Below, piece after piece: positions 1 to 64,000 of a stretch of 64,000 nucleotides of DNA. Origin of the DNA: Simmondsia chinensis (taxonomy: Eukaryota; Streptophyta; Magnoliopsida; Caryophyllales; Simmondsiaceae); contig JAGTTD010000001.1 of NCBI GenBank assembly GCA_018398585.1, positions 32,996,438-33,060,437 of the forward strand. The letters run 5' to 3'. Below the pieces are notes generated by a model. That model had not been told where the DNA came from, made no database searches, and saw only the letters and a program-made list of their open reading frames with translations. The position numbers and the translations under genes are program-made. Each line of letters starts with the position of its first letter. The stretch's first letter is position 1.

Positions 1-2421
1 TGGGATTAGATTATATAGGTTGGATAATTAAAGGAATCTAATTGGATTATAGTTTTATTTAATGATTAAATAAAAATTTAGAATGTGATTCTAATATTGA
101 TTATGAGATAATCAAAGTTAAAAGAAAGATCTGCTATTGGAAATTTCAAGTGGGAGTGAGGATTAGGAGTTGATTCCTCATGGCCTCCATTTCTAGTCTA
201 ATAGTATAGTGGATAGGCGCTACTCCCTGAGGAGGGCGTTTGCTTACGAAATATAGGATTAGACTTCTTAATGATAGATATAGGTACGAGAAAAAAGAAT
301 GCGGCCACACTGATGTGGAGTATCTAGTTTGCTTATACTAATGTCTAGGTAATGCTATACACTTGACTAGGATAGTATATTAGTCTGTTAGGGAGCATTA
401 TTATACTGTCTTCGAGACCAAGGATGAAATGGTTAGTTAATTATGTTTAGGAAATATATCAACTGAGAATAGTTTTCACTTGACTAATAATTCGTTATGC
501 CCCTCTCTCATAGAGTAATAGGTAGATTGGTTAGCTCATCATTGCACACATACAAAGAATGGTTAGGTGGATTACATGCTTTGTTTGTTTGCTAAAGATA
601 TTATTAAAAGGTTCACAGGGCTCAAAATTTCAAGTGGGAGTGAGCTTCTAAGAGAATGCTCATAACCTCCATTACTAGTCTAACAGTATAGTGGGTTGCA
701 TTACTCCCTAAAGAGGATGTTTATCCGCAGAATATAGGTTAGACTTCTGTTAGGAAGAACTAAAGTCCAAGCAATCGAGTATGGCCACGTCAACATAGAG
801 TATATCAAGACCTTGTATGGATGTTCAGGTAACGGTGTATACTTGACTAGGGTCTACATTAGTCTCCCCCAGGAGCTCTATTATAGGACCTTAGAGGCTT
901 CGGAAAAAGTAGTGCGTTAAACATGTTTAGTAAAGAGTTTACAAGAAAATATTTTTATTGACAAATGTTCTCACCCTTCTGGTATCTCTATTCGGCCTCG
1001 CTGATTGGGGGTTTTGGGTAGTTCAGTTGGGTCCCATGGCATACATGTAAGGGTCGGATCGTGTACTTCAAATTTTGACTGTTTGCTAAAAGTAAGAAAA
1101 GTAATCATATATGTTATATGACTTGTTTTATAGTTTTTGATTTCAGACTAATTGTTATATTATTGAATTGCAATCAATATTGATATGTCTTACTTGTCTG
1201 TTACGCTATCCTCACTATAATATACACATGTAAAGCACTAGGAGATGCTTAGAGTTTTCTAGGTTGCTACAAGTATATCTACTAAGTTGAAAAGAACGTT
1301 GGGAACGTTAGACTAGACCAAAGAGTTAGTCAGTTGAAAGCTTCGGACATTAGATGTCGAAAGTTTTCTAGTATTAGATACTAGAAAATTCAACTGTAGT
1401 AGAGATGATAAGATATTTGAAAAAAGTGTTTGATTATAGAACTAGTAGCATGGGAACGACTAATGTGAAAGATAATAGACACAAGATTGTGTTAAGAAAG
1501 TTCACTTTAAGAGTGCGTCATACGATGATGGCTCATTCAATTGAACTAGATTTCTTAATGCAAAATTTTGATAGCCAATCTCAATAGGATATAATCCCGA
1601 CTTGCCTATCAAGGTCTTTCAATCAGTTTAGCTTGGATACATTGAGTAATGGAGATTGCTCATTGTCTGAACTAATGAAAGTATAGTTTGAGAGAGAGGA
1701 TGTCATGAGAACTGAGGAAATAGTCCACTTAGTGTAAGCATCTATCTTAAGAATTAGGAACCTCATTGTCTCTTTTATAAAAGCACTAGAACTATGTGTA
1801 GCCGTATAAAAGAAGAATTTCCGAAAATCATATAGCTTTTAAGTGTTTCTTAATCTTAGGTCACATTAATCTAGAACTATGTTAATTGCAGTTTATTCGT
1901 CTAAATATAAGCTAGGGAATCATGTTCAAATTAACGGTGACTGAAAAAGCCTTTAAGAGTAAGGGCAAAAGAGCCACTGAGCTAGTAGAACTTGTTCATA
2001 GAATGTTTATAGATTGCTAAAAGTTCAAGTGAGCGGAAGCGAATAGTATCTCATAAAGTGTTTATGAATGACTACTCAATTAGTTGAGATATATGAAGAC
2101 CGAAGTCTTGAATCTTTTGAAAAGTTTAAAGAATTAAAGGCTAAAGTTGGAATCAGTTAGGTAATTATATCAAGTCACTTTGATTAGATCAAAGTGGAGG
2201 ATTTAAGGAGAATTCTTAATTTTCCTTATGGCAAATTGTTGTAGAAAGGATCAATAATGTATGATTGAATATGGTAAGATTCAGATGAGTCACATTTACA
2301 TATCAAAAGGTTTGCTATGTAAGAGGCTTAAGAAAGTGTCCTAAAAGTACAACAAATATCTTGCGTTCAATAAATTGATGGTATCAGATATTGTGACACT
2401 ACAGCTTCATACAACTTATAG
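1..2421 (+). mobile_element. Copia element A, left internal part (leader and decayed gag/int)
   Basis: This is the 5' internal part of a plus-strand Ty1/copia element whose 5' LTR lies beyond the left edge. It is the same sequence, in opposite orientation, as the internal region of copia B (about 23145-26130): both carry the leader units, the phrase 'cctatcaaggtctttcaat', and the stretch ending 'acaacttata' before the CACTA insertion. Every frame is full of stops, so it is a fossil. It resumes at 10912 after a CACTA-like element. Lineage is probably Tork/Angela-like, judged from relatives D and G; that assignment is inference. Confidence 0.75.
141..1070 (+). repeat. Duplicated leader unit (~484 bp) of copia A
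   Basis: Two diverged direct copies start at 141 and 625, each opening with 'aaatttcaagtgggagtgag'. Both continue through 'cctccat..ctagtctaa.agtatagtgg' and 'ctccct..gagg', and both end before 'ttagtaaagag'-type sequence. The same duplication is in copia B on the minus strand (24960-25890), whereas copia G has one unit (about 54120-54600). It lies between the PBS and gag, so it is untranslated leader. Confidence 0.7.
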
Positions 2422-2849
2422 TGTAAGAAAAAGGGTCATTAATGACAGTGATTGTCTTCGTTAAAAGCTTTATTTACCATTGTTAATACTTATAACAACG
2501 GGGAAAACTTCCCGTTATCCACCGTTGTAATTGCTTTTGAAGTTAATACTATCTTCGATCTACGATGGCTAAACTTAGCTGTCGCTCAAAAGTATTTGCA
2601 GCTGTATACTTTGTCCGTCGTTATAAGTGAAATCAACAACGGCGGTATAAGTTGTCGTTAAAAGTAATATCTTTAACGTCAGAAAATACCGTCGTTAAAG
2701 AATTGGTCAATCACGATGGCAATAACCATCGTTAAAATATTCACTTCAATTTAGGAAAAAGTTTTAACGACAACTATTGATGGAAAATAGTAACGATAAT
2801 CTAGATCTTCGTTGAAAAAGAATAGCAATATCAACTAATCATCGCTAAA

Positions 2850-4060
2850 CAAGGTTGTCAAAATCGGGCTTCTACGTAGAATCGCCGAGGGGTCATCAAA
2901 ATCGGAATCGTAGAATCGAATTGAGAATCGTAAGATTCTACTTTATGTGTATATAAATTATATGTAGTGACAAAATTAATATAATAATTCTCAAATATAT
3001 AATAAAGAACATCAAAAAATCTAAAACCCATTAGTTTTACAATACATTGAAAGCCCAAAGGTAGGAAAAAAGTGTAATATTATTCTAACATAAAACATAC
3101 ACTCAAAGCCTCAACTCATAACATCATCAATAGTCATATCCGAAATCGAAGTTACTATCGTCAATATCATTTGCAGTACTAGTATTTATATTTCCACCAT
3201 CATAATTTTTTCAAATTCAATTCACATTAAGTTGGGGTCTTATCGTCATTTACAATGTTTTTATAAAATTTTTCACTAAATAACATACTTTTTTTATACT
3301 CGTAATGAAAGAAATATAATTTGAAATGAAAATTCCAAATTTATGGTTCACCAGAGTTCAATAAATAATTTTAGAATTATTTAAGAAATTTTAACTATTA
3401 CATGTCAGATATTATATATTGTTCTAAAAGTAAAATATTATAAATAAAGTTAAACAAAAATTGATATATAACTATAAAAGTATAAATAGACAACTTATAT
3501 AATTTAAGTATAAAGTTGGAAAAGGTTATAAAGAACTTAAAGTAATTTGCATACAAACTAAAAATTTTGAACAAAAACTAGTAAGAGTATCGATATATAA
3601 TAAAATTATTTATTTTTAATTTTTGCCTAAAATATATAATATTAATAAAATATATAATATTAATATTATATCTATAAAAAGTAATGAGACAAATGTTTTA
3701 AATCAAAGTTGCTTATTGATAGTTAAAAAAAAAAAAAAAAAAAGGGTTAAAGATGCTCAAAGTGGGATTCGAACCCCCGTATAATACACAGGACAGCTAA
3801 GGAGAGGACCACCAAGCCAAGGATTTCGGACTAATTTACTTACTGCTCATATAAAATTTATTTAAAGATGCAGATCCTCCACCGAGTTGAATCAGTAAAA
3901 TCGCGATTTTTGCAATTTTAGTCCGATTTTACCTATTTTGAATCAATTTTGACCCGATTCTACTTGAGTCCGATTTTTTAAGCGATTTGAATCGATTAGG
4001 TAATGTAGAATCGTAGAATCGTGCAATTCTACGATCTTAATCGCAATTTTAATAACTATG
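2850..4060. mobile_element. Non-autonomous hAT element, 8-bp TSD TCGCTAAA
   Basis: A perfect 8-bp TSD, TCGCTAAA, sits at 2842-2849 and 4061-4068. The imperfect terminal inverted repeats are CAAGGTTGTCAAAATCGGGC on the left and, read on the other strand, CATAGTTATTAAAATTGCGA on the right. Both subterminal regions contain the iterated motif GTAGAATCG, likely transposase-binding sites (inference). At 1211 bp, with no open frame of note, it is non-autonomous. It lies in the left subterminal region of the CACTA-like element. A tRNA-like segment is embedded in it. Confidence 0.8.
3757..3826 (-). repeat. tRNA-derived (SINE-like) segment
   Basis: On the minus strand a good pol III B box GGGTTCGAATCCC (3776 to 3764) follows an A-box-like TGGCTTGGTGG (3819 to 3809). 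The T-arm can pair 4 of 5 bases. Downstream on the same strand is a T run (A run at 3725-3743 on the plus strand) that would stop pol III. A complete cloverleaf is not obvious, so I call it a SINE head or tRNA relic rather than a functional tRNA gene. Confidence 0.45.
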
Positions 4061-4068
4061 TCGCTAAA

Positions 4069-4900
4069 GCATTTGCCACCAATTATCGGCAATCAAATGC
4101 AATTATAATAACAAAATTTATTGTTGTCAAGACCCCATACTTTCAAATAGTATAACTATATATTTATAAATACCTGCACATTTATATAATATAATGAAAT
4201 TTTTACTGCTGTTTATGATACCTATACATCTAGGTAATATAATGACAATTTTCGCATCGTTTAACACCTACTTATCCATGTAGTATAGCAACAATTTTTG
4301 TGTCGATTACAACACCTATACAATCATGTAGTATAACCTGCACCCATAAAAATACATATCATCAAATGTAGCAACGACTTCCCATTAAACAATAGGGGTG
4401 TCATAGAAAATTAAATATCCAAGTAATAACATTCTAGAACTTACATAAAAAAGACACTAAAGTTATACATTGCAAATTTGTCATCTAAAATCTTAGCAAC
4501 ATTTACAAATTCAATAGAAACTCATAAACAAAAGTTAGAACAAAACAAGTCTCGAAGTCCAAGTCTTCTAACACCTGAAAAAATAAACATAACACTCATG
4601 TTAGAAATGTTTTGTAATCTGAACATCAAATAACTAAAAAAGAGCAGGCATGATATGGAAAAATAGAATCAACAAAAGCTAGTAGTATCGTATAAGGATA
4701 TCGATTTCTATGCTAATGATATGATCTTGCAGAAGGTTTAAAAAGCCATCAAAGCTTCACATCATAAACTGTGGAATCCTGTACGATATCTAATGCCACG
4801 TCCTTATTCAACACCTCCTAGAGCGAGTTGCTGGACTTGATAGAAAGGATAAAACAAATCTTTTGGTGCATGGTGTTGGGTATGGTTCATTTAACGCATC
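4069..4900. other. AT-rich interior of the CACTA-like element, no gene seen
   Basis: No open frame, RNA gene or terminal repeat is recognised. Short related phrases such as 'acctatacat..taggtaatata' and 'tacaatcatgtagtata' recur near 4210-4330 and look like diverged short repeats. Confidence 0.5.
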
Positions 4901-4904
4901 TTAC

Positions 4905-5475
4905 AGCTTAATGTATTCTTAATGAATACCAAAGCAATCCACAAACTCAAACTCTACAATATAGAACTCAATTACATCGTTATAAATCCACAATAATCTC
5001 AAACTCCACAAAAACTCAATCACACAGTCTAAATTCAACAACAATTCTGAATAACTTACAATATATTCTTAATGACTATTGAAGCAATCACAAACTCAAA
5101 CTCAACAATACATAAGAGTCCTAAATCCACAGCAATCTCAAACTGCACATAGAACTCAATAATAGAGATCAAACTCCACAACAATTCCAAACAACTAAAC
5201 AATATATTTTTAATTCATATCATAATAATCACAAACTCAAAACTCCATAATATACAACTCAAATAGAGTCATAAATCCATAACAATCTCAAACTTTATTT
5301 GGAACTCAATCACAGAGCCCAAACTCCACAACAATTCTAAACAACTTAACAGTTTAGTTTTAATAAATACCAAAACAATCACAAACTCAAACTTCACCAT
5401 GTAGATCTCAATCACAAACTCATAAACCCAGAACAAGTTCAAATTCTGCAACAAGCGTCGCATTTGTTGCACTAA
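4905..5475. repeat. Four diverged tandem units of ~140-150 bp
   Basis: The phrase 'tatattcttaat' or its variants begins units near 4911, 5061, 5201 and 5351. Each unit continues with 'caatcacaaactcaaactc', then 'tcataaatccacaacaatctcaaact', then 'caacaattc.aaacaactta'. Spacing is 150, 140 and 150 bp. No coding potential is visible. It is internal to the CACTA-like element. Confidence 0.8.
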
Positions 5476-7231
5476 ATATGGATGAGCAAAAGCTTGGGAA
5501 AAAGAAAAAGAACAAGAAGAAGATTACCATTGGCCTAATCATGCTTAAATGATGAGCTCGCCTATCTCAGTAGATAATGATGGAGTAACTTGACCCGTTG
5601 TTACTACCTCCATCCTCCAATGCTTTTAGTCTAACTGCCATATACAAGGACCGGCGAACATAAATATCAAAGCCTTAGCTACAAAATTATCCAAGTTTGC
5701 AAGAGTCGGCCAGTGCATATACAATAACACTATGCTAGCTATATGTACAAAGAAATGTGTTCAATTGAGTAAAATTATCATCCTGCAAAATCATAATAGA
5801 TTAAAAGATGAGGCTTATGTTGTCCTTTTGTAATTATACACACATATACTCAGTTTCAGACACATTCTCTTTGACACACCCACACATAGAGGAGATATTC
5901 CCCATAATATAAGGGCAATTCCTATGTTCATTATGTTTTTTTTATCAACACTATAAGTCTATGCACGTTATATAACGTGTCAATTTAGTAAAGCAACAAA
6001 AGCTTTACTAAATTGACACATGGAGGAGGTATTCCCTATAATTTAAGGGCAATTCCTATCTTCATTATGTTTATTTTTATCAACATTATAAGCTTATGCA
6101 CTTTATAACTTGTCAATTTAGTCCTTATATAATTTACGTTGTGTCAATTTTAGCCATAAGAGACAATGCTTTTAAGTTTGCAATGAAAATTTTGATGATA
6201 GGGCTACGGGTGGATTTAAATGGGTCAATCAATGGGTTTGTATTAAGTCACTTGTATCTGACATCGCCAGGTTTTTATAAGTAACATCATTAACTAGACA
6301 TTAGTTCTATTATAGTACTAAATCCTTATCAACTTTTAACAAAACCCTAATGAGTTATTCTATCTCATGCTACCAATGGGAAAGATGGGATCTTGAGACA
6401 CGAAGGCTTACATTCAAATCCTTATCCCTGTTTTGGAATGAAACTTCACTTGAATTATGTGACAATGGCCCATTAGATAAGGCTGAGTGTGAGATTCATA
6501 GCATTTCATAATGAAAAATGAGTTGATTGAGTCTTTTTCAGACCAAATCATGAAGATAAACGATTTTAGTTTCATTAAACAACAACGAGAAAAGAAAGCA
6601 GAAGCCATCGTCATTGAGCTTTTGACAACTTAGACACATCAAGAATATGTTGGTATTGTTAGGTGTGCTATCCCTTATTGTTGATTTCTAATTTTTGCTT
6701 TGGCTGGTAAAAAGTTACATAAAAATATAAGACTTGGTGGCTTAGGGGGGAAAAAAACTAATTCAACTTATTATTTTATATAGTTTAATCATTTTTGTTG
6801 TATTCTTAGTACATTTTGAATTTCATATAAAAAAATTTGGTCATTATCCCCTACTGAAGTTGGTTGAGGCATTTCATCAAATAGTTGATATCCTCCATTA
6901 AACACCTTTATTTGCAACCCCATACTTCAAATTATTTTAATTCCCAAACATAAAACCAATATTACTTAATTTCCAAACATAAAATAGACACAAACTGCCA
7001 AAATTTAAAACACATAGCATAATTAAGAAGAACAAAATAGATACAAAATAAAACGAGCCCGATCGAAACAAATACAAGAATAAGAGCCTATTGGGAAGAG
7101 CCAATAGCAAAATACAAGGCAATTAGCCAAAATTACAAAGCACATAGCAAACTTCACACAGAGAGAGAAAATGAGCAATCTAAATACCAAGGTAAGAAGA
7201 AGTTTTGATTTCGTTCTTGTCAGAAAGCAAA
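5476..7231. other. CACTA-like interior, unassigned, with one ~135-bp direct duplication
   Basis: A direct duplication occupies about 5890-5985 and 6023-6120 (shared 'attccc.tataat.taagggcaattcctat' and 'caaca.tataag..tatgcac'), separated by a short inverted repeat around 'tgtcaatttagtaaag'. The rest has no recognisable protein. Sequence on both sides of R (7140-7231 and 10132-10380, 'agagagagaaa', 'ttagggtttggattt') resembles a minus-strand gene 5' UTR, so a captured host-gene fragment is possible but unproven. Confidence 0.4.
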
Positions 7232-7361
7232 ATTTCTGTCATGAAATGAATAAGGAGTAGCTTAGATTTAGGATAGTTGTAATTAGGCATGTGTTGTAAT
7301 GCTTTAGTGTGGTTGTTATGGTTGTTGATTGTTACAATTGGTTAACTAATTGATGGAGTAG

Positions 7362-7368
7362 TATAAAT
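7362..7368 (+). promoter_or_regulatory. TATA box of R LTR
   Basis: TATAAAT sits 125 bp into the 5' LTR, upstream of the CU-rich tract. A transcript starting about 30 nt downstream would place that tract in the R/U5 region, at both ends of the genomic RNA. The 3' LTR has the same box. Confidence 0.6.
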
Positions 7369-7420
7369 GGCTTAGGCTTGTACTAACAGAGGCATTCATG
7401 ATGTTAATGCAAATCTTATA

Positions 7421-7518
7421 CTTTCTCCCTCAATTCTATTCTCTCTACTTCCCCCTCTAATTCTCTTCTCTTTCTCATCTCTTTCTCAATTCTTTCTTTC
7501 CCAAACTCTCTTTCATTC
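7421..7518 (+). promoter_or_regulatory. CU-rich (polypyrimidine) tract in R 5' LTR
   Basis: About 98 nt are almost entirely C and T, with repeated TTCTCT, CTCTCT, TCTTC and TTTCTTTC, which are classic recognition sequences of polypyrimidine-tract-binding proteins. The tract is conserved in the 3' LTR at 9994-10090. Its function is not shown by sequence alone. Confidence 0.6.
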
Positions 7519-7555
7519 TAAGTCATAACCCGAGCCCACCTCGGGCCATGACAAT

Positions 7556-7567
7556 TGGTATCAGAGC
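7556..7567 (+). other. Primer-binding site of R (initiator Met-tRNA)
   Basis: TGGTATCAGAGC starts 2 bp after the LTR end. It is complementary to the 3' end of plant initiator methionine tRNA and is the usual Ty1/copia-type primer. Confidence 0.9.
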
Positions 7568-7792
7568 TCGATCTTGAGCACCCCAAACACACAAAATTGA
7601 ATGCCACCCGATCCAAATTGGGTCAAGAATTCAGATTCAAGTTGATCGAGAAATTGTGCTTCACACTGATCCAACTCAGCCAAGGACTTGCTGTTGCTCA
7701 TGGAAGTTGTGTTCTGGTGCAGATTTGTGTCCTTGTGTTCAGGATCATCAAGCTAGTACAACACACGCATATTGTGAGCTATTGGTCAAGGA

Positions 7793-9580
7793 ATGGCTGC
7801 ACAATTTGGCAAGGGATCCACACTCTTGGTAAGAATCTCAAATGCCATTTATCCCATCACCAAAAATATCCTCCACCTAGTCTTTGATCCCTATGGTTAT
7901 ATTGAAGAAATGGAAATTAACCCAATAACTAACCAAGAAATTGAAGCCTATGTGACATACTCTACAATAAACCAAGCTACCTTAGCAATTGTTCAACTAC
8001 GTGGAAGAAACATTTATGACAATTGTTGTGTCCTAGATGTACAATTCTTCAATCCTTGGTTGAAGATTGTGGAGACAAAAAAAGATCCTTCTCCAAGTGA
8101 GCCCTTAGACCCAAGAAAAGAGGAACTTCTTGTTTCTTTAGAAAACAAGCAGCACAATGATCAAGCAGTGGAGCACAACTCAGCTGGAAAAATTGGTGTC
8201 GATTTGGGCATGGAACCAGTAGTCGGGTTCAAGCCAGATCTTGCGCAAGAAGCAAAGAAGCCTGTCCTCATGCAAAATACAACAAATGGAGCTAGTGTTG
8301 GCTTGGATCAGAAAGATTCAGCAACAAAACAGCAAGATACTACCCTTAAACAAGCCAAAACAGATCAACATAGGGCAGTAAAATTGCCACCAATTCAGCA
8401 GCCAGTTGTGCTAGATTCAGCAGTGAATCAGGTTAAGGCCATGGCATCACAACAAAGGCCAGATTTGAGGGCAAGAATGAGGGATAACAATCTGCAAATT
8501 TCTGAAAATCAGACCAAGACTGAAGAGGTACTGCCTGTGGTTGATACAGAGGTAAAATCACAAGTGGCTATTGAAGTTTTGAGCATAAGGAAGCTGCGGG
8601 TAAAGCTCAAATTGCAACAAGGGTTGGAGATTAGTTTGGTCATTCACTTACATCACAAGAAATGCTTCTCAAGCAAGAGATTAAGAGCAAAACAAAAGCC
8701 AATCTTGGCTTACCATGGCAGACCACCTGATTTCCTAAAACTAAAATCGAATGCTAAAGTTCTTGGGAAGTTATGCAAGTTCAAGAACATGGAATTGAGG
8801 CAGCCTAAGATGGTGATGTGGCTAATTGATAAACTTAGTGCATCCTCTTGGATCAAAAGGATGTTGAAGAGGGCAAGAAGAATGAAGAATTCTATTAGAA
8901 ATTGTGCAAGTGCAGCAAGGAACCAGGGTGATGCTACTGCAGTACAACCGAAATCAGCACAAAAGTGCTCTAATCCTACCTCAGTGCATAGAGCTGCTCT
9001 AATTCAGCTGAGAAATTGGAAGTCAATTGCTGCAGCAGGATGTAACAAATTGAAGAGAAAGCTGGGAAAGGTTATGCAAGCTCGTGGAATTCATCAAGGC
9101 CCCAAGACCACTATAGTCATCACAATGGTTCACAAATGGGTGTTAAGGATACAAGGCTCACACGGCTGCAGTTTTTGCGTGTCATGGATCCAAGGAAATA
9201 GAGGACAGGTCTCACTATCAGGTGCTAATTGTTTTGAAGCTTCACAGATTCTGTTGGTGGTATTGGATTCATTAGGCCTGCACAATCAAGACCTCCTGAT
9301 CCTGTTGGTGGTATTGGATTCTCCAGTAACTAAACAATCAAGATCTCCTTATGCATCTAAGGCTTGGTTGATCTGGTATGACATGGGAAGACCCCCTGAT
9401 GTAAGTTGTTCAAATCAAATGCAAGACATTGCAGCAGCACAAGCCAATCTGTCCAAATTCAGCACCAAATTCAACATTCCAACTATGTTAGTGGTGCTAA
9501 GTCCTACAAACTGCAAGTTTTTGAGCATAAGAAGGCATTCACATCTGAAGCTTTCGGGATTAATGGTAGTATGCATGTAG
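7793..9580 (+). CDS. PTB-like RRM protein encoded by retrotransposon R
   Basis: A 595-codon ATG-initiated ORF fills most of R's internal region. Residues 11-87 form an RRM: RNP2-like LLVRIS (11-16), helix 1 'TKNILHLVFDPYG', a degenerate RNP1 position IEAYVTYS (50-57), helix 2, and the signature GRNIYDNCC followed by LDVQF. That last pair closely matches the second RRM of plant polypyrimidine-tract-binding proteins. Residues 95-250 are Q/K/D-rich and probably disordered. About 255-440 is strongly basic. Codons near 486-520 hold an in-frame 51-bp direct repeat. No gag, zinc knuckle or enzyme is visible. After about residue 270 the frame may be fortuitous: another frame gives a more protein-like 'DSVGGIGF..RPPDPVGGIGF'. 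An overlapping ORF without an ATG (7555-7887) precedes it. The RRM call is firm; the role is unknown. Confidence 0.8.
   Translation: MAAQFGKGSTLLVRISNAIYPITKNILHLVFDPYGYIEEMEINPITNQEIEAYVTYSTINQATLAIVQLRGRNIYDNCCVLDVQFFNPWLKIVETKKDPSPSEPLDPRKEELLVSLENKQHNDQAVEHNSAGKIGVDLGMEPVVGFKPDLAQEAKKPVLMQNTTNGASVGLDQKDSATKQQDTTLKQAKTDQHRAVKLPPIQQPVVLDSAVNQVKAMASQQRPDLRARMRDNNLQISENQTKTEEVLPVVDTEVKSQVAIEVLSIRKLRVKLKLQQGLEISLVIHLHHKKCFSSKRLRAKQKPILAYHGRPPDFLKLKSNAKVLGKLCKFKNMELRQPKMVMWLIDKLSASSWIKRMLKRARRMKNSIRNCASAARNQGDATAVQPKSAQKCSNPTSVHRAALIQLRNWKSIAAAGCNKLKRKLGKVMQARGIHQGPKTTIVITMVHKWVLRIQGSHGCSFCVSWIQGNRGQVSLSGANCFEASQILLVVLDSLGLHNQDLLILLVVLDSPVTKQSRSPYASKAWLIWYDMGRPPDVSCSNQMQDIAAAQANLSKFSTKFNIPTMLVVLSPTNCKFLSIRRHSHLKLSGLMVVCM
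9247..9352 (+). repeat. 51-bp direct repeat in the R ORF
   Basis: 'ctgttggtggtattggattc' occurs at 9251 and 9302, each followed by related 'caatcaaga.ctcct'. The 51-bp period keeps frame (17 codons). Confidence 0.85.
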
Positions 9581-9793
9581 AAGGCAAGAGTTACATGATG
9601 TTGCATATAAAGTCATGAAGCAGGACCAAGCCTTATGAAAAGGGTTAGTATTAGTTGGATCAATCAAGCTCTGCAAGTGAAGAAAGGAGCTCTGCAAGGC
9701 TAACTCAGAAAAACGGCTGCAGTAAGCTAAGCATTCAAGACATTTCATCACACTACAAATTCCTTAATTAGATTCTTGAGGACAAGAATCTCT

Positions 9794-9806
9794 AAAGGGG
9801 ATGTAA
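9794..9806 (+). other. Polypurine tract of R
   Basis: AAAGGGGATGTAA lies directly before the 3' LTR start at 9807, the expected position of the plus-strand primer. Confidence 0.8.
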
Positions 9807-10126
9807 TGTCATGAAATGAATAAGGAGTAGCTTAGATTTAGGATAGTTGTAATTAGGCATGTGTTGTAATGCTTTAGTGTGGTTGTTATGGTTGTTGAAT
9901 ATTGTTACAATTGGTTAACTAATTGATGAAGTAGTATAAATGGCTTAGGCTTGTACTAACAAAGGCATTCATGATGTTAATGCAAATCTTATACTTTCTC
10001 CCTCAATTCTATTCTCTCTACTTCCCCCTCTAATTCTCTTCTCTTTCTCATCTCTTTCTCAACTCTTTCTTTCCCAAACTCTCTTTCATTATAAGTCATA
10101 ACTTGAGCCCACCTCGGGCCATGACA
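9807..10126 (+). repeat. 3' LTR of R
   Basis: 320 bp, TGTCATG...CATGACA, followed by the TSD ATTTC. It carries the same TATA box and CU-rich tract (9994-10090) as the 5' LTR. Confidence 0.93.
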
Positions 10127-10131
10127 ATTTC

Positions 10132-10502
10132 ATAGAGAGAGAAAGGCAATTCGTACCTTAGGGTTTGGATTTCTCTGTTGAGATTTGATTTATGCACTGA
10201 GATTGGAAGTGAAATTAAGGTGAAAGATAGGATTTAGCTTTAGGTTATGATCAGAATTGTTCTTTCGTCCAAAAAAAAATGGTAAGAATTGTTCTAGACG
10301 AAATTAGGGATTTTGGGGTTTTGCTTTAGGGTTTGTGAGGTATAAGATGAAAGTGGCGGGTGAGATGAGTAATGGGTTCATAATTTTTTTTTTTTTAATA
10401 AAAAAAAGTCAGTTGCTTTCCAGCAAAAAATTTATTTGAGGCGCTTTTTGAATTTGTAAAAAAGAAGTTTGCCACTATTTATGTCTAGGTTTAGTAATAT
10501 TG

Positions 10503-10549
<47 letters not shown>

Positions 10550-10690
10550 TATAAATTATAATATAAATATAAATATAATATGTAAAATAAAAAAATTAAA
10601 TGTAAATTTACTATTTAATATATAAATTAAATACTAGATTACATCAATTTTATGTTTAAAAAAATAAGGTATTTTTTTAATTATTCCATT
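10132..10690. other. CACTA-like interior with a (TA)n run, no gene seen
   Basis: Continues the host sequence interrupted by R. It contains a poly-T/A stretch near 10386 and a (TA)n microsatellite at about 10503-10542 followed by very AT-rich sequence. Confidence 0.6.
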
Positions 10691-10911
10691 AACGACGGGT
10701 TTTACTTCTTGTCATCATGAGTCTTAAATAAGCTAATTTCTTATAGTTTAACGACTCTATTTAGTGCCCATCGTTATAAGCCCATTATATACGGCCTTTT
10801 AACGATGGTTTGTTAATCCTGTTGCAAATAAGCATTATAGACATACTTTTAACGACAAAGAAAAAATCCAATCTTTTTTTTGTCATTAAAGATCTAGCGT
10901 TTTGTAGTTAG

Positions 10912-12103
10912 ATATATCTTCAATCGCATTATTGTCACATAAATACGTAAGAGCTTTAGCGTAGTGGGAGGATTGTTACGGTCACCTGAAGGATTCATGT
11001 CTTCATGCTTAATGGTTAAGCATGATGGTGAATTAGATCCTTTAGACTGCAATGAAACTCTAATTATAATGATGCAGACTGATTGGTTTGGGCAATAAAA
11101 ATTAAGTTAAAATAATTGTATTTTAACTAAGTCTAGGAACTTGTAGATGAATTAAAGGACATTAAGTTCATTAGAATGGATCTGAATGGATCTACCAGTT
11201 AGAATAAAGAGTTGAGTTGATGACAAGGTTGAGACCTTCAAGGTCAGATTGATGCCAATGGCTTATACCCCATTGGAAGGAATCGTCTTTGATGAAACCT
11301 TCTAGCCAGATGCCATACTTAAGTCCATAACTTTACTCGCATCCATTGTATTTCATATGATGAGATATGGGGAATGGAAGTCAAGACAACATTTTCTGAA
11401 TGGTCATCTTGAAAAGCTTATGTATATAATACAATCAAATAAGTTTGTTTCCAAGAGTCGGGAGCATATAGTATGCAGACTGAGGAAGTTTTTCTGTAGA
11501 CTTGAATAAGCATCTTGCTCATTGAATAATAGATTCGATGATGACTAATCAAGTCCTATGGATTTGAATCAATGGTTAGTGCACCATCTGTGTGCGAGTG
11601 ACATAACAAGAAAGTAGAGACTTTCTAAGTGTTGTATATAAATAACATTTTACTCATTAAGAATGGTGTAGAATTGTTATGAGATGTTAAGATTTAATTG
11701 TCTAGTTACTTAAAAGTAAAAGACCTAAGATGAGCACATATATTCTTAGGATCAAGCTTATGTGAGATTCAAAAGAAACAATGTGAGTTTGCCATAGGTC
11801 TCTTCTTTTAAAAAGGAGTTTAGACGTTTGACGTCACAATTCCTATTTACCCTTATAGTGGGAGTTATTAGATGGTAAAGAATGAAGCAGACTTGTATTG
11901 CTTATTTCACTATAGAAGTTGGGTACTTGACAGCTATGAAGTTGTTAAGTAGACTACATGACACAATAGTTTCCTAGTAAACGAAAGCATGTGAGTAAAA
12001 GAATCAGACAGTGATAAATCAAGTTTTCAGTCAAGATTTGACAGATCCCTAAGGGATAGTTATGCAATGCAGGGCAATTTGGGTTTGAGGACAAGTGAGA
12101 GAT
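10912..12103 (+). mobile_element. Copia A, right internal part with PPT
   Basis: It resumes A after the CACTA-like element ('tagatatatcttcaatc') and runs through RT/RNase H relics to a polypurine tract, 'gaggacaagtgagagat', immediately before the 3' LTR. Confidence 0.75.
10930..11700 (+). pseudogene. Copia A reverse transcriptase relic
   Basis: It encodes, with many stops and frameshifts, the copia RT region. Recognisable pieces include 'ELVDELKDIKFI' (from the xLVxxPxxxKxIGC block), 'ETFxxDAILKSITLL' in broken form, 'QDNIF.NGHLEKLMY' and 'VLYINNILLIKNG' at the YVDD position. It is parallel to D (31200-31960) and to B on the minus strand (15750-16500). Not functional. Confidence 0.65.
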
Positions 12104-13337
12104 TGTTGGGATTGGTCTCCTAGAAAACCCAATTAGTTAGTTTTAAATATTAAATAAATGAATTTTTATTTATTTATTTAGTATCTGATCATGTTTTAAG
12201 CGTTAAACAGGTGTGTGATTATTTTCTAAAATGTTCCATGAGATGGACATAGTCCAAGATCATATGTTAGGTCTGGTTTTAAGTGGTCATTGAGATTGAA
12301 CCACAAATAGACTTAGATCAAACTAATGATATGTTGTCAAAGTATCTTCATAGTTGGTGATAAGTTCTTATCTAATAAGACTATAATATTATATTTTTTG
12401 TGACTTGTCTTGATCATGTTGATAGGGATCCAAGAGTGTCATGTTGGTGTTGTCAATAAGATTGGAACACTAAGCAGGACCATCTGAATTAATTATTTCT
12501 TTAACTGCTATAAAAAAAAATAATTAATTCTGTAAGATAATAACTCTAAATCCAGGAAACAGTTTTCTCGTGCATGAATTATTCGTTGCTTTGATTTGCC
12601 AAAAGAATTGGTCAAAGTGCGTTCACTTGAATCTTAAGTACGTAAGTAACTGTATGAAATGTGGCAAGAACAATTGTTTTACGTGGAATCTATAGTCTCT
12701 AACAAGATAAAGATGTCCCCTTATTTGATTCGCAAATATATGAACATATTTTGAAAATCGTTGGCCGAAGTATTTCATATGTTTGACATTTGGAATTAAT
12801 AAGGAAATTGTTATTATTAAATTGTTCGAGAAGGGCGAGTTGGGAACTACGGCAACAGATGTGAGGAAAGTAATGATAATAGTTAAAGTTACTTTCACTC
12901 ATGGATATCTACCAGAGGGATTAATTGTCATAATAAAAATTATTTAGAAAATTTTTGAATGAATATATTTAACTCTAGAGTGCAGTAAAACTAATTTAGT
13001 GGAATTAAGTTTTAGTAAATGGTAATTAATTGTTATCATGAGATGACAACTATATTTGGCCCATTTGGAGCTAGAGTTAGATTGTTCCTGAGGTCTTTTC
13101 GCAAGCCTTAACTTAAGTACTGTTTGAAAATATTTAAAAAATAACTTAATAAGATGAGTTATTTTATTTTTGGGATAAATAAATTTTTGTATTAAACAAA
13201 TATTCATGAGATTTACATATAATACGATAAATTATATCGTATTTTAGACCAAAAATAAAGAAAAAAAAAAAAGAAAACATATGTAGGGCGATGACTCACA
13301 CAATTATATACATATATATGTACATAACGAGCAGCTG

Positions 13338-14018
13338 GAATGAGAATAAAAATTTTGTGAGAATATGAGAATTTAATCTACACCGTTGAATGTTAAGTAA
13401 GATTGATCAATAGTTCTAAGAGGCTCATTGTGCCCGAAGCCCTACTACCACCGAGTGATCACCACCACCGCTGCCACCCATCGCCACCACCGCCACTCCT
13501 TTTTGCCATCCCCGCCACTGCCACCCATCTTAGATCCGTACGGTCATCACCATTGCCATCGCTAGCACCTGCCCTGCCACCGCCACCGCTCCTCTCCGCC
13601 ACCCCGGCCACCGCCACCCGGTGGCAGTGGTGGTGGGAGGCGGCAGCGATGACCATTGGGATTTGAGATGGGACAAAGAGAGAGAGATGGGCGACCACGG
13701 CCGGGGTGGCAGAGAGGAGCGGCAGCGGCGGTGGTTGGTAGTGGTGACCGTAGGGATCTGAGATGAGATGGAGAGAGACAGAGGTGGTAGTGGCTAAGGT
13801 GGCTGTGGTGGTGGGTCGAGGTGGCAATGAGCATAGGAATCTGAGATAGGTGGCGATGGCAGGAGTGGCAGAGAGGAGTGGCAGCGGTGGTGGTGGGTCG
13901 CGGGGGTGGTGGTAGGACTCCGGATACAATGAGCCTCTTAGAATCATTGATCAATCTTACTTAAAATCCAATAGTGTAGATTTAATTTTCTCATATTCGC
14001 ACAGAACTTCCATTCTCA

Positions 14019-14021
<3 letters not shown>
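13338..14021. mobile_element. Inverted-repeat element with GC-rich (CCA/CCG) core
   Basis: Arms of at least 120 bp are inverted copies: 'gaatgagaat..tttgtg.gaatatgaga' through 'aagtaagattgatcaat..ttctaagaggctcattgt' on the left, and their complement up to 14021 on the right. The core is dominated by CCACCACCGCC-type sequence on the left half and its complement on the right, so the whole unit could fold back. Open frames inside (for example 13459-13947 minus) are products of the triplet bias. Terminal motifs and TSD are obscured by flanking TA repeats. It could be a Mutator-like or foldback element. Confidence 0.6.

Positions 14022-14075
<54 letters not shown>
14022..14075. repeat. (TA)n microsatellite
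   Basis: About 26 TA units lie directly next to the inverted-repeat element. Confidence 0.95.
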
Positions 14076-14078
<3 letters not shown>

Positions 14079-14607
14079 AACATAAGCGGCTAAGTTTTTG
14101 TTATTAATATATGATATTTTATCATTAAGAGTAAAGTGATTAGGTTTCGGAACCTAGTTTTCTCCTACGACGAAAACCCAAAAATTGTTTTAGGGAAGTT
14201 TCTAAATTATTGTTTAGCATGATTTCTTTTAAAAATTATTTTTGGAAAGATTAAAGGAAAAAAAATTTTGTTCCAAAATTTTTTCTAAATAAAATATTTT
14301 TGAGAGCCCACACTCTCAGAGTTAGAAAAAATCATTGAGGCATCAAGAAATCTTCTACCAATTTCAGATCTTCAAGTTGGAATCGGGATTCGTGCATGAG
14401 GTATGTCTAATTAGATATATGATATTTAATTTATACTTGTTTTATTTGATGTTTTTGTTTGTCATATTTTGAACTTATGATTTAGATCTAATTAAAAAGT
14501 TTAATTAGGTAAATGCTTTAGATTTAAAATTAAGAATTTTAAATTGTTTTTCCATTGCTCTGGCTCCAATTAATTTGGAAAAAAAAATTTGTAATATGTT
14601 CCCAACA

Positions 14608-15368
14608 CTTTTCTCACATCTCTTACCGTAGTTCCCGACTCACCCTTCTCGAACTATTGAATAATACAAGAACAATTTCCACACTAATTCCAAATGTCAA
14701 AAATATGAATACTTTGTCAAAGATTTTATAATTTGTTCATATATTTGCGAATTAGCTAAGGGGATATCTTTATCTTGTGATAGACTATAGATTCCATGTA
14801 AAACAACTGTTTCAGCTACACTTCATGCTGTTACCAAACGCAAGATTCAAGTCAACGTACTTTGACTAATCCTTGTAGCACATCAAAGTAATGAACAATC
14901 TATGAACGAATTCAGACTGTTTCCTAGATTTAGAGTTATCATCTTACAGAATTAATTATTTCTAATAGCAGTTAAGAAACAAATAATTCTGGTGGTCTTG
15001 CTTAGCGTTCCAATCTTATTGACAACACCAACATAATACTCTTGGATTCCTATCCACAGGACCAAGACAAGTCATTAAAAGTGTCGTATTATAGTCTTAT
15101 TAGACAAGTTGTCCAAACTTATCACCGACTATGAGTATACTTTGACAACATATCACTAGTTTGATCTAAGTCTATTTGTGGTTCAATCTCATTGATCACT
15201 TAAACCAAACTTGAATGTCACCTTGGACTACTTCCATTTCATGGAACATTTTAGAAAACAATCACACGCATGTTTGACTGGTAAAACACAATCAGACAAT
15301 AAATAAATAAATAATTTTGTTTATTTAATATTTAAAACTAAGGGTTTTTCAGGACACCAATTCCAACA
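14608..15368 (-). repeat. Copia B 3' LTR, proximal part
   Basis: Read on the minus strand it starts TGTTGGAATTGGTGTCC at 15368, right after a PPT ('aggagaagtgagagat'). It is cut at 14608 by copia A; the remainder should lie left of this window. Confidence 0.75.
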
Positions 15369-16513
15369 ATCTCTCACTTCTCCTAAACCCAATTACCCCT
15401 GCATTGCATAGCTTTGCCCTATAGATCTATCTACCAACTCGAATAATCTCCCACTGATCTTTCATTGTCCAATTCTTTTACTCACATGCCTTCATTTATA
15501 AGGAACCTTTTGAGTCAAGTAGTCCAATTAACAACTTTATAGCTGTCCAGTACCTGACTTCCATAATGAGGTAAGCAATACAAGGTTGCTTCACTCTTCA
15601 CCATCGAATGACTCCTACTAAAAGGTAAACACGGATTTCAAGCCTCTAACGTCTAAAGTCCCTTTTAAAACAAACGACCCATGATGAACTCACATTCTTT
15701 ATTTTGAATCTTGCATAAGCTTGATCTTAAGAATATAGTGTGCTCATCTTAGGTCTTTCACTTTTAACTGACTGGACAATTAAACCTTAACTACTCATAA
15801 CAAGTCTACACCATTCTTAATGAGTAGAATGTTATCTACATACAACACTTAGAAAGTCTCTACTTTCTTGTTATGTCACTTGTATACTGATGGTTCACTA
15901 ACCATTGGTTCAAACCCCTAGGACTTGATTACCCGTAATCGAATCTACTACTCAATGAACAAGATGCATATTTTAGTCTACAAATAGACTTTCTTAGTTT
16001 GTGTACTATATGCTCCTCACTCTTAGCAACAAACTTGTCTTGTTGTATCATGTACATAACTTTCCTAGATGAGTATTTAGAAAATATTGTCTTGACTTCC
16101 ATTTCCCGTATCTTAACATACGAAATACAATGGATGAGAGTATCATTATAGACTTACATATGATATCTAGTTAGAAGGTTTCATCAAAGACAATTCCATC
16201 CATTAGGGTATAATCCACTGCCATCAATCTAATCTTGAAGGTCTCTATCTTCTCATCCACTCAACTGTTTGTACTTGTAATTCCATTCTGATCCAATCTA
16301 ATGGACTTAATGTCTTTTGCTATCTCTAGATGTTCCCAAACTTAGCTACAATAGGGTTATTTTAACTTAACTTTGATTATCCTGACCCACTTGTCTGCAT
16401 CTTTATACTTAAGAGTTTTTTTATAATCTATAGGAGCAGATTCACCATTATGCTTAACCGTTAAGACTGAAGACATGAGACCATCCTCCCACTACACCAA
16501 GGCTCTCATGTAC
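15369..16513 (-). pseudogene. Copia B RT/RNase H relic
   Basis: Minus-strand sequence homologous to A 10930-12103 and D 31190-32348, from 'gcctTGGTGTAGTGGGAGG' (linker before RT) through RT to the PPT. Multiple stops and indels. At 16513 it meets the solo LTR S. B's internal sequence continues at 23145. Confidence 0.7.
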
Positions 16514-16997
16514 TATTGGAAGCATATTTAAAAAAATATTTCCTTAAATGACTTGAGCGGATGAAGCAAAAAACCAATTTTAAATTCTTAATTTTAAATA
16601 TAAAGCCCTAATTTAATTAAACTATTTAATTAGACCTAGATTTTACTTTAATAAATTCATAATATGACAAACAAAACATCGAACAAATTATGTATAAACA
16701 CAGTATGTAAAATAAACGAAATAAATAAAAAATAAATTAATATTAAATACTTAATTTAGACATACTTGAAGCACGAATCCCAACTCCAACTTAAAGATTT
16801 GAAACTAGAAGAAGAATTCTCGACACTTCAAGATCTTTTTTGCAGTGACCTCTTCTAGCACTGAGAGTGTGGATTTCCAAAAATATTTAACATAGGAAAA
16901 ATTTCCGAACAAAATTTTTCTTCAAATCTTTCCAAAAAATTTTTTTTAGAAAAATTATGCTGTACAATAATTTAGACTAACCTTTAAAACAATTTTA

Positions 16998-17999
16998 GGC
17001 TTTGTTTGGCATATAGAATTGGAGTTGGAGTGCTCAATTCTTATAGAATTAGAATTCTTATGGAATTGAAATTCCATCGTTTGGTTCATGAAAAGAATTG
17101 GAGTTCGAAATTATAATTACATAATGATTCAAATCATTAAGGGTTTTCGATCAATTGAGTTGGAGTATTTTGAGTTTTAAATCAACTATGGTTGGATTTT
17201 GGTTAGAGCAGTTCACATTGTGTTTAAGTTATTATGTTGGAGCGATTCACTTTGAGTTCGAGTTATTCGTGTTTCGAGTCAAATGGGGTCGAGTATCATG
17301 TTAGATCATATGGTGTTCAACTTATCTTGAATTTTCAGTTAATCGGGTAAGGTTTTATCAAAATTCAGGCTAGTTATGATCAAGTTTGAGTTCATTTTAG
17401 CCATTTCAAGCTCGATTTATCTTAGTTTTTGGGACAAATGGGTCATATCATTTCGAATTTTGAGTTAATTTAGGCTGAGTTTGATATGGGTTGAGTCATT
17501 TTGAGTATGAATCGTATTAAGTTTTGGGTCAATATGGTCGAGTTATTTCTACTTCGGCTTAGCTTGTTTACACCACATTTAAGTTGAGTAGTTTCATTTT
17601 CTAGATTTGAGTCATCTCGAGTTCCGAGTCAATCGGGTTGGGTCACTTTAGACTTTGAGCTAAGGTGATTTCGGTCTTTTTCAGTTCAAGTCGAGGTTCG
17701 GGTTAAATTTTAGGTTGTGTCTAAGTCTTTAGATTTTGAGTCATCTTGAATTTGAGTTAACCAAGTGGTGTCATTTTGGGTTTTAGGTTAATGGAGTTAA
17801 TATAGAATTGCGATTCCTTTCCCTCAGCTCAAGAAATTGGAAAGTATGATTTTAGTTAAAATCCAATTCCATGGAATTGGGCATTGGAATTGTAATTCCA
17901 ATTCCAACAGGTGAACCAAACAACAGAATTAGAATTTTGGGCTCCAATTCGAGCCTCAACCCCAATTCTAGGTTCCAATTCCATGTTCCAAACACAGCC
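16998..17999. mobile_element. Non-autonomous PIF/Harbinger element, TSD TTA
   Basis: Terminal inverted repeats are GGCTTTGTTTGG on the left and, on the other strand, GGCTGTGTTTGG on the right. TSD TTA is at 16995-16997 and 18000-18002. Both fit the PIF/Harbinger (Tourist) pattern. It is 1002 bp with no transposase. Subterminal 100-150 bp are AATTCC-rich inverted repeats. The core (about 17150-17810) is a quasi-periodic run of 'gagttttgagtcaa..tggg' phrases. Confidence 0.85.
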
Positions 18000-18504
18000 T
18001 TAGGATTTTTCGTCATAGAAGAAAATCAGGCTCCAAAACCCTAATCTTAATTAATTTTTCTCACTTAAGGTAAGCAATTTATATATAAAAAAGGGAGATG
18101 ACATCAACCAGAAGAGACGTGCGCACTTGATGTCCGTGTGATTAGCAATCGTTGATGTCAGCATGACGTTAGTGACACACTTTTTCCTTTTTTTTTTTAT
18201 TTTGTGGTTGGGTGCATGCTTCTCAAAAGCAACGTGCAGGGTTAGGGATATATTCTACATGCTACCTTTTTTTTGTTTTTATCTAAACCACGATATAATT
18301 TATTGTATTATTTATTCATCTCATGATTATTTTTTTAGTATAAAGTATTTATCTCATAAACAAATAATGCATCTCATTAATTTATTTTTTGAATATTTTC
18401 AAGCTATGCTTAAGTTGAGGCTTGTGAAGGGACCTCAGGGACAACTGAACTCTATCTCCAAATTGATCAAATTTGATTATCATCTCATGATAATAATTGA
18501 CTAC

Positions 18505-20176
18505 TGATGTGATCTTAGAGGTTGTTTTAAAACTGTCTACTCGTAAGTATATGAGATCGTCGTAGCTAAATCTGGTATACGGGTCGTATCCATAGGGAAT
18601 CGGAGTTAAGTTGGATTTTGTTATTAATGAGCGGTTGAAATCGAGGTTTTGTTTATTTGAATGATTTGTTAACTAAAATAGTAAACTAAATATAAACTAA
18701 AGTTGCCAATTTAATTAAGGTTAGTTCAGAAAATGAATAAAGGATAGCTTTACTTGTATCTCGTCATTATATTCTGTTATGATAATGATTTAATAGGCTT
18801 AGGCTACAAGCACTAAGCTTGGATTAATATTTAAACAAGGGCTTAGGGTAATAAACCAGTCTGATGGCATAACCTATCATATCACCTTACGTTTAGCATA
18901 AGCTATCTCATTAGTACTACTTAATTCCTTTCTTGCTCTTAGTTCAATATTAAACCTGTATTAATACTAAAGTTAGGGTTTGGAGTAATGAACTAATCTA
19001 AGGGCATAACCTATTGTATCACCCTAGGTGTAGCATGAATTATCTCAATAGCACTAATAAATCTCTTTGTCACTCCTAATTAAAAATTAATTTGTATAAA
19101 AGATTGTGTTTAGGGTTGGGTACAACCTCAACCCTAACCACATGTGAAAACCAGTTATGTTATGGTCTAGGCTACAAGCTCGTAGACTAACGCTAATAAT
19201 TTGGAGATCTCAATATGGCTGCAAGCACACAAAAAAAAAAAAAAAAAAAAAATACCAAATGCAATCATAAATTTCCCACAGGGGTGCATATATAATATGA
19301 CATAAATCTATTATCAAAAGCATAATATAAATCTGGGATACGGGCGGTTACTCGCCCTTCATCCCTAAACTACAAGTCTGCTCCTCCATGGGAGTTTTAC
19401 ACATCATTCAAATCTAATAAAGATAAAAACAATGAATAAAAACTAAGGACTTGAAGACTCCCTCAATTGGAGTTGACGTTGATTCTTGCTTTGATCTTTC
19501 CAGCACTCCGACCACCTGTGCTTTGGCTTTTGAGAACCCTCTGGATCTGGTAGTGGCTTCGGGAAGGAGAGGAGGAACAGAGGCATGGAAAAAGATGGGA
19601 AAATAGGTCTCCCCTCTCTATTTATAGGTGGGGTTTCCTTTAGGGTATGTCCAGTGCCTCCCCCTATCGATCGTGCAAGTCAGCTGGCCACCCCGCTGAC
19701 AGCTTGCGCAGTTAACTTAAAATGGGCGTAACGTTTGATCTGTAAGGAGCTACGCGCCAAATTATATACCAAATCAAAGCTCTCAAAGAGATATACATGA
19801 CCATAGTGGTTTCATTAGTGGATTTGCAAATTATTGGGTCATAAATACTCTTCTTTTAACCTTTTGCTCGTTTTAAGTTTGACCGATTGCTAAAATGCAT
19901 GGTCAATCAATCCACGTGCCATCCCCAAATGTACCTAGGAAAGACTATCTTCAATCGAATCTTGACTTTATGGGTATTTATTTTACACACTTGGTCGGGT
20001 TTATCAAAATAGTCTTCAAATATGCCTCAATTATGCTTAATTATGCCGCTTTTTAACTTTTGTTTGCTCCGTTGCACTCCTAGCCTAAATGTACCTAGAT
20101 TACAACAAAACACATATGTAAAAGCCGAATATGTCACGGGAATAAAGAATAAAATAAGTAAATATAAGGCATATCA
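18505..20176 (-). repeat. Gypsy-like full LTR
   Basis: 1672 bp, bounded TGATATGCC (minus start, 20176) and ATCACATCA (minus end, 18505). Its first 540 bp are repeated at 21672-22210. It contains a poly-A run near 19230 and 'tatttatagg' near 19620, a minus-strand TATA candidate. Confidence 0.75.
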
Positions 20177-21671
20177 ACATCCCCAAACCCACTCCTTGCT
20201 TGTCGTCAAGCAAGATTTAGTTCAAACTAGCTAAAGATGGAAAACTTTTAATCAAGCATGTAATGGCAAGAATTACTTTTGAAAAATATTTTCAAACATA
20301 CTTGAAGGTGTATCTGAGAGTAGAGAATGTTTATACAACATTATTATTTTGCTGGTCCCGGCTCAGATTCTCATGATTCAAGTTTTTTGTACTAGTGCGT
20401 GAGCATAGAATTTCTCTCCCTTTTTCTTATTTCAAAATCATCCAAATTTTGGACGAAAGAGAGATAACCAAAGAAATCAGTTATCCTAACAATTCATCGC
20501 TAATCAATAGTGAAATAAAAAGGCTTCTTTTTTCTCTCTTGTTTTCCCTTTTTTTTTTTTTTTTTTTTTTTTTTTACGGTTAGGCGTGTCTCCCTCAAAC
20601 CCAGTTGGCTCAAGGCACCGAGTGAAGAGCACTCCTTGGACCTAATGGATCGAGTCAAAGGAATTCACAGCCTAAGCCGTTACTGGCACATACCTTATCT
20701 TTTTTTTTTTAAAAGGTTTTAGTGCTTATTATGATAACCTAAGCTGATTGATTCTTCTTAAGTTTTTCCTATGGCCCATGTAGAGAGCTTTAGACTAACA
20801 GCTCCCAACCCAATTGGCTCATGGTATCAGGTGTTAAGACACCCCTATGGACTTACTTGCTCGAGACATAGGGGCTATAAGAACCAACAAATCACTGGAC
20901 CCCTTTTTTTATTTTTTTGGAATCACTCAAGATAAAGAGATAGGAAGTTTATTTCAACATTGTTAGGAGTAAAATGGTAGATTCAAATTCTTAAAATTAT
21001 TTCCACAATTTCAACCTAAAAATTAGGATATGTCACAAGATTAAGGGTGAAAAATAATAATCTCTCTAACAAGGTTAGAGACAAAACTATAGATTCAAAA
21101 GTCAACTCAAGAAATAATTTCATTATATAAATATTCTAATTATCATAGTACATCTCAATTTTGATCTTCGATAGAAGTCACAAATAATTGTATGCTCATT
21201 CATGCGAAAACATAGCTAATTCAAGCAAAATGAAGCTAAAAGGACAAACAAAAGTTCACACCATGCATGCCATCCCCAAACCCAAACCTTGCATTGTCCT
21301 CAATGCAAATCAACAAGGGTAAAGAAAAGCAAGGAAAGGAAAGAAAGAACATGAGGTATGGCATATTGAGCTATGCATGGTGAGTAAATCCAAAAAGGGA
21401 AGACAGAAATGGCAAGCTACAATCGAAGACATAGAAAATAGAATACTAAACAGACTTGTTAGTAGTGTTAGAAATAAGGATCTTACAAGTGTTCTACAAA
21501 AGAGAAATAAAGTTAGCATGGTAGGAATAATAAAAGGATCTGCAATTGAAAGAGACTTCATGTGCAAGGCAATGTCTGCCATAGAACTCAAGTTGATCCA
21601 ATAAGGACGATCCCAAACCCAACAGCATTTCTAGACCAATACCTATCAAGGAGGGAAATATGACTAGCATC
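20177..21671 (-). other. Gypsy-like internal remnant
   Basis: No RT or integrase is visible. It contains two copies of a 'catccccaaaccca' block (20179 and 21271), poly-T runs (20549-20575, 20699-20710), and short repeated phrases 'cc.agttggctca.gg.a.c'. A 75-codon plus-strand frame at 21377 has no family I recognise. Confidence 0.5.
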
Positions 21672-22210
21672 GGGTTTGCCTTTAGGGTACGTCGAGTGCC
21701 TACCCCGATCGATCGGGCAAGTCAGCCGATCGATCGGCCACCCCGCTGACAGCTTGCGCTGTTAACTTAAAACGGCGTAACATTTGATCCGTAAGGAGTT
21801 GTGGGCCAAATTATATATCAAATCAAAGCTCTCGAAGAGATCTACATGACCCTAGTGGTTTCATCAGTGTATTTGCAAATTATTGGTCATAAATACTCTT
21901 CTTTTAACCTCTTACTCGTTTTATGCTTGACTGATTGCTAAACTGCATGGCCAATCAATCCACGAGCCCAAGGAAAGAATCTTTTCCACCAAATCTTAAC
22001 CCGATGGGTACTTGTTTTACACACATGGTCGGATTTCTCGAAATATTCTTCAAATATGCCTCAATTACACTTGATTATGCTGCTTTTCAACCTTTGTTTG
22101 CTCCGTTACACTCCAAGCCTAAATGTACCTAGATTATAACAAAACACACATGTAAACGCTGAATATGTCACGGGAATAAAGAATAAAATATGTAAATATA
22201 AGGCATATCA
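21672..22210 (-). repeat. Gypsy-like partial LTR
   Basis: Homologous to 19630-20176. It retains a longer CGATCGATCGG palindromic repeat (two copies near 21705-21735) that is shortened in the other LTR. Confidence 0.8.
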
Positions 22211-24959
22211 ATGACCATTTAGTAAGACTTTATTCCACTAAATAAGATTTACTGCACTCTATAGTTAAATATATTCACTCAAGAATTTTTCAAATAACTT
22301 TTATTACGACAATTAGCCCCTCTATTAGATATTTATGAGCAAAAGTAACTTTGACTATTATCGTTACTTTTTTCACATCTATCACCGTAGTTCTTGACTC
22401 ATGCTTCTCGAACAAATAAATAATACATAAATAATTTATTTACTAATTCTAAATGTCAACCATATGGAATACTTTGGCCAAATATTCTAGAATCTGTTCG
22501 TATGCTTGCGAATCAACTAAGAGGATATCTTTATCTTGTTAGAGATTACAGATCCTACATAAAACTATTGTTCCCGTTGCATTTCATGCCATTACCCCAC
22601 ACACATAAGATTCAAGTCAACATACTTTGACTAATCCTTTTAGCACATCAAAGCAACGAACAATCCATGCATGGGTTCATACTGTTTCCTAGATTTTAGA
22701 GTTATTATCTTACAAAATTAATTATTTATGATAGCAATTAAGAAATAAATAATTCAGGTGGTCATGCTTAGTGTCTAATCATATAGACAACACCAACATA
22801 ATACATTTGGATCCCCATCCACATGATTAAGATAAGCCATCTAAAGTATCATATTATAGTCTTATCCGACAAATTGTCCAAACTCTTTACCGATTACAAA
22901 CATATATTTTGACAACATATGACATATTTGATTTAACTCTATTTTTAGCTCAATCTCATTGACCACTTAAACCAAACCCCACTTGTCATCTTGGACTACG
23001 TCCATCTCGTGGAACGTTTTAGAAAACAATCACACGTACGTTTGACTCGTAAAACATAATCAGAGAATAAATAAATAAAATAATTTTATTTATTTAATAT
23101 TAAAAACTAACTTATTGGATTTTTTTAGGACACCAATTCCAACATATACTTTGTGTGACAATAACTTGGTTGAAGATATATCTAATACATCATCTACTCT
23201 ATAAGTTGTATCAAGTTGTAGAGACACAATATCCCATATTGTCAATCTATCCAACACAAGTTATCTGTTGTATTTATAGAACACTTTCTAAAACCTTTTA
23301 CATAACAAATCTCTTGATATGTATATGTGACTAATCATATGAATCTTATCATATTAATTAAAACATTATTGATCCTTTCTATAACTCTTTATGATAAGGG
23401 AAAATAAGAATTCTCTTGAAACCACCACTTCGATCTAATCAAAGTGACTTAATACAATTACCTAACTGATCCCAACTTTAGTCTTTAATTGTTTGAACCT
23501 TTCAAAGGATTCAAGACTTCAGTCTTCATAGGTATATCCATACATCAACTAATTGAGTAGTCATTCACAAATATTTTATGAAATACTCACCACTTTCGCT
23601 CACTTGAACTTTTAGCAGTCCATAAACATTTTATGAATAAGTTCTAGCAGCTTATTGGTTCTACTAGCTTTACTGTTAAAGAATCTTTTAGTCACCATTA
23701 ATTCGAACATGATTCACATACTGATTATCGTTTTAATACTTAATAATAGCATAAGATCAAATACCACTTAAAAGCTAAATGGACTTTAGGAAATTCTTCT
23801 TTTATATGGTGACACAACCTTGCTTCTATTAGACTAATAAATCTCCATTAATGTAGCTTTGATTAATATAGGTCAACTGTCTACCAATATACCTTTTAAA
23901 TAAATATTTTATTTACATAACTATTAGTCTATTTTGTTTAAAAATAACTGAAAAACCATTTCAAAAATAGTAGATAGAAATCAAATTTCTAAAGTACATC
24001 CATATAGTTACTCAAATACAAAACTACATTCCCTGACTTAAAATACTATCCCTTGATGCCTTTACTGAAAACTCATTCACCAAAATACTAGTGAACTACC
24101 TACTAGTCACAACTCGAGGAGACAGGATATCAAATACCCTACCATGTTGGCTTTTCATCTTGGAAACAACAGTATCTAAGTACCTAGGTAATTCTTTTTA
24201 AAGTCCAGTGCTTTTATAAAATAGACCAAACTATTTTGACTCATATTTTATTTTACCTTCTTGAGGTCCCTAATTCGTGAGATAGATGCTTATAATAAGT
24301 GGACTCTTTCCTTAGTTCTCATGGCATCTTTTCTCGAACTATACTTTCATTCATTCAGACAATCTATTACTCAATGTATTCCATCTAAACTAATTGAAAG
24401 ACCTTGATAGGCAAGTCAGGATCATATCCTGTTGAGATTGGCTATCAATATTTGCATCAAGAATTCCAGTTCAATTAAATAAGCCATCATCATATGGTGC
24501 GCTCTTGAATTAAAATTTCTTAATACAATCATGTCCCTGTCATCTTTCTCATTAGTTATTCCCATCCTACTAGTTCTCTAATCAAACACTTGTTTCAAAT
24601 ATATAATAATCTCTACTACTGTTAAATTTTCAAGTATCTAATACTAGAACACATTCGACATCTAATATTCGAATGTTCAACTGACTAACTCTTTAGTCTA
24701 GACTAACGTTCCTAACGTTTTTCTTAACTTAGTAGATAAACTAGCAGCAAACTGGAAAACTCTGAGCAATTACTAGTGCTGCACATGTACTAAGACATAT
24801 TAAATGTCAGTGAGCATAACAGAATAGACAAGTAAGAACATACTAGTATTGATCGCAATGCATAAGATATAACAACCAGTCTAAAATCAAAAGACTGTAA
24901 AACAAGTCATATAACATATATGATTACTTTTTTTTTCTTTTAGAAAACAATCAATGTTC

Positions 24960-25890
24960 GGAGTTTACAATCCAACACTTATTAGTATGCCATGGCAACC
25001 CAACCGAACTTCCCAAACTCCCTAGTGGCGAGGCTGAATTAAGATATCAGAAGGGTGAGAACATTTCTCCATAAATAGGTTTTTTTGTAAACTCCTTACC
25101 AAACATACTTAATACACTACTTTTCCCTTAGCCTCTAAGGTCGTACAATAGAGCTCCTCAGGGAGGCTAATGTAAACCTTAGTCAAGTGTGCACACCTAC
25201 CTTGGCATCCATGCAAGTCCACGAAATACTCCATGTTGGCATGGCCACACCCGTGTTTCTTGCACTTCAGTCCATCGTACAAGAGGACTAACCTTGCATT
25301 CTTCAAATGAACGCTCTTCTCTGAGAGTCGCGCCCACTTACTATACTGCTAAACCGGCAATGAAGGCCATGAGCATTCATTTAGTAGCTCGCTCCCACTT
25401 GATATTTTGAGTCTTGTGAACCTTTTAATAATTTTAGCAAACAAAAGAAGCATGGAATTCACCTAACCATTATCTGTGTGTGTGCAACGATGAGCTAACC
25501 AATCTAATAGTTACTCCCTGGGAGAGGGGTGTAATAATTTATTAGTAAGGTGAGAACAATTCTCAATTTATATGTTTCCTAAACATAATTAACTCACTAT
25601 TTCTACCTTGGTCTCTAAGATAGTATCACAATGCTCCCTAGGAGACTATCGTACTATCTTAGTCAAGTGCACCATTACCTAGACATTAGTATAAGTAAAC
25701 AAGATACATTACGTATACGCGGTCACATCTATTTTCTCGTACCTCCATCTATCATTAACAAGTCTAACCCTGTATTCCCCAAACAAATGCCCTCCGCGGG
25801 GAGTAGCGCCTATCCACTATACTATTAGAATGGCAATGGAGACCGTGAGGAATCAACTCACGAACCTCGCTCCCACATGAAATTTTAAAT
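24960..25890 (-). repeat. Duplicated leader unit in copia B
   Basis: Two units are anchored by 'gctccca' at 25391 and 25869, period about 478 bp. It is the counterpart of 141-1070 in copia A. A single hairpin unit of the type arrayed in copia G lies next to it at about 25916-25957. Confidence 0.7.
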
Positions 25891-26182
25891 GCCGGATCTT
25901 TCTTTTAAGTTTGATTATCTCATAATCAATACTTACAATCATATTCTAAATTTTATTTAACCATTAAATAAAATCATAATCATATTGGGTTTCTTTAATT
26001 ATCTAACCTATATAATCTAATCCCATTAGATACATTATGAGAATTTTATTTTCAAATAATTCAACAATTGAATTATCTAATCATATCAGACCTATTTGAA
26101 AATATTCTCCCACTCAATGAAATTAAATAATTCACCAAGTTATATGGCCTTATAACTTTATTCACATCATACATAATATTTA

Positions 26183-26722
26183 GGGTTATTTACATTTTAG
26201 TACCCTGACGTTTTTAGAAATAATAAAAATGAACCTGACCTTTTTGAATTATTAAAAAGGCCCCTAGGTTTTTGTCATATAAATAAAAAAAGTCTCTCTC
26301 AAGCATGAGGACGTCATTTTCCATCGACAAAGCTGAAGTGGCAACTGCTTTTTATTAATGCTAAAATAAAATGATCTAAAGTATGCTTTAACACCCTTAT
26401 TCTTACCTTATAAGAACGAAATTCAAGATATTTTATTATATAGAAGTTATTTGTTTTCACTTAATTTGTTTCAAAATATGGTTATTAAAGGATATTTTTG
26501 TCATTTTATTGTAGCATTAATAAAAACATAGTTGTCACTCAGCTCTGTCAACTAAAAATGACATGATCACATAGGAGAGAGCCCTTTTTATTAATGCGAC
26601 AAAAGCTTAGGAGCCTTTTGTTTAATGCAGCAAAATATTAAGGGTCTTTTTAATAATTCGAAAAGGTCGGGGTCCTTTTTATTGTTTCTAAAAATATCGG
26701 GGTATTAAAATATAAATAACCC
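26183..26722. mobile_element. Mutator-like MITE with ~150-bp TIRs and 9-bp TSD
   Basis: A perfect 9-bp TSD, TAATATTTA, flanks it at 26174-26182 and 26723-26731. The TIRs open GGGTTATTTACATTTTAGTA on the left and GGGTTATTTATATTTTAATA on the right (other strand), and match imperfectly for about 150 bp. A long TIR plus a 9-bp TSD defines Mutator-like elements. At 540 bp it has no coding capacity. Confidence 0.9.
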
Positions 26723-26939
26723 TAATATTTAACTCATTTAGATAATATTGAACATATGAACTAAAATTTAACAAATGCATGTTATCAAACAATTAACAAC
26801 AACACTTAAGGCTTGAAGGTTGGATTAATTAAAAGTTTTTTCTAAACACTTTTAGAAAAGATTATCACATAATCTTAATTAGGATCTCATCCTAATTAGT
26901 TATTTATTTATTTAAATTATTTAAATAATAAAATTTAAA

Positions 26940-26968
26940 GGGAATATATATATATATATATATATATT
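26940..26968. repeat. (TA)n microsatellite in B leader
   Basis: A short run of TA units. Confidence 0.8.
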
Positions 26969-27423
26969 ATTGCTACCTAAACAAATTAAAAAATGACTAA
27001 ATCCGATCTTAATTTTATTAGATCGTAAAACTGAACATCTAATCCTATTAAATATTTTTTGTTTTGAATTATCATAAAATATTCAACAATTGAATATTTC
27101 ATACCTTGGTTCAAAATCTAATCTCATTAGATTTAATGATCTAAAGCGTTCAGCTCTTTGAATATATAATCTCATTACATCTGATTTAGAATTATATTTC
27201 TTGATTGAATCACAACTCATCTAAAATTTTAAAAAATTTAAAATTTTAATGAGCCTTCAATCTTGTTATTAAATTCTTTAACAATAATCTTCATGATTAC
27301 CTTTTTTTTCTTTAACGAAATACCTATTTTCATATTTTTATAATTCTACATGTTCTAATTTTATTAAACCTAATGCTTTTAATGTTAATCATGAACATAT
27401 TCAGAGTTGGCTTTAATACCAAT

Positions 27424-29041
27424 TGTTGGGAATATATTTTAAAAATAAAATATTTTCCTAGAGTGGGCACAGCAAAAAGCTAATTTAAAATTTTTAATTT
27501 TAAATATAAAGCCCCGATCTAATTAAATAATTTAATTAAATCTAGATCTTACTCTAATAGGTTCATAACATGACAATTGAAAAACATCGAATAAAACAAA
27601 CATAAACATAGTATGTAGAATAAATGAAATAAAAGAAAGCACATTAAATATTATATAATTAATTAGACATATCTGAAGCACGAATCCCAATTTTGACTTG
27701 AAGATCTGAAATTGGTAGGAGATTTGTTAACACATCATAGTCTTCTTCACAGTGACCTCTTTTCACATCAAGAGTGTGGGCTCCCAAAATATTTAACTTA
27801 GGAAAATTTTGGAGCAAAATATTTCTTTCAAGCTTTCAAAAAAATAATTTTTTACAAAAATTATGCTAAATAATAGTTTGAAAAACCTCTAAAACAATTT
27901 TAGGGTTTTTGTTGTGGGAGAAAATCAAGTTCCAAAACCCTACAAAAATTATTCCACAAATTCATGACCGAAAATGCATATTTATAGATAAAACATATGG
28001 TAGCTGACATTAGTTTGCATCACCACATTCAAAACGCTTGAAGGGGTGACGTTAGTGATACCTCCTCTTCCTTTTTTTTCGTTTAAAACACGACATAATT
28101 CATTGTGTTATATATTCATCTCATGAACATTTAAAATTTATTTATCTCATAAATAAATAATTCATCTCATGAATTTATTTTTTTAATATTTTCAAATGAT
28201 ACTTAATTTGAGACGTACGGAAGGACCTTAGGGACAATCTAACTCTAGCACCAAATGGATCAAATCTGATTATCATCTCATGATAACAGTTGAATACTAT
28301 TTAGTAAAACTTAATTACATTAAATAAGTTTTACTGAACTTTAGAATTAAATACATTCACTAAAAAAATTTCCAAATAACACTTCTATTAGATATCCATG
28401 AGTAAAAGTAACTTTAACTATTATGGCTACTTTTCCCACATCCCTATCCTTACTTCCCGACTCGCCCTCCTCGAGAAATTTAATAATACATAAACAATTT
28501 CTATACTAATTCCATATGTCAAAGATATGGAATACTTTGGCCAAAGATTCTAGAATTTGTTCATATATTTATGAATCAACTTAAGGGATATCTTATCTTG
28601 TAAGAGACTATAGATTCCACAAAAAATAATTGTTCCCACTACACTTCATGACGTTACTCAACACACGTAAGATTCATGTCAACTCACTTTGACTAATCCT
28701 TTTAGTACATCAAAGCAACGAACAATCCATGCACGAGTTCAGATTATTTCTTGAATTTAAGGTTATTGTCTTACAGAATTAATTATTTCTAATAGCAATT
28801 AAGAAAAAAATAATTTAGGTGGTCCTATTCAGTGATCCAATATTATTGGCAATACCAACATAATACTCTTGGATCTCTATCTATATGACCAAGGCAAGTC
28901 ATCAAAAGTATCATATTATAGTCTTATCAGATAAGTTGTCTAAACTTATTACCGACTACGAATATTCTTTGACAACATATCACTAGTTTGATCTAAGTCT
29001 ATCTATAGTTCAATCTCATTGACCACTTAAACCAAAACCTT
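27424..29041 (-). repeat. Copia B 5' LTR, distal part
   Basis: Minus strand. It ends ...TATTCCCAACA at 27424, next to the PBS. It is interrupted at 29041/29042 by copia D and continues at 34232-34395. Confidence 0.8.
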
Positions 29042-29957
29042 GTTGGAACCAGTGTCCTAAAAAAACCCAATTATTTGCACTTAAATATTGATAAATAAAA
29101 TTGTTTTATTTATTTTATGTCTAATTATGATTTATGAGTCAAATATACATGTGATTATTTCTAAAACATTTCATGAGATGGACGTGGTCCAATATAACAT
29201 GTCATAGTTTGGTTTAAGTGGTCAATGAGATTTAGCCACGGAATGACTTAAATCAAACTTGTGATGTATTGTCAAAGTAAGTTCATAGTCGGTGATAAGT
29301 TTTGAACAACTTGTCTGAAAAGACTATAATATGATACCTTAGATGGCTTATCTTGGTCATGTGGATAGGGATCCAGAAGTATCATGTCAGTGTTCGTCAA
29401 TAAGATTGGAGCATTGAATTGGACCAAGTGAGTTACCTGTATCTAGACTACTATCAGAAACGAGTGGTTCATAATGTACTATTTGAACGATGACTCTAAA
29501 TCCTAAGGGTATTCTTGACCTATGCATGGAGTATCAATTATCTTGGTGTACTTAAAAGTTAGGTCTCTAAATGTGACTGAAGTATTACGTACATTAGGTA
29601 GCGGCATGAAGTGTGAAAGGAATCGGGTATTCAATAGGGAATCTATAGCCTCTTACAAGATATAGATGTCCTCTTAGATGGTTTGCAAGTGTTTAAACTA
29701 ATTCAGAAACTTTGGCCAAAGTATTCTAAATGTTTGACATTTGAAGCTTATATTATAAATTTGTTCATGTATAAATGAATTATTCAGAAAGGGGCGAGTC
29801 GGGAAGCAATGGAAAAGCTATGAGAAAAATAATGGTAATAGTTATAATTATTTTTCTCATGGATATGTAATAGATGGGTTGTTGTCAAAATAGTCTAATT
29901 GAAAATTATCGAATAAATAATTTAATTCTAGAGTGCAATAGGACTCATTCTGGACCT
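29042..29957 (+). repeat. D 5' LTR, truncated
   Basis: About 916 bp aligning to 32349-33256 of the 3' LTR, then an abrupt switch to internal sequence. The junction carries a short repeated LTR phrase, 'ctggacctatgcatggagtgtcagtta', suggesting a rearrangement. Confidence 0.75.
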
Positions 29958-31199
29958 ATGCATGGAGTGTCAGTTATTGAATTGGAATTCTTAAGAAGAT
30001 ATTGATAGCCAACCTCAACAGGACATGATCCTAATTTGCCTATCAAGGTCATTCAAGCAGTTCAATATGCATCGATAATGGCGATTACTCATTGTCTTAA
30101 CTGATGAAGGTACAAAAAGTGAGAAAAAGAGTGTTATGGGTACTAAGAGAAGAGTTTACTTAATAGGAGCAATCATCTCAGGGAACTAGGAAACCCTCAA
30201 GGGTAAATTAAAACAAAAAGGGTCTGGTCATTAAAACTTAAAAGGAGGTGCCTAGAAACTCATCTATTCTTGTTGCCAATGTTTGAAAGCCATCACAATA
30301 AGGTATTTGATATCTTCTTGATTGTAATCGAGATTAGTTGGTAATCCAATAGTGTCTTGGTGTGAGGACTACAAATCAACTACTAGAATCTACAAGGAGT
30401 TGTGCATTTTTAAGTAAGTTAGGAGGCTTATAGATGGCAAGTTGTATCCTTCACCTGAAGGTGGTACAAGAGTTTCAGTTTTGGAACCAAGAATTAATGG
30501 TTTAAGTTTTTTGAACATAGTTTTGATTTCAATTGATCAATCTTGTAGAAATTTGACTTCTATTTCTGATTTCGTCTATTAAATTCCTGTAAGTTATTTT
30601 TTGAAAATAAATTGAATTATATACAAATAAAATGTTTATTTAAAAGGTATAATGGTAGATAGTTTTCTAAATCATAACTTTTTTAGTGGAAATCCTATGT
30701 CTAATACAAGCTAGGCCGCATTACTATGAAAAGGAAGATTTCCCTGGAGTAGATATAGCTCTTAGTGGCACTTGAGCTTCAGTCACCTTAGTCTAATATG
30801 ATTCAAAGAATGGTTTGAGGTAGTCTTTGGGATCGCTAGATTCAAAATGATAGCCAATCTGCCAATCATGTTTGAATAAGTCGTGACTTAAAGAGACTTT
30901 AAGAGTAAAGGCATTAAATCCACTAAGCTGCTTGAACTTGTTAACAAAATGTTTGTGAACCGATGATTGTTCGAACAAGCGGAAGCTATAAGTATTTCAT
31001 CAAGTTTTTTAGATGATCACTCAAGTCACTTTGATTAGATCAAGGTGGTGGAAGTTTAATAAATAGATAATGGTAAGCTTGTGTTAAAGCATTTGAGAGT
31101 ATGAAATACTGTGTCTCAAATGGCATGATACACCTTTGTTTTGGTTGAAGCATTTGATGTGTACTAAAGTTAATCTTAAATTGCACTGAATACACGGGA

Positions 31200-31960
31200 G
31201 CCTTAGTGTAGTGGGAGGATGATCGGGATCCTGATAGACTCATCTGATAAGCCTTAACAGTTGAGCATGATAATGAATATGATCCTCTAAACTGCAATGG
31301 AGCTCTTAAGGATAGGGATGCAGACCAACGCGTAATGGCAATAAGAGCTAAGTTGGAGTAAATGTATCCTAACAAAGTCTGGGAACTTGTAGAGGCAGCA
31401 GAAGACATTAAATCCATTAGATTGGATCAAAATGGATCTACAAGTAATAGAGCGGAGTGGATGAGAAGGTACAGACCTTCAAGGCAAAAGATTGATGGCA
31501 ATGGGATAAACCTTAAAGGAAGGAATGACGAGACCTTCTGGCCAGTTCCTATGCTCATGTCCATAAGGATACTCTTGTCTATTATATCTCATTATGATGA
31601 GATATGACAAATGGAAGTCAAGACAAAGCTTTCTCAATGGTCATCTTGAGGGACATATGTATATAATACAAGTAGACAAGTCTATTGCCAATTATCAGGA
31701 GCATATAGTATACAAGCTAAGTAAGTCCATTTATGGACTTAAATGAGCATCTTGGTCATTGAATAGCAGATGGGATGGCGATTATCAAATTCAATGGGTT
31801 TGAACAAATGGTTGATGAACTATAGGTGTACAAGTGACATAATAAGAAAGTAGCGACTTTCTAAGTGATGTATTCGGATTGCATTCTACTCATTGAGAAT
31901 AGCATAGAATTTGCAATAAGCTATTAAGATTTGACTGCCCAATTATTTCAAAATAAAAAA
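31200..31960 (+). pseudogene. Copia D reverse transcriptase relic
   Basis: Fragments of the copia RT are readable across frames: 'MYPNKVWELVEAAEDIKSI' (31361 on), 'KGRNDETFWPVPMLMSI' with 'RILLSIISHYD' (31510-31600), then 'QMEVKT' and 'NGHLE'. Stops and frameshifts prevent function. The motif set resembles Tork/Angela-type copia RTs (inference). Confidence 0.75.
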
Positions 31961-32348
31961 CCTAGGATAAATCAATTGTGTTCTCAGGTCAAGCTTTTGC
32001 GAGATTGTGAGGAAGGATGTTGGTTTGTCATAGGTTGCACATGTCTTTAAAGATTCTTGATGTTTGATGTTAGAATTTATGTTTATCGTAGGAGTGGGAG
32101 TCATTAGATGGTAAAGTGTAAAGTGATCTAGTATTGCTTAGTTCGCTATGGAAGCTGGGTACTTATAACTTAAGAAGTTGTAAAGTAAGCTTGTTGACTT
32201 CAAAGGTTTCACATAGTTTCACAACTTGTGAGCAAAAGGATGAGACTGTGAGGCATTAGTATTGAAATTGTTATAGTCAATGAGTTAACAGATCCCTCGA
32301 GGATAGTTATGCAATGTAAGGTAACTAGATATAGGACAAGTGGGAGAT

Positions 32349-34231
32349 TGTTGGAACCAGTGTCGTGAAAACCCAATTATTCGTATTTAAATATTAATAA
32401 ATAAAATTATTTTAACTATATTATGTCAGATTATGGTTTACGAGTCAAATATACATGTCATTATTTCTAACGTTTCATGAGATGGACATAGTCCAATACG
32501 ACATCTCATACTTTTATTTAAGTGGTTAATGAGATTGAGCCACAGAAAGACTTAAATCAAAATTGTAATGTGTTGTCTAAGCAAGTTCATAATCAGTGAT
32601 AAGTTTTGGACAGCTTGTCTAATACAATATATGATACCTTAGATGGCTTGTTTAGGTCATGTGGATAGGGATCTAGAAGTATCATGTTAGTGTTCGTCAA
32701 TAAGATTGGAACATTGAGCTGGACCAAGTGAGTTACTTGTATCTAAACTACTATCGAAAATAAGATTCATAATGTACTATTAGAACGATGACTTTAAATT
32801 CTAAGGGTATTCTGGACCTGTGCATAGAGTGTCAGTTATCTTGATACACTTAAAAGTTAGGTCTCTACATGTGACCGAAGTCTTATGTACATTGGGTAGC
32901 GGCGTGAAGTGTGACAGATATCAGGTATTCAATAGGGAATCTATAATCTCTTACGAGAAGCAAATGTCCCTTTAGTTGATTCGCAAGTGTTAAAATTAAT
33001 TCGAAAACTTTGGCCAAAGTATTCCAAGTGTTTGACATTTGGAGTTTATACTATGAATTAGTTCATGTATAAATGAATTATTCAAAAAAGGGCGAGTCGG
33101 GAACAAATGAAAAAACTATGAGGAAAATAATGGTAGTAGTTGTAATCATTTTTCTCGTGGATATCTAATAGAGGGGTTGTTGTTGTCAAAATAGTCTAAT
33201 TGGGAATTATCGAATAAATAATTTAATTCTAGAGTGGAGTAGGACTCATTTACTGGAATTAAGTCCTACTAAATGATAATTAAATTTTATCATGAGATGG
33301 TAATTAATTTGACTCATTTTGGAGCTAAGGTCAAATTGTCCCTGAGATCTCTGCGTAAGCCTCTAATTTTACACCATCAGAAAAATATTGAAAGAATTCA
33401 TGAGATGTATTATTTATTTATATGATGAATAAATTTAATTTTGCTAAATAGTATTCATTAGATGAATAAAATTTAAAATCATAAAATAAAATAATTTTGT
33501 TAAAATAAAATTTATAAGATAAATTTTTACATGTGGGAAACAAAAAAAGGCGATCTGGCTAAATAAGTGCTGACCGATCGGTGCGCATTGCCAGCGCCTT
33601 TGGACGTGTACCAACCAGAGCATGCCACATGGCACGCTCTGGGAGCTTCGCGGTTGATGCACGCCTTGAGGCGCTGCGCGACTTTTTTGTTTTATTTGAA
33701 GTGACATCGTTTCAATGTGTTTTCTGAGTATTCCACATCAAAAAACTTAGATTTTTTAAGTCCAGTAGCCTATTATAAATAGGGATCTGGAATTAGATTT
33801 AGCAATCAATCAATTAAAATTAAATAATTTTCTAAGAGTGTTGACTTTTAGAGAATTAAATGTGGAAAAGTTTCTGTTGAAGTGACTTCTCTAGTTCAAT
33901 ATTTTTTGGAGCCCATACTCCGGGTGTTCAGAGGAGATTACGTAGAAGGTCTCGATCTCAGTGATCTCTTGGAGCGACATTACGGTCTACATCCAGGTAT
34001 TTTTCTTTCTTATCTTTTACTTTTGCTATTTCGCTTTTCTATTTATTTATACCATTTATTATGCTAGTTATTTTTCATGCAATTATTATGAATATATTAG
34101 ATTAGAGGCCTGTAGATTTAAAATTAAAAAATTTAAAGTATGAGATTGTACATTTAAAATTAGGAGTTTTAAATCATTTTGCTGCATTAATTAGATTAAC
34201 TTAGGGAATATTTTTGAAATACGTCTCATCA
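32349..34231 (+). repeat. D 3' LTR
   Basis: 1883 bp, preceded by the PPT 'ggacaagtgggagat'. It includes a GC-rich promoter-proximal block (33560-33690) and a TATA-like 'ttataaataggg' (33773-33784). Confidence 0.85.
33775..33781 (+). promoter_or_regulatory. TATA-like box of D LTR
   Basis: 'ttataaataggga' lies at the same LTR position as the TATA boxes of E and G, downstream of a GC-rich block. Confidence 0.5.
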
Positions 34232-34395
34232 AACCTGACATGTCATCTAGGACTACGTCCATCTTATGGAACGTTTTAGAAAAGAATCACAAGCAAGTTT
34301 AACTCGTAAAACATAATCAGATATTAAATAAATAAATTTATATATTTATTGTTTAAAACTAACTAATTGAATTTTTTAGGACATCAATTCAAATA
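34232..34395 (-). repeat. Copia B 5' LTR, proximal end
   Basis: On the minus strand it starts TATTTGAATTGATGTCC, a decayed TGTTGGAATTGGTGTCC, at 34395. It joins to 29041 across copia D. Beyond 34395 lies F's RT/RNase H coding sequence, so B inserted into F. Confidence 0.75.
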
Positions 34396-34472
34396 TTTGT
34401 ACCTCATGCCAATGTTTCATTACGTGGATTGCTAATGTTTCTAGTTAGCTTTCCAATAGCAAATGCTATATT
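34396..34472 (-). pseudogene. Copia F RT/RNase H continuation
   Basis: Minus strand: after the block ending TRPN at 36681 the reading continues 'IAFAIGKLTRNISNPRNE' here, the conserved copia region just after the RT. The two halves are separated by the solo LTR E, and the right half then ends at copia B. Confidence 0.85.
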
Positions 34473-35176
34473 TGTTGGGGAAAACATAAAAATTTTGTTG
34501 AAAAATAAACTCTGATGCCGACTATTGGGTTCACAGTTCTCAACTATGGTTACAACAATAGGCACCTATTAGAGCACTTAGAGTAGCAGACTCTTCTCTC
34601 TACCTAAGCCCCCGGTCGGAGAGTCACGCTTCGTGACACCTCACGTGCGAGAGTTCCCGGGAATAGATTTATCTCTATAAACCCTTTGCCCTAATACCGG
34701 TTATTGGGATGAATTTCAAAAATTCTCCCTAAAGATTACGTAGCGGAACATGTTTAGAATTCATAACTCTATACCTAGGGTTGATTTAAAATTCCTAATT
34801 TTAAATCCATTGACTTAAATTCATAATTCAAATCAACAAATCTAAATTCATAATTTAGATTTACAGGCTTTTTACTCTAATACATTCATAACAATACATA
34901 AACTTAAACAGGCATAATAACGAATACTGCAAATAAATAGAAAAGCGAAAACTAAAAAAGAAGGAAAGAAAGGACATACCTGAAATAGCTCCAATAATAA
35001 AGAAAACCAGAAAGGCAATAATATTCTTGAAAATCGAGGCCACGAGACCTTCTTCGCAATGACCTCGAACTGCCCAGAGCATGGGCTCCGAAAAATATTA
35101 AACTGGATCTCCGAAACAATTTCAAAAACCCTCAAGAAATATTTAACTCCAATGTAAACCTCGAAATGAGCCCCTC

Positions 35177-35184
35177 TATTTATA
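35177..35184 (-). promoter_or_regulatory. TATA box of LTR E
   Basis: TATAAATA on the minus strand, followed by 'gaggggc', identical in context to the G LTRs (52108, 58492). Confidence 0.7.
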
Positions 35185-35322
35185 GAAATATATCGGAGCC
35201 AAAAAATCTAATTATAATCGAAAAAGGATTCACCAGTTAACATCAAAACGCAGCGTTTTGTTAAAAACAGGTTCAAAACATCGCGTTTAGTAACAGTGCA
35301 ACCGCCTCTGAGGGCCAGTCAC

Positions 35323-35335
35323 CACGTGCCACGTG
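35323..35335. promoter_or_regulatory. Twin G-box motifs in LTR E
   Basis: CACGTGCCACGTG holds two CACGTG cores, roughly 140 bp upstream of the minus-strand TATA box. G-boxes bind plant bZIP/bHLH factors. One core remains in G's 5' LTR (51958-51963). Confidence 0.6.
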
Positions 35336-36685
35336 TCACGCCCTGATTGGCTGATACGAGAGCACGCGGATCCCCTTTTGTTTCTCCAACGCGCGACACC
35401 ATCCGCGTATTCTTGGGTCGCGACTATTTTAAATGTGATTTTGATTTTTTTTTTGTTTTGCTTTGTTTCCCACATGTAAAAATTCATCCAATGAATTTTA
35501 ATTTTTCAAAAATTATTTTATTTTATAATTTTTAATTTTTATTCATCTCATGAATAATATTTGGTAAAATTAATTTACCCATCTTATGGATAAATAATTC
35601 ATCACATGAATTCCTTAATATTTTTCTAGTGGCAATAAAATGTAGAGGCTTGCGTAAGAACCTCAGGGAAAATTTAAATCTAGCTCCAAATGGATTAAAT
35701 TAAATCATCTCATGATATTAATTTAATTACTATTTAATGAGACTTAATTCCACTAAATAAATCTCACTGCACTCCAGACTTAAATTATTTATTCGATATC
35801 TCCCTAATATACTGTATTGATGATAACAACCCCTCCACTAGATGTCCATGACAAAGGATAAATATAACCACTACCATTATCCTTCTCACAGCTTCTCCAT
35901 TAGTTACCGACTCGCCCTTTACTGAATAATTCATTTATACTTGAACATATTCATATTATAAATTCCAAATGTCAAACACTTGGAATACTTTGGCCAAAGT
36001 TTCCGAACTATTCAAATATTTGCGAATCAACTAAGGGGACATCTGTATCTCATAAGAGACTGTAGATTCCCCATTGAATACATGATCCTTGTCACATTTC
36101 ACGCCGCTACCCAGTGTACATGGGATTTCATTCATTCATTTTAGACCTTACTTATAGTACATCAAAGTAACTAACGCTCCATGCACAAGTCCAGAATACC
36201 CTCAGGATTTAGAGTCGTCATTCAAACAGTACAACGTGAATAACTCATCTCCGATAGTAGTCTAGAAATAAGTAACCCACATGGTCCAACTCAGTGTGTC
36301 AATCATATTAAACACACTAAATTAACACTTTTGGATCTCCATCCGCATGACCAAAACAAGCCATCTAAAGTGTCACGTTATAGTCTTAACATACAAGTGG
36401 TCCAGACTTGTCTTCGACTACATGTCTTTCAAACAGCAATCCATATCATTTGTTCCAAGTCTATCTGTGGCTTAGTCTCATAAACCACTTAGAACAAACA
36501 TGTAAATTGTAGTCAGAGGACTACACCCATCTCATAGATGTCTCCCGAAAGAAAATCACATGCAGTATAAATACTCACATACACAAATTTAACTAGGAAA
36601 CAACTGGGACTTCAATTTTATTTATTAATTAAAATAATATATCCAGAATAAATCTGAATTTCGGGACACTGTTCCTAACAATATT

Positions 36686-37760
36686 AGGCCTCGTACAAGT
36701 CATAGCATACATAAGACGACCTATGACTTTAGCAGACCTCGGTTGATACACTGATCACCATCATTAGGTACAAAATTTAATTTCAATTCTTTATTGTGGA
36801 AGCTGGAGCACATTCATTCATATCAAATTTATTCAACACCTTTGCAGTGTAGTGAGATAGAGTCAAGGAAATTGTATCACCATCCCTTATTATTCTAATA
36901 CCAAGGATAACTTCAGCCTCACCTATTTCTTTCATAGCAAAGTTATTTGGGAGAGATTATTTGGTGTTAATTACTTGCTCAATATCAGTACCAAATATTA
37001 ACATGTCATCAACATACACACAAATAATAACTCTGTTATTATTTTCAAACTTGCTATAGACACATTTATTCGATTCATTAATCTTGAAACCGTTGTTTAA
37101 AACAACTTGATCAAATTTTTGGTACCACTATTTAGGGGCCTTGTTTCGGCCCGGAATTGTAAATCCTTTCAGTTGTTCCATATACACCTCTTCTTCCAAC
37201 CCACCATTAAGAATGTTGTTCTTATATCCATTTGGTGAATCTTTAATTTATAGATAGACACTAGAGCAATCACCACTCCAATAGTCGATATTCTTGCCAT
37301 TGAGGCATATGCATCAAAGTAGTCTATTCCTTGTTTTGGTAAACCCTTTAGACATTAACTGGACTTTAAACTTGTCAACAGTTCCATCGACCTTCATTTT
37401 CTTCTTGAAAATCCACTAACACCCTATGGGCTTATTCCATTGTGGAAGATTGACAAGAATCCAAGTGTTGTTCCCCATAATGGAGTCCATTTCATCATCT
37501 ATAGCCTCTTTCCAAAAGGCGGCATCATGAGACCTCATAGACTCATCAAATGTCATAGAATTTGACTCTATGACACAACAGTATGGAGTTTGACACCCCA
37601 TATTGTCTCTAGTTGCTTCTACTAGAAATATATAAAGATTTGGTCTTAAAGATTTTCCTTTCCATGCTCTTTTATTTCTTCTAAGTTCTAGAGCACTTTC
37701 AGGGATTTCCTCCCTCAGATAATGATTATCATCACATGATAAAGGCATGTCATTATCAAT
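36686..37760 (-). pseudogene. Copia F reverse transcriptase
   Basis: Minus strand. The RT opens with 'MTFDESMRSHDAAFWKEAID' and the block 'NNTWILVNLPQWNKPIGC' (37748-37416). It continues after a frameshift with the insert 'KFKVQLMSKGFTK', then 'EEEVYMEQLKGF', and reaches the catalytic motif YVDDMLIFG near 36990. The block 'GRLMYAMTCTRPN' closes it at the E junction. At least four stops or frameshifts are present. All key RT motifs remain visible, so F is better preserved than A, B or D. Confidence 0.9.
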
Positions 37761-37899
37761 CGAAATGTTATCTATCAGTCTAGGAATCGAAGTAAAACAT
37801 TTATCATCAAAAATGGCATCTCTTGATTCAATTATCGTATTACATTTATGAACTCATTTGGTTCAATAACATAAAATCGATAAGCCTTATTATGTCCAC

Positions 37900-38640
37900 A
37901 TAGCCAACAAATATACATTCAATTCCTCTTTCCCTAACCTTTTTTTTTAGGTTCAAGGTCTTTGACAATTGCCCTACATCCCTAAACCTTGAAATAACTC
38001 AAGTTAGGAGCCCGTTTGTTCCAATATTCATATGGGATTATTTTACTTTTCTTATTAGAAACCCAATTCAAAATATGACAGGTCGTATGCATGGCCTCAC
38101 CCCAAAAACCATCACTGAGTCCTGAATATAATAACATGGCATTAACCATCTCAGTTAGAGTTCGATTTTTTCGCTCAGCCACGCCATTTTGTTTTGGTGT
38201 ATAAGGTTCCATGACCTCATGAATAGTCCCCGTGGTTTTAAAGTACTTAGGATCATAGTACTCACCACCATGATCAGTTCTTAAGGGTTTTAGGAATGTT
38301 TCACAATGTAGTTCTGTTTCAGCCTTCCATGCTTTAAATTTATCCATTAATTCATCTTTAAAATTCAAAAGAAATATATAGCAATATCTTGAACAATCAT
38401 CAATAAACGTTATAAAATATCTCTTTCCTCCTAGTGTAGGGGTACCTTAAAATCACACAAATCACTATGTATTAAATCAAGTAGACTCGTATTCGTTTGC
38501 ACTAAAGGAAATGGTAATCTTGATATTTTTGTGAGCATACAAATTTTACATTTATCAGTAACTTTATTAAAGTGTGGAATTAAGTCCGAGTTAGCCATAT
38601 TTTATATTCTACCGAAATTAACATGTCCACGTCTATGATG
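37900..38640 (-). pseudogene. Copia F integrase
   Basis: Minus strand. The HHCC zinc-binding region lies at about 38660-38540: 'HLWHHRRGHVNFGRI' followed by 'CKICMLTK'. The catalytic D,D,E acids are visible as DLIHSD, 'LRTDHGGEY' and 'QNGVAERKNRT'. The longest open piece is 38368-37982 (128 codons). Frameshifts separate the zinc and catalytic domains. The polyprotein order gag-PR-INT-RT is that of Ty1/copia. Confidence 0.9.
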
Positions 38641-39070
38641 CCAAAGATGAGAACAATCAAGCATATACACCACACTAACAAAATTGAAAAAACCATTTAG
38701 TTTAAACATTCCTTCATACAAATAGCCTTTTCCTACAAAGGCACCACCCTTTGATAGGATGAACTTATCGGCCTCAAAGATCAACTTAAAATCGACCCTA
38801 TTAAGAAGGCTACCAGATACAAGATTCTTTTTGAAGTCTGGTGCAAAACATACATCAGTTAAGGTAAGTGTTTTTCCCGATGTAAAAACCAAATCAATTT
38901 TACCTACCCTTAACTAGTATAGTTGCACCATTTCCTATGAACAAGAACGACCCATTGTCTATACAATCAAAAGAATTAAAAAATCCCCTATCTTTACAAA
39001 CATACTTTGTAGCCCCGAGTCAATCGACCAAGACTCATCGTCTTGAATGAAATTGATCTCAAAAATCATC
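38640..39070 (-). pseudogene. Copia F protease and pre-integrase region
   Basis: Minus strand. The aspartic protease motif is seen as 'SWSIDSGAT' around 39025, though a one-base change breaks the frame just after it. The following open piece (38892-38602, 96 codons) covers the end of protease and the GAG-pre-integrase domain, with 'LTLTDVCFAPDFKKNLVSG'. Confidence 0.8.
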
Positions 39071-39099
39071 GCCACGAAATTATCTTGCTAATTACTATT

Positions 39100-39914
39100 G
39101 CGATTACCTAGCCCCTTGCCTCTCTTATTCTTGTGGCGGTGACAATCCTTTTTATATGACCGGGCCTGTGGCACTCCCAACAAATAGGCTTTTGCCTCTT
39201 TTCTTCACATTTCTTTGAGGAGTGTCTGGTTTATTTCGGTCCTTTACTTGATTGTCTTCTTCTATGACATTGATTTTTCTAATGTCCTCGGGACAATCCT
39301 TATTCTCATCCTGTAACCTATGACATTCATCAATACGAAGATGGTTAACTAACTCCTCAATAGACAAATCTTCCTTCTTATGTTTAAGTCCTTTTTTAAC
39401 ATCTTTCCATGAAGGTGGAAGTTTGTCTATCAAGGCGGAAACGATAATGATGTCATCCATGTTCATGTTATATTGCTTAAAGTGATTTAAAATCCTTTCA
39501 ATTTCATGAAATTGCTCAATAAAAGAATGATTATCGACCATTTTATAATTATTGAATTGACTCATAAGAAATTTCTTACTTGTAGCATCTTTTGCCATGT
39601 ACCTAGTTTCAAGAGTGTTCCACAATTCTTTGGTAGTAGTTATGTTGGAGTAGATATTGAAGAGAGCATATGTCATACCATTAAGGATATGACCCCTATA
39701 AATGTAATCATCATTCTCCATTTGAGTCTTGCACGTTGCTCAGCGAAGGTTTCATCATCGGATGGAGGAGGGTGGATTGTTGTATTCGTGACATACACCA
39801 CATTCAAAGCTGTGATCTAAAAGTGCATCTTTCTTTGCCAACGACGAAAATTTCCACCATTAAAACGGTTAGTTTCACAAAGTTCGTAGTCATCTCTCGT
39901 AGAGAAGAAGCCAT
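39100..39914 (-). pseudogene. Copia F gag
   Basis: Minus strand. The start codon is at 39914 ('MASSLREMTTNFVKL'). An early frameshift and an in-frame stop lead into the main open piece 39721-39152 ('KELWNTLETRYMAKDATSKK', 'NNYKMVDNHSF', 'INKLPPSWK'-type block). A CCHC knuckle 'CWECHRPGHIKR' follows near 39170, whose last cysteine is displaced by a one-base deletion. This is a typical plant copia UBN2-type gag, about 250 residues when intact. Confidence 0.88.
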
Positions 39915-40497
39915 TTTCAAACAGAAAATAAGTCTTAAGATTGTTAGAACAATATGTAAAAGCACATAAATTTTGTTAGGCAAACATAAAGAACATGTAT
40001 CAATTTCAGTCATTGGTTTCAAGGCTTGTAAGGAACCATTTTCCTTAAGATTTATTTCTTGAATACCAAAATAGTTTAATAAATCCAATGAAACCAAATA
40101 ATAAAGTGAGAGTAAGAGCGTAGAGAGAGGATTGATGTCCGAGACTTTTCAAGAGAAAGAGAGAATGAATTTGTTCAAGTGTGTTCCAAACCCCAATTAA
40201 GGGAATTTATATAGAATTTTATATGTCTCTTAGAAGAGACACATCATTAAACACATGCTTTTAATTAAGGGATACATTCCTCCAAAATATATTTAATTAA
40301 TTTTCAAAAAACACAATAGGGTGTGCAAGGTAACGGCCATAACCGCTCTGTTTGTCGACACACAGACCCAGTCCTTAGGTTCTGTAAAGCTATGTGTTGA
40401 CACATAACCTCCCGAAAGTGTTTCTACAGAGTGTGCCATATTTAAGCTAAAATATAACAAGTAAATATCTAAAACACTTTATTTTAAAAATACATCA
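39915..40497 (-). repeat. Copia F 5' LTR and short leader
   Basis: Minus strand. A candidate LTR start is TGATGTATTTTTAA at 40497. A TATA box 'tatataaa' lies near 40215. A degenerate PBS, TGGTATTC (40068 to 40061), separates LTR from leader. The 3' LTR is outside the window, so exact LTR ends cannot be confirmed. Confidence 0.55.
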
Positions 40498-41578
40498 ACC
40501 GTATGTTGGATATTAAATTCTACATTTGACAAGTCATCAAATTCAAGCCCCAAAGAAAGACATGGCTCATACCAAGGGTTGATGCATGGCTGAACATGGA
40601 AAGCATATGATGACTAATATATCTAATCAAAGGTTTATAAATTTGGGTGTGTGTGTTTCTACATAAGTGTGGATTGAGAAGAAAATTGAGAGGATACTAT
40701 ATTAATTAGGTCACTAAGTTTTGGAATAAAATACTTATTATTTCTCTCTAATTATATTTGGGTATGTATTTTTATTCTCATTTTATTGAGTATTTTATGT
40801 CCTTAGTTTTATAGCACAAGAGTATTATTTTCAATGACATTGACACATTATTAATTGGGTATTACACAATTCTAGGCTATCGTATAATAAAAACCAATAA
40901 TATGGGATGGTATTGTTATAATTCTAGAACTTTGTATATAAAATATTGTTATGTTAATACTTTCCTATATCCTTACATTTGTTATATGTATTAGAGCTTT
41001 GTCTTTAATTAAAATATTAGTACGCTATCTTTTTTTTTTTTTTTTTTTTTTAAAGGCAAGTATTAGCTCTGGGCATGCCCAGGAACAAAGAAATAGATTT
41101 CCCTATAAATCACACATGGGTATTTGATGTACTTACTTTTGCACAAATATATTTGTTATAATATTATTTGGTGTTTTTTATTAGGGTGTTTCTAACCTAT
41201 ACCCAAAGAATATTAAATTCAGTTTAATTATTTGCATTTAAAGCTAAAGGTATTAATGCTAAATAAAGCACTATTTTACATGCTAAGGGCACTTAAGCTT
41301 TTTTGAGGAAAACATATTACTAAATTGCATTTTTTTAATATTATGGTTACGCACTTGAAATATTGTTAATTTTCTAATCTTATTTAATCTTGATCCTAAT
41401 TTTTTTAATTAACTAAAAATTCCAATTTATTTATCTTGTTATACTTCATTTTTCAATAATAGACATGATTTTTGTTAGTAAAAAAGAGAGTTCATATATT
41501 GCAAATGCATTCATATTTCACTATTTTAAAAGGACTTTTATGTATAAGTCATATTGATAAATTATCAAATTATTATTG
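40498..41578. other. AT-rich host DNA, no gene seen
   Basis: No frame or terminal repeat is recognised. It contains a poly-T run (about 41028-41053), which on the minus strand could be a retroposon tail, next to a GGGCATGCCC palindrome (41076-41085). It is continuous with 49065 onward once copia I is removed. Confidence 0.6.
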
Positions 41579-41991
41579 TGTAGGAAAATATAAGTAAATA
41601 CACAAACATGAAGTTTAGGAATACCTCAATTGTGGAACAGAATCGAGACTTGCCTTACTGCCTTGCTAGATCGCCTTAGGAACATGTAGTATCGATTTAG
41701 AGGGCTACTAGAGTCCTCTAGGTTTCCACATTGCAAAACGAAGAGTCGGGAATGGTGACACTAGGGAGAGAGGTGAGTATTAGAGACTAACTGATTTCAT
41801 AATCAAATGAATGAATTAATCACTGAGGAGAGGAGATGACTCTATATATAGGTACTTAAACCTATTTCTCCTCTAATCCATTACTCCCTTAAAAGAAGGG
41901 AGGAAATCCCCCCACTACTTAAGTGGGGACATCTACACTATATCTCAACAATTGAGATGTATTTAGTGGTTGACCAAGTTAGTGTCCAACA
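41579..41991 (-). repeat. 3' LTR of copia I
   Basis: 413 bp. A minus-strand TATA box (TATATATA, 41843-41850) is visible. On the minus strand the PPT 'gtggctgagtgagaga' precedes it. Confidence 0.88.
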
Positions 41992-44690
41992 TCTCTCACT
42001 CAGCCACTAAGGTTACTCTCTCACTTCATACAAGTAATAGGACATGCAACCAAATGATACAATTAATAACGGAGCGTATTATATTAAGTCACCATCTACC
42101 TAACATAATACCTCAAGAACACATAAATAGGTTCAAAATACTCCAAACCATTTACGATCGCCAAGAATCTAGCATCATGGATCCCTCAAACTAAAGTGCT
42201 AAATTCACACAACTTTGATCATATCACGACTAATGTGACATAATTGCCTGGGCATTTCAGGTCATGCCAAAACAGCTTTTCCTTGGACACACATGTCAAT
42301 CTATCTTAGCCTAGTCGCATTCCTAGACATGTTCCGCTGGACCATATCTATCATGGCCCTTGGATTGCACGCTAAAGTAGCAGCACCAGTTTCCTACTTC
42401 ATGACATGGTTCCAAGTTCCAAAGGGTATCAACATGGATTATTAAGTCCAAGAGCTCACACAATGAATAAGAGGGTATCCATTCAATCACTCTCAACTCC
42501 GATTGTCTCATAGCACATACAGTATGACATGTATGTTATGGCATAGCTCCCATTTAACTAGGCATGTCACTCTATTATTTATGCCACACAAATTTCCTGA
42601 TAGGCAATACACAATATGCCACTAAAATTCGGCTATCTAACAGGCATGACATGGAACGCGTTAATGAAATTTATGTTCGATCTCAGACTAACTGAGGCGA
42701 CATTGTTTCACATGCCTCTCATACAATTCATGTACAAGGCATGATGAGATCCATATTTACTCAAAACATGATCTCATGTGGTCTCATCTCCCATGCACTC
42801 AACGTTGAGGCAATCATCCGTGTGAGTGGATTGATCATAACTTGGTGACATCTTTATATTTATGTGCCTTAGGTCACGCATGCAAACAAGAATGAATCAC
42901 ATAGAAGCCACTCACAAAATTGCATGAGAAATAAGTTTTGATCCTTTGCACATTTGCATTGTAGCCATGTCATTGACTTGGACCACAACAGATGCCTGGA
43001 AATAGTTGTTACATTCAACCGTAGCTAAAATTTCTCAACCACAAAGGTCTTTAGGCTGCTGCACAATCTTCATACTTGGATTCTGACATGGATAGGGTAA
43101 TGCCTTCTTATCACAAGCAAGATAAAGAACAACACTATCTTTAAGAACAAACACATTGTCAAGTGCATCTATGCTCGTCTTGGTCATCACTCAATCCGAA
43201 CTAGCAATCTAATTAGTCTTATATCACCACCTAGGTAACAATGGACCAAAACTACAGTACCATAAAAGTAATTAAAGATTTTCTTATCTGTTAATTAATT
43301 GGTTTGACAACTTGAGCATGGATATACCATCTCAACAATTAAACAAATATTAAAGAGTGTACACAGCATAGTGTACATTAAGCTCCTAAATGCTTGAATA
43401 AAGAACGTCACTCATATGTTCCTTTTCTCGTTTGTTTTGAGGCAATGCTGAAATCTTTACTTGCGACACTCCACGATAGGACTATCCACGAGTTTAGCAA
43501 TGCATCTAAAATCATAAGGGATTTCTTAACTCAAGACAAATTAAGAGATCTTTAGAATTACTTATTAGGAACTCATCCATAAACACATAGTTTGCGTTAC
43601 TCGTTTCCTTCGTCCGAAAATAAAGGACAACCACCAATAAGTAGTGTTAGTCATTTTCATGTTACTTTCTTCTAACAAATGTCATGAACACATAAGGAGA
43701 GAAACAAGATTCTCTCTTTTCATCTTTTTTTTGTGTGGACATAATGAAAATAGTCCCCGCCTATTATGGACAAACCAAAAATAGTATGAAATTCCACTTC
43801 CACTGCAGGATGACAGTTGAAGACTATAAATAGATCATTTAGGAGGCATTTGTGACAAAACAACAAGGGTTAACCTATAGAAGCCTTCGCATTCAAACTA
43901 TCTATTCCGAATAATCATCTTGACATCCATTTTGAAGAATACTAAGTCCAATTGAGCAACTATGACAAGAAGTTAGGCTTATTAAGGCAATTCTTGCCAC
44001 AAAAGAAATGCAACATTATAGTCTATACCCTCAATTTAGTATGAACACCCACTTACTAAATGGTCTCATATTTATTAATTGATCCATTTACTTTACGATT
44101 AAAAACAAGACACACCTGTTTTTAAGATATAAACAAGACCAACTTGCTTCTAATATATTTACGCCCATGTAGGAAAACAATCAACTCTCACATGTTGCAT
44201 ATGATCATATCATATTGATTACCATTCACAAAGATGTAGGCAAAATTAGTGCTTCTACATATGAAGCAGTTTCCTATTTTAACAAAGAGTGTAGAAAACA
44301 CTTACTTTGTTATGGAAATAGCACCATAGAATGAGATTGCAATTAGTGTTACGCAGCTTAGGTTTATTCCAACATATAGGTGTAACCTAATTTTAATTCA
44401 TCTCACTCCCACTATCCTTGTCGAACTCTTGAGTTTGAGAAAACTTAAACTTCCCCACCTCCGCCAAGCAATGGTGGAATCCTCATTTAAGAACTCATAC
44501 AACTCAAAAATTCCTTTTACTTTAACTTCACACACTAGGAAACACATCCTCCAAGAAGTCAACACAAATAATTGTACTGATGCTATACCTTTATAAGGAT
44601 GCTTATCAACAAAATCATGCACATGGTAGACGAAGTTTCCCTAATTGTGCAATGAGTTATGGACATAACCACAACATCAATCTGGATGAA
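41992..44690 (-). pseudogene. Copia I 3' interior, presumed RT/RNase H relic
   Basis: By position this should be RT and RNase H, but I cannot read the catalytic motif. Only short unconnected frames exist (for example 44622-44398, 74 codons). The call rests on location between the integrase relic and the PPT. Confidence 0.45.
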
Positions 44691-44699
44691 CATGGATCG

Positions 44700-45010
44700 T
44701 GGCAAGTTTGACACTATTCCTTAACTTATAAGGTGTAATGCTCACTATTCTCAGACTTACTGTAAATATGGTGAAGCATATAGTCAACAGACAAAAGCGA
44801 ATCTCCCAAACAATTTTTAGGTAGAGTTGCTTTTGCCGTCGTTGACCAAACCATATCTATAAAGGTTTCGAGTCCTTTGATCTACAACATCATTTTGTTA
44901 TGGCATTCTAGGAATCGTCTATTGACTATTAGCACCCTTGTTCTACAAATGCCTTGAACAAATTAGACAAACACGACCTTTATCGTTACAAAGAGTTTAC
45001 ACAAAAATCT
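44700..45010 (-). pseudogene. Copia I integrase relic
   Basis: Minus strand, across frames: 'DQRTRNL' followed by 'DMVWSTTAKATLPKN' and 'LGDSLLSVDYMLHHIYSK'. This matches the copia block that starts with the catalytic E (NGVxERxNRT) and runs through the following helix. Two or more frameshifts and loss of the catalytic E make it non-functional. Confidence 0.65.
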
Positions 45011-46379
45011 CATTTGACTTTCAACATCCTCAAGAGGCACTTTGAACAAATCAATGCTTCAAAGGGACAAGGTAAGAGGTAAACATATCTATAATGCAAA
45101 TGGTGGTCTATGAATGTAACAAAGTGAAGCGCACTATGCACCACCTTTACATTTATAAGTATACCAATATTTGAACGAATCAAACTCCGATGAATGTGCT
45201 ATCATTAAAGCTTTACTAGAAGGCCTTTTGAATTTTCCTTTTCGCTAGAAACAACTTGCAAAGAAATGTGTACTTAGGTATAGATCACAATTAGCCTTTC
45301 CGAACTAATCAGTTTATTATTTTCGGACGAAAACAACGAAAACAAGCATGCCACTTAATAGTTCACTTAACAAATATAAAAGTAACAAATACTTTTCAGG
45401 AGTTACAATAATTCAAGTCAAACTTAGAGAAAACTTCACATAGAAGACTATGTTCAAACATAAGAGGGCTACTAAGATGAATGAAAAACACAAGCATAAT
45501 TCGAATGTCGGTAGAGAAAGGTACCCCTTTTTAACTCAAGACATACAAAAGCATGGTTAACCATTCTGTGAAAATATGTCATTTACTAGGACAACATACT
45601 AAGGTAGATGATTTTTGAGAAAAATTATCTAGGCTTGGGCACATGCTTAGGTCTCACAGACCAAGCAAATAAAGTATTTACTCGATTGGCTTCGCGATAC
45701 TTTGATTCCAACCCAAGATAACAAAGATCTTAATTTACTCATCATTGACCACTAGTGGCTCCATTTGGCTACACCTAGGGTCATTTAGTAATCATATCAT
45801 TACAAGAACCTATCATATGGCTAATTCTCATTTCTAGAATCTTACAAGTTATGAATAGTCGCGTACATCACCTGGAAGTGATCGCCTATAGACCATTTGA
45901 ATCTTTAATCTCCTTTTTGGTTTTTTTTTTAAAGAAAGAAAAAAAATGAACATAAGTGATCCTTAACTTAGTTTCATATAGTTGTAGCACCACTATAGTT
46001 CTCAAATGCCACTAAGGCCATCGCACATATAATACAACACAATATAATGTGCATTGCATTCTTTTCCAACCAACAATTATGATTACCATATCTCATTTGT
46101 TCAGACTCATCAAGTTATGTTACGGACATAGTTATCGGATAGAGTTTCTAAAACTCTTCTAACGAACAAATAAGTTATCTTCTTGTGTCACACATCATAA
46201 TAATGAACATATGCAACATTAAACTAATGCACATACTTTCACTTTTTAATTAGCCAGATTATCACATCACATCTTAAGCCATTAGATCAAAAATTTCGCT
46301 AAACTCATAATCATCTCAAACAACATAATTTGTAATGTGAAATCTAATCAATCATTTGACTCAATAAGGAACAAATCCA

Positions 46380-47230
46380 TTTCAATAACTCAAGAAGGAC
46401 CATAAAAGTCCACAATAATTACTAAATTCAAACAAGAAACTAATCCTTCTTAGTAACTATACAATGCTTTATGATTTTTACAATTGATTCTATAATCCCA
46501 AAGGTCAATAGTAATTTATTTTGACTTTAGCAACTAATGTTATGACTACAAAAGTCAATAGCAATTAATTTTAGTTTAACAACTAATGTCATGACCACAA
46601 AAGTTAATTTATGTTACGATCACAAAAATCATTAACAACTTATTTTAGATCAAGAAAAGGAACAAAATTTTGATTTTAGTTCAAGAAAAGGAACAAAATC
46701 ATTTTCTCGAAATGTCATAACAAATTGATTAATTTTAACAGCATATTTGGGACTACGAAAGCCGCCATAATTGATTCAATTCAAAGAAAGAACAAATCTA
46801 TTTCTTTAGAAAATTAAAATCTGTTTATTAATTGAATCAACAATTTGTAAATTTGAAACTCATGTTTGACCACAAAAGTCAAAGACAAGTTATTTCAATT
46901 ACGTAACAAGAACAAATTTGTTTCTTTACGGAACAAATCCATTTGGCTAATTTAGATAATCAATTAGTTAATTTAACAAATCACGTATGACTACTAAAGT
47001 CATTAACATTTGCTTTTATTCAATGAAGGAACATATCACTTTTTTTTATTTAAACTGAGATATTAATTGATTAATTTAATTGCTCATACTCGATTGCAAA
47101 AGTCAATATCAATTGATTTAATGCAAGTATGAAACAAATCCATTTCATTGTAATGAAACATATTCAATAATAAATTTAATAGCTCATCTTTGACTACGTA
47201 AATCACTACATTACATAAAAATAATTAATA
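46380..47230 (-). repeat. Quasi-tandem repeats in copia I
   Basis: The phrase 'gac.acaaaagtca' recurs about eight times (near 46390, 46500, 46545, 46595, 46615, 46755, 46870, 47085), alternating with 'aaggaacaaatc.atttc'. Spacing is irregular, 45-130 bp. It may be decayed gag or leader. Confidence 0.5.
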
Positions 47231-47382
47231 TGAACAAAATACATATTAGGCCATTGCTAAACTTTTATGGCCCTCAAATAATAATTCTTCATAGTCTATA
47301 ACTAGAATCCAAATAGTTTTTTGTGGTAGTCATCTACCCTTTTTCATTATAAAAAATAAATAAATAATTAACTTGAGTGGAC

Positions 47383-48345
47383 TGTGAGGCCCTGCCAAGT
47401 AATTGGGCTTGAGTAGCCCAGGATAAAACACTTTCATTAACAACGTGTGGTTTTATTTTGAAAACCCTAATTAGTAACCACCCCTAAAATCCGCCGCACT
47501 AAATGGGACGTGTGGAAGACAGTTATACCCAATTAGAGCTCCAAAGCGTTCAGTCCTTTAGCCACGGCGACCGGAGACTCTTGCCGGCAACTAATGTAGG
47601 TGATTTCAGCCAGCGTCGGATTTCATCATTGCCACTTCAGATTGCCATTCCTCGCCACCGTCTTTACTTCGTCCGGCTGCAGCGCCACGAACAACGTCAT
47701 AAAGCGTTCACATCAGGCTACTATAGAATAAATAAGTTAATTACGTGTTAGACACGTGATTAAATAGTATTTTAGTAGGTACCTTTATTTTAGTAATAAT
47801 CTAGGTAATTTTCCCTTTTATTACTTAATTACAGTAGTATTAGTATTAGTTAGTTAGTCCCCCTCCCCTTATTATAAATAGTGGCAATTAGGTTGTAAGG
47901 GGTCATAATTTTGGGAATGTTAACTACTCTTTCTCTCCCCCTTACTATTCTCTCTATCTCTCCCTCAATTTCTTCTCTATCTCCCCCAATTTCTATATCG
48001 ATACAATTTTTACTATAATAATTACCTGTGTCGTTTTTTGAGTCCGGTGGGTGGTGGTCGTGGACCTGAGATGCGACCAATGCTTCGTCATCACGTCGAA
48101 GGCTTCTTCGCCGCCACGACGAAGGCCTTATCACCACCCCAGGACAAACACCTACTCAAGGCCTTCATAGCTCAAATCGTTCTCTCACTGGGAGTGGCTA
48201 TTCAAAATAGGCTCGTGCTTCAAAACCGATCCAGTGCGAGGGTTAGTCAATGTGAGGCCAGAACGAATCTGGACCCTTTTTCAAGGGGAGAGACTATCGG
48301 CCGCAGGCCTTCACTTGGAGAAGCCATTGTAACCGCCAGTTAAAA
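47383..48345. other. GC-richer island inside copia I, origin unknown
   Basis: It starts near 'tgtgaggccctgcc'. It has a TATA-like TATAAATAG (47873-47881), a CT-rich stretch (47930-47990) and short frames at 47503-47751 and 48038-48343 (plus). Composition and layout resemble an LTR (U3, TATA, pyrimidine-rich U5) or a captured promoter/5' exon. No partner LTR or matching TSD was found, and no protein family is recognised. Confidence 0.35.
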
Positions 48346-48610
48346 CAGATCCAACCAATTGGCTCGCATGGGCACTTCTATTATTAGATTCCAATTTTTA
48401 GGGTTTTGCTTAGAACACACTTCATATTTACATTACATTTTCTAGAGAAAAATCTTAAAATTAGCAGTACATAACCTGCTGATTTCATTCTCAATGAACC
48501 TAGCATATTGATGTCAGATTCAAGTTTATTCATATGACAATCATAGCAATCTAACAATTTTCACCCTACTAATTTGCACATTAGTAGTTAATTGACAAAG
48601 ACAAGTATTA

Positions 48611-48625
48611 TAGCTCTGATATGAC
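48611..48625 (-). other. PBS of copia I
   Basis: On the minus strand 'gtcatatcagagcta' follows the LTR end directly; CATATCAGAGC is a near match to TGGTATCAGAGC. Confidence 0.75.
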
Positions 48626-49059
48626 TGTAGAAAAATATAGGTAAATACACAAACAGGAAGTTTAGGAATACCTCATAGCAATCTAACAATTTTCATCCTA
48701 CTAATTAATATCGAGACTTGCCTTACTGTCTTGCAAGATCGCCTTAGGAACATGGGGTATTGACTTAGAGGGCTACTAGAGTCCTCTAGGTTTCCACATC
48801 ATAAAACCAAGAGTCGGGAATGGTGACTCTAAGGAGAGAGGTGAGTATTGGAGACTAACTGAATTCATAATCAGATGAATGAATTAATTACTAAGGAGAG
48901 GAGATGACTCTATAAATATGTAATTAAACCTAGTTCTCCTCTAATCTATTGCTCCCTTAAAAAGAGGGAGAAAATGCCCCCACTACTTAAGTGGGGACAT
49001 CTACTCTATATCTCAACAATTGAGATAAATTTAGTGGCAGACCAAGTCAGCGTCCAACA
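48626..49059 (-). repeat. 5' LTR of copia I
   Basis: 434 bp. It carries a partial duplication ('catagcaatctaacaattttca.cctactaat') copied from the neighbouring leader at 48541-48582, absent from the other LTR. Confidence 0.88.
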
Positions 49060-49064
49060 TATTG

Positions 49065-49375
49065 ATTACATCATATCTTTTGTTATGTGTTATGCTTTAT
49101 GTTATTACTATATGGCTAAGACCAAACAAACAAAGGAAAAATAAATTAAAGATCCATGAATCACCAACACTAGCATTAGAATTAATAGATTTTCCCTAAA
49201 CGATTTGAAGTATGTTACTTTTGATAAATATTCAAGTATTTTTATTTTAGATGCCTCAATAATAACAATTCATCAATATTCTTTTTTTATTAACAATGAT
49301 TAATTAATATACAACTAGACTTATTTAATGTTTGTTTCAGAAAAAAAAAAAAGTAATTAATGCTCGCTAACCTGC
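49065..49375. other. AT-rich host DNA, no gene seen
   Basis: The continuation of 40498-41578 after excision of copia I. Nothing recognised. Confidence 0.6.
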
Positions 49376-50340
49376 GCCCAAAAAAGCCTTTGTTGCTAAT
49401 ATGACTTTGGTTTCTATTTTACCGTGGATCAACATCGTCATGACAGAGGAAGCTACTGAGTCACTTAGTTCATTTAAAAAGGCCAATATTTTGGTTGATA
49501 TTACCTAGATGCTGACTATTGAATATAGAATTTGCTTTCAAATTGGTCAATTTAGACAATCGGTCTACGAAGGTCAGAATAAAGGTGGGGAATTGAAGGA
49601 TGCCCTTAGTCGGAATTGGGTGAGGCTTCACGAGGGAATTGACAATGTTAGTCGGAATTGGGTGAGGCTTCACGAGGGAATTGGCTATGTGTTAAGGGTG
49701 GGACCTACCACTGCCGTCATGGACACAGGCACTGATGAATACGGAGAACTCGCAATTGACATGGACAATACAAGCAGGGGGAGGGGGGAGAGAAGAATAT
49801 GTTAACGTCGTCGTTACTGCTAGTAGTAATGAAGAAGTGCAGCCCTACGTTGCAGTTAATGATTCAATTAGTAATGAAAGCGCTCAACCTAACATTTCCA
49901 CCAATGACACTTGCAGCATGAAAAGTGTTGTTCCAATGAAGAGATCGGTGCCAGGTCTCGTGGGTTGATACTAATGGAGGAAGACCAAGAGGGTATTAAT
50001 TGTTTTGTGCAAATCAACATTGCCAATGATGATTTCATTATAAACCTCCAACATGGAATTCTCATTGAAAGGCCCATTCATAATTCCCTTGCACCGGTAA
50101 CAATGGTCCAGTCCTTTCTAATCTTCCTTGCCCTACACCTCAAACGCACTCTCCCTTGAGCCTCCTATACGCTTGCTAAACCTTCAATCGGCCCTCTCTA
50201 AGATGGATATCCGGCATGACAAGAAGGCTTAGAATTTTGGCAAAAGGCTTCTTCTTAGCTTTGAAGGACCAGAAAGTGACATTCATCAGTTCCTCTGCTC
50301 CATTGAAGCCAAAAGTGTTCAGTAGACAAACACAATAAGA
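49376..50340 (+). pseudogene. L1-type LINE ORF1 relic
   Basis: Directly upstream of an L1 endonuclease in the same orientation. The readable part includes 'ANILVDIT' and 'YRICFQIGQFRQSVYEG', resembling the region before the zinc knuckle of plant L1 ORF1 proteins. A serine-, asparagine- and threonine-rich linker follows. A 36-bp segment is duplicated with a 42-bp period (49606 and 49648), giving 'SRNWVRLHEGI' twice. Frameshifts and stops are present. Confidence 0.6.
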
Positions 50341-50394
50341 GGAAGAAGCAACACTAGAAGAGGTGAGGTAACAGTTTGAATAGCTCTAATTAAA

Positions 50395-50592
50395 ATAAAG
50401 TTTTGTGCGTGGAATGTAAAGGGTATGGACAATAAATAAAAGAAATCTACAATCCGTGGGATGATGACAATGCTTAGACTATAACTTATCGGCCTTGCGG
50501 ATACCAAACATAGTAGCTTCTCTCATAGGTCCATTCTAAAGTATTAGGGGGAACTCTTCATGTAGTTGGGATAATGTTTCTGCTATTGATGG
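50395..50592 (+). pseudogene. L1 LINE endonuclease, 5' part
   Basis: Reads 'CAWNVKGMDNK' (the WNxRGLxxxxK start of L1 APE endonucleases), then 'IRGMMTMLRL' and 'LIGLADTKHSS' at the position of the LQETK catalytic block. There the glutamate is replaced, since ADTK stands for QETK. It is interrupted by copia G within 'SAIDG' and resumes at 59185. Confidence 0.75.
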
Positions 50593-52823
50593 TGTTAGGA
50601 ACAGTGTTCTGAAATTCAGATTTATTCTAGATATATTCTTTCAATTAATAAATAAAATTGAAGTCCTAGTCATTTCCAAGTTAAATTTGTGTATTTGAGC
50701 ATTTATGCTGCATATGATTTTTTTTTTGGAAAGATCCATGAGATGGTTGTAGTCCTCAAACTATAATTTATATGTTTGTTCTAGTGGTTTATGAGACTAA
50801 GCCACAGATAGACTTGGAACAAATGATATGAATTATTGTTTGAAAGACTCGCAGTCGAAGACAAGTTTGGACCACTTGTATGTTAAGACTATAACGTGAC
50901 ACTTTAGATGGCTTGTCTTGGTCATGTGGATGGAGATCCAAAAGTGTTAAGTTAGTGTGTTTAATATGATTGACACGCTGAGTTGGACCATGTGGGTTAC
51001 TTATTTCTAGACTACTATCAGAGATGAGTGATTCACGTTGTACTGTTTGAACCACGACTCTAAATCCTGAGGATATTATGGACTTGTGCATAGAGTGTTA
51101 GTTACTTTGGTGTACTATAAGTAAGGTCTAAAACAAATGACTGAAATCCCACGTACACTGGGTAGCGGCGTGAAGTGTGACAAGGATCAGGTATTCAATA
51201 GGGAATCTACAGTCTCTTATGAGATACAGATGTCCCCTTAGTTATTCGCAAATATTTGAATAGTTCGGAAACTTTGGCCAAAGTATTCCAAGTGTTTGAC
51301 ATTTGAAATTTATACTGTGAATATGTTCAAGTATAAATGAATTATTCAGTGAATGGCAAGTCAGTAACTCATGAAGAAGCTGTGAGAAGGATAATGGTAG
51401 TGGTTATATTTATCCTTTGTCATGGACATCTAGTTGAGGGGTTGTTATCATCAATATAGTCTATTAGGGAGATATCGAATAAATAATTTAACTCTGAAGT
51501 GCAGTGAGATTTATTTAGTGGAATTAAGTCTCATTAAATGGTAATTAAATTAATATCATGAGATGATTTAATTTAACCCATTTGGAGCTAGATTTAAATT
51601 GTCCCTGAGGTCCCTACGCAAGCCCCTGTATTTTATTGCCATTAGAAAAATATTAAAGAATTCATAAGATGAATTATTTATTCATAAGATGGGTAAATTA
51701 ATTTTGCCAAATATTATTAATAAGATGAATGTATATTAAAAATTATAAAATAAAATAATTTTTAAAAATTAAAATTCATAAGATGAATTTTTACATGTGT
51801 GAAACAAAGCAAAACAAAAAAAAAAAAAGAAAAATCACGAAAATAACAGTGTGAATCCGTGTGCACGCGTAGCAGCCAACCAGCGCGTGATACATGTCGC
51901 GCATTGGGCCAACCGATGGTAATCCGTGCCATCAAGCACGGACCAATCACCGCGCGCCACGTGGCACGCGGTGACACGGTTAAAAGACGCGTGAATAGTT
52001 CTTCAAACGCGTTGTTTTGTTTTAATTTTGAATGATATGTTGCGTTTTGACTTAAACTAGCGAGTCCTTTTTCGATTATAATTAGATTTTTTTCGTCAGG
52101 TATATTTTATAAATAGAGGGGCTTATTCCGAGGTTTGGCATTTTGAGTTCAAAAAATAATTCTTTAGGGTTTTTGAAATTATTTCGGAGATCCAGTTTAA
52201 TATTTTTCGGAGCCCACCCTCCGGGCAGTTCGAGGTCATTGCGTAGAAGGTCTCGGGGTCTGGCTTTTGAAGAAAATTATTTTCTTTCTTGTTTTTCTTT
52301 TATTGGAGCAACTCCAGGCATGTTCTTCTTTCCTTCTTCTTTTAGTTTCGTTTGTCGATTTATTTATAGTATTCGTTATTATGCCTGTTTAAGTTTATGT
52401 ATTGTTATGAATGTATTAGAGTAAAAGGCCTGTAGATCTAAGTTAAGAATTTAGATTTGATGATTTAAATTATGAATTTAAGTTAGTAGATTTAAAATTA
52501 GGAATTTTAAATCAACCCTAGGTTTAGAGTTATGAATTCTAAACCTGTTCCGCTGCGTAATCTTTAGGGAGAATTTTTGAAATTCATCCCAACAACCGGT
52601 ATTAGGGCAAAGGGTTTATAGAGATAAACCTATTCCCGGGATCTCTCGCACGTGAGGTGTCACAAAGCGTGACTCTCAGACCGGGAGTTTAGGTAAAGAG
52701 AAGAGTCTCCTACTTTAAGTGCTATAAGAGGTGCCTATTGTTGTGACCATAGTTGAGAAATGTGAACCCAATAGTCGACATCAGAGTTTATTTTCCAATA
52801 AAATTCATATCCTTTTCCCAACA
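50593..52823 (+). repeat. 5' LTR of G
   Basis: 2231 bp, TGTTAGGAACAGTG...TTTTCCCAACA. A GC-rich block (51850-52000) with a CCACGTGG G-box (51957-51964) and a CCAAT lies upstream of the TATA box. That block is about 60% G+C in an otherwise AT-rich element. Confidence 0.92.
52108..52115 (+). promoter_or_regulatory. TATA box of G 5' LTR
   Basis: TATAAATA followed by 'gaggggcttattccgagg'. The same box is at 58492-58499 in the 3' LTR. Confidence 0.7.
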
Positions 52824-52825
52824 GT

Positions 52826-52838
52826 TGGTATCAGAGCC
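52826..52838 (+). other. PBS of G
   Basis: TGGTATCAGAGCC, perfectly matching the Met-tRNA primer sequence of copia elements, begins 2 bp after the 5' LTR. Confidence 0.92.
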
Positions 52839-52914
52839 AGCCTCTGATTACATTCATAATATACATGACTAGGTATAATAAGATCGAAAAAAACAGATTT
52901 GCGATTTAATAAAA

Positions 52915-53210
52915 TAAAAATTTTATTAAGACTGAAAGTTAGTTTAATTTGACGGTTCGATTTAAATTGTTCAAATCAATAATTAAATTCAGAAGATTGT
53001 TTATATTTGTGATTTAAATTGTTTAAATCATTAAAGTAATTAATTATTAATTAGATTTTTTAAAGTATCGATTTAAATTATTTAAATCGGTTAAAAGAGT
53101 TAATAGTTAACTAGGTTGTTTATAGTGACGATTTAAATTGTTTGAATAGTTAATGAATTAATCGTTAATTCGGAACAACCCTTAAATTTGCGATTGTGTT
53201 GTTCGTATAA
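52915..53210 (+). repeat. Iterated ATTTAAAT.GTTTAAAT palindromes in G leader
   Basis: 'gatttaaattgtttaaatc' or close variants occur at about 52967, 53019, 53080 and 53139, each followed by 'ttaat.a.ttaatta'. The spacing is roughly 60 bp. Confidence 0.7.
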
Positions 53211-53570
53211 TGAGATTGTACGTTCTCAGTCTTGATTTATGAAATCAGACAAAATTAATCTAATAAGATTAGATTAAAATATTTTTATAAATTTGGATAA
53301 AGTTGATCTAATGAGATTAGATGACAAAATCAAATAAAATTATTCAATTGAGATTAGATGACAAAATCAAATAAAATTAATCTAATGCGATTAGATTTAA
53401 TTATTTACTTTAAATTAAATTATTTTAATTTAAAATTTATAAATAAATAAAAAAAATTTCCTGATGCCCTGACGTCAGGTTTTTTATTAAAAAAAATTTT
53501 TTTTTGACATGTAAACGTCAATACTGATTTACATAATAATTAAGGTAATTATTTTATTAACTAATTTTCC

Positions 53571-54103
53571 TTTTAGAATATGATTCTAAATTAGATTATG
53601 TGATAATCTAAATTGTGAATCAAAGTATTTTAAATAAAAGTTATTTGAAATTATTTTAGAAGAAGATTCTGAAGTAGACTATAAGATAGTCTAAGTTAAC
53701 TTTATTTTTAAAATAAAAGTTAAATTTTGTTAATTAAATTTTAGAATAAGATTATAAACTAGACTATTAGATAGTCTAAACTTGTTTGATTTTAGAATAA
53801 GATTCTATGAAATAGACTATGGGATAGTCTAAGTACAAAATAGTTATTAATAAAATTATTTTAATTTAATTTAGGAATTAGATTTTGAAAAGTAGATTAT
53901 GTCATAATCTAAATAAAATATTGCTATTGTTTAATTATAATTAATTAATTAATTAATTTTATTGATTGAATTTTAGAATGAGATTCTAATGTAGGATTAT
54001 GAGATAATCTGTACTGTAAATTGATAATATTTTGAATAAATTAATTAATTTTGGTTAATTTTAGAATGAGATTCTAAAGGGGATTATGAGATAATCCAGG
54101 TTG
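53571..54103 (+). repeat. Seven double-hairpin repeats in G leader
   Basis: Units begin near 53571, 53653, 53738, 53789, 53868, 53969 and 54059. Each has AGAAT..GATTCT followed by TAGATTAT..GATAATCTA, two adjacent inverted repeats that would form two short hairpins in RNA. Arms vary between units but compensating changes are common (for example AGACTAT with ATAGTCT against AGATTAT with ATAATCT). Single related units are in A (75-113) and B (25916-25957). Confidence 0.8.
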
Positions 54104-54119
54104 TAAATGCAAGTTAATT

Positions 54120-54620
54120 AAAAAACCACTAGTTATAAAAATCAAGTGAGAGCGAGTTTTCAATTGTTGTAACCTCCCGGTCTCCATTACCAGTTTAGCA
54201 GTATAGTAGATCGATAGACCTCCCTGCGGAGGATGTCGGTTTGTAGATTACAGGGTTAGGCTTCTTTAGGATAAACCAGAGTGAAAAGAAGCGATGTGAC
54301 CATGCTGCAATGGAGTATTTCGTGTATTTGTACGGAGGTTTAGGTAATGGTTTACACTTGACTAGCGTGATGCATTAGCCTCCCCGAGGAGCTCTGTTGT
54401 GTCATGTTAGAGACTAAGGTAAAGTGGTGAGTTAATCATGTTTAGTAAGAGTTACAAGAAAAACAGGTTAATTGAGAATAGTTCTCACCTGAACTAGCTT
54501 TGTACCACCCCGCTGCCGGGGAGTAAGGAGTGGTGTGTTTGGGTCATCATTGTATACATAATAGTGCAATTTGGTGGATATCTGACTTATTGTGTATGCT
54601 AAATTGAAAGAATATACATC
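54120..54620 (+). other. G leader unit, single copy
   Basis: Homologous to the 484-bp unit duplicated in A and B. It contains 'ctccctgcggaggatgtc' and 'cctccccgaggagctctg', short hairpins with CTCC/GGAG stems. Confidence 0.65.
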
Positions 54621-54829
54621 ACTGCATTATACATGACTCTTGTTAGACAATTACACATATGTATGCATTTACAATATTTTATATGGATAGGGCTGGCAAA
54701 CTTTGCTTGTTTTTAAATACATAATGTACCCACTGAATCAAATTACTTTACCTTGAAAAATGAGTTAGACATGGTATTACTCACAAGAGACCTACTAGAA
54801 AGAAAGAAAAGGGCAAGGTTACTATTATA

Positions 54830-55080
54830 GCAACCAAGTCCATAAGGAAGTCAGCAAAAGAAAAGTGTTTCTTTTGCAAGAAAAACTAGGCCACTGGAAA
54901 AGAAACTACATTAAGTACACAACTACTCTTCCTGCAAAGACTGCTAAGACATATGGTGAAGGTATATTGATATCTCATTTAGTTGAGTCATACGCAGTTG
55001 AGAGTCCACCAGATTCCTGGTGTATGGACTCAGGTTCAACTGACCATATCTGTAATATGTTACGGAGCTCAGGCTAGGCT
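54830..55080 (+). pseudogene. G gag zinc knuckle and protease start
   Basis: A CCHC knuckle is readable as 'KCFFCKK', frameshift, 'GHWKRNY' (last cysteine lost), then 'SWCMDSGSTDHIC' with the aspartic protease DSGST. Most of gag upstream is deleted: the leader ends about 54640 and only 'CPLNQ'-like traces lie before the knuckle. Confidence 0.8.
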
Positions 55081-55394
55081 AAAGGCTACATGATGGGTGT
55101 TGTACCTGATGGTCAGGGACAGTACAATAATAGTGGTCTTAAGTGTAGGCGATGTTAGCTTAGACTTTAGTGATAGAGTTTTGTTTTAAAGGATTGATTA
55201 TTTAAACCTTCTCTGCACAAGAATTTGATTTCTATGAATAATTGTTATTCAATTGATTTTGATAATGAAGATTTTAATATGAGAAATAAATTGTTTATTT
55301 GCAAATATACATGAATGAATTATTTCCTTATCAAAACTCAGGTAATTGTTTAAATGAATCTAACAAAAGTTCACTTATTCAATGTTCTAAAAGA

Positions 55395-55920
55395 AAACAC
55401 CTTGAAAAGGATATTGCCTACACATGACACCAACGTTTAGGTCACACTAATTCGAACAAGATCCAAAGACTGGTAAAAGATGGACTGATAGAGGCTTTGG
55501 ACTTGAGATCATTACCAGTTTACGAAGTTTGCATAGAATGAAAGGTGACCAATTCTGTCTTTAAGAGTAAAGGTAGTAGGGTTGATAGCTTGCATGAGCT
55601 GGTTCATATAGATGTATGTGGACCAACACATGTTTGGGCAAGAGGTGGGTATGAGTACTCATTCACATCTAGTGATGATTACTCAAGATACGTATACGTT
55701 TACCTGATTAGACATTAGTCGGACTCTTTTGAAAAGTTCAAAGAGTACAAAGCTAAATTTTAAAAGCAATTAGGTAAACAAGATAAGTCACTACGCTTAG
55801 ATCGAGGTGGTGAATATTTTTCGGGTGAATTTTTGGATTTCCAAACTGCAAAATAAGATGAGATCTCAGCTTTTTGCTCTGGTTACACCGCAACAGAATG
55901 GTGTTACAGATAAAAGGAAC
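55395..55920 (+). pseudogene. G integrase
   Basis: Visible in order: 'HQRLGHTN' zone with 'KIQRLVKDG' (zinc-binding), 'LPVYEVCIE', 'ELVHIDVCGPTH' (first catalytic D), 'YSFTSSDDYSRYVYVYLIRH', 'LRLDRGGEYFSGEF' (second D), and 'TPQQNGVTDKRN', where the catalytic E has been replaced by D/K context. The sequence breaks off after this into unrelated DNA (55920-56040). Confidence 0.88.
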
Positions 55921-56039
55921 AAGTACGGGTTTTTCTACAGTTTTTGATTTAAAAGATTTTTTGTAAAAACAATGCAAAATACTTAAAGAAGCATTTTGCA
56001 AGTAAGCTACAAAAACAAAAACAAAAACAAAATAGTATT

Positions 56040-56480
56040 AAAGGAAAATGACAATAATTCTGAACAGCTAGATACAACTTAAGTCATAGTGGGAGGATTG
56101 TCAGGACACCTGACAGGTTCATAGCGGGAGCCTTAGCGGTTGATCGTGGCATTGAATTTGATCCTTTTAGCCACCATAAAGTAGTTAAATCTTATAGTTT
56201 TTTAGCAATTGGTTAAACAAACTATGCGTGTACAAATGACATTAAGAGAAAGCAGTGACTTTCTTAGTATTGTATGTCAACGATATACTACTCATTGAGA
56301 ATGATGTAGGGGTGTCATTAGCTGTAAAGACTTGGTTGTCATGATAGCTCAATATGAAATACATAGGAGAAGCCAGCTCTACTCTTGGGATTAAGCTTCT
56401 GCAAGGTCATAAGAGTAAGATGTTGGGTCTTTCTTTAGCCACTTATATTGACAAGATGTTGTCAAGGTATAGCATGAAGT
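56040..56480 (+). pseudogene. G reverse transcriptase, deleted
   Basis: The N-terminal RT is missing. After the 'GGLSGHLTG' linker zone the sequence jumps to the C-terminal half: 'VTFLVLYVNDILLIENDVG' with YVND in place of YVDD, then 'YIGEASSTLGIKLL' and 'MLGLSLATYIDKMLSRYSM'. Both the deletion and the D-to-N change rule out activity. Confidence 0.85.
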
Positions 56481-56509
56481 CCCTCTCTCTTTTTTTTTTT
56501 TTTTTTTGA

Positions 56510-56950
56510 GTAGTGTTCTAGGACAGCTCAAGAGGAGGAGCAATTGAGGAATATTCCATATGCTTTGGCAGTGGGAGCCTCATGTATGCCATGTTGTGCA
56601 CGAGACTTAATGTCTGCCATGCTATGGGATAGTATACAGGTGTTGGTCTAATCTGGGTCCAATAGACTAGGTGGCAGAGAAGTGTTTTCTCTAATTCTTG
56701 AGAAGAACTGGAGATCCTATGCTGATCTTTCAAGGTGACGAGCTGGTTCCAGTTGGTTATACTGATTTAAGACTTCTAGTCAGATTAAAATGATAGACGT
56801 TCGACGTCTAAGTATGTCTTTACCCTTGGAGTGGGAGCCATTAGTGAGGGGAATGTCAAGCAGTATTGTATTGTTAACTTCACAATAGAGTAATTGTGCT
56901 CACTAAGGGTTAGGCTCAGTAGATTTTTTGTTCAAACTTAAAAGGGGTGA
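56510..56950 (+). pseudogene. G RNase H relic
   Basis: Frameshifted traces of the copia RT tail and RNase H: 'IPYALAVGASCMPCCARD', 'GDELVPVGYTDL' and a 'FTLGVGAIS'-like block. A T/A microsatellite (56488-56506) sits at its start. Confidence 0.7.
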
Positions 56951-56993
56951 GTATGGACTTTGTCATAAATTGGATTTAGGACAAGTGAGAGAT

Positions 56994-59184
56994 TGTTAAG
57001 AACAGTGTCCTGAAATTCAGATTTATTCTGGATATATTATTTCAATTAATAAATAAAATTGAAGTCCCAGTCGTTTCCTAGTTAAATTTGTGTATTTGAG
57101 CATTTATGCTGCATGTAATTTTCTTTTGGGAAACATCCATGAGATGGGTGTAGTCCTCAAACTAAAATTTACATGTTTGTTCTAAGTGGTTTATGAGACT
57201 AAGCCACAGATAGACTTGGAACAAATGATATGGATTGTTGTTTGAAAGACTCGTAGTCGAAGACAAGTTTGGACCACTTGTATGTTAAGACTATAACGAG
57301 ACACTTTAGATGGCTTGTGTTGATCATGTGGATGGAGATCCAAAAGTGTTAAGTTAGTGTGTTTAATATGATTGACACACTAAGTTGGACCATGTGGGTT
57401 ACTTATTTCTAGACTACTATCGAAGATGAGTGATTCACGTTGTACTGTTTGATCGACGACTCTAAATCCTGAGGGTATTCTGGACTTATGCATGGAGCGT
57501 TAGTTACTTTGGTGTACTATAAGTAAGGTCTAAAACGAATGACTGAAATCCCACGTACACTGGGTAGCAGAGTGAAGTGTGACAAGGATCAGGTATTAAA
57601 TAGGGAATCTACAATCTCTTATGAGCTACAGATGTCCCCTTAGTTGATTCGCAAATATTTGAATAGTTCGAAAACTTTGGCCAAAGTATTCCAAGTGTTT
57701 GACATTTGGAATTTATACTGTAAATATGTTCAAGTATAAATGAATTATTCAGTGAAAGGCTAGTCGGTAACTAATGGAGAAGCTGTGAGAAGGATAATGG
57801 TAGTAGTTATATTTATCCTTTGTCATGGACATCTAATGAAGGGGTTGTTGTCATCAATACAGTCTATTAGAGAGACATCGAATAAATAATTTAAGTCTGG
57901 AGTGCAGTGAGATTTATTTAGTGGAATTAAGTCTCATTAAATGGTAATTAAATTAATATCATGAGATGATTTAATTTAACTTATTTGGAGCTAGATTTAA
58001 ATTGTCCCTGAGGTCCCTGTGCAAGCCTCTGTATTTTATTGCCATTAGAAAAATATTAAAGAATTCATGAGATGAATTATTTATCCATAAGATGGGTAAA
58101 TTAATTTTGCCAAATATTATTCATAAGATGAATGTATATTAAAAATTATAAAATAAAATAATTTTTAAAAATTAAAATTCATAAGATGAATTTTTACATG
58201 TGTAAAACAAAGCAAAACAAAAAAAGGAAAAATCCAAAAAATAACAGTGTGAATCCGTGTGCAAGCGTAGCTGCCGTGTCGCGCGCTGGGCCAATGGATG
58301 GCAATCCGTGCCATCAGGCACGGACCAATCACCGCGTGCCACGCGGCACATGGTGACACGGTTAAAAGACGCTTGAATAGTTCTTCAAACGCATCGTTTT
58401 GTTTTAATTTTGAATGATACGCTGCATTTTGACTTAAACTGGCGAATCCTTTTTCGATTATAATTAGATTTTTTTCTCTTGGGTATATTTTTATAAATAG
58501 AGGGGCTTATTCCGAGGTTCGGCATTTTGAGTTCAAAAAATAATTCTTTAGGGTTTCTGAAATTGTTTCGGAGACCCAGTTTAATATTTTTCGGAGCCCA
58601 CCCTCCAGGCAGTTCGAGGTCATTGCGTAGAAGGTCTCGGGATCTCGATTTTGAAGAAAATTATTTTCTTTTTTGTTTTTCTTTTATTGGAGTAACTTCA
58701 GGTATGTTCTTCTTTCCTTCTTCTTTTAGTTTCCCTTGTCTATTTATTTATATTATTTGTTATTATGCCTGTTTAAGTTTTTTAAAAGGCCTGTAGATCT
58801 AAATTAAGAATTTAGATCTGATGATTTAAATTATGAATTTAAATCAGTAGATTTAAAATTAGGAATTTTAAATCAACCCTAGGTTTAGAGTTATGAATTC
58901 TAAACCTGTTCCGCTGCGTAATCTTTAGGGAGAATTTTTAAAATTCATCCCAACAACCGGTATTAGGGCAAAGGGTTTATAGAGATAAACCTATTCCCGG
59001 GAACTCTCGCACGTGAGATGTCACGAAGCGTGACTCTCCGACCGGGGGCTTAGGTCAAGAGAAGAGTCTCCTACTTTAAGTGCTCTAATAGGTGCCTATT
59101 GTTGTGACCAAAGTTGAGAACTGTGAACCCAGTATTCGGTATCGGAGTTTATTTTCCAACAAAATTCATGTCCTTTTCCCAACA
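56994..59184 (+). repeat. 3' LTR of G
   Basis: 2191 bp, preceded by the PPT 'ggacaagtgagagat'. Very similar to the 5' LTR, but the G-box is lost (CACGTGG to CACGCGG) and a short deletion lies in the GC-rich block. Confidence 0.92.
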
Positions 59185-59335
59185 GATGGGTCAGGTGGTT
59201 CGATGTTCTTTTAGCATAACTCTGAATGGAATGTGAATATTGTAGTAACAGGTGATAGATGGCTTTACTTAATTGGAGAAGTGGTGGATGCAAATTTTGA
59301 ATGTGCCATTTGTCTAGTTAATAAAACCTTGTTCA
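59185..59335 (+). pseudogene. L1 LINE endonuclease, continuation
   Basis: Resumes after copia G: 'GSGGSMFF', 'SEWNVNIVVTGDRWLY' and 'FECAICLVN', in the order seen in the middle of plant L1 endonucleases (SGGxxxxW ... W.v ... vYAPN-like block). The match fades after about 59335. Confidence 0.7.
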
Positions 59336-59980
59336 AGGGATGGAGAAGGCTGTTTGGGATGAATTATAGAATGTATAGAATTTGATTTTTTGTCTGTTAA
59401 TTGTATTTGACTGGCTTGAGGTAAATTGTGTTTGGGGGATTTCAAAGAAATCATTGAGATACATGAAGAACTTCTCAAATGGTATCTTCAACTCCAAAAG
59501 TGGATCTGAAGGGGAACTATACGCATGGAGGAGCTTGAGCTTCCTCATTACCCCTTGTATCTTCCCGCAAAAGTTGCAGCATACTTTGTAGGATACTCTC
59601 CCTAGGTCTGGAGATATCCTCCCTCTGCTTGTCAAGTTTGAAGTCTTTTCACGAACACTGCTGATTTCCATAGCCAATTCCTTAGCCACTGACAATGAAA
59701 TGGCTGACTTGCCGCGGAGTTTAACTAGTAGGTTTCTAAAGACCGAACACTTATTGGTGGGATGGAGTCAGTGATATGCTAATGACATATCACATCATCC
59801 AACCACGCCCGGGTGATGGGAATCTAAAGATTCCCTCAAGAACTAACCTATGGAATAGGCTGTTTGCTGCCCTTACCTTTTGAATATTGTTTAAAACCAT
59901 TGTTCTCTAGAAAGAGGGCAATGGTTAGTTTGAACAGTACTTCGATTATTCTAGGCAAAGGTATCAATAACGTTGACTTT
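59336..59980. other. Junction region between L1 and gypsy H, unassigned
   Basis: A 120-codon minus-strand frame (59695-59333) has no family I recognise. The sequence may be the distal part of H's gag-pol or another LINE segment. Confidence 0.35.
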
Positions 59981-59987
59981 AATAGGA

Positions 59988-60970
59988 CTACCCTTCTTCA
60001 GGGAAAATTAATTCCCTTACCTCAATGGCATCTTGAACTACATTTTTGAATATTATGCAGTTCTTCGTTGAGTAAGTGAACGAATAATGCCATTTATAGT
60101 ATACCTTCCCCTTCAGTGTATTAGGTTCAGGTTTCCTATATTTCCCCCCAATCTTGAGCATACTATTTACCTTAAGCCAGTCAAATACAATGTCGGCTCT
60201 CAAGAGGTCAAATGAGTACTTTCTCAAGTCTTGGGACTAGTTTGACTTCCTGCTTTAATATCCTTCTTTATCAAAGGACTACAAACCATAGGAGGTCCTT
60301 TGACGTATTCAGCAACGTCAATTTCATATAGAGGATCTTCTTCCTCGTCAATCAGATCATATTTGCCGGTTTGATGCACGCTATTTTTCTTGAGTATTTC
60401 CTCTTTCAAGGCAGCCTCATACCTAGAAGCATACTCTACCAACTGAAGGAGAGTTGTGAAGTTTGAGCCTTCAAACTTCTTCTATAACCCAAAATCCAAG
60501 CCTTTTAAAGCCAACTTGGCATACTCTACCTCAGGGAGGGCCACTGTGCATTCTAACCTAGCTCTTTTAAATCGATTAATATAACGATCTATGGATTCAC
60601 TTAGCTTTTGTCTCATTCGAGCAAAGTCTAATATAGATGTTCCTAGTTCCATTCTTGGAATTTGGGCTTGAAATTATCTAGCCATGTCATCCCAATTGTA
60701 AATGAAATTAGGTGGTAAAATGATGTACCACTGAAAGGCAGCCCCTGTTAAAGAATTGGGGAATGGCCTAAATTTCAAGTATGGGTTGTCAGTTGCTTCC
60801 TTGCATTGGTAGTTGAATCTTGCCAAATACTCGAGAACAAATACATTCCCTTCTCCTGGAAAGAGGGTAAACCTGGGGGTCTTATGTCCTTGAGGGAAAG
60901 GGTAGTCCTTGTCAATATAGTTAGGGTATGGTTTACTATACGTGGGTTATTTGACCCTTGTCAGGCCTGG
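59988..60970 (-). pseudogene. Ty3/gypsy H gag
   Basis: Minus strand, largely in one frame from about 60970 to 60226. It begins 'PQGHKTPRFTLFPGEGNVFV', then 'EYLARFNYQC', 'FPNSLTGAAFQWYIILPPN', 'DFARMRQKLSESIDRYINRF' and 'LPEVEYAKLALKGLDFGL'. This is the retrotransposon gag domain of Tat-type plant gypsy elements. After a stop at 60226 a second piece (60227-59988) holds a knuckle-like 'YKWHYSFTYSTKNCIIFKN'. A few stops (in the WDDMAR and LDFGL regions) break it. Confidence 0.88.
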
Positions 60971-62384
60971 TCCATAAATCTGCTTAATAAGGGCAGCCAA
61001 TTGGTCTTGGAGGGGTAGGTTTGGCACATTGTTATGCGCCTATCACTGCCCTCCAAGGGGTTGAGGACCTTAAGGGGGATCTGTAGGATACCCCTGGGCT
61101 CCCACAACATTGGATGTGGGAACGAATTTTGTCCCATATATGCACGATATATAGTAACCCCCTTGATCATTCTAGCCGTATGGTTGTTTGGCCATGACGT
61201 ATGTACTAACAGACCCTTGGATATGTGGCATGGCTAAAGGCACACCTTCATTAAGAGGCTATGGGGACATCCTTTCCTGATCAATCCCTAAGGTCTAATC
61301 TTGAGTACGCAGGAAGTTAGCTTGCACCCCCAATCTCATATGTGGAAGGAGGCCTAGGACGAGGACATTGGTCCCAACATTAGGAACTTGCCCCTGCACA
61401 CTACTCCGAGGCTCTAACTAGGCCTCGTGGCAGCCTCTCCAGCATGAGGAGGGTATGGATAGTTGTGCCCCCCATTGAGGGATAGGTGTAACCTTAACAT
61501 TGGCGTTGAGGACCCTTGCGGTCAAGTATACCTTTGTTCAAAGGGCCAGCAACCCCATAGTTCATGATGTCATTCCTATGGCTAGAATCCAAGTGAGTTG
61601 CACCTCGGCTAGCAATAGTTGGATTCCCCGTTCTCTTAGGGATTGCATTATCAGCTTGAGCCACTGGCATTCGTGAGCTCAAAGGAACGTCACGAGGATA
61701 CCTAGTGGGAATTTAGGAAGGAGGAATAGGCCTTAACTGCATTATGTCCTCTCTAACGGCTTGGACTAAGCCATTATGAGTCTTACCTTGCTTGACCAAG
61801 ATAGGCTCAACTTATTGTATGTCTTGCTACGTCCTTAGCTATAAGGGTAGTTGTGGAAGACATGGTTGAGTTCATTTCAACCAATACTCTATCGGCTTTC
61901 TTATGAAGTCTTTCATTCATTCAGGTCCCAACGCCATTGATGATAGCTCTTATTGCAGCTAAATTTTTCATGTTGAAACGCTATAGTACGCTCTGTTTCA
62001 ACGCATTGCTTTTCATCGATCGCTTCCATGGTTCAAGCATTTAATCAACGAGTTCCATCTAACATTTAAGCATTGCCATGAAACTCTTTTGATAATAGCC
62101 ATCAAGCCAATACGCTTGTCTTTTGAGATGTCCTCATCACCTCTGCGTTCGTTGTAACCGTTGTGGCTTGTTTCATCCCCTCATGATACAGGGCTTTGTT
62201 CTAGAGGGTGCTCGAATGGAGACCTGATCAAGGCTAACCCTTTGGGTTCCTCAAGTTCATCTGCACTAGATCTTTTAGTTCTCACCATTGGTGAATGGTT
62301 TGAGACTACATTTTGATAATCCACGATGGGGTTAAAGACAATTACGTCTTGAGTTAAGCCTCACACTGTGGTCGCCAAAAGGCA
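60971..62384 (-). mobile_element. Gypsy H leader and gag N-terminal part
   Basis: Minus strand, between the PBS and the gag core. Low-complexity proline- and arginine-rich traces such as 'PLSSRMPVAQADN' (61682-61494 frame) fit the variable N-terminal gag of such elements. Many stops. Confidence 0.55.
62359..62378 (-). other. PBS of gypsy H
   Basis: On the minus strand 'TTTTGGCGACCACAGTGTGA' follows the LTR end within a few bases. TTTGGCGACCAC..GTG is the usual primer-site context of Tat-type plant gypsy elements. Confidence 0.7.
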
Positions 62385-62640
62385 TGTTTGCTCCTTTTAT
62401 TTGTTAGTATGTGTGCTTGGTTGCCGTAAATACAAATCAAACAAATATGCAAAAAGGTACTTACAGCAACATGGGAGAGATTCTAAATTCTGGAATGCAC
62501 ATGTTTCACCTCGACCAATCACCTACTCAAGGTAAAAGGATGGTGCTTTGGTGAATCCGACTTCAGTTTTAAACTAATGTGGATTCCACTTATGCTCCAA
62601 GGAAGGAGACATTTTAGATATTTTTGTAGATTTTTTGATA

Positions 62641-62660
62641 TATATATATACATATATATA
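62641..62660. repeat. Short (TA)n run
   Basis: TA-rich microsatellite just upstream of the RTE insertion. Confidence 0.9.
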
Positions 62661-62684
62661 GCAGTTACAGTGATGAGGCAAAGA

Positions 62685-62979
62685 TAGGATCAGGAACGAT
62701 GTCATAAGAGGCGAATTAGGCATGACCTCCATTGAGGATAAATTAAGGGAGCAACGTTTGAGGTGGGTCGAACACGTTAGGAGGAGACGGAGCACCGCTC
62801 TGGTTAGGAGATGCGAACTTCCACATATTACGCTAGGCAGGAGAGGGAGAGGCAGGCCAAATAAGAGATGGCTGGAGACGATCAGACAAGACCTCACCCA
62901 CCTAAACCTTCTGGAGGAGATGGCCTTAGATAGAGCCCAATGGAGGGCTAGTATAGAAGTAGCAGATGTAGTGGAGTAG
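62685..62979 (+). pseudogene. RTE LINE ORF2 C-terminus
   Basis: An open frame of about 98 codons ends at a natural stop at 62979. Its motifs 'IEDKLREQRLRWVEHVRRR' and 'GRRGRGRPNKRWLETIRQDL' and the closing 'DRAQWR' are the hallmark of the C-terminal domain of plant RTE-clade non-LTR retrotransposon RTs. It lacks endonuclease and RT cores because of the 5' truncation. The surviving frame is uninterrupted, so the copy is fairly young. Confidence 0.9.
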
Positions 62980-63341
62980 AGTAGGGCAGTCCATCTTTTG
63001 TGCTATCTCGAGTGTTTTAGGCCTTTAGGGTAGGCCAGACTCGGTGCCCTAATGTACGATCTGAGCTCATGATTAACTAGCTGTTCATTGGCTTTTTTGC
63101 GATCTGCTATGTCTTTGCCTTCATTTTACCTAGCTTTGCCCTACTTACATGCTATTTGCTCTCGTGCTTCTAGGATGCCAGGCTTCATTGCTGCTGCGAG
63201 CTTTTCAGGATGGGGGTCCTCGGAAACAGCCTCTCTCTAGGCAACCCCCAGAAGGGGGAAGGCTGCGCACTTCTACCCCCCCAGACCATGCTTATGCGGG
63301 AGCCCTTAAGGCACTGGGTTGTTGCTGTTGTTGTTATTTGT
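62980..63341 (+). other. RTE LINE 3' UTR
   Basis: No coding; ends in the TTG-rich tail immediately before the 3' TSD. Confidence 0.75.
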
Positions 63342-63903
63342 AGTGATGAGGCAAAGCCCACAGACACCTTCCTTCATACACTTAAAAGTAATAAACTGGG
63401 GTAGAGATAAACTCAAGAGCTCAGCAGTCCACTCACAAGCCTGAGCCAATTAGATTTTTAGGTCTGGAACCTTTGACTTGTAATAACTCGAATGAGTTAG
63501 AATTGACAAGATTAACATGGAGTAAATAGTATCTGGGTTACTAGATGAGAACCAACGCAATCAAGGTCAAGCCTTGGTTGTAAAAGCCCTTAAAGAATAA
63601 CACAAACCTAGCAATGACATCGGTGTTAAGACAAACATAATCAAGGTCAAGCATTGGCATCTAAGCCTTAAACCAACACCTCAATTCTCAATTCATTGAT
63701 CGTAGGAACATATTAAAATAGAGAGTTCATACCTAAAACCTGAAATAATATATTGTCCTCAAGAAAGCAACACAGATGATCTACGCTCTGCTAAGTTAGC
63801 TAAGTTATGCTACTCCTAGGTAAAAAACACAATTGTGCTGTAAAGAAACTTGAAGAAGTTTGTATGGTAGTGCTAGAAACTTTACAACTATAATAGTTTA
63901 TCT

Positions 63904-63911
63904 TATTTATA
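63904..63911 (-). promoter_or_regulatory. TATA box of gypsy H LTR
   Basis: TATAAATA on the minus strand, about 0.9 kb (excluding the LINE) upstream of the LTR end. Confidence 0.5.
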
Positions 63912-64000
63912 AAAAACAGAAGTAACTGCTACATCCTATTCCTTTGGCATTTCCTTCCCACGTTTATCTCAATGCTTCTCAAACGCACTGAATGGGCATC

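Follow-up and report, generated by a model that had tools for sequence, protein, structure and literature searches.

Positions 7237-10126 of the window, by which we mean the whole 64,000-nucleotide stretch of Simmondsia chinensis DNA that was analysed, hold a complete copy of an LTR retrotransposon, and its single long reading frame opens with an RRM of the PTB RRM2 type. This domain is under purifying selection and occurs in many further copies in the host genome. We favour, as yet tentatively, an explanation in which the element belongs to a long-lived non-autonomous LTR lineage where a chimeric RRM protein takes the place of gag and forms an RNP or an adaptor.

Element structure

The features of the element are as follows.

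7232..7236, no strand: target-site duplication ATTTC, left copy, repeated at 10127-10131
7237..7553, + strand: 5' LTR of 317 bp, TGTCATGA...CCATGACA, from its self-match to the 3' LTR
7362..7368, + strand: TATA box TATAAAT of the 5' LTR, read from the sequence, with putative function
7424..7523, + strand: CU-rich tract of the 5' LTR, core 7434-7502, 84% pyrimidine over 100 nt
7556..7567, + strand: PBS TGGTATCAGAGC, read from the sequence
7793..9580, + strand: single ORF of 595 aa plus stop, from the ORF reading
7817..8050, + strand: RRM core, codons 9-86, PTB RRM2 type (PF11835), from profile, structure and selection
8105..8272, + strand: linker, codons 105-160, no sign of constraint (omega 1.08, 10 rows)
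8546..9013, + strand: constrained downstream region, codons 252-407 (omega 0.49-0.61)
9794..9801, + strand: polypurine tract (PPT) AAAGGGGA, read from the sequence
9807..10126, + strand: 3' LTR of 320 bp with the same CU tract (core 10007-10075), from the self-match
10127..10131, no strand: target-site duplication ATTTC, right copy, read from the sequence

Paired LTRs, a 5-bp target duplication, a PBS and a PPT are thus all present, and the boundaries 7237..10126 given in the initial annotation of this DNA were exact. The two LTRs are 97.2% identical with gaps counted and differ by 6 substitutions in 317 sites. The PBS is presumably of the initiator tRNA-Met type; an exact GGTATCAGAGC lies close to the end of the 5' LTR in 19 of the 31 copies with a repeat pair, and a similar purine run, found with a loose pattern, precedes the 3' LTR in 25 of them.

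A single long frame, 600 codons from stop to stop, lies in the internal region, and the next longest of the six frames has 110 codons. A domain search of the 595-aa ORF found no gag or pol domain, the RRM being the only domain type, and with no other frame above 110 codons the element does not have the gag and pol of an autonomous element, as had been proposed from the sequence at the outset.

Copies in the host genome

The window copy is not a one-off capture but belongs to a large, old and varied group. A DNA search of the host genome with the element gave at least 140 matches (40 scored of 2,779 candidates). The RRM was present in 35 of the 38 loci fetched (L009-L046), 31 of these 35 having a flanking repeat pair that was taken as LTRs, and 2,082 LTR-end junctions were found genome-wide. 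With the PF11835 profile there were 2,202 first-look candidates, and all 150 that were scored exceeded the cut-off, whereas a query made of PTB RRM1, RRM3 and RRM4 found only 2 matches, both to the RRM3-4 part and at one place. Before counting, we dropped three loci with a broken or gapped RRM (L012, L020, L031), two duplicates (L015b, L040) and two in which the 3' part was not homologous (L033b, L035b).

Eleven further loci (L047-L057), obtained in a family search, carry an RRM that is 41-67% identical to that of the window. When the tails of 10 of these were compared with those of the window's group, 8 gave no match, one (L054) matched well and one (L056) weakly, to one row. The domain is found in at least two element groups with different protein tails. 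Its 78 codons are free of stops in 40 of 47 element RRMs, and many single copies carry stops that break the frame.

An RRM of PTB ancestry

The initial annotation recognised a PTB-RRM2-type RRM at the start of the ORF, and this identification stands. Residues 7-86 match PF11835 (RRM_8) with an E-value of 6.7e-17 and 61.9 bits, above the curated cut-off of 26.2, and among solved structures its sequence comes closest to RRM2 of hnRNPLL, PTB1 and hnRNPL. An RRM fold is predicted for residues 11-80 (block mean pLDDT 86-92), and the top Foldseek match of this prediction is RRM2 of PTB1 (3zzy). With RRM2 of the PTB family (PF11835; plant PTB homolog 3, human PTB1, hnRNPL/LL) the element RRM shares the common fold, the RNIYDxCC signature and the tyrosines of the peptide pocket, and the RRM of the window copy is 46-47% identical to Amborella and host PTB3. 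It differs from the family in that the element protein has a single RRM, no introns and a one-residue insertion after position 213, and in that the domain has neither the CU-contact residues nor the C-terminal extension and is net negative.

In a search of about 5.8 billion proteins that reaches only relatives with exact shared 5-residue words, Amborella PTB3 was the sole match to the whole ORF, and the RRM region alone gave none. A 13-row RRM alignment as query returned six proteins, namely PTBs from Amborella and Papaver (P0001-P0003) and three RRM_8 proteins of 240-303 aa without other PTB domains (P0004 and P0006 from JGI contigs, P0005 from the grass Stipagrostis). The latter three may represent elements of a comparable kind from other plants; in the RRM tree, from which P0006 was left out, P0004 and P0005 do not group within the element clade. 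Scans of viral contigs found no relatives.

In that tree all 25 element RRMs form one clade (25/25, support 99/99), which shows that the sampled RRMs have a single origin. Because the introns of host PTB3 split RRM2, which is spread over several exons, the domain was probably captured through the spliced RNA of a PTB3-like host gene, once and long ago. We found no description of an LTR element with a PTB-type RRM in the open-licence PMC literature, among the matches listed. An autonomous element with the RRM upstream of gag-pol was also sought and was not found at L055/L058 or at L070: the L055 frame extends about 0.88 kb into L058 and then stops, the remaining 4.2 kb having no other frame of at least 120 aa, and at L070 gag follows soon after the PBS with no RRM in 800 nt.

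Selection on the protein

Purifying selection acts on the RRM and on a downstream basic module, and not on the linker. Under codon models (stop codons masked; segment sets limited to rows in which 60% or more of the codons were aligned), omega for the RRM is 0.41 across groups (2dlnL about 51). It is 0.59 (2dlnL about 9.9) in a control set that was not found by the protein model, in which 7 of the 32 group rows, hand-picked to cover the spread, were combined with 4 loci located by way of the PBS. For the group to which the window copy belongs it is only 0.72 (2dlnL about 5.4). The linker value given above is close to 1, and that of the basic module refers to the window's group only. Constraint on the RRM had been put forward for checking together with drift in the rest of the ORF; neutrality of the RRM was not seen, and the expected drift does not extend to the second, basic module.

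Simple NG86 ratios have a median of 0.48 over 466 of 561 pairs. We do not use them as main evidence, as a neutral simulation gave 0.66-0.81 rather than 1, and as pN/pS (0.49 when pooled) climbs with divergence from 0.45 to 0.59 without a fall, perhaps from saturated synonymous sites. Stop codons occur at 0.38 per 100 codons in the aligned RRM, no rarer than in most other segments (0.00-0.72 beyond codon 86). Counted against the window copy alone, codon positions 1 and 3 of the RRM change at equal rates; we set these counts aside because changes particular to the window copy enter every row. In the other sets, counts made pair by pair place most change at position 3 and least at position 2.

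The CU tract and the RNA contacts of the RRM

A run of at least 90% pyrimidine spans 64 nt in each LTR, whereas shuffling the 5' LTR 200 times gave runs of 14 nt on average and 26 nt at most. The LTR rows of the copies exceed the longest shuffled run in 28 of 31 cases; the tract thus recurs among the copies, and the lack of conservation named as a refuting outcome was not seen. The near-pure CU tract of about 98 nt reported earlier is indeed present in both LTRs, but its purity is lower than was stated. Since it lies about 55 nt 3' of the TATA box, it is probably inside the element transcript.

Elements with an RRM are not the only ones to carry such a tract. The longest run measured, of 100 nt, belongs to L070, which bears gag and shares the LTR ends of the window element, and a unit of TATA and CU tract lies at window positions 47872-47978, at which no RRM was detected. 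These two cases speak for a reading that we consider probable, and that is compatible with our preferred explanation, namely that the tract is an ordinary pyrimidine-rich promoter or leader feature of the LTR, untied to the RRM; we liken it to the plant Y-patch. The LTR ends of four loci without RRM or gag pull the other way, with runs of 41, 15, 21 and 21 nt (two of these loci being alike in sequence) against 43, 43 and 43 nt at three RRM-bearing loci, in a small sample with about 200 nt read per LTR.

The initial annotation had gone further and suggested that the RRM binds the CU tract of its own RNA in the manner of PTB, with a role in packaging, in export or in keeping the RNA from being spliced. 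An RRM of PTB-RRM2 type under selection, a tract 3' of TATA that is shared by both LTRs and most copies, and CU-richness at L079, an RRM element from the other group (86% over 80 nt), would all suit such a model. However, of the RNA contacts of PTB RRM2 listed in an excerpt of PMC10342978, seven positions common to PTB1 and host PTB3 (F216, L225, S258, L260, L263, Y267 and K/R271, the last as K or R) are kept in only 0, 3, 1, 0, 0, 0 and 1 of 47 element RRMs. To judge from these residues, the element RRM appears to have lost the PTB-like reading of pyrimidine-rich RNA. The median net charge of the RRM core (-2) and the longest tract being that of the gag-bearing element also count against the model, which we regard as unlikely. 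Two further features fit RNA binding and count against our preferred explanation, a Tyr at RNP1 position 5 in 31/47 element RRMs, the canonical aromatic residue that also counts in favour of the CU-binding model, and an Arg or Lys at PTB1 position 187 in 44/47.

The opposite face of conservation is seen in the peptide pocket, where Y193 (45/47), L241 (41/47), R at 244 (45/47) and Y247 (46/47; PTB1 numbering) are kept, so that by sequence a PTB RRM2-type peptide surface with the Tyr193 and Tyr247 pocket is retained; Tyr75 of the window protein is the equivalent of Tyr247. It may be the fold, and not peptide binding, that has preserved these tyrosines. According to an excerpt of PMC3420021, human PTB RRM2 requires Tyr247 to bind Raver1 but not to bind RNA. 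Retained pocket residues and lost RNA contacts would also suit a protein that acts on the host, an RRM2 copy that competes for cofactors of the PTB/Raver type and so protects the RNA of the element, in trans, against splicing or silencing. A benefit in trans would reach all copies, which should weaken selection per element, and we give this alternative little credence. Nor do we know of a plant ligand.

That the PTB fragment is a passenger without function, like many transduced pieces of genes, is very improbable and was rejected: captures are known in plant LTR elements (in an excerpt of PMC13317346) and many single copies are broken by stops, but omega is below 1 in the RRM and the basic module with an unconstrained linker in between, and also in the control set, and the domain is kept in two groups with mostly unmatched tails.

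A proposed protein in place of gag

In our preferred explanation, the RRM taken once from a spliced PTB3-like host mRNA would form the N-terminus of a chimera that continues with a fast-evolving linker and, in the window's group, a strongly basic C-terminal module. Codons 251-365 have a net charge of +23, and the constrained downstream region includes the motif KPILxYHGRPPDFLxLK near 8690-8750; fold prediction for the basic module from the single sequence was uninformative (mean pLDDT 44). The protein would aid its own RNA or copies by RNP formation, the basic module contacting nucleic acid and the RRM using its dorsal tyrosine pocket mainly to dock a partner protein, either Gag or a host cofactor for splicing or RNA. 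The RRM may also bind RNA with a new specificity, and we think it less likely that it works by reading the CU tract as PTB would.

Enzymes and capsid would be supplied by a Ty3-type partner that has its LTR ends and PBS region in common with the element, which we infer from LTR ends, PBS region and gag in one sampled locus (L070). The LTR ends of L070 are TGTCATGA/CCATGACA, as in the window element, and its PBS region, which matches that of the window element over 30 nt at 90%, is closely followed by a PF03732 gag frame.

Comparison with known elements

TR-GAGs are non-autonomous LTR elements with one structural gene, and LARDs and TRIMs are further non-autonomous classes. The window element resembles them as a short LTR element with PBS, PPT and one protein and, probably, enzymes provided in trans, but its protein is an RRM chimera in which no gag domain was detected; none of 10 group ORFs gave a gag match (0/10), so that the single ORF with a gag domain that characterises TR-GAG is not seen. 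RRMs also occur in the ORF1 proteins of BNR-type plant LINEs. These share with our element an encoded RRM protein with a possible RNP role; ours is an LTR element, and its RRM is of PTB RRM2 ancestry.

Host coding sequence lies within LTR elements such as Bs1 of maize, and Ulp1-carrying Vandal/MULE elements (KIU) hold a captured host domain, both as described in an excerpt of PMC13317346. As in Bs1, there is host coding sequence inside the window element, here of cDNA-like origin; unlike in Bs1, it goes back to one old capture, is under selection and is present in many copies and at least two groups. As in KIU, a host domain captured long ago has been kept by a transposon lineage, although KIU are DNA transposons and ours is an LTR retroelement without its own enzymes.

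The usual view is that non-autonomous elements persist by their cis signals alone. In this case, an RNA-processing domain captured from the host has been kept under selection in at least two groups and, at a first look, in perhaps up to about two thousand domain copies, which makes it testable what an enzyme-less, protein-coding retroelement gains from its own protein. The RRM, which seemingly gave up its ancestral RNA contacts and kept its protein-docking face, is a natural experiment. More speculatively, a major group of plant LTR elements may run on a once-captured, PTB-derived RRM protein instead of Gag, a hallmark of several non-autonomous families that would link their RNA to a partner capsid or to host RNA factors. 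If this is true, the RRM protein would be the LTR-element counterpart of the ORF1 proteins of LINEs.

The element and its reading frame

The window (G000:C31:32996438-33060437 of the host genome, which comprises 831 Mb in 35 contigs and, judged by its PTB3 gene and types of element, belongs to a plant) contains an LTR element with the following features.

Window 7237-10126: complete LTR element
LTRs: 317 bp and 320 bp; identity 97.2%, 6 substitutions over 317 sites
Target-site duplication: ATTTC
PBS: TGGTATCAGAGC
PPT: AAAGGGGA

A single frame of 600 codons occupies the interior, every other frame having at most 110. At residues 7-86 the 595-aa ORF carries a PTB RRM2-type RRM (Pfam, E 6.7e-17), an assignment also supported by sequence, profile and predicted fold, and beyond this RRM no domain with a credible score was found in the ORF of this element or of nine relatives. 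The initial annotation was correct in what it observed: an LTR element whose ORF opens in a PTB RRM2-type RRM, with a CU tract in both LTRs.

Abundance and origin of the RRM

When the host genome was searched with the DNA of the whole element, at least 140 matches were obtained from 40 scored of 2,779 candidates. The RRM is present in 35 of the 38 loci fetched (L009-L046), and 31 of these 35 have a flanking repeat pair, which we took as LTRs; the pairs of L015 and L024 possibly belong to a tandem or nested structure. A search with PF11835 gave 2,202 first-look candidates, of which 150 were scored, all above the curated cut-off, while 14 control genomes, which may not be plants, gave no match. 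Querying the host genome with PTB RRM1, RRM3 and RRM4 produced only two matches, at one place and both in the RRM3-4 part, so that amplification seems confined to the RRM2-type domain alone.

In eleven loci from the PF11835 search (L047-L057) the RRM shows 41-67% identity to that of the window element, and a PBS motif lies upstream of the RRM in five of ten short stretches (L048, L049, L050, L054 and L057). Their tails, compared over the 22-112 aa read for each and with L050 excluded as too short, split into two groups. L054 falls with the window element's group, to which L056 has a weak match in a single row (E 7e-4). The remaining eight have no match at E 0.01 to that group's tails, and among themselves every one has a link of E 2e-5 or better to at least one of the others. 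Judged from these separate match groups, the RRM is common to at least two groups of elements with different tails. Five same-strand RRM copies, matching without stops at a regular spacing of ~1.71 kb, lie at G000:C8:11639580-11646668, forming a tandem array, perhaps with LTR-LTR recombination as its source. Closely spaced pairs or groups also occur at C3:38506521, C8:13769761, C12:5735721 and C4:3838839.

A tree of 32 RRM2 sequences places all 25 element RRMs in a single clade (99/99), separate from the PTBs as well as the grass and JGI proteins. The RRM2 of the host PTB3 gene (from C4:28538006 onward) is interrupted by introns, whereas the element RRM is continuous, making it likely that capture went through spliced RNA. 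Host PTB3 and most element RRMs read LHGRNIYD, Amborella and Papaver LQGRNIYD. Three RRM_8 proteins without other PTB domains, P0005 (Stipagrostis, 303 aa) and P0004 and P0006 (JGI contigs), may represent similar elements in other plants, perhaps by separate capture.

Selection on the reading frame

Omega along the ORF (GY codon models; as the tree was fixed and kappa was tried at three values under omega = 1, 2dlnL is approximate)
Region and sample; omega; 2dlnL
RRM, 15 loci across both groups (11 via protein model, 4 via PBS); 0.41; about 51
RRM, 32 copies of the window's group; 0.72; about 5.4
RRM, 11 loci from DNA-similarity or PBS searches only (7 of the 32 copies, hand-picked, and 4 PBS-found loci); 0.59; about 9.9
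Linker, codons 105-160 (10 rows); 1.08; about 0.1
Codons 252-300 (23 rows); 0.53; about 12
Codons 301-345 (29 rows); 0.49; about 22
Codons 346-407 (13 rows); 0.61; about 7

The check suggested by the initial annotation was whether the RRM is under purifying selection while the rest drifts. The first part holds (omega 0.41-0.72); the second applies to the linker (1.08) and fails for the downstream basic module (0.49-0.61). The LTR pairs of 28 copies diverge by 1.5-7.4%, so that decay after insertion probably accounts for a good part of the change within the group and would raise omega. Over 78 RRM codons, 40 of 47 RRMs are stop-free. Two results do not help the case for selection: pN/pS climbs with divergence, from 0.45 to 0.59, and the RRM, with 0.38 stops per 100 aligned codons, is no poorer in them than most later segments (0.00-0.72), alignable codons alone being counted. 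On balance, the RRM and the basic module are kept and the linker is not.

Under a strict pattern, a KPILxYHGRPPDFLxLK-like peptide occurs in the basic module of 21 of 36 group loci, doubled in three. At window 8690-8750 and in L010, L014 and L017 the short conserved peptide reads KPILxYxGxPPDFLxLK, and some copies have it twice. In its proline-rich core it bears a loose resemblance to PTB RRM2 ligands, [S/G][I/L]LGxPP, and it could act as an internal RRM ligand.

The CU tract and a possible gag-bearing partner

The CU tract, described as almost pure over ~98 nt, is real and less pure than claimed: each LTR has a 64-nt run at ≥90% pyrimidine (in 200 shuffles of the 5' LTR the run averaged 14 nt and reached 26 at most), and over 100 nt pyrimidine falls to 84%. 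It begins ~55 nt downstream of a TATA box, a position that probably places it inside the RNA leader. As to its conservation, 31 fetched rows have a repeat pair, and in 28 of them the run is longer than any from the shuffles, the others being L029 and the near-duplicates L039 and L040. The tract is not limited to RRM elements: an LTR from a gag-bearing element (L072) contains a run of 100 nt. In the ~200 nt before the PBS, three RRM-bearing loci have runs of 43 nt each, and four loci without RRM have runs of 41, 15, 21 and 21 nt, two of these stretches being alike in sequence. A unit at window 47872-47978 in which no RRM was detected also has a CU-rich tract after a TATA box; over 57 nt this tract is ~81% alike to that of the LTRs.

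For a view independent of the RRM, we read 12 of 100 listed LTR-PBS junctions (2,082 in all), on the plus strand and across contigs; places already known for an RRM copy were left out, so the sample is non-random and biased against RRM elements. Four had an RRM and one a Ty3-type gag (PF03732); seven had neither within 800 nt, and the longest frame of each of these gave no Pfam match above cut-off. These seven (L060, L061, L064, L065, L067-L069) have the same LTR-end and PBS junction as RRM elements; L069 has a glutamine-rich frame after the PBS.

The gag-bearing locus (L070, C9:1241966; its LTR is L072) has the same LTR ends as the RRM elements and is 90% alike to the window element over the first 30 nt from the junction. 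Its gag frame, in the part searched, begins 183 nt past the junction, near the position where the RRM-element ORF starts, and this gag belongs to a large group, for which 150 of 13,297 first-look candidates were scored. We infer that elements of this type may mobilise the RRM elements. Elsewhere in the window, minus-strand open frames at 37982-38446 and 39152-39739 resemble, by eye, copia integrase and gag, and a 2.2-kb repeat occurs in three copies, 88-92% identical (34473-36680, 50593-52828 and 56994-59189).

The conserved RRM surface and the possible role of the protein

Human PTB RRM2 is described as having two independent surfaces: RNA contacts (R185, I214, F216, L225, S258, K259, L260, L263, K266, Y267 and K271; PMC10342978) and a peptide face (Y193, L241, Q244 and Y247; PMC3420021). 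PMC3420021 reports that Y247Q abolishes Raver1 binding and retains RNA binding, that K271A does the reverse, and that mutation of Y193, L241 or Q244 leaves a splicing assay unaffected. The peptide face has been retained across 47 element RRMs (Y193 in 45, L241 in 41, Y247 in 46), with R at position 244 in 45, as in host PTB3. The seven RNA contacts common to PTB1 and host PTB3 are nearly absent: F216 in 0, L225 in 3, S258 in 1 and, past position 259, where the alignment is less certain, L260, L263 and Y267 in 0 and K/R271 in 1. Position 214 is hydrophobic in all 47, position 185 is Leu in 42 and in host PTB3, and position 259 is Asn in 33. The RRM core has a median net charge of -2 (range -5 to 1), the same stretch in host PTB3 and PTB1 +1, and ORF codons 251-365 a charge of +23.

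The element-encoded protein very probably matters to the element. As to what it does, our best guess, held tentatively and at a little under even chances, is an RNP or adaptor role. The Tyr at RNP1 position 5 (31 of 47) and the Arg or Lys at position 187 (44 of 47) speak against pure protein docking, and the RRM could bind RNA in another way. The proposal that it binds the CU tract of its own RNA, as PTB would, we consider unlikely. The surroundings of the window element are more interesting than was visible to the initial annotation.
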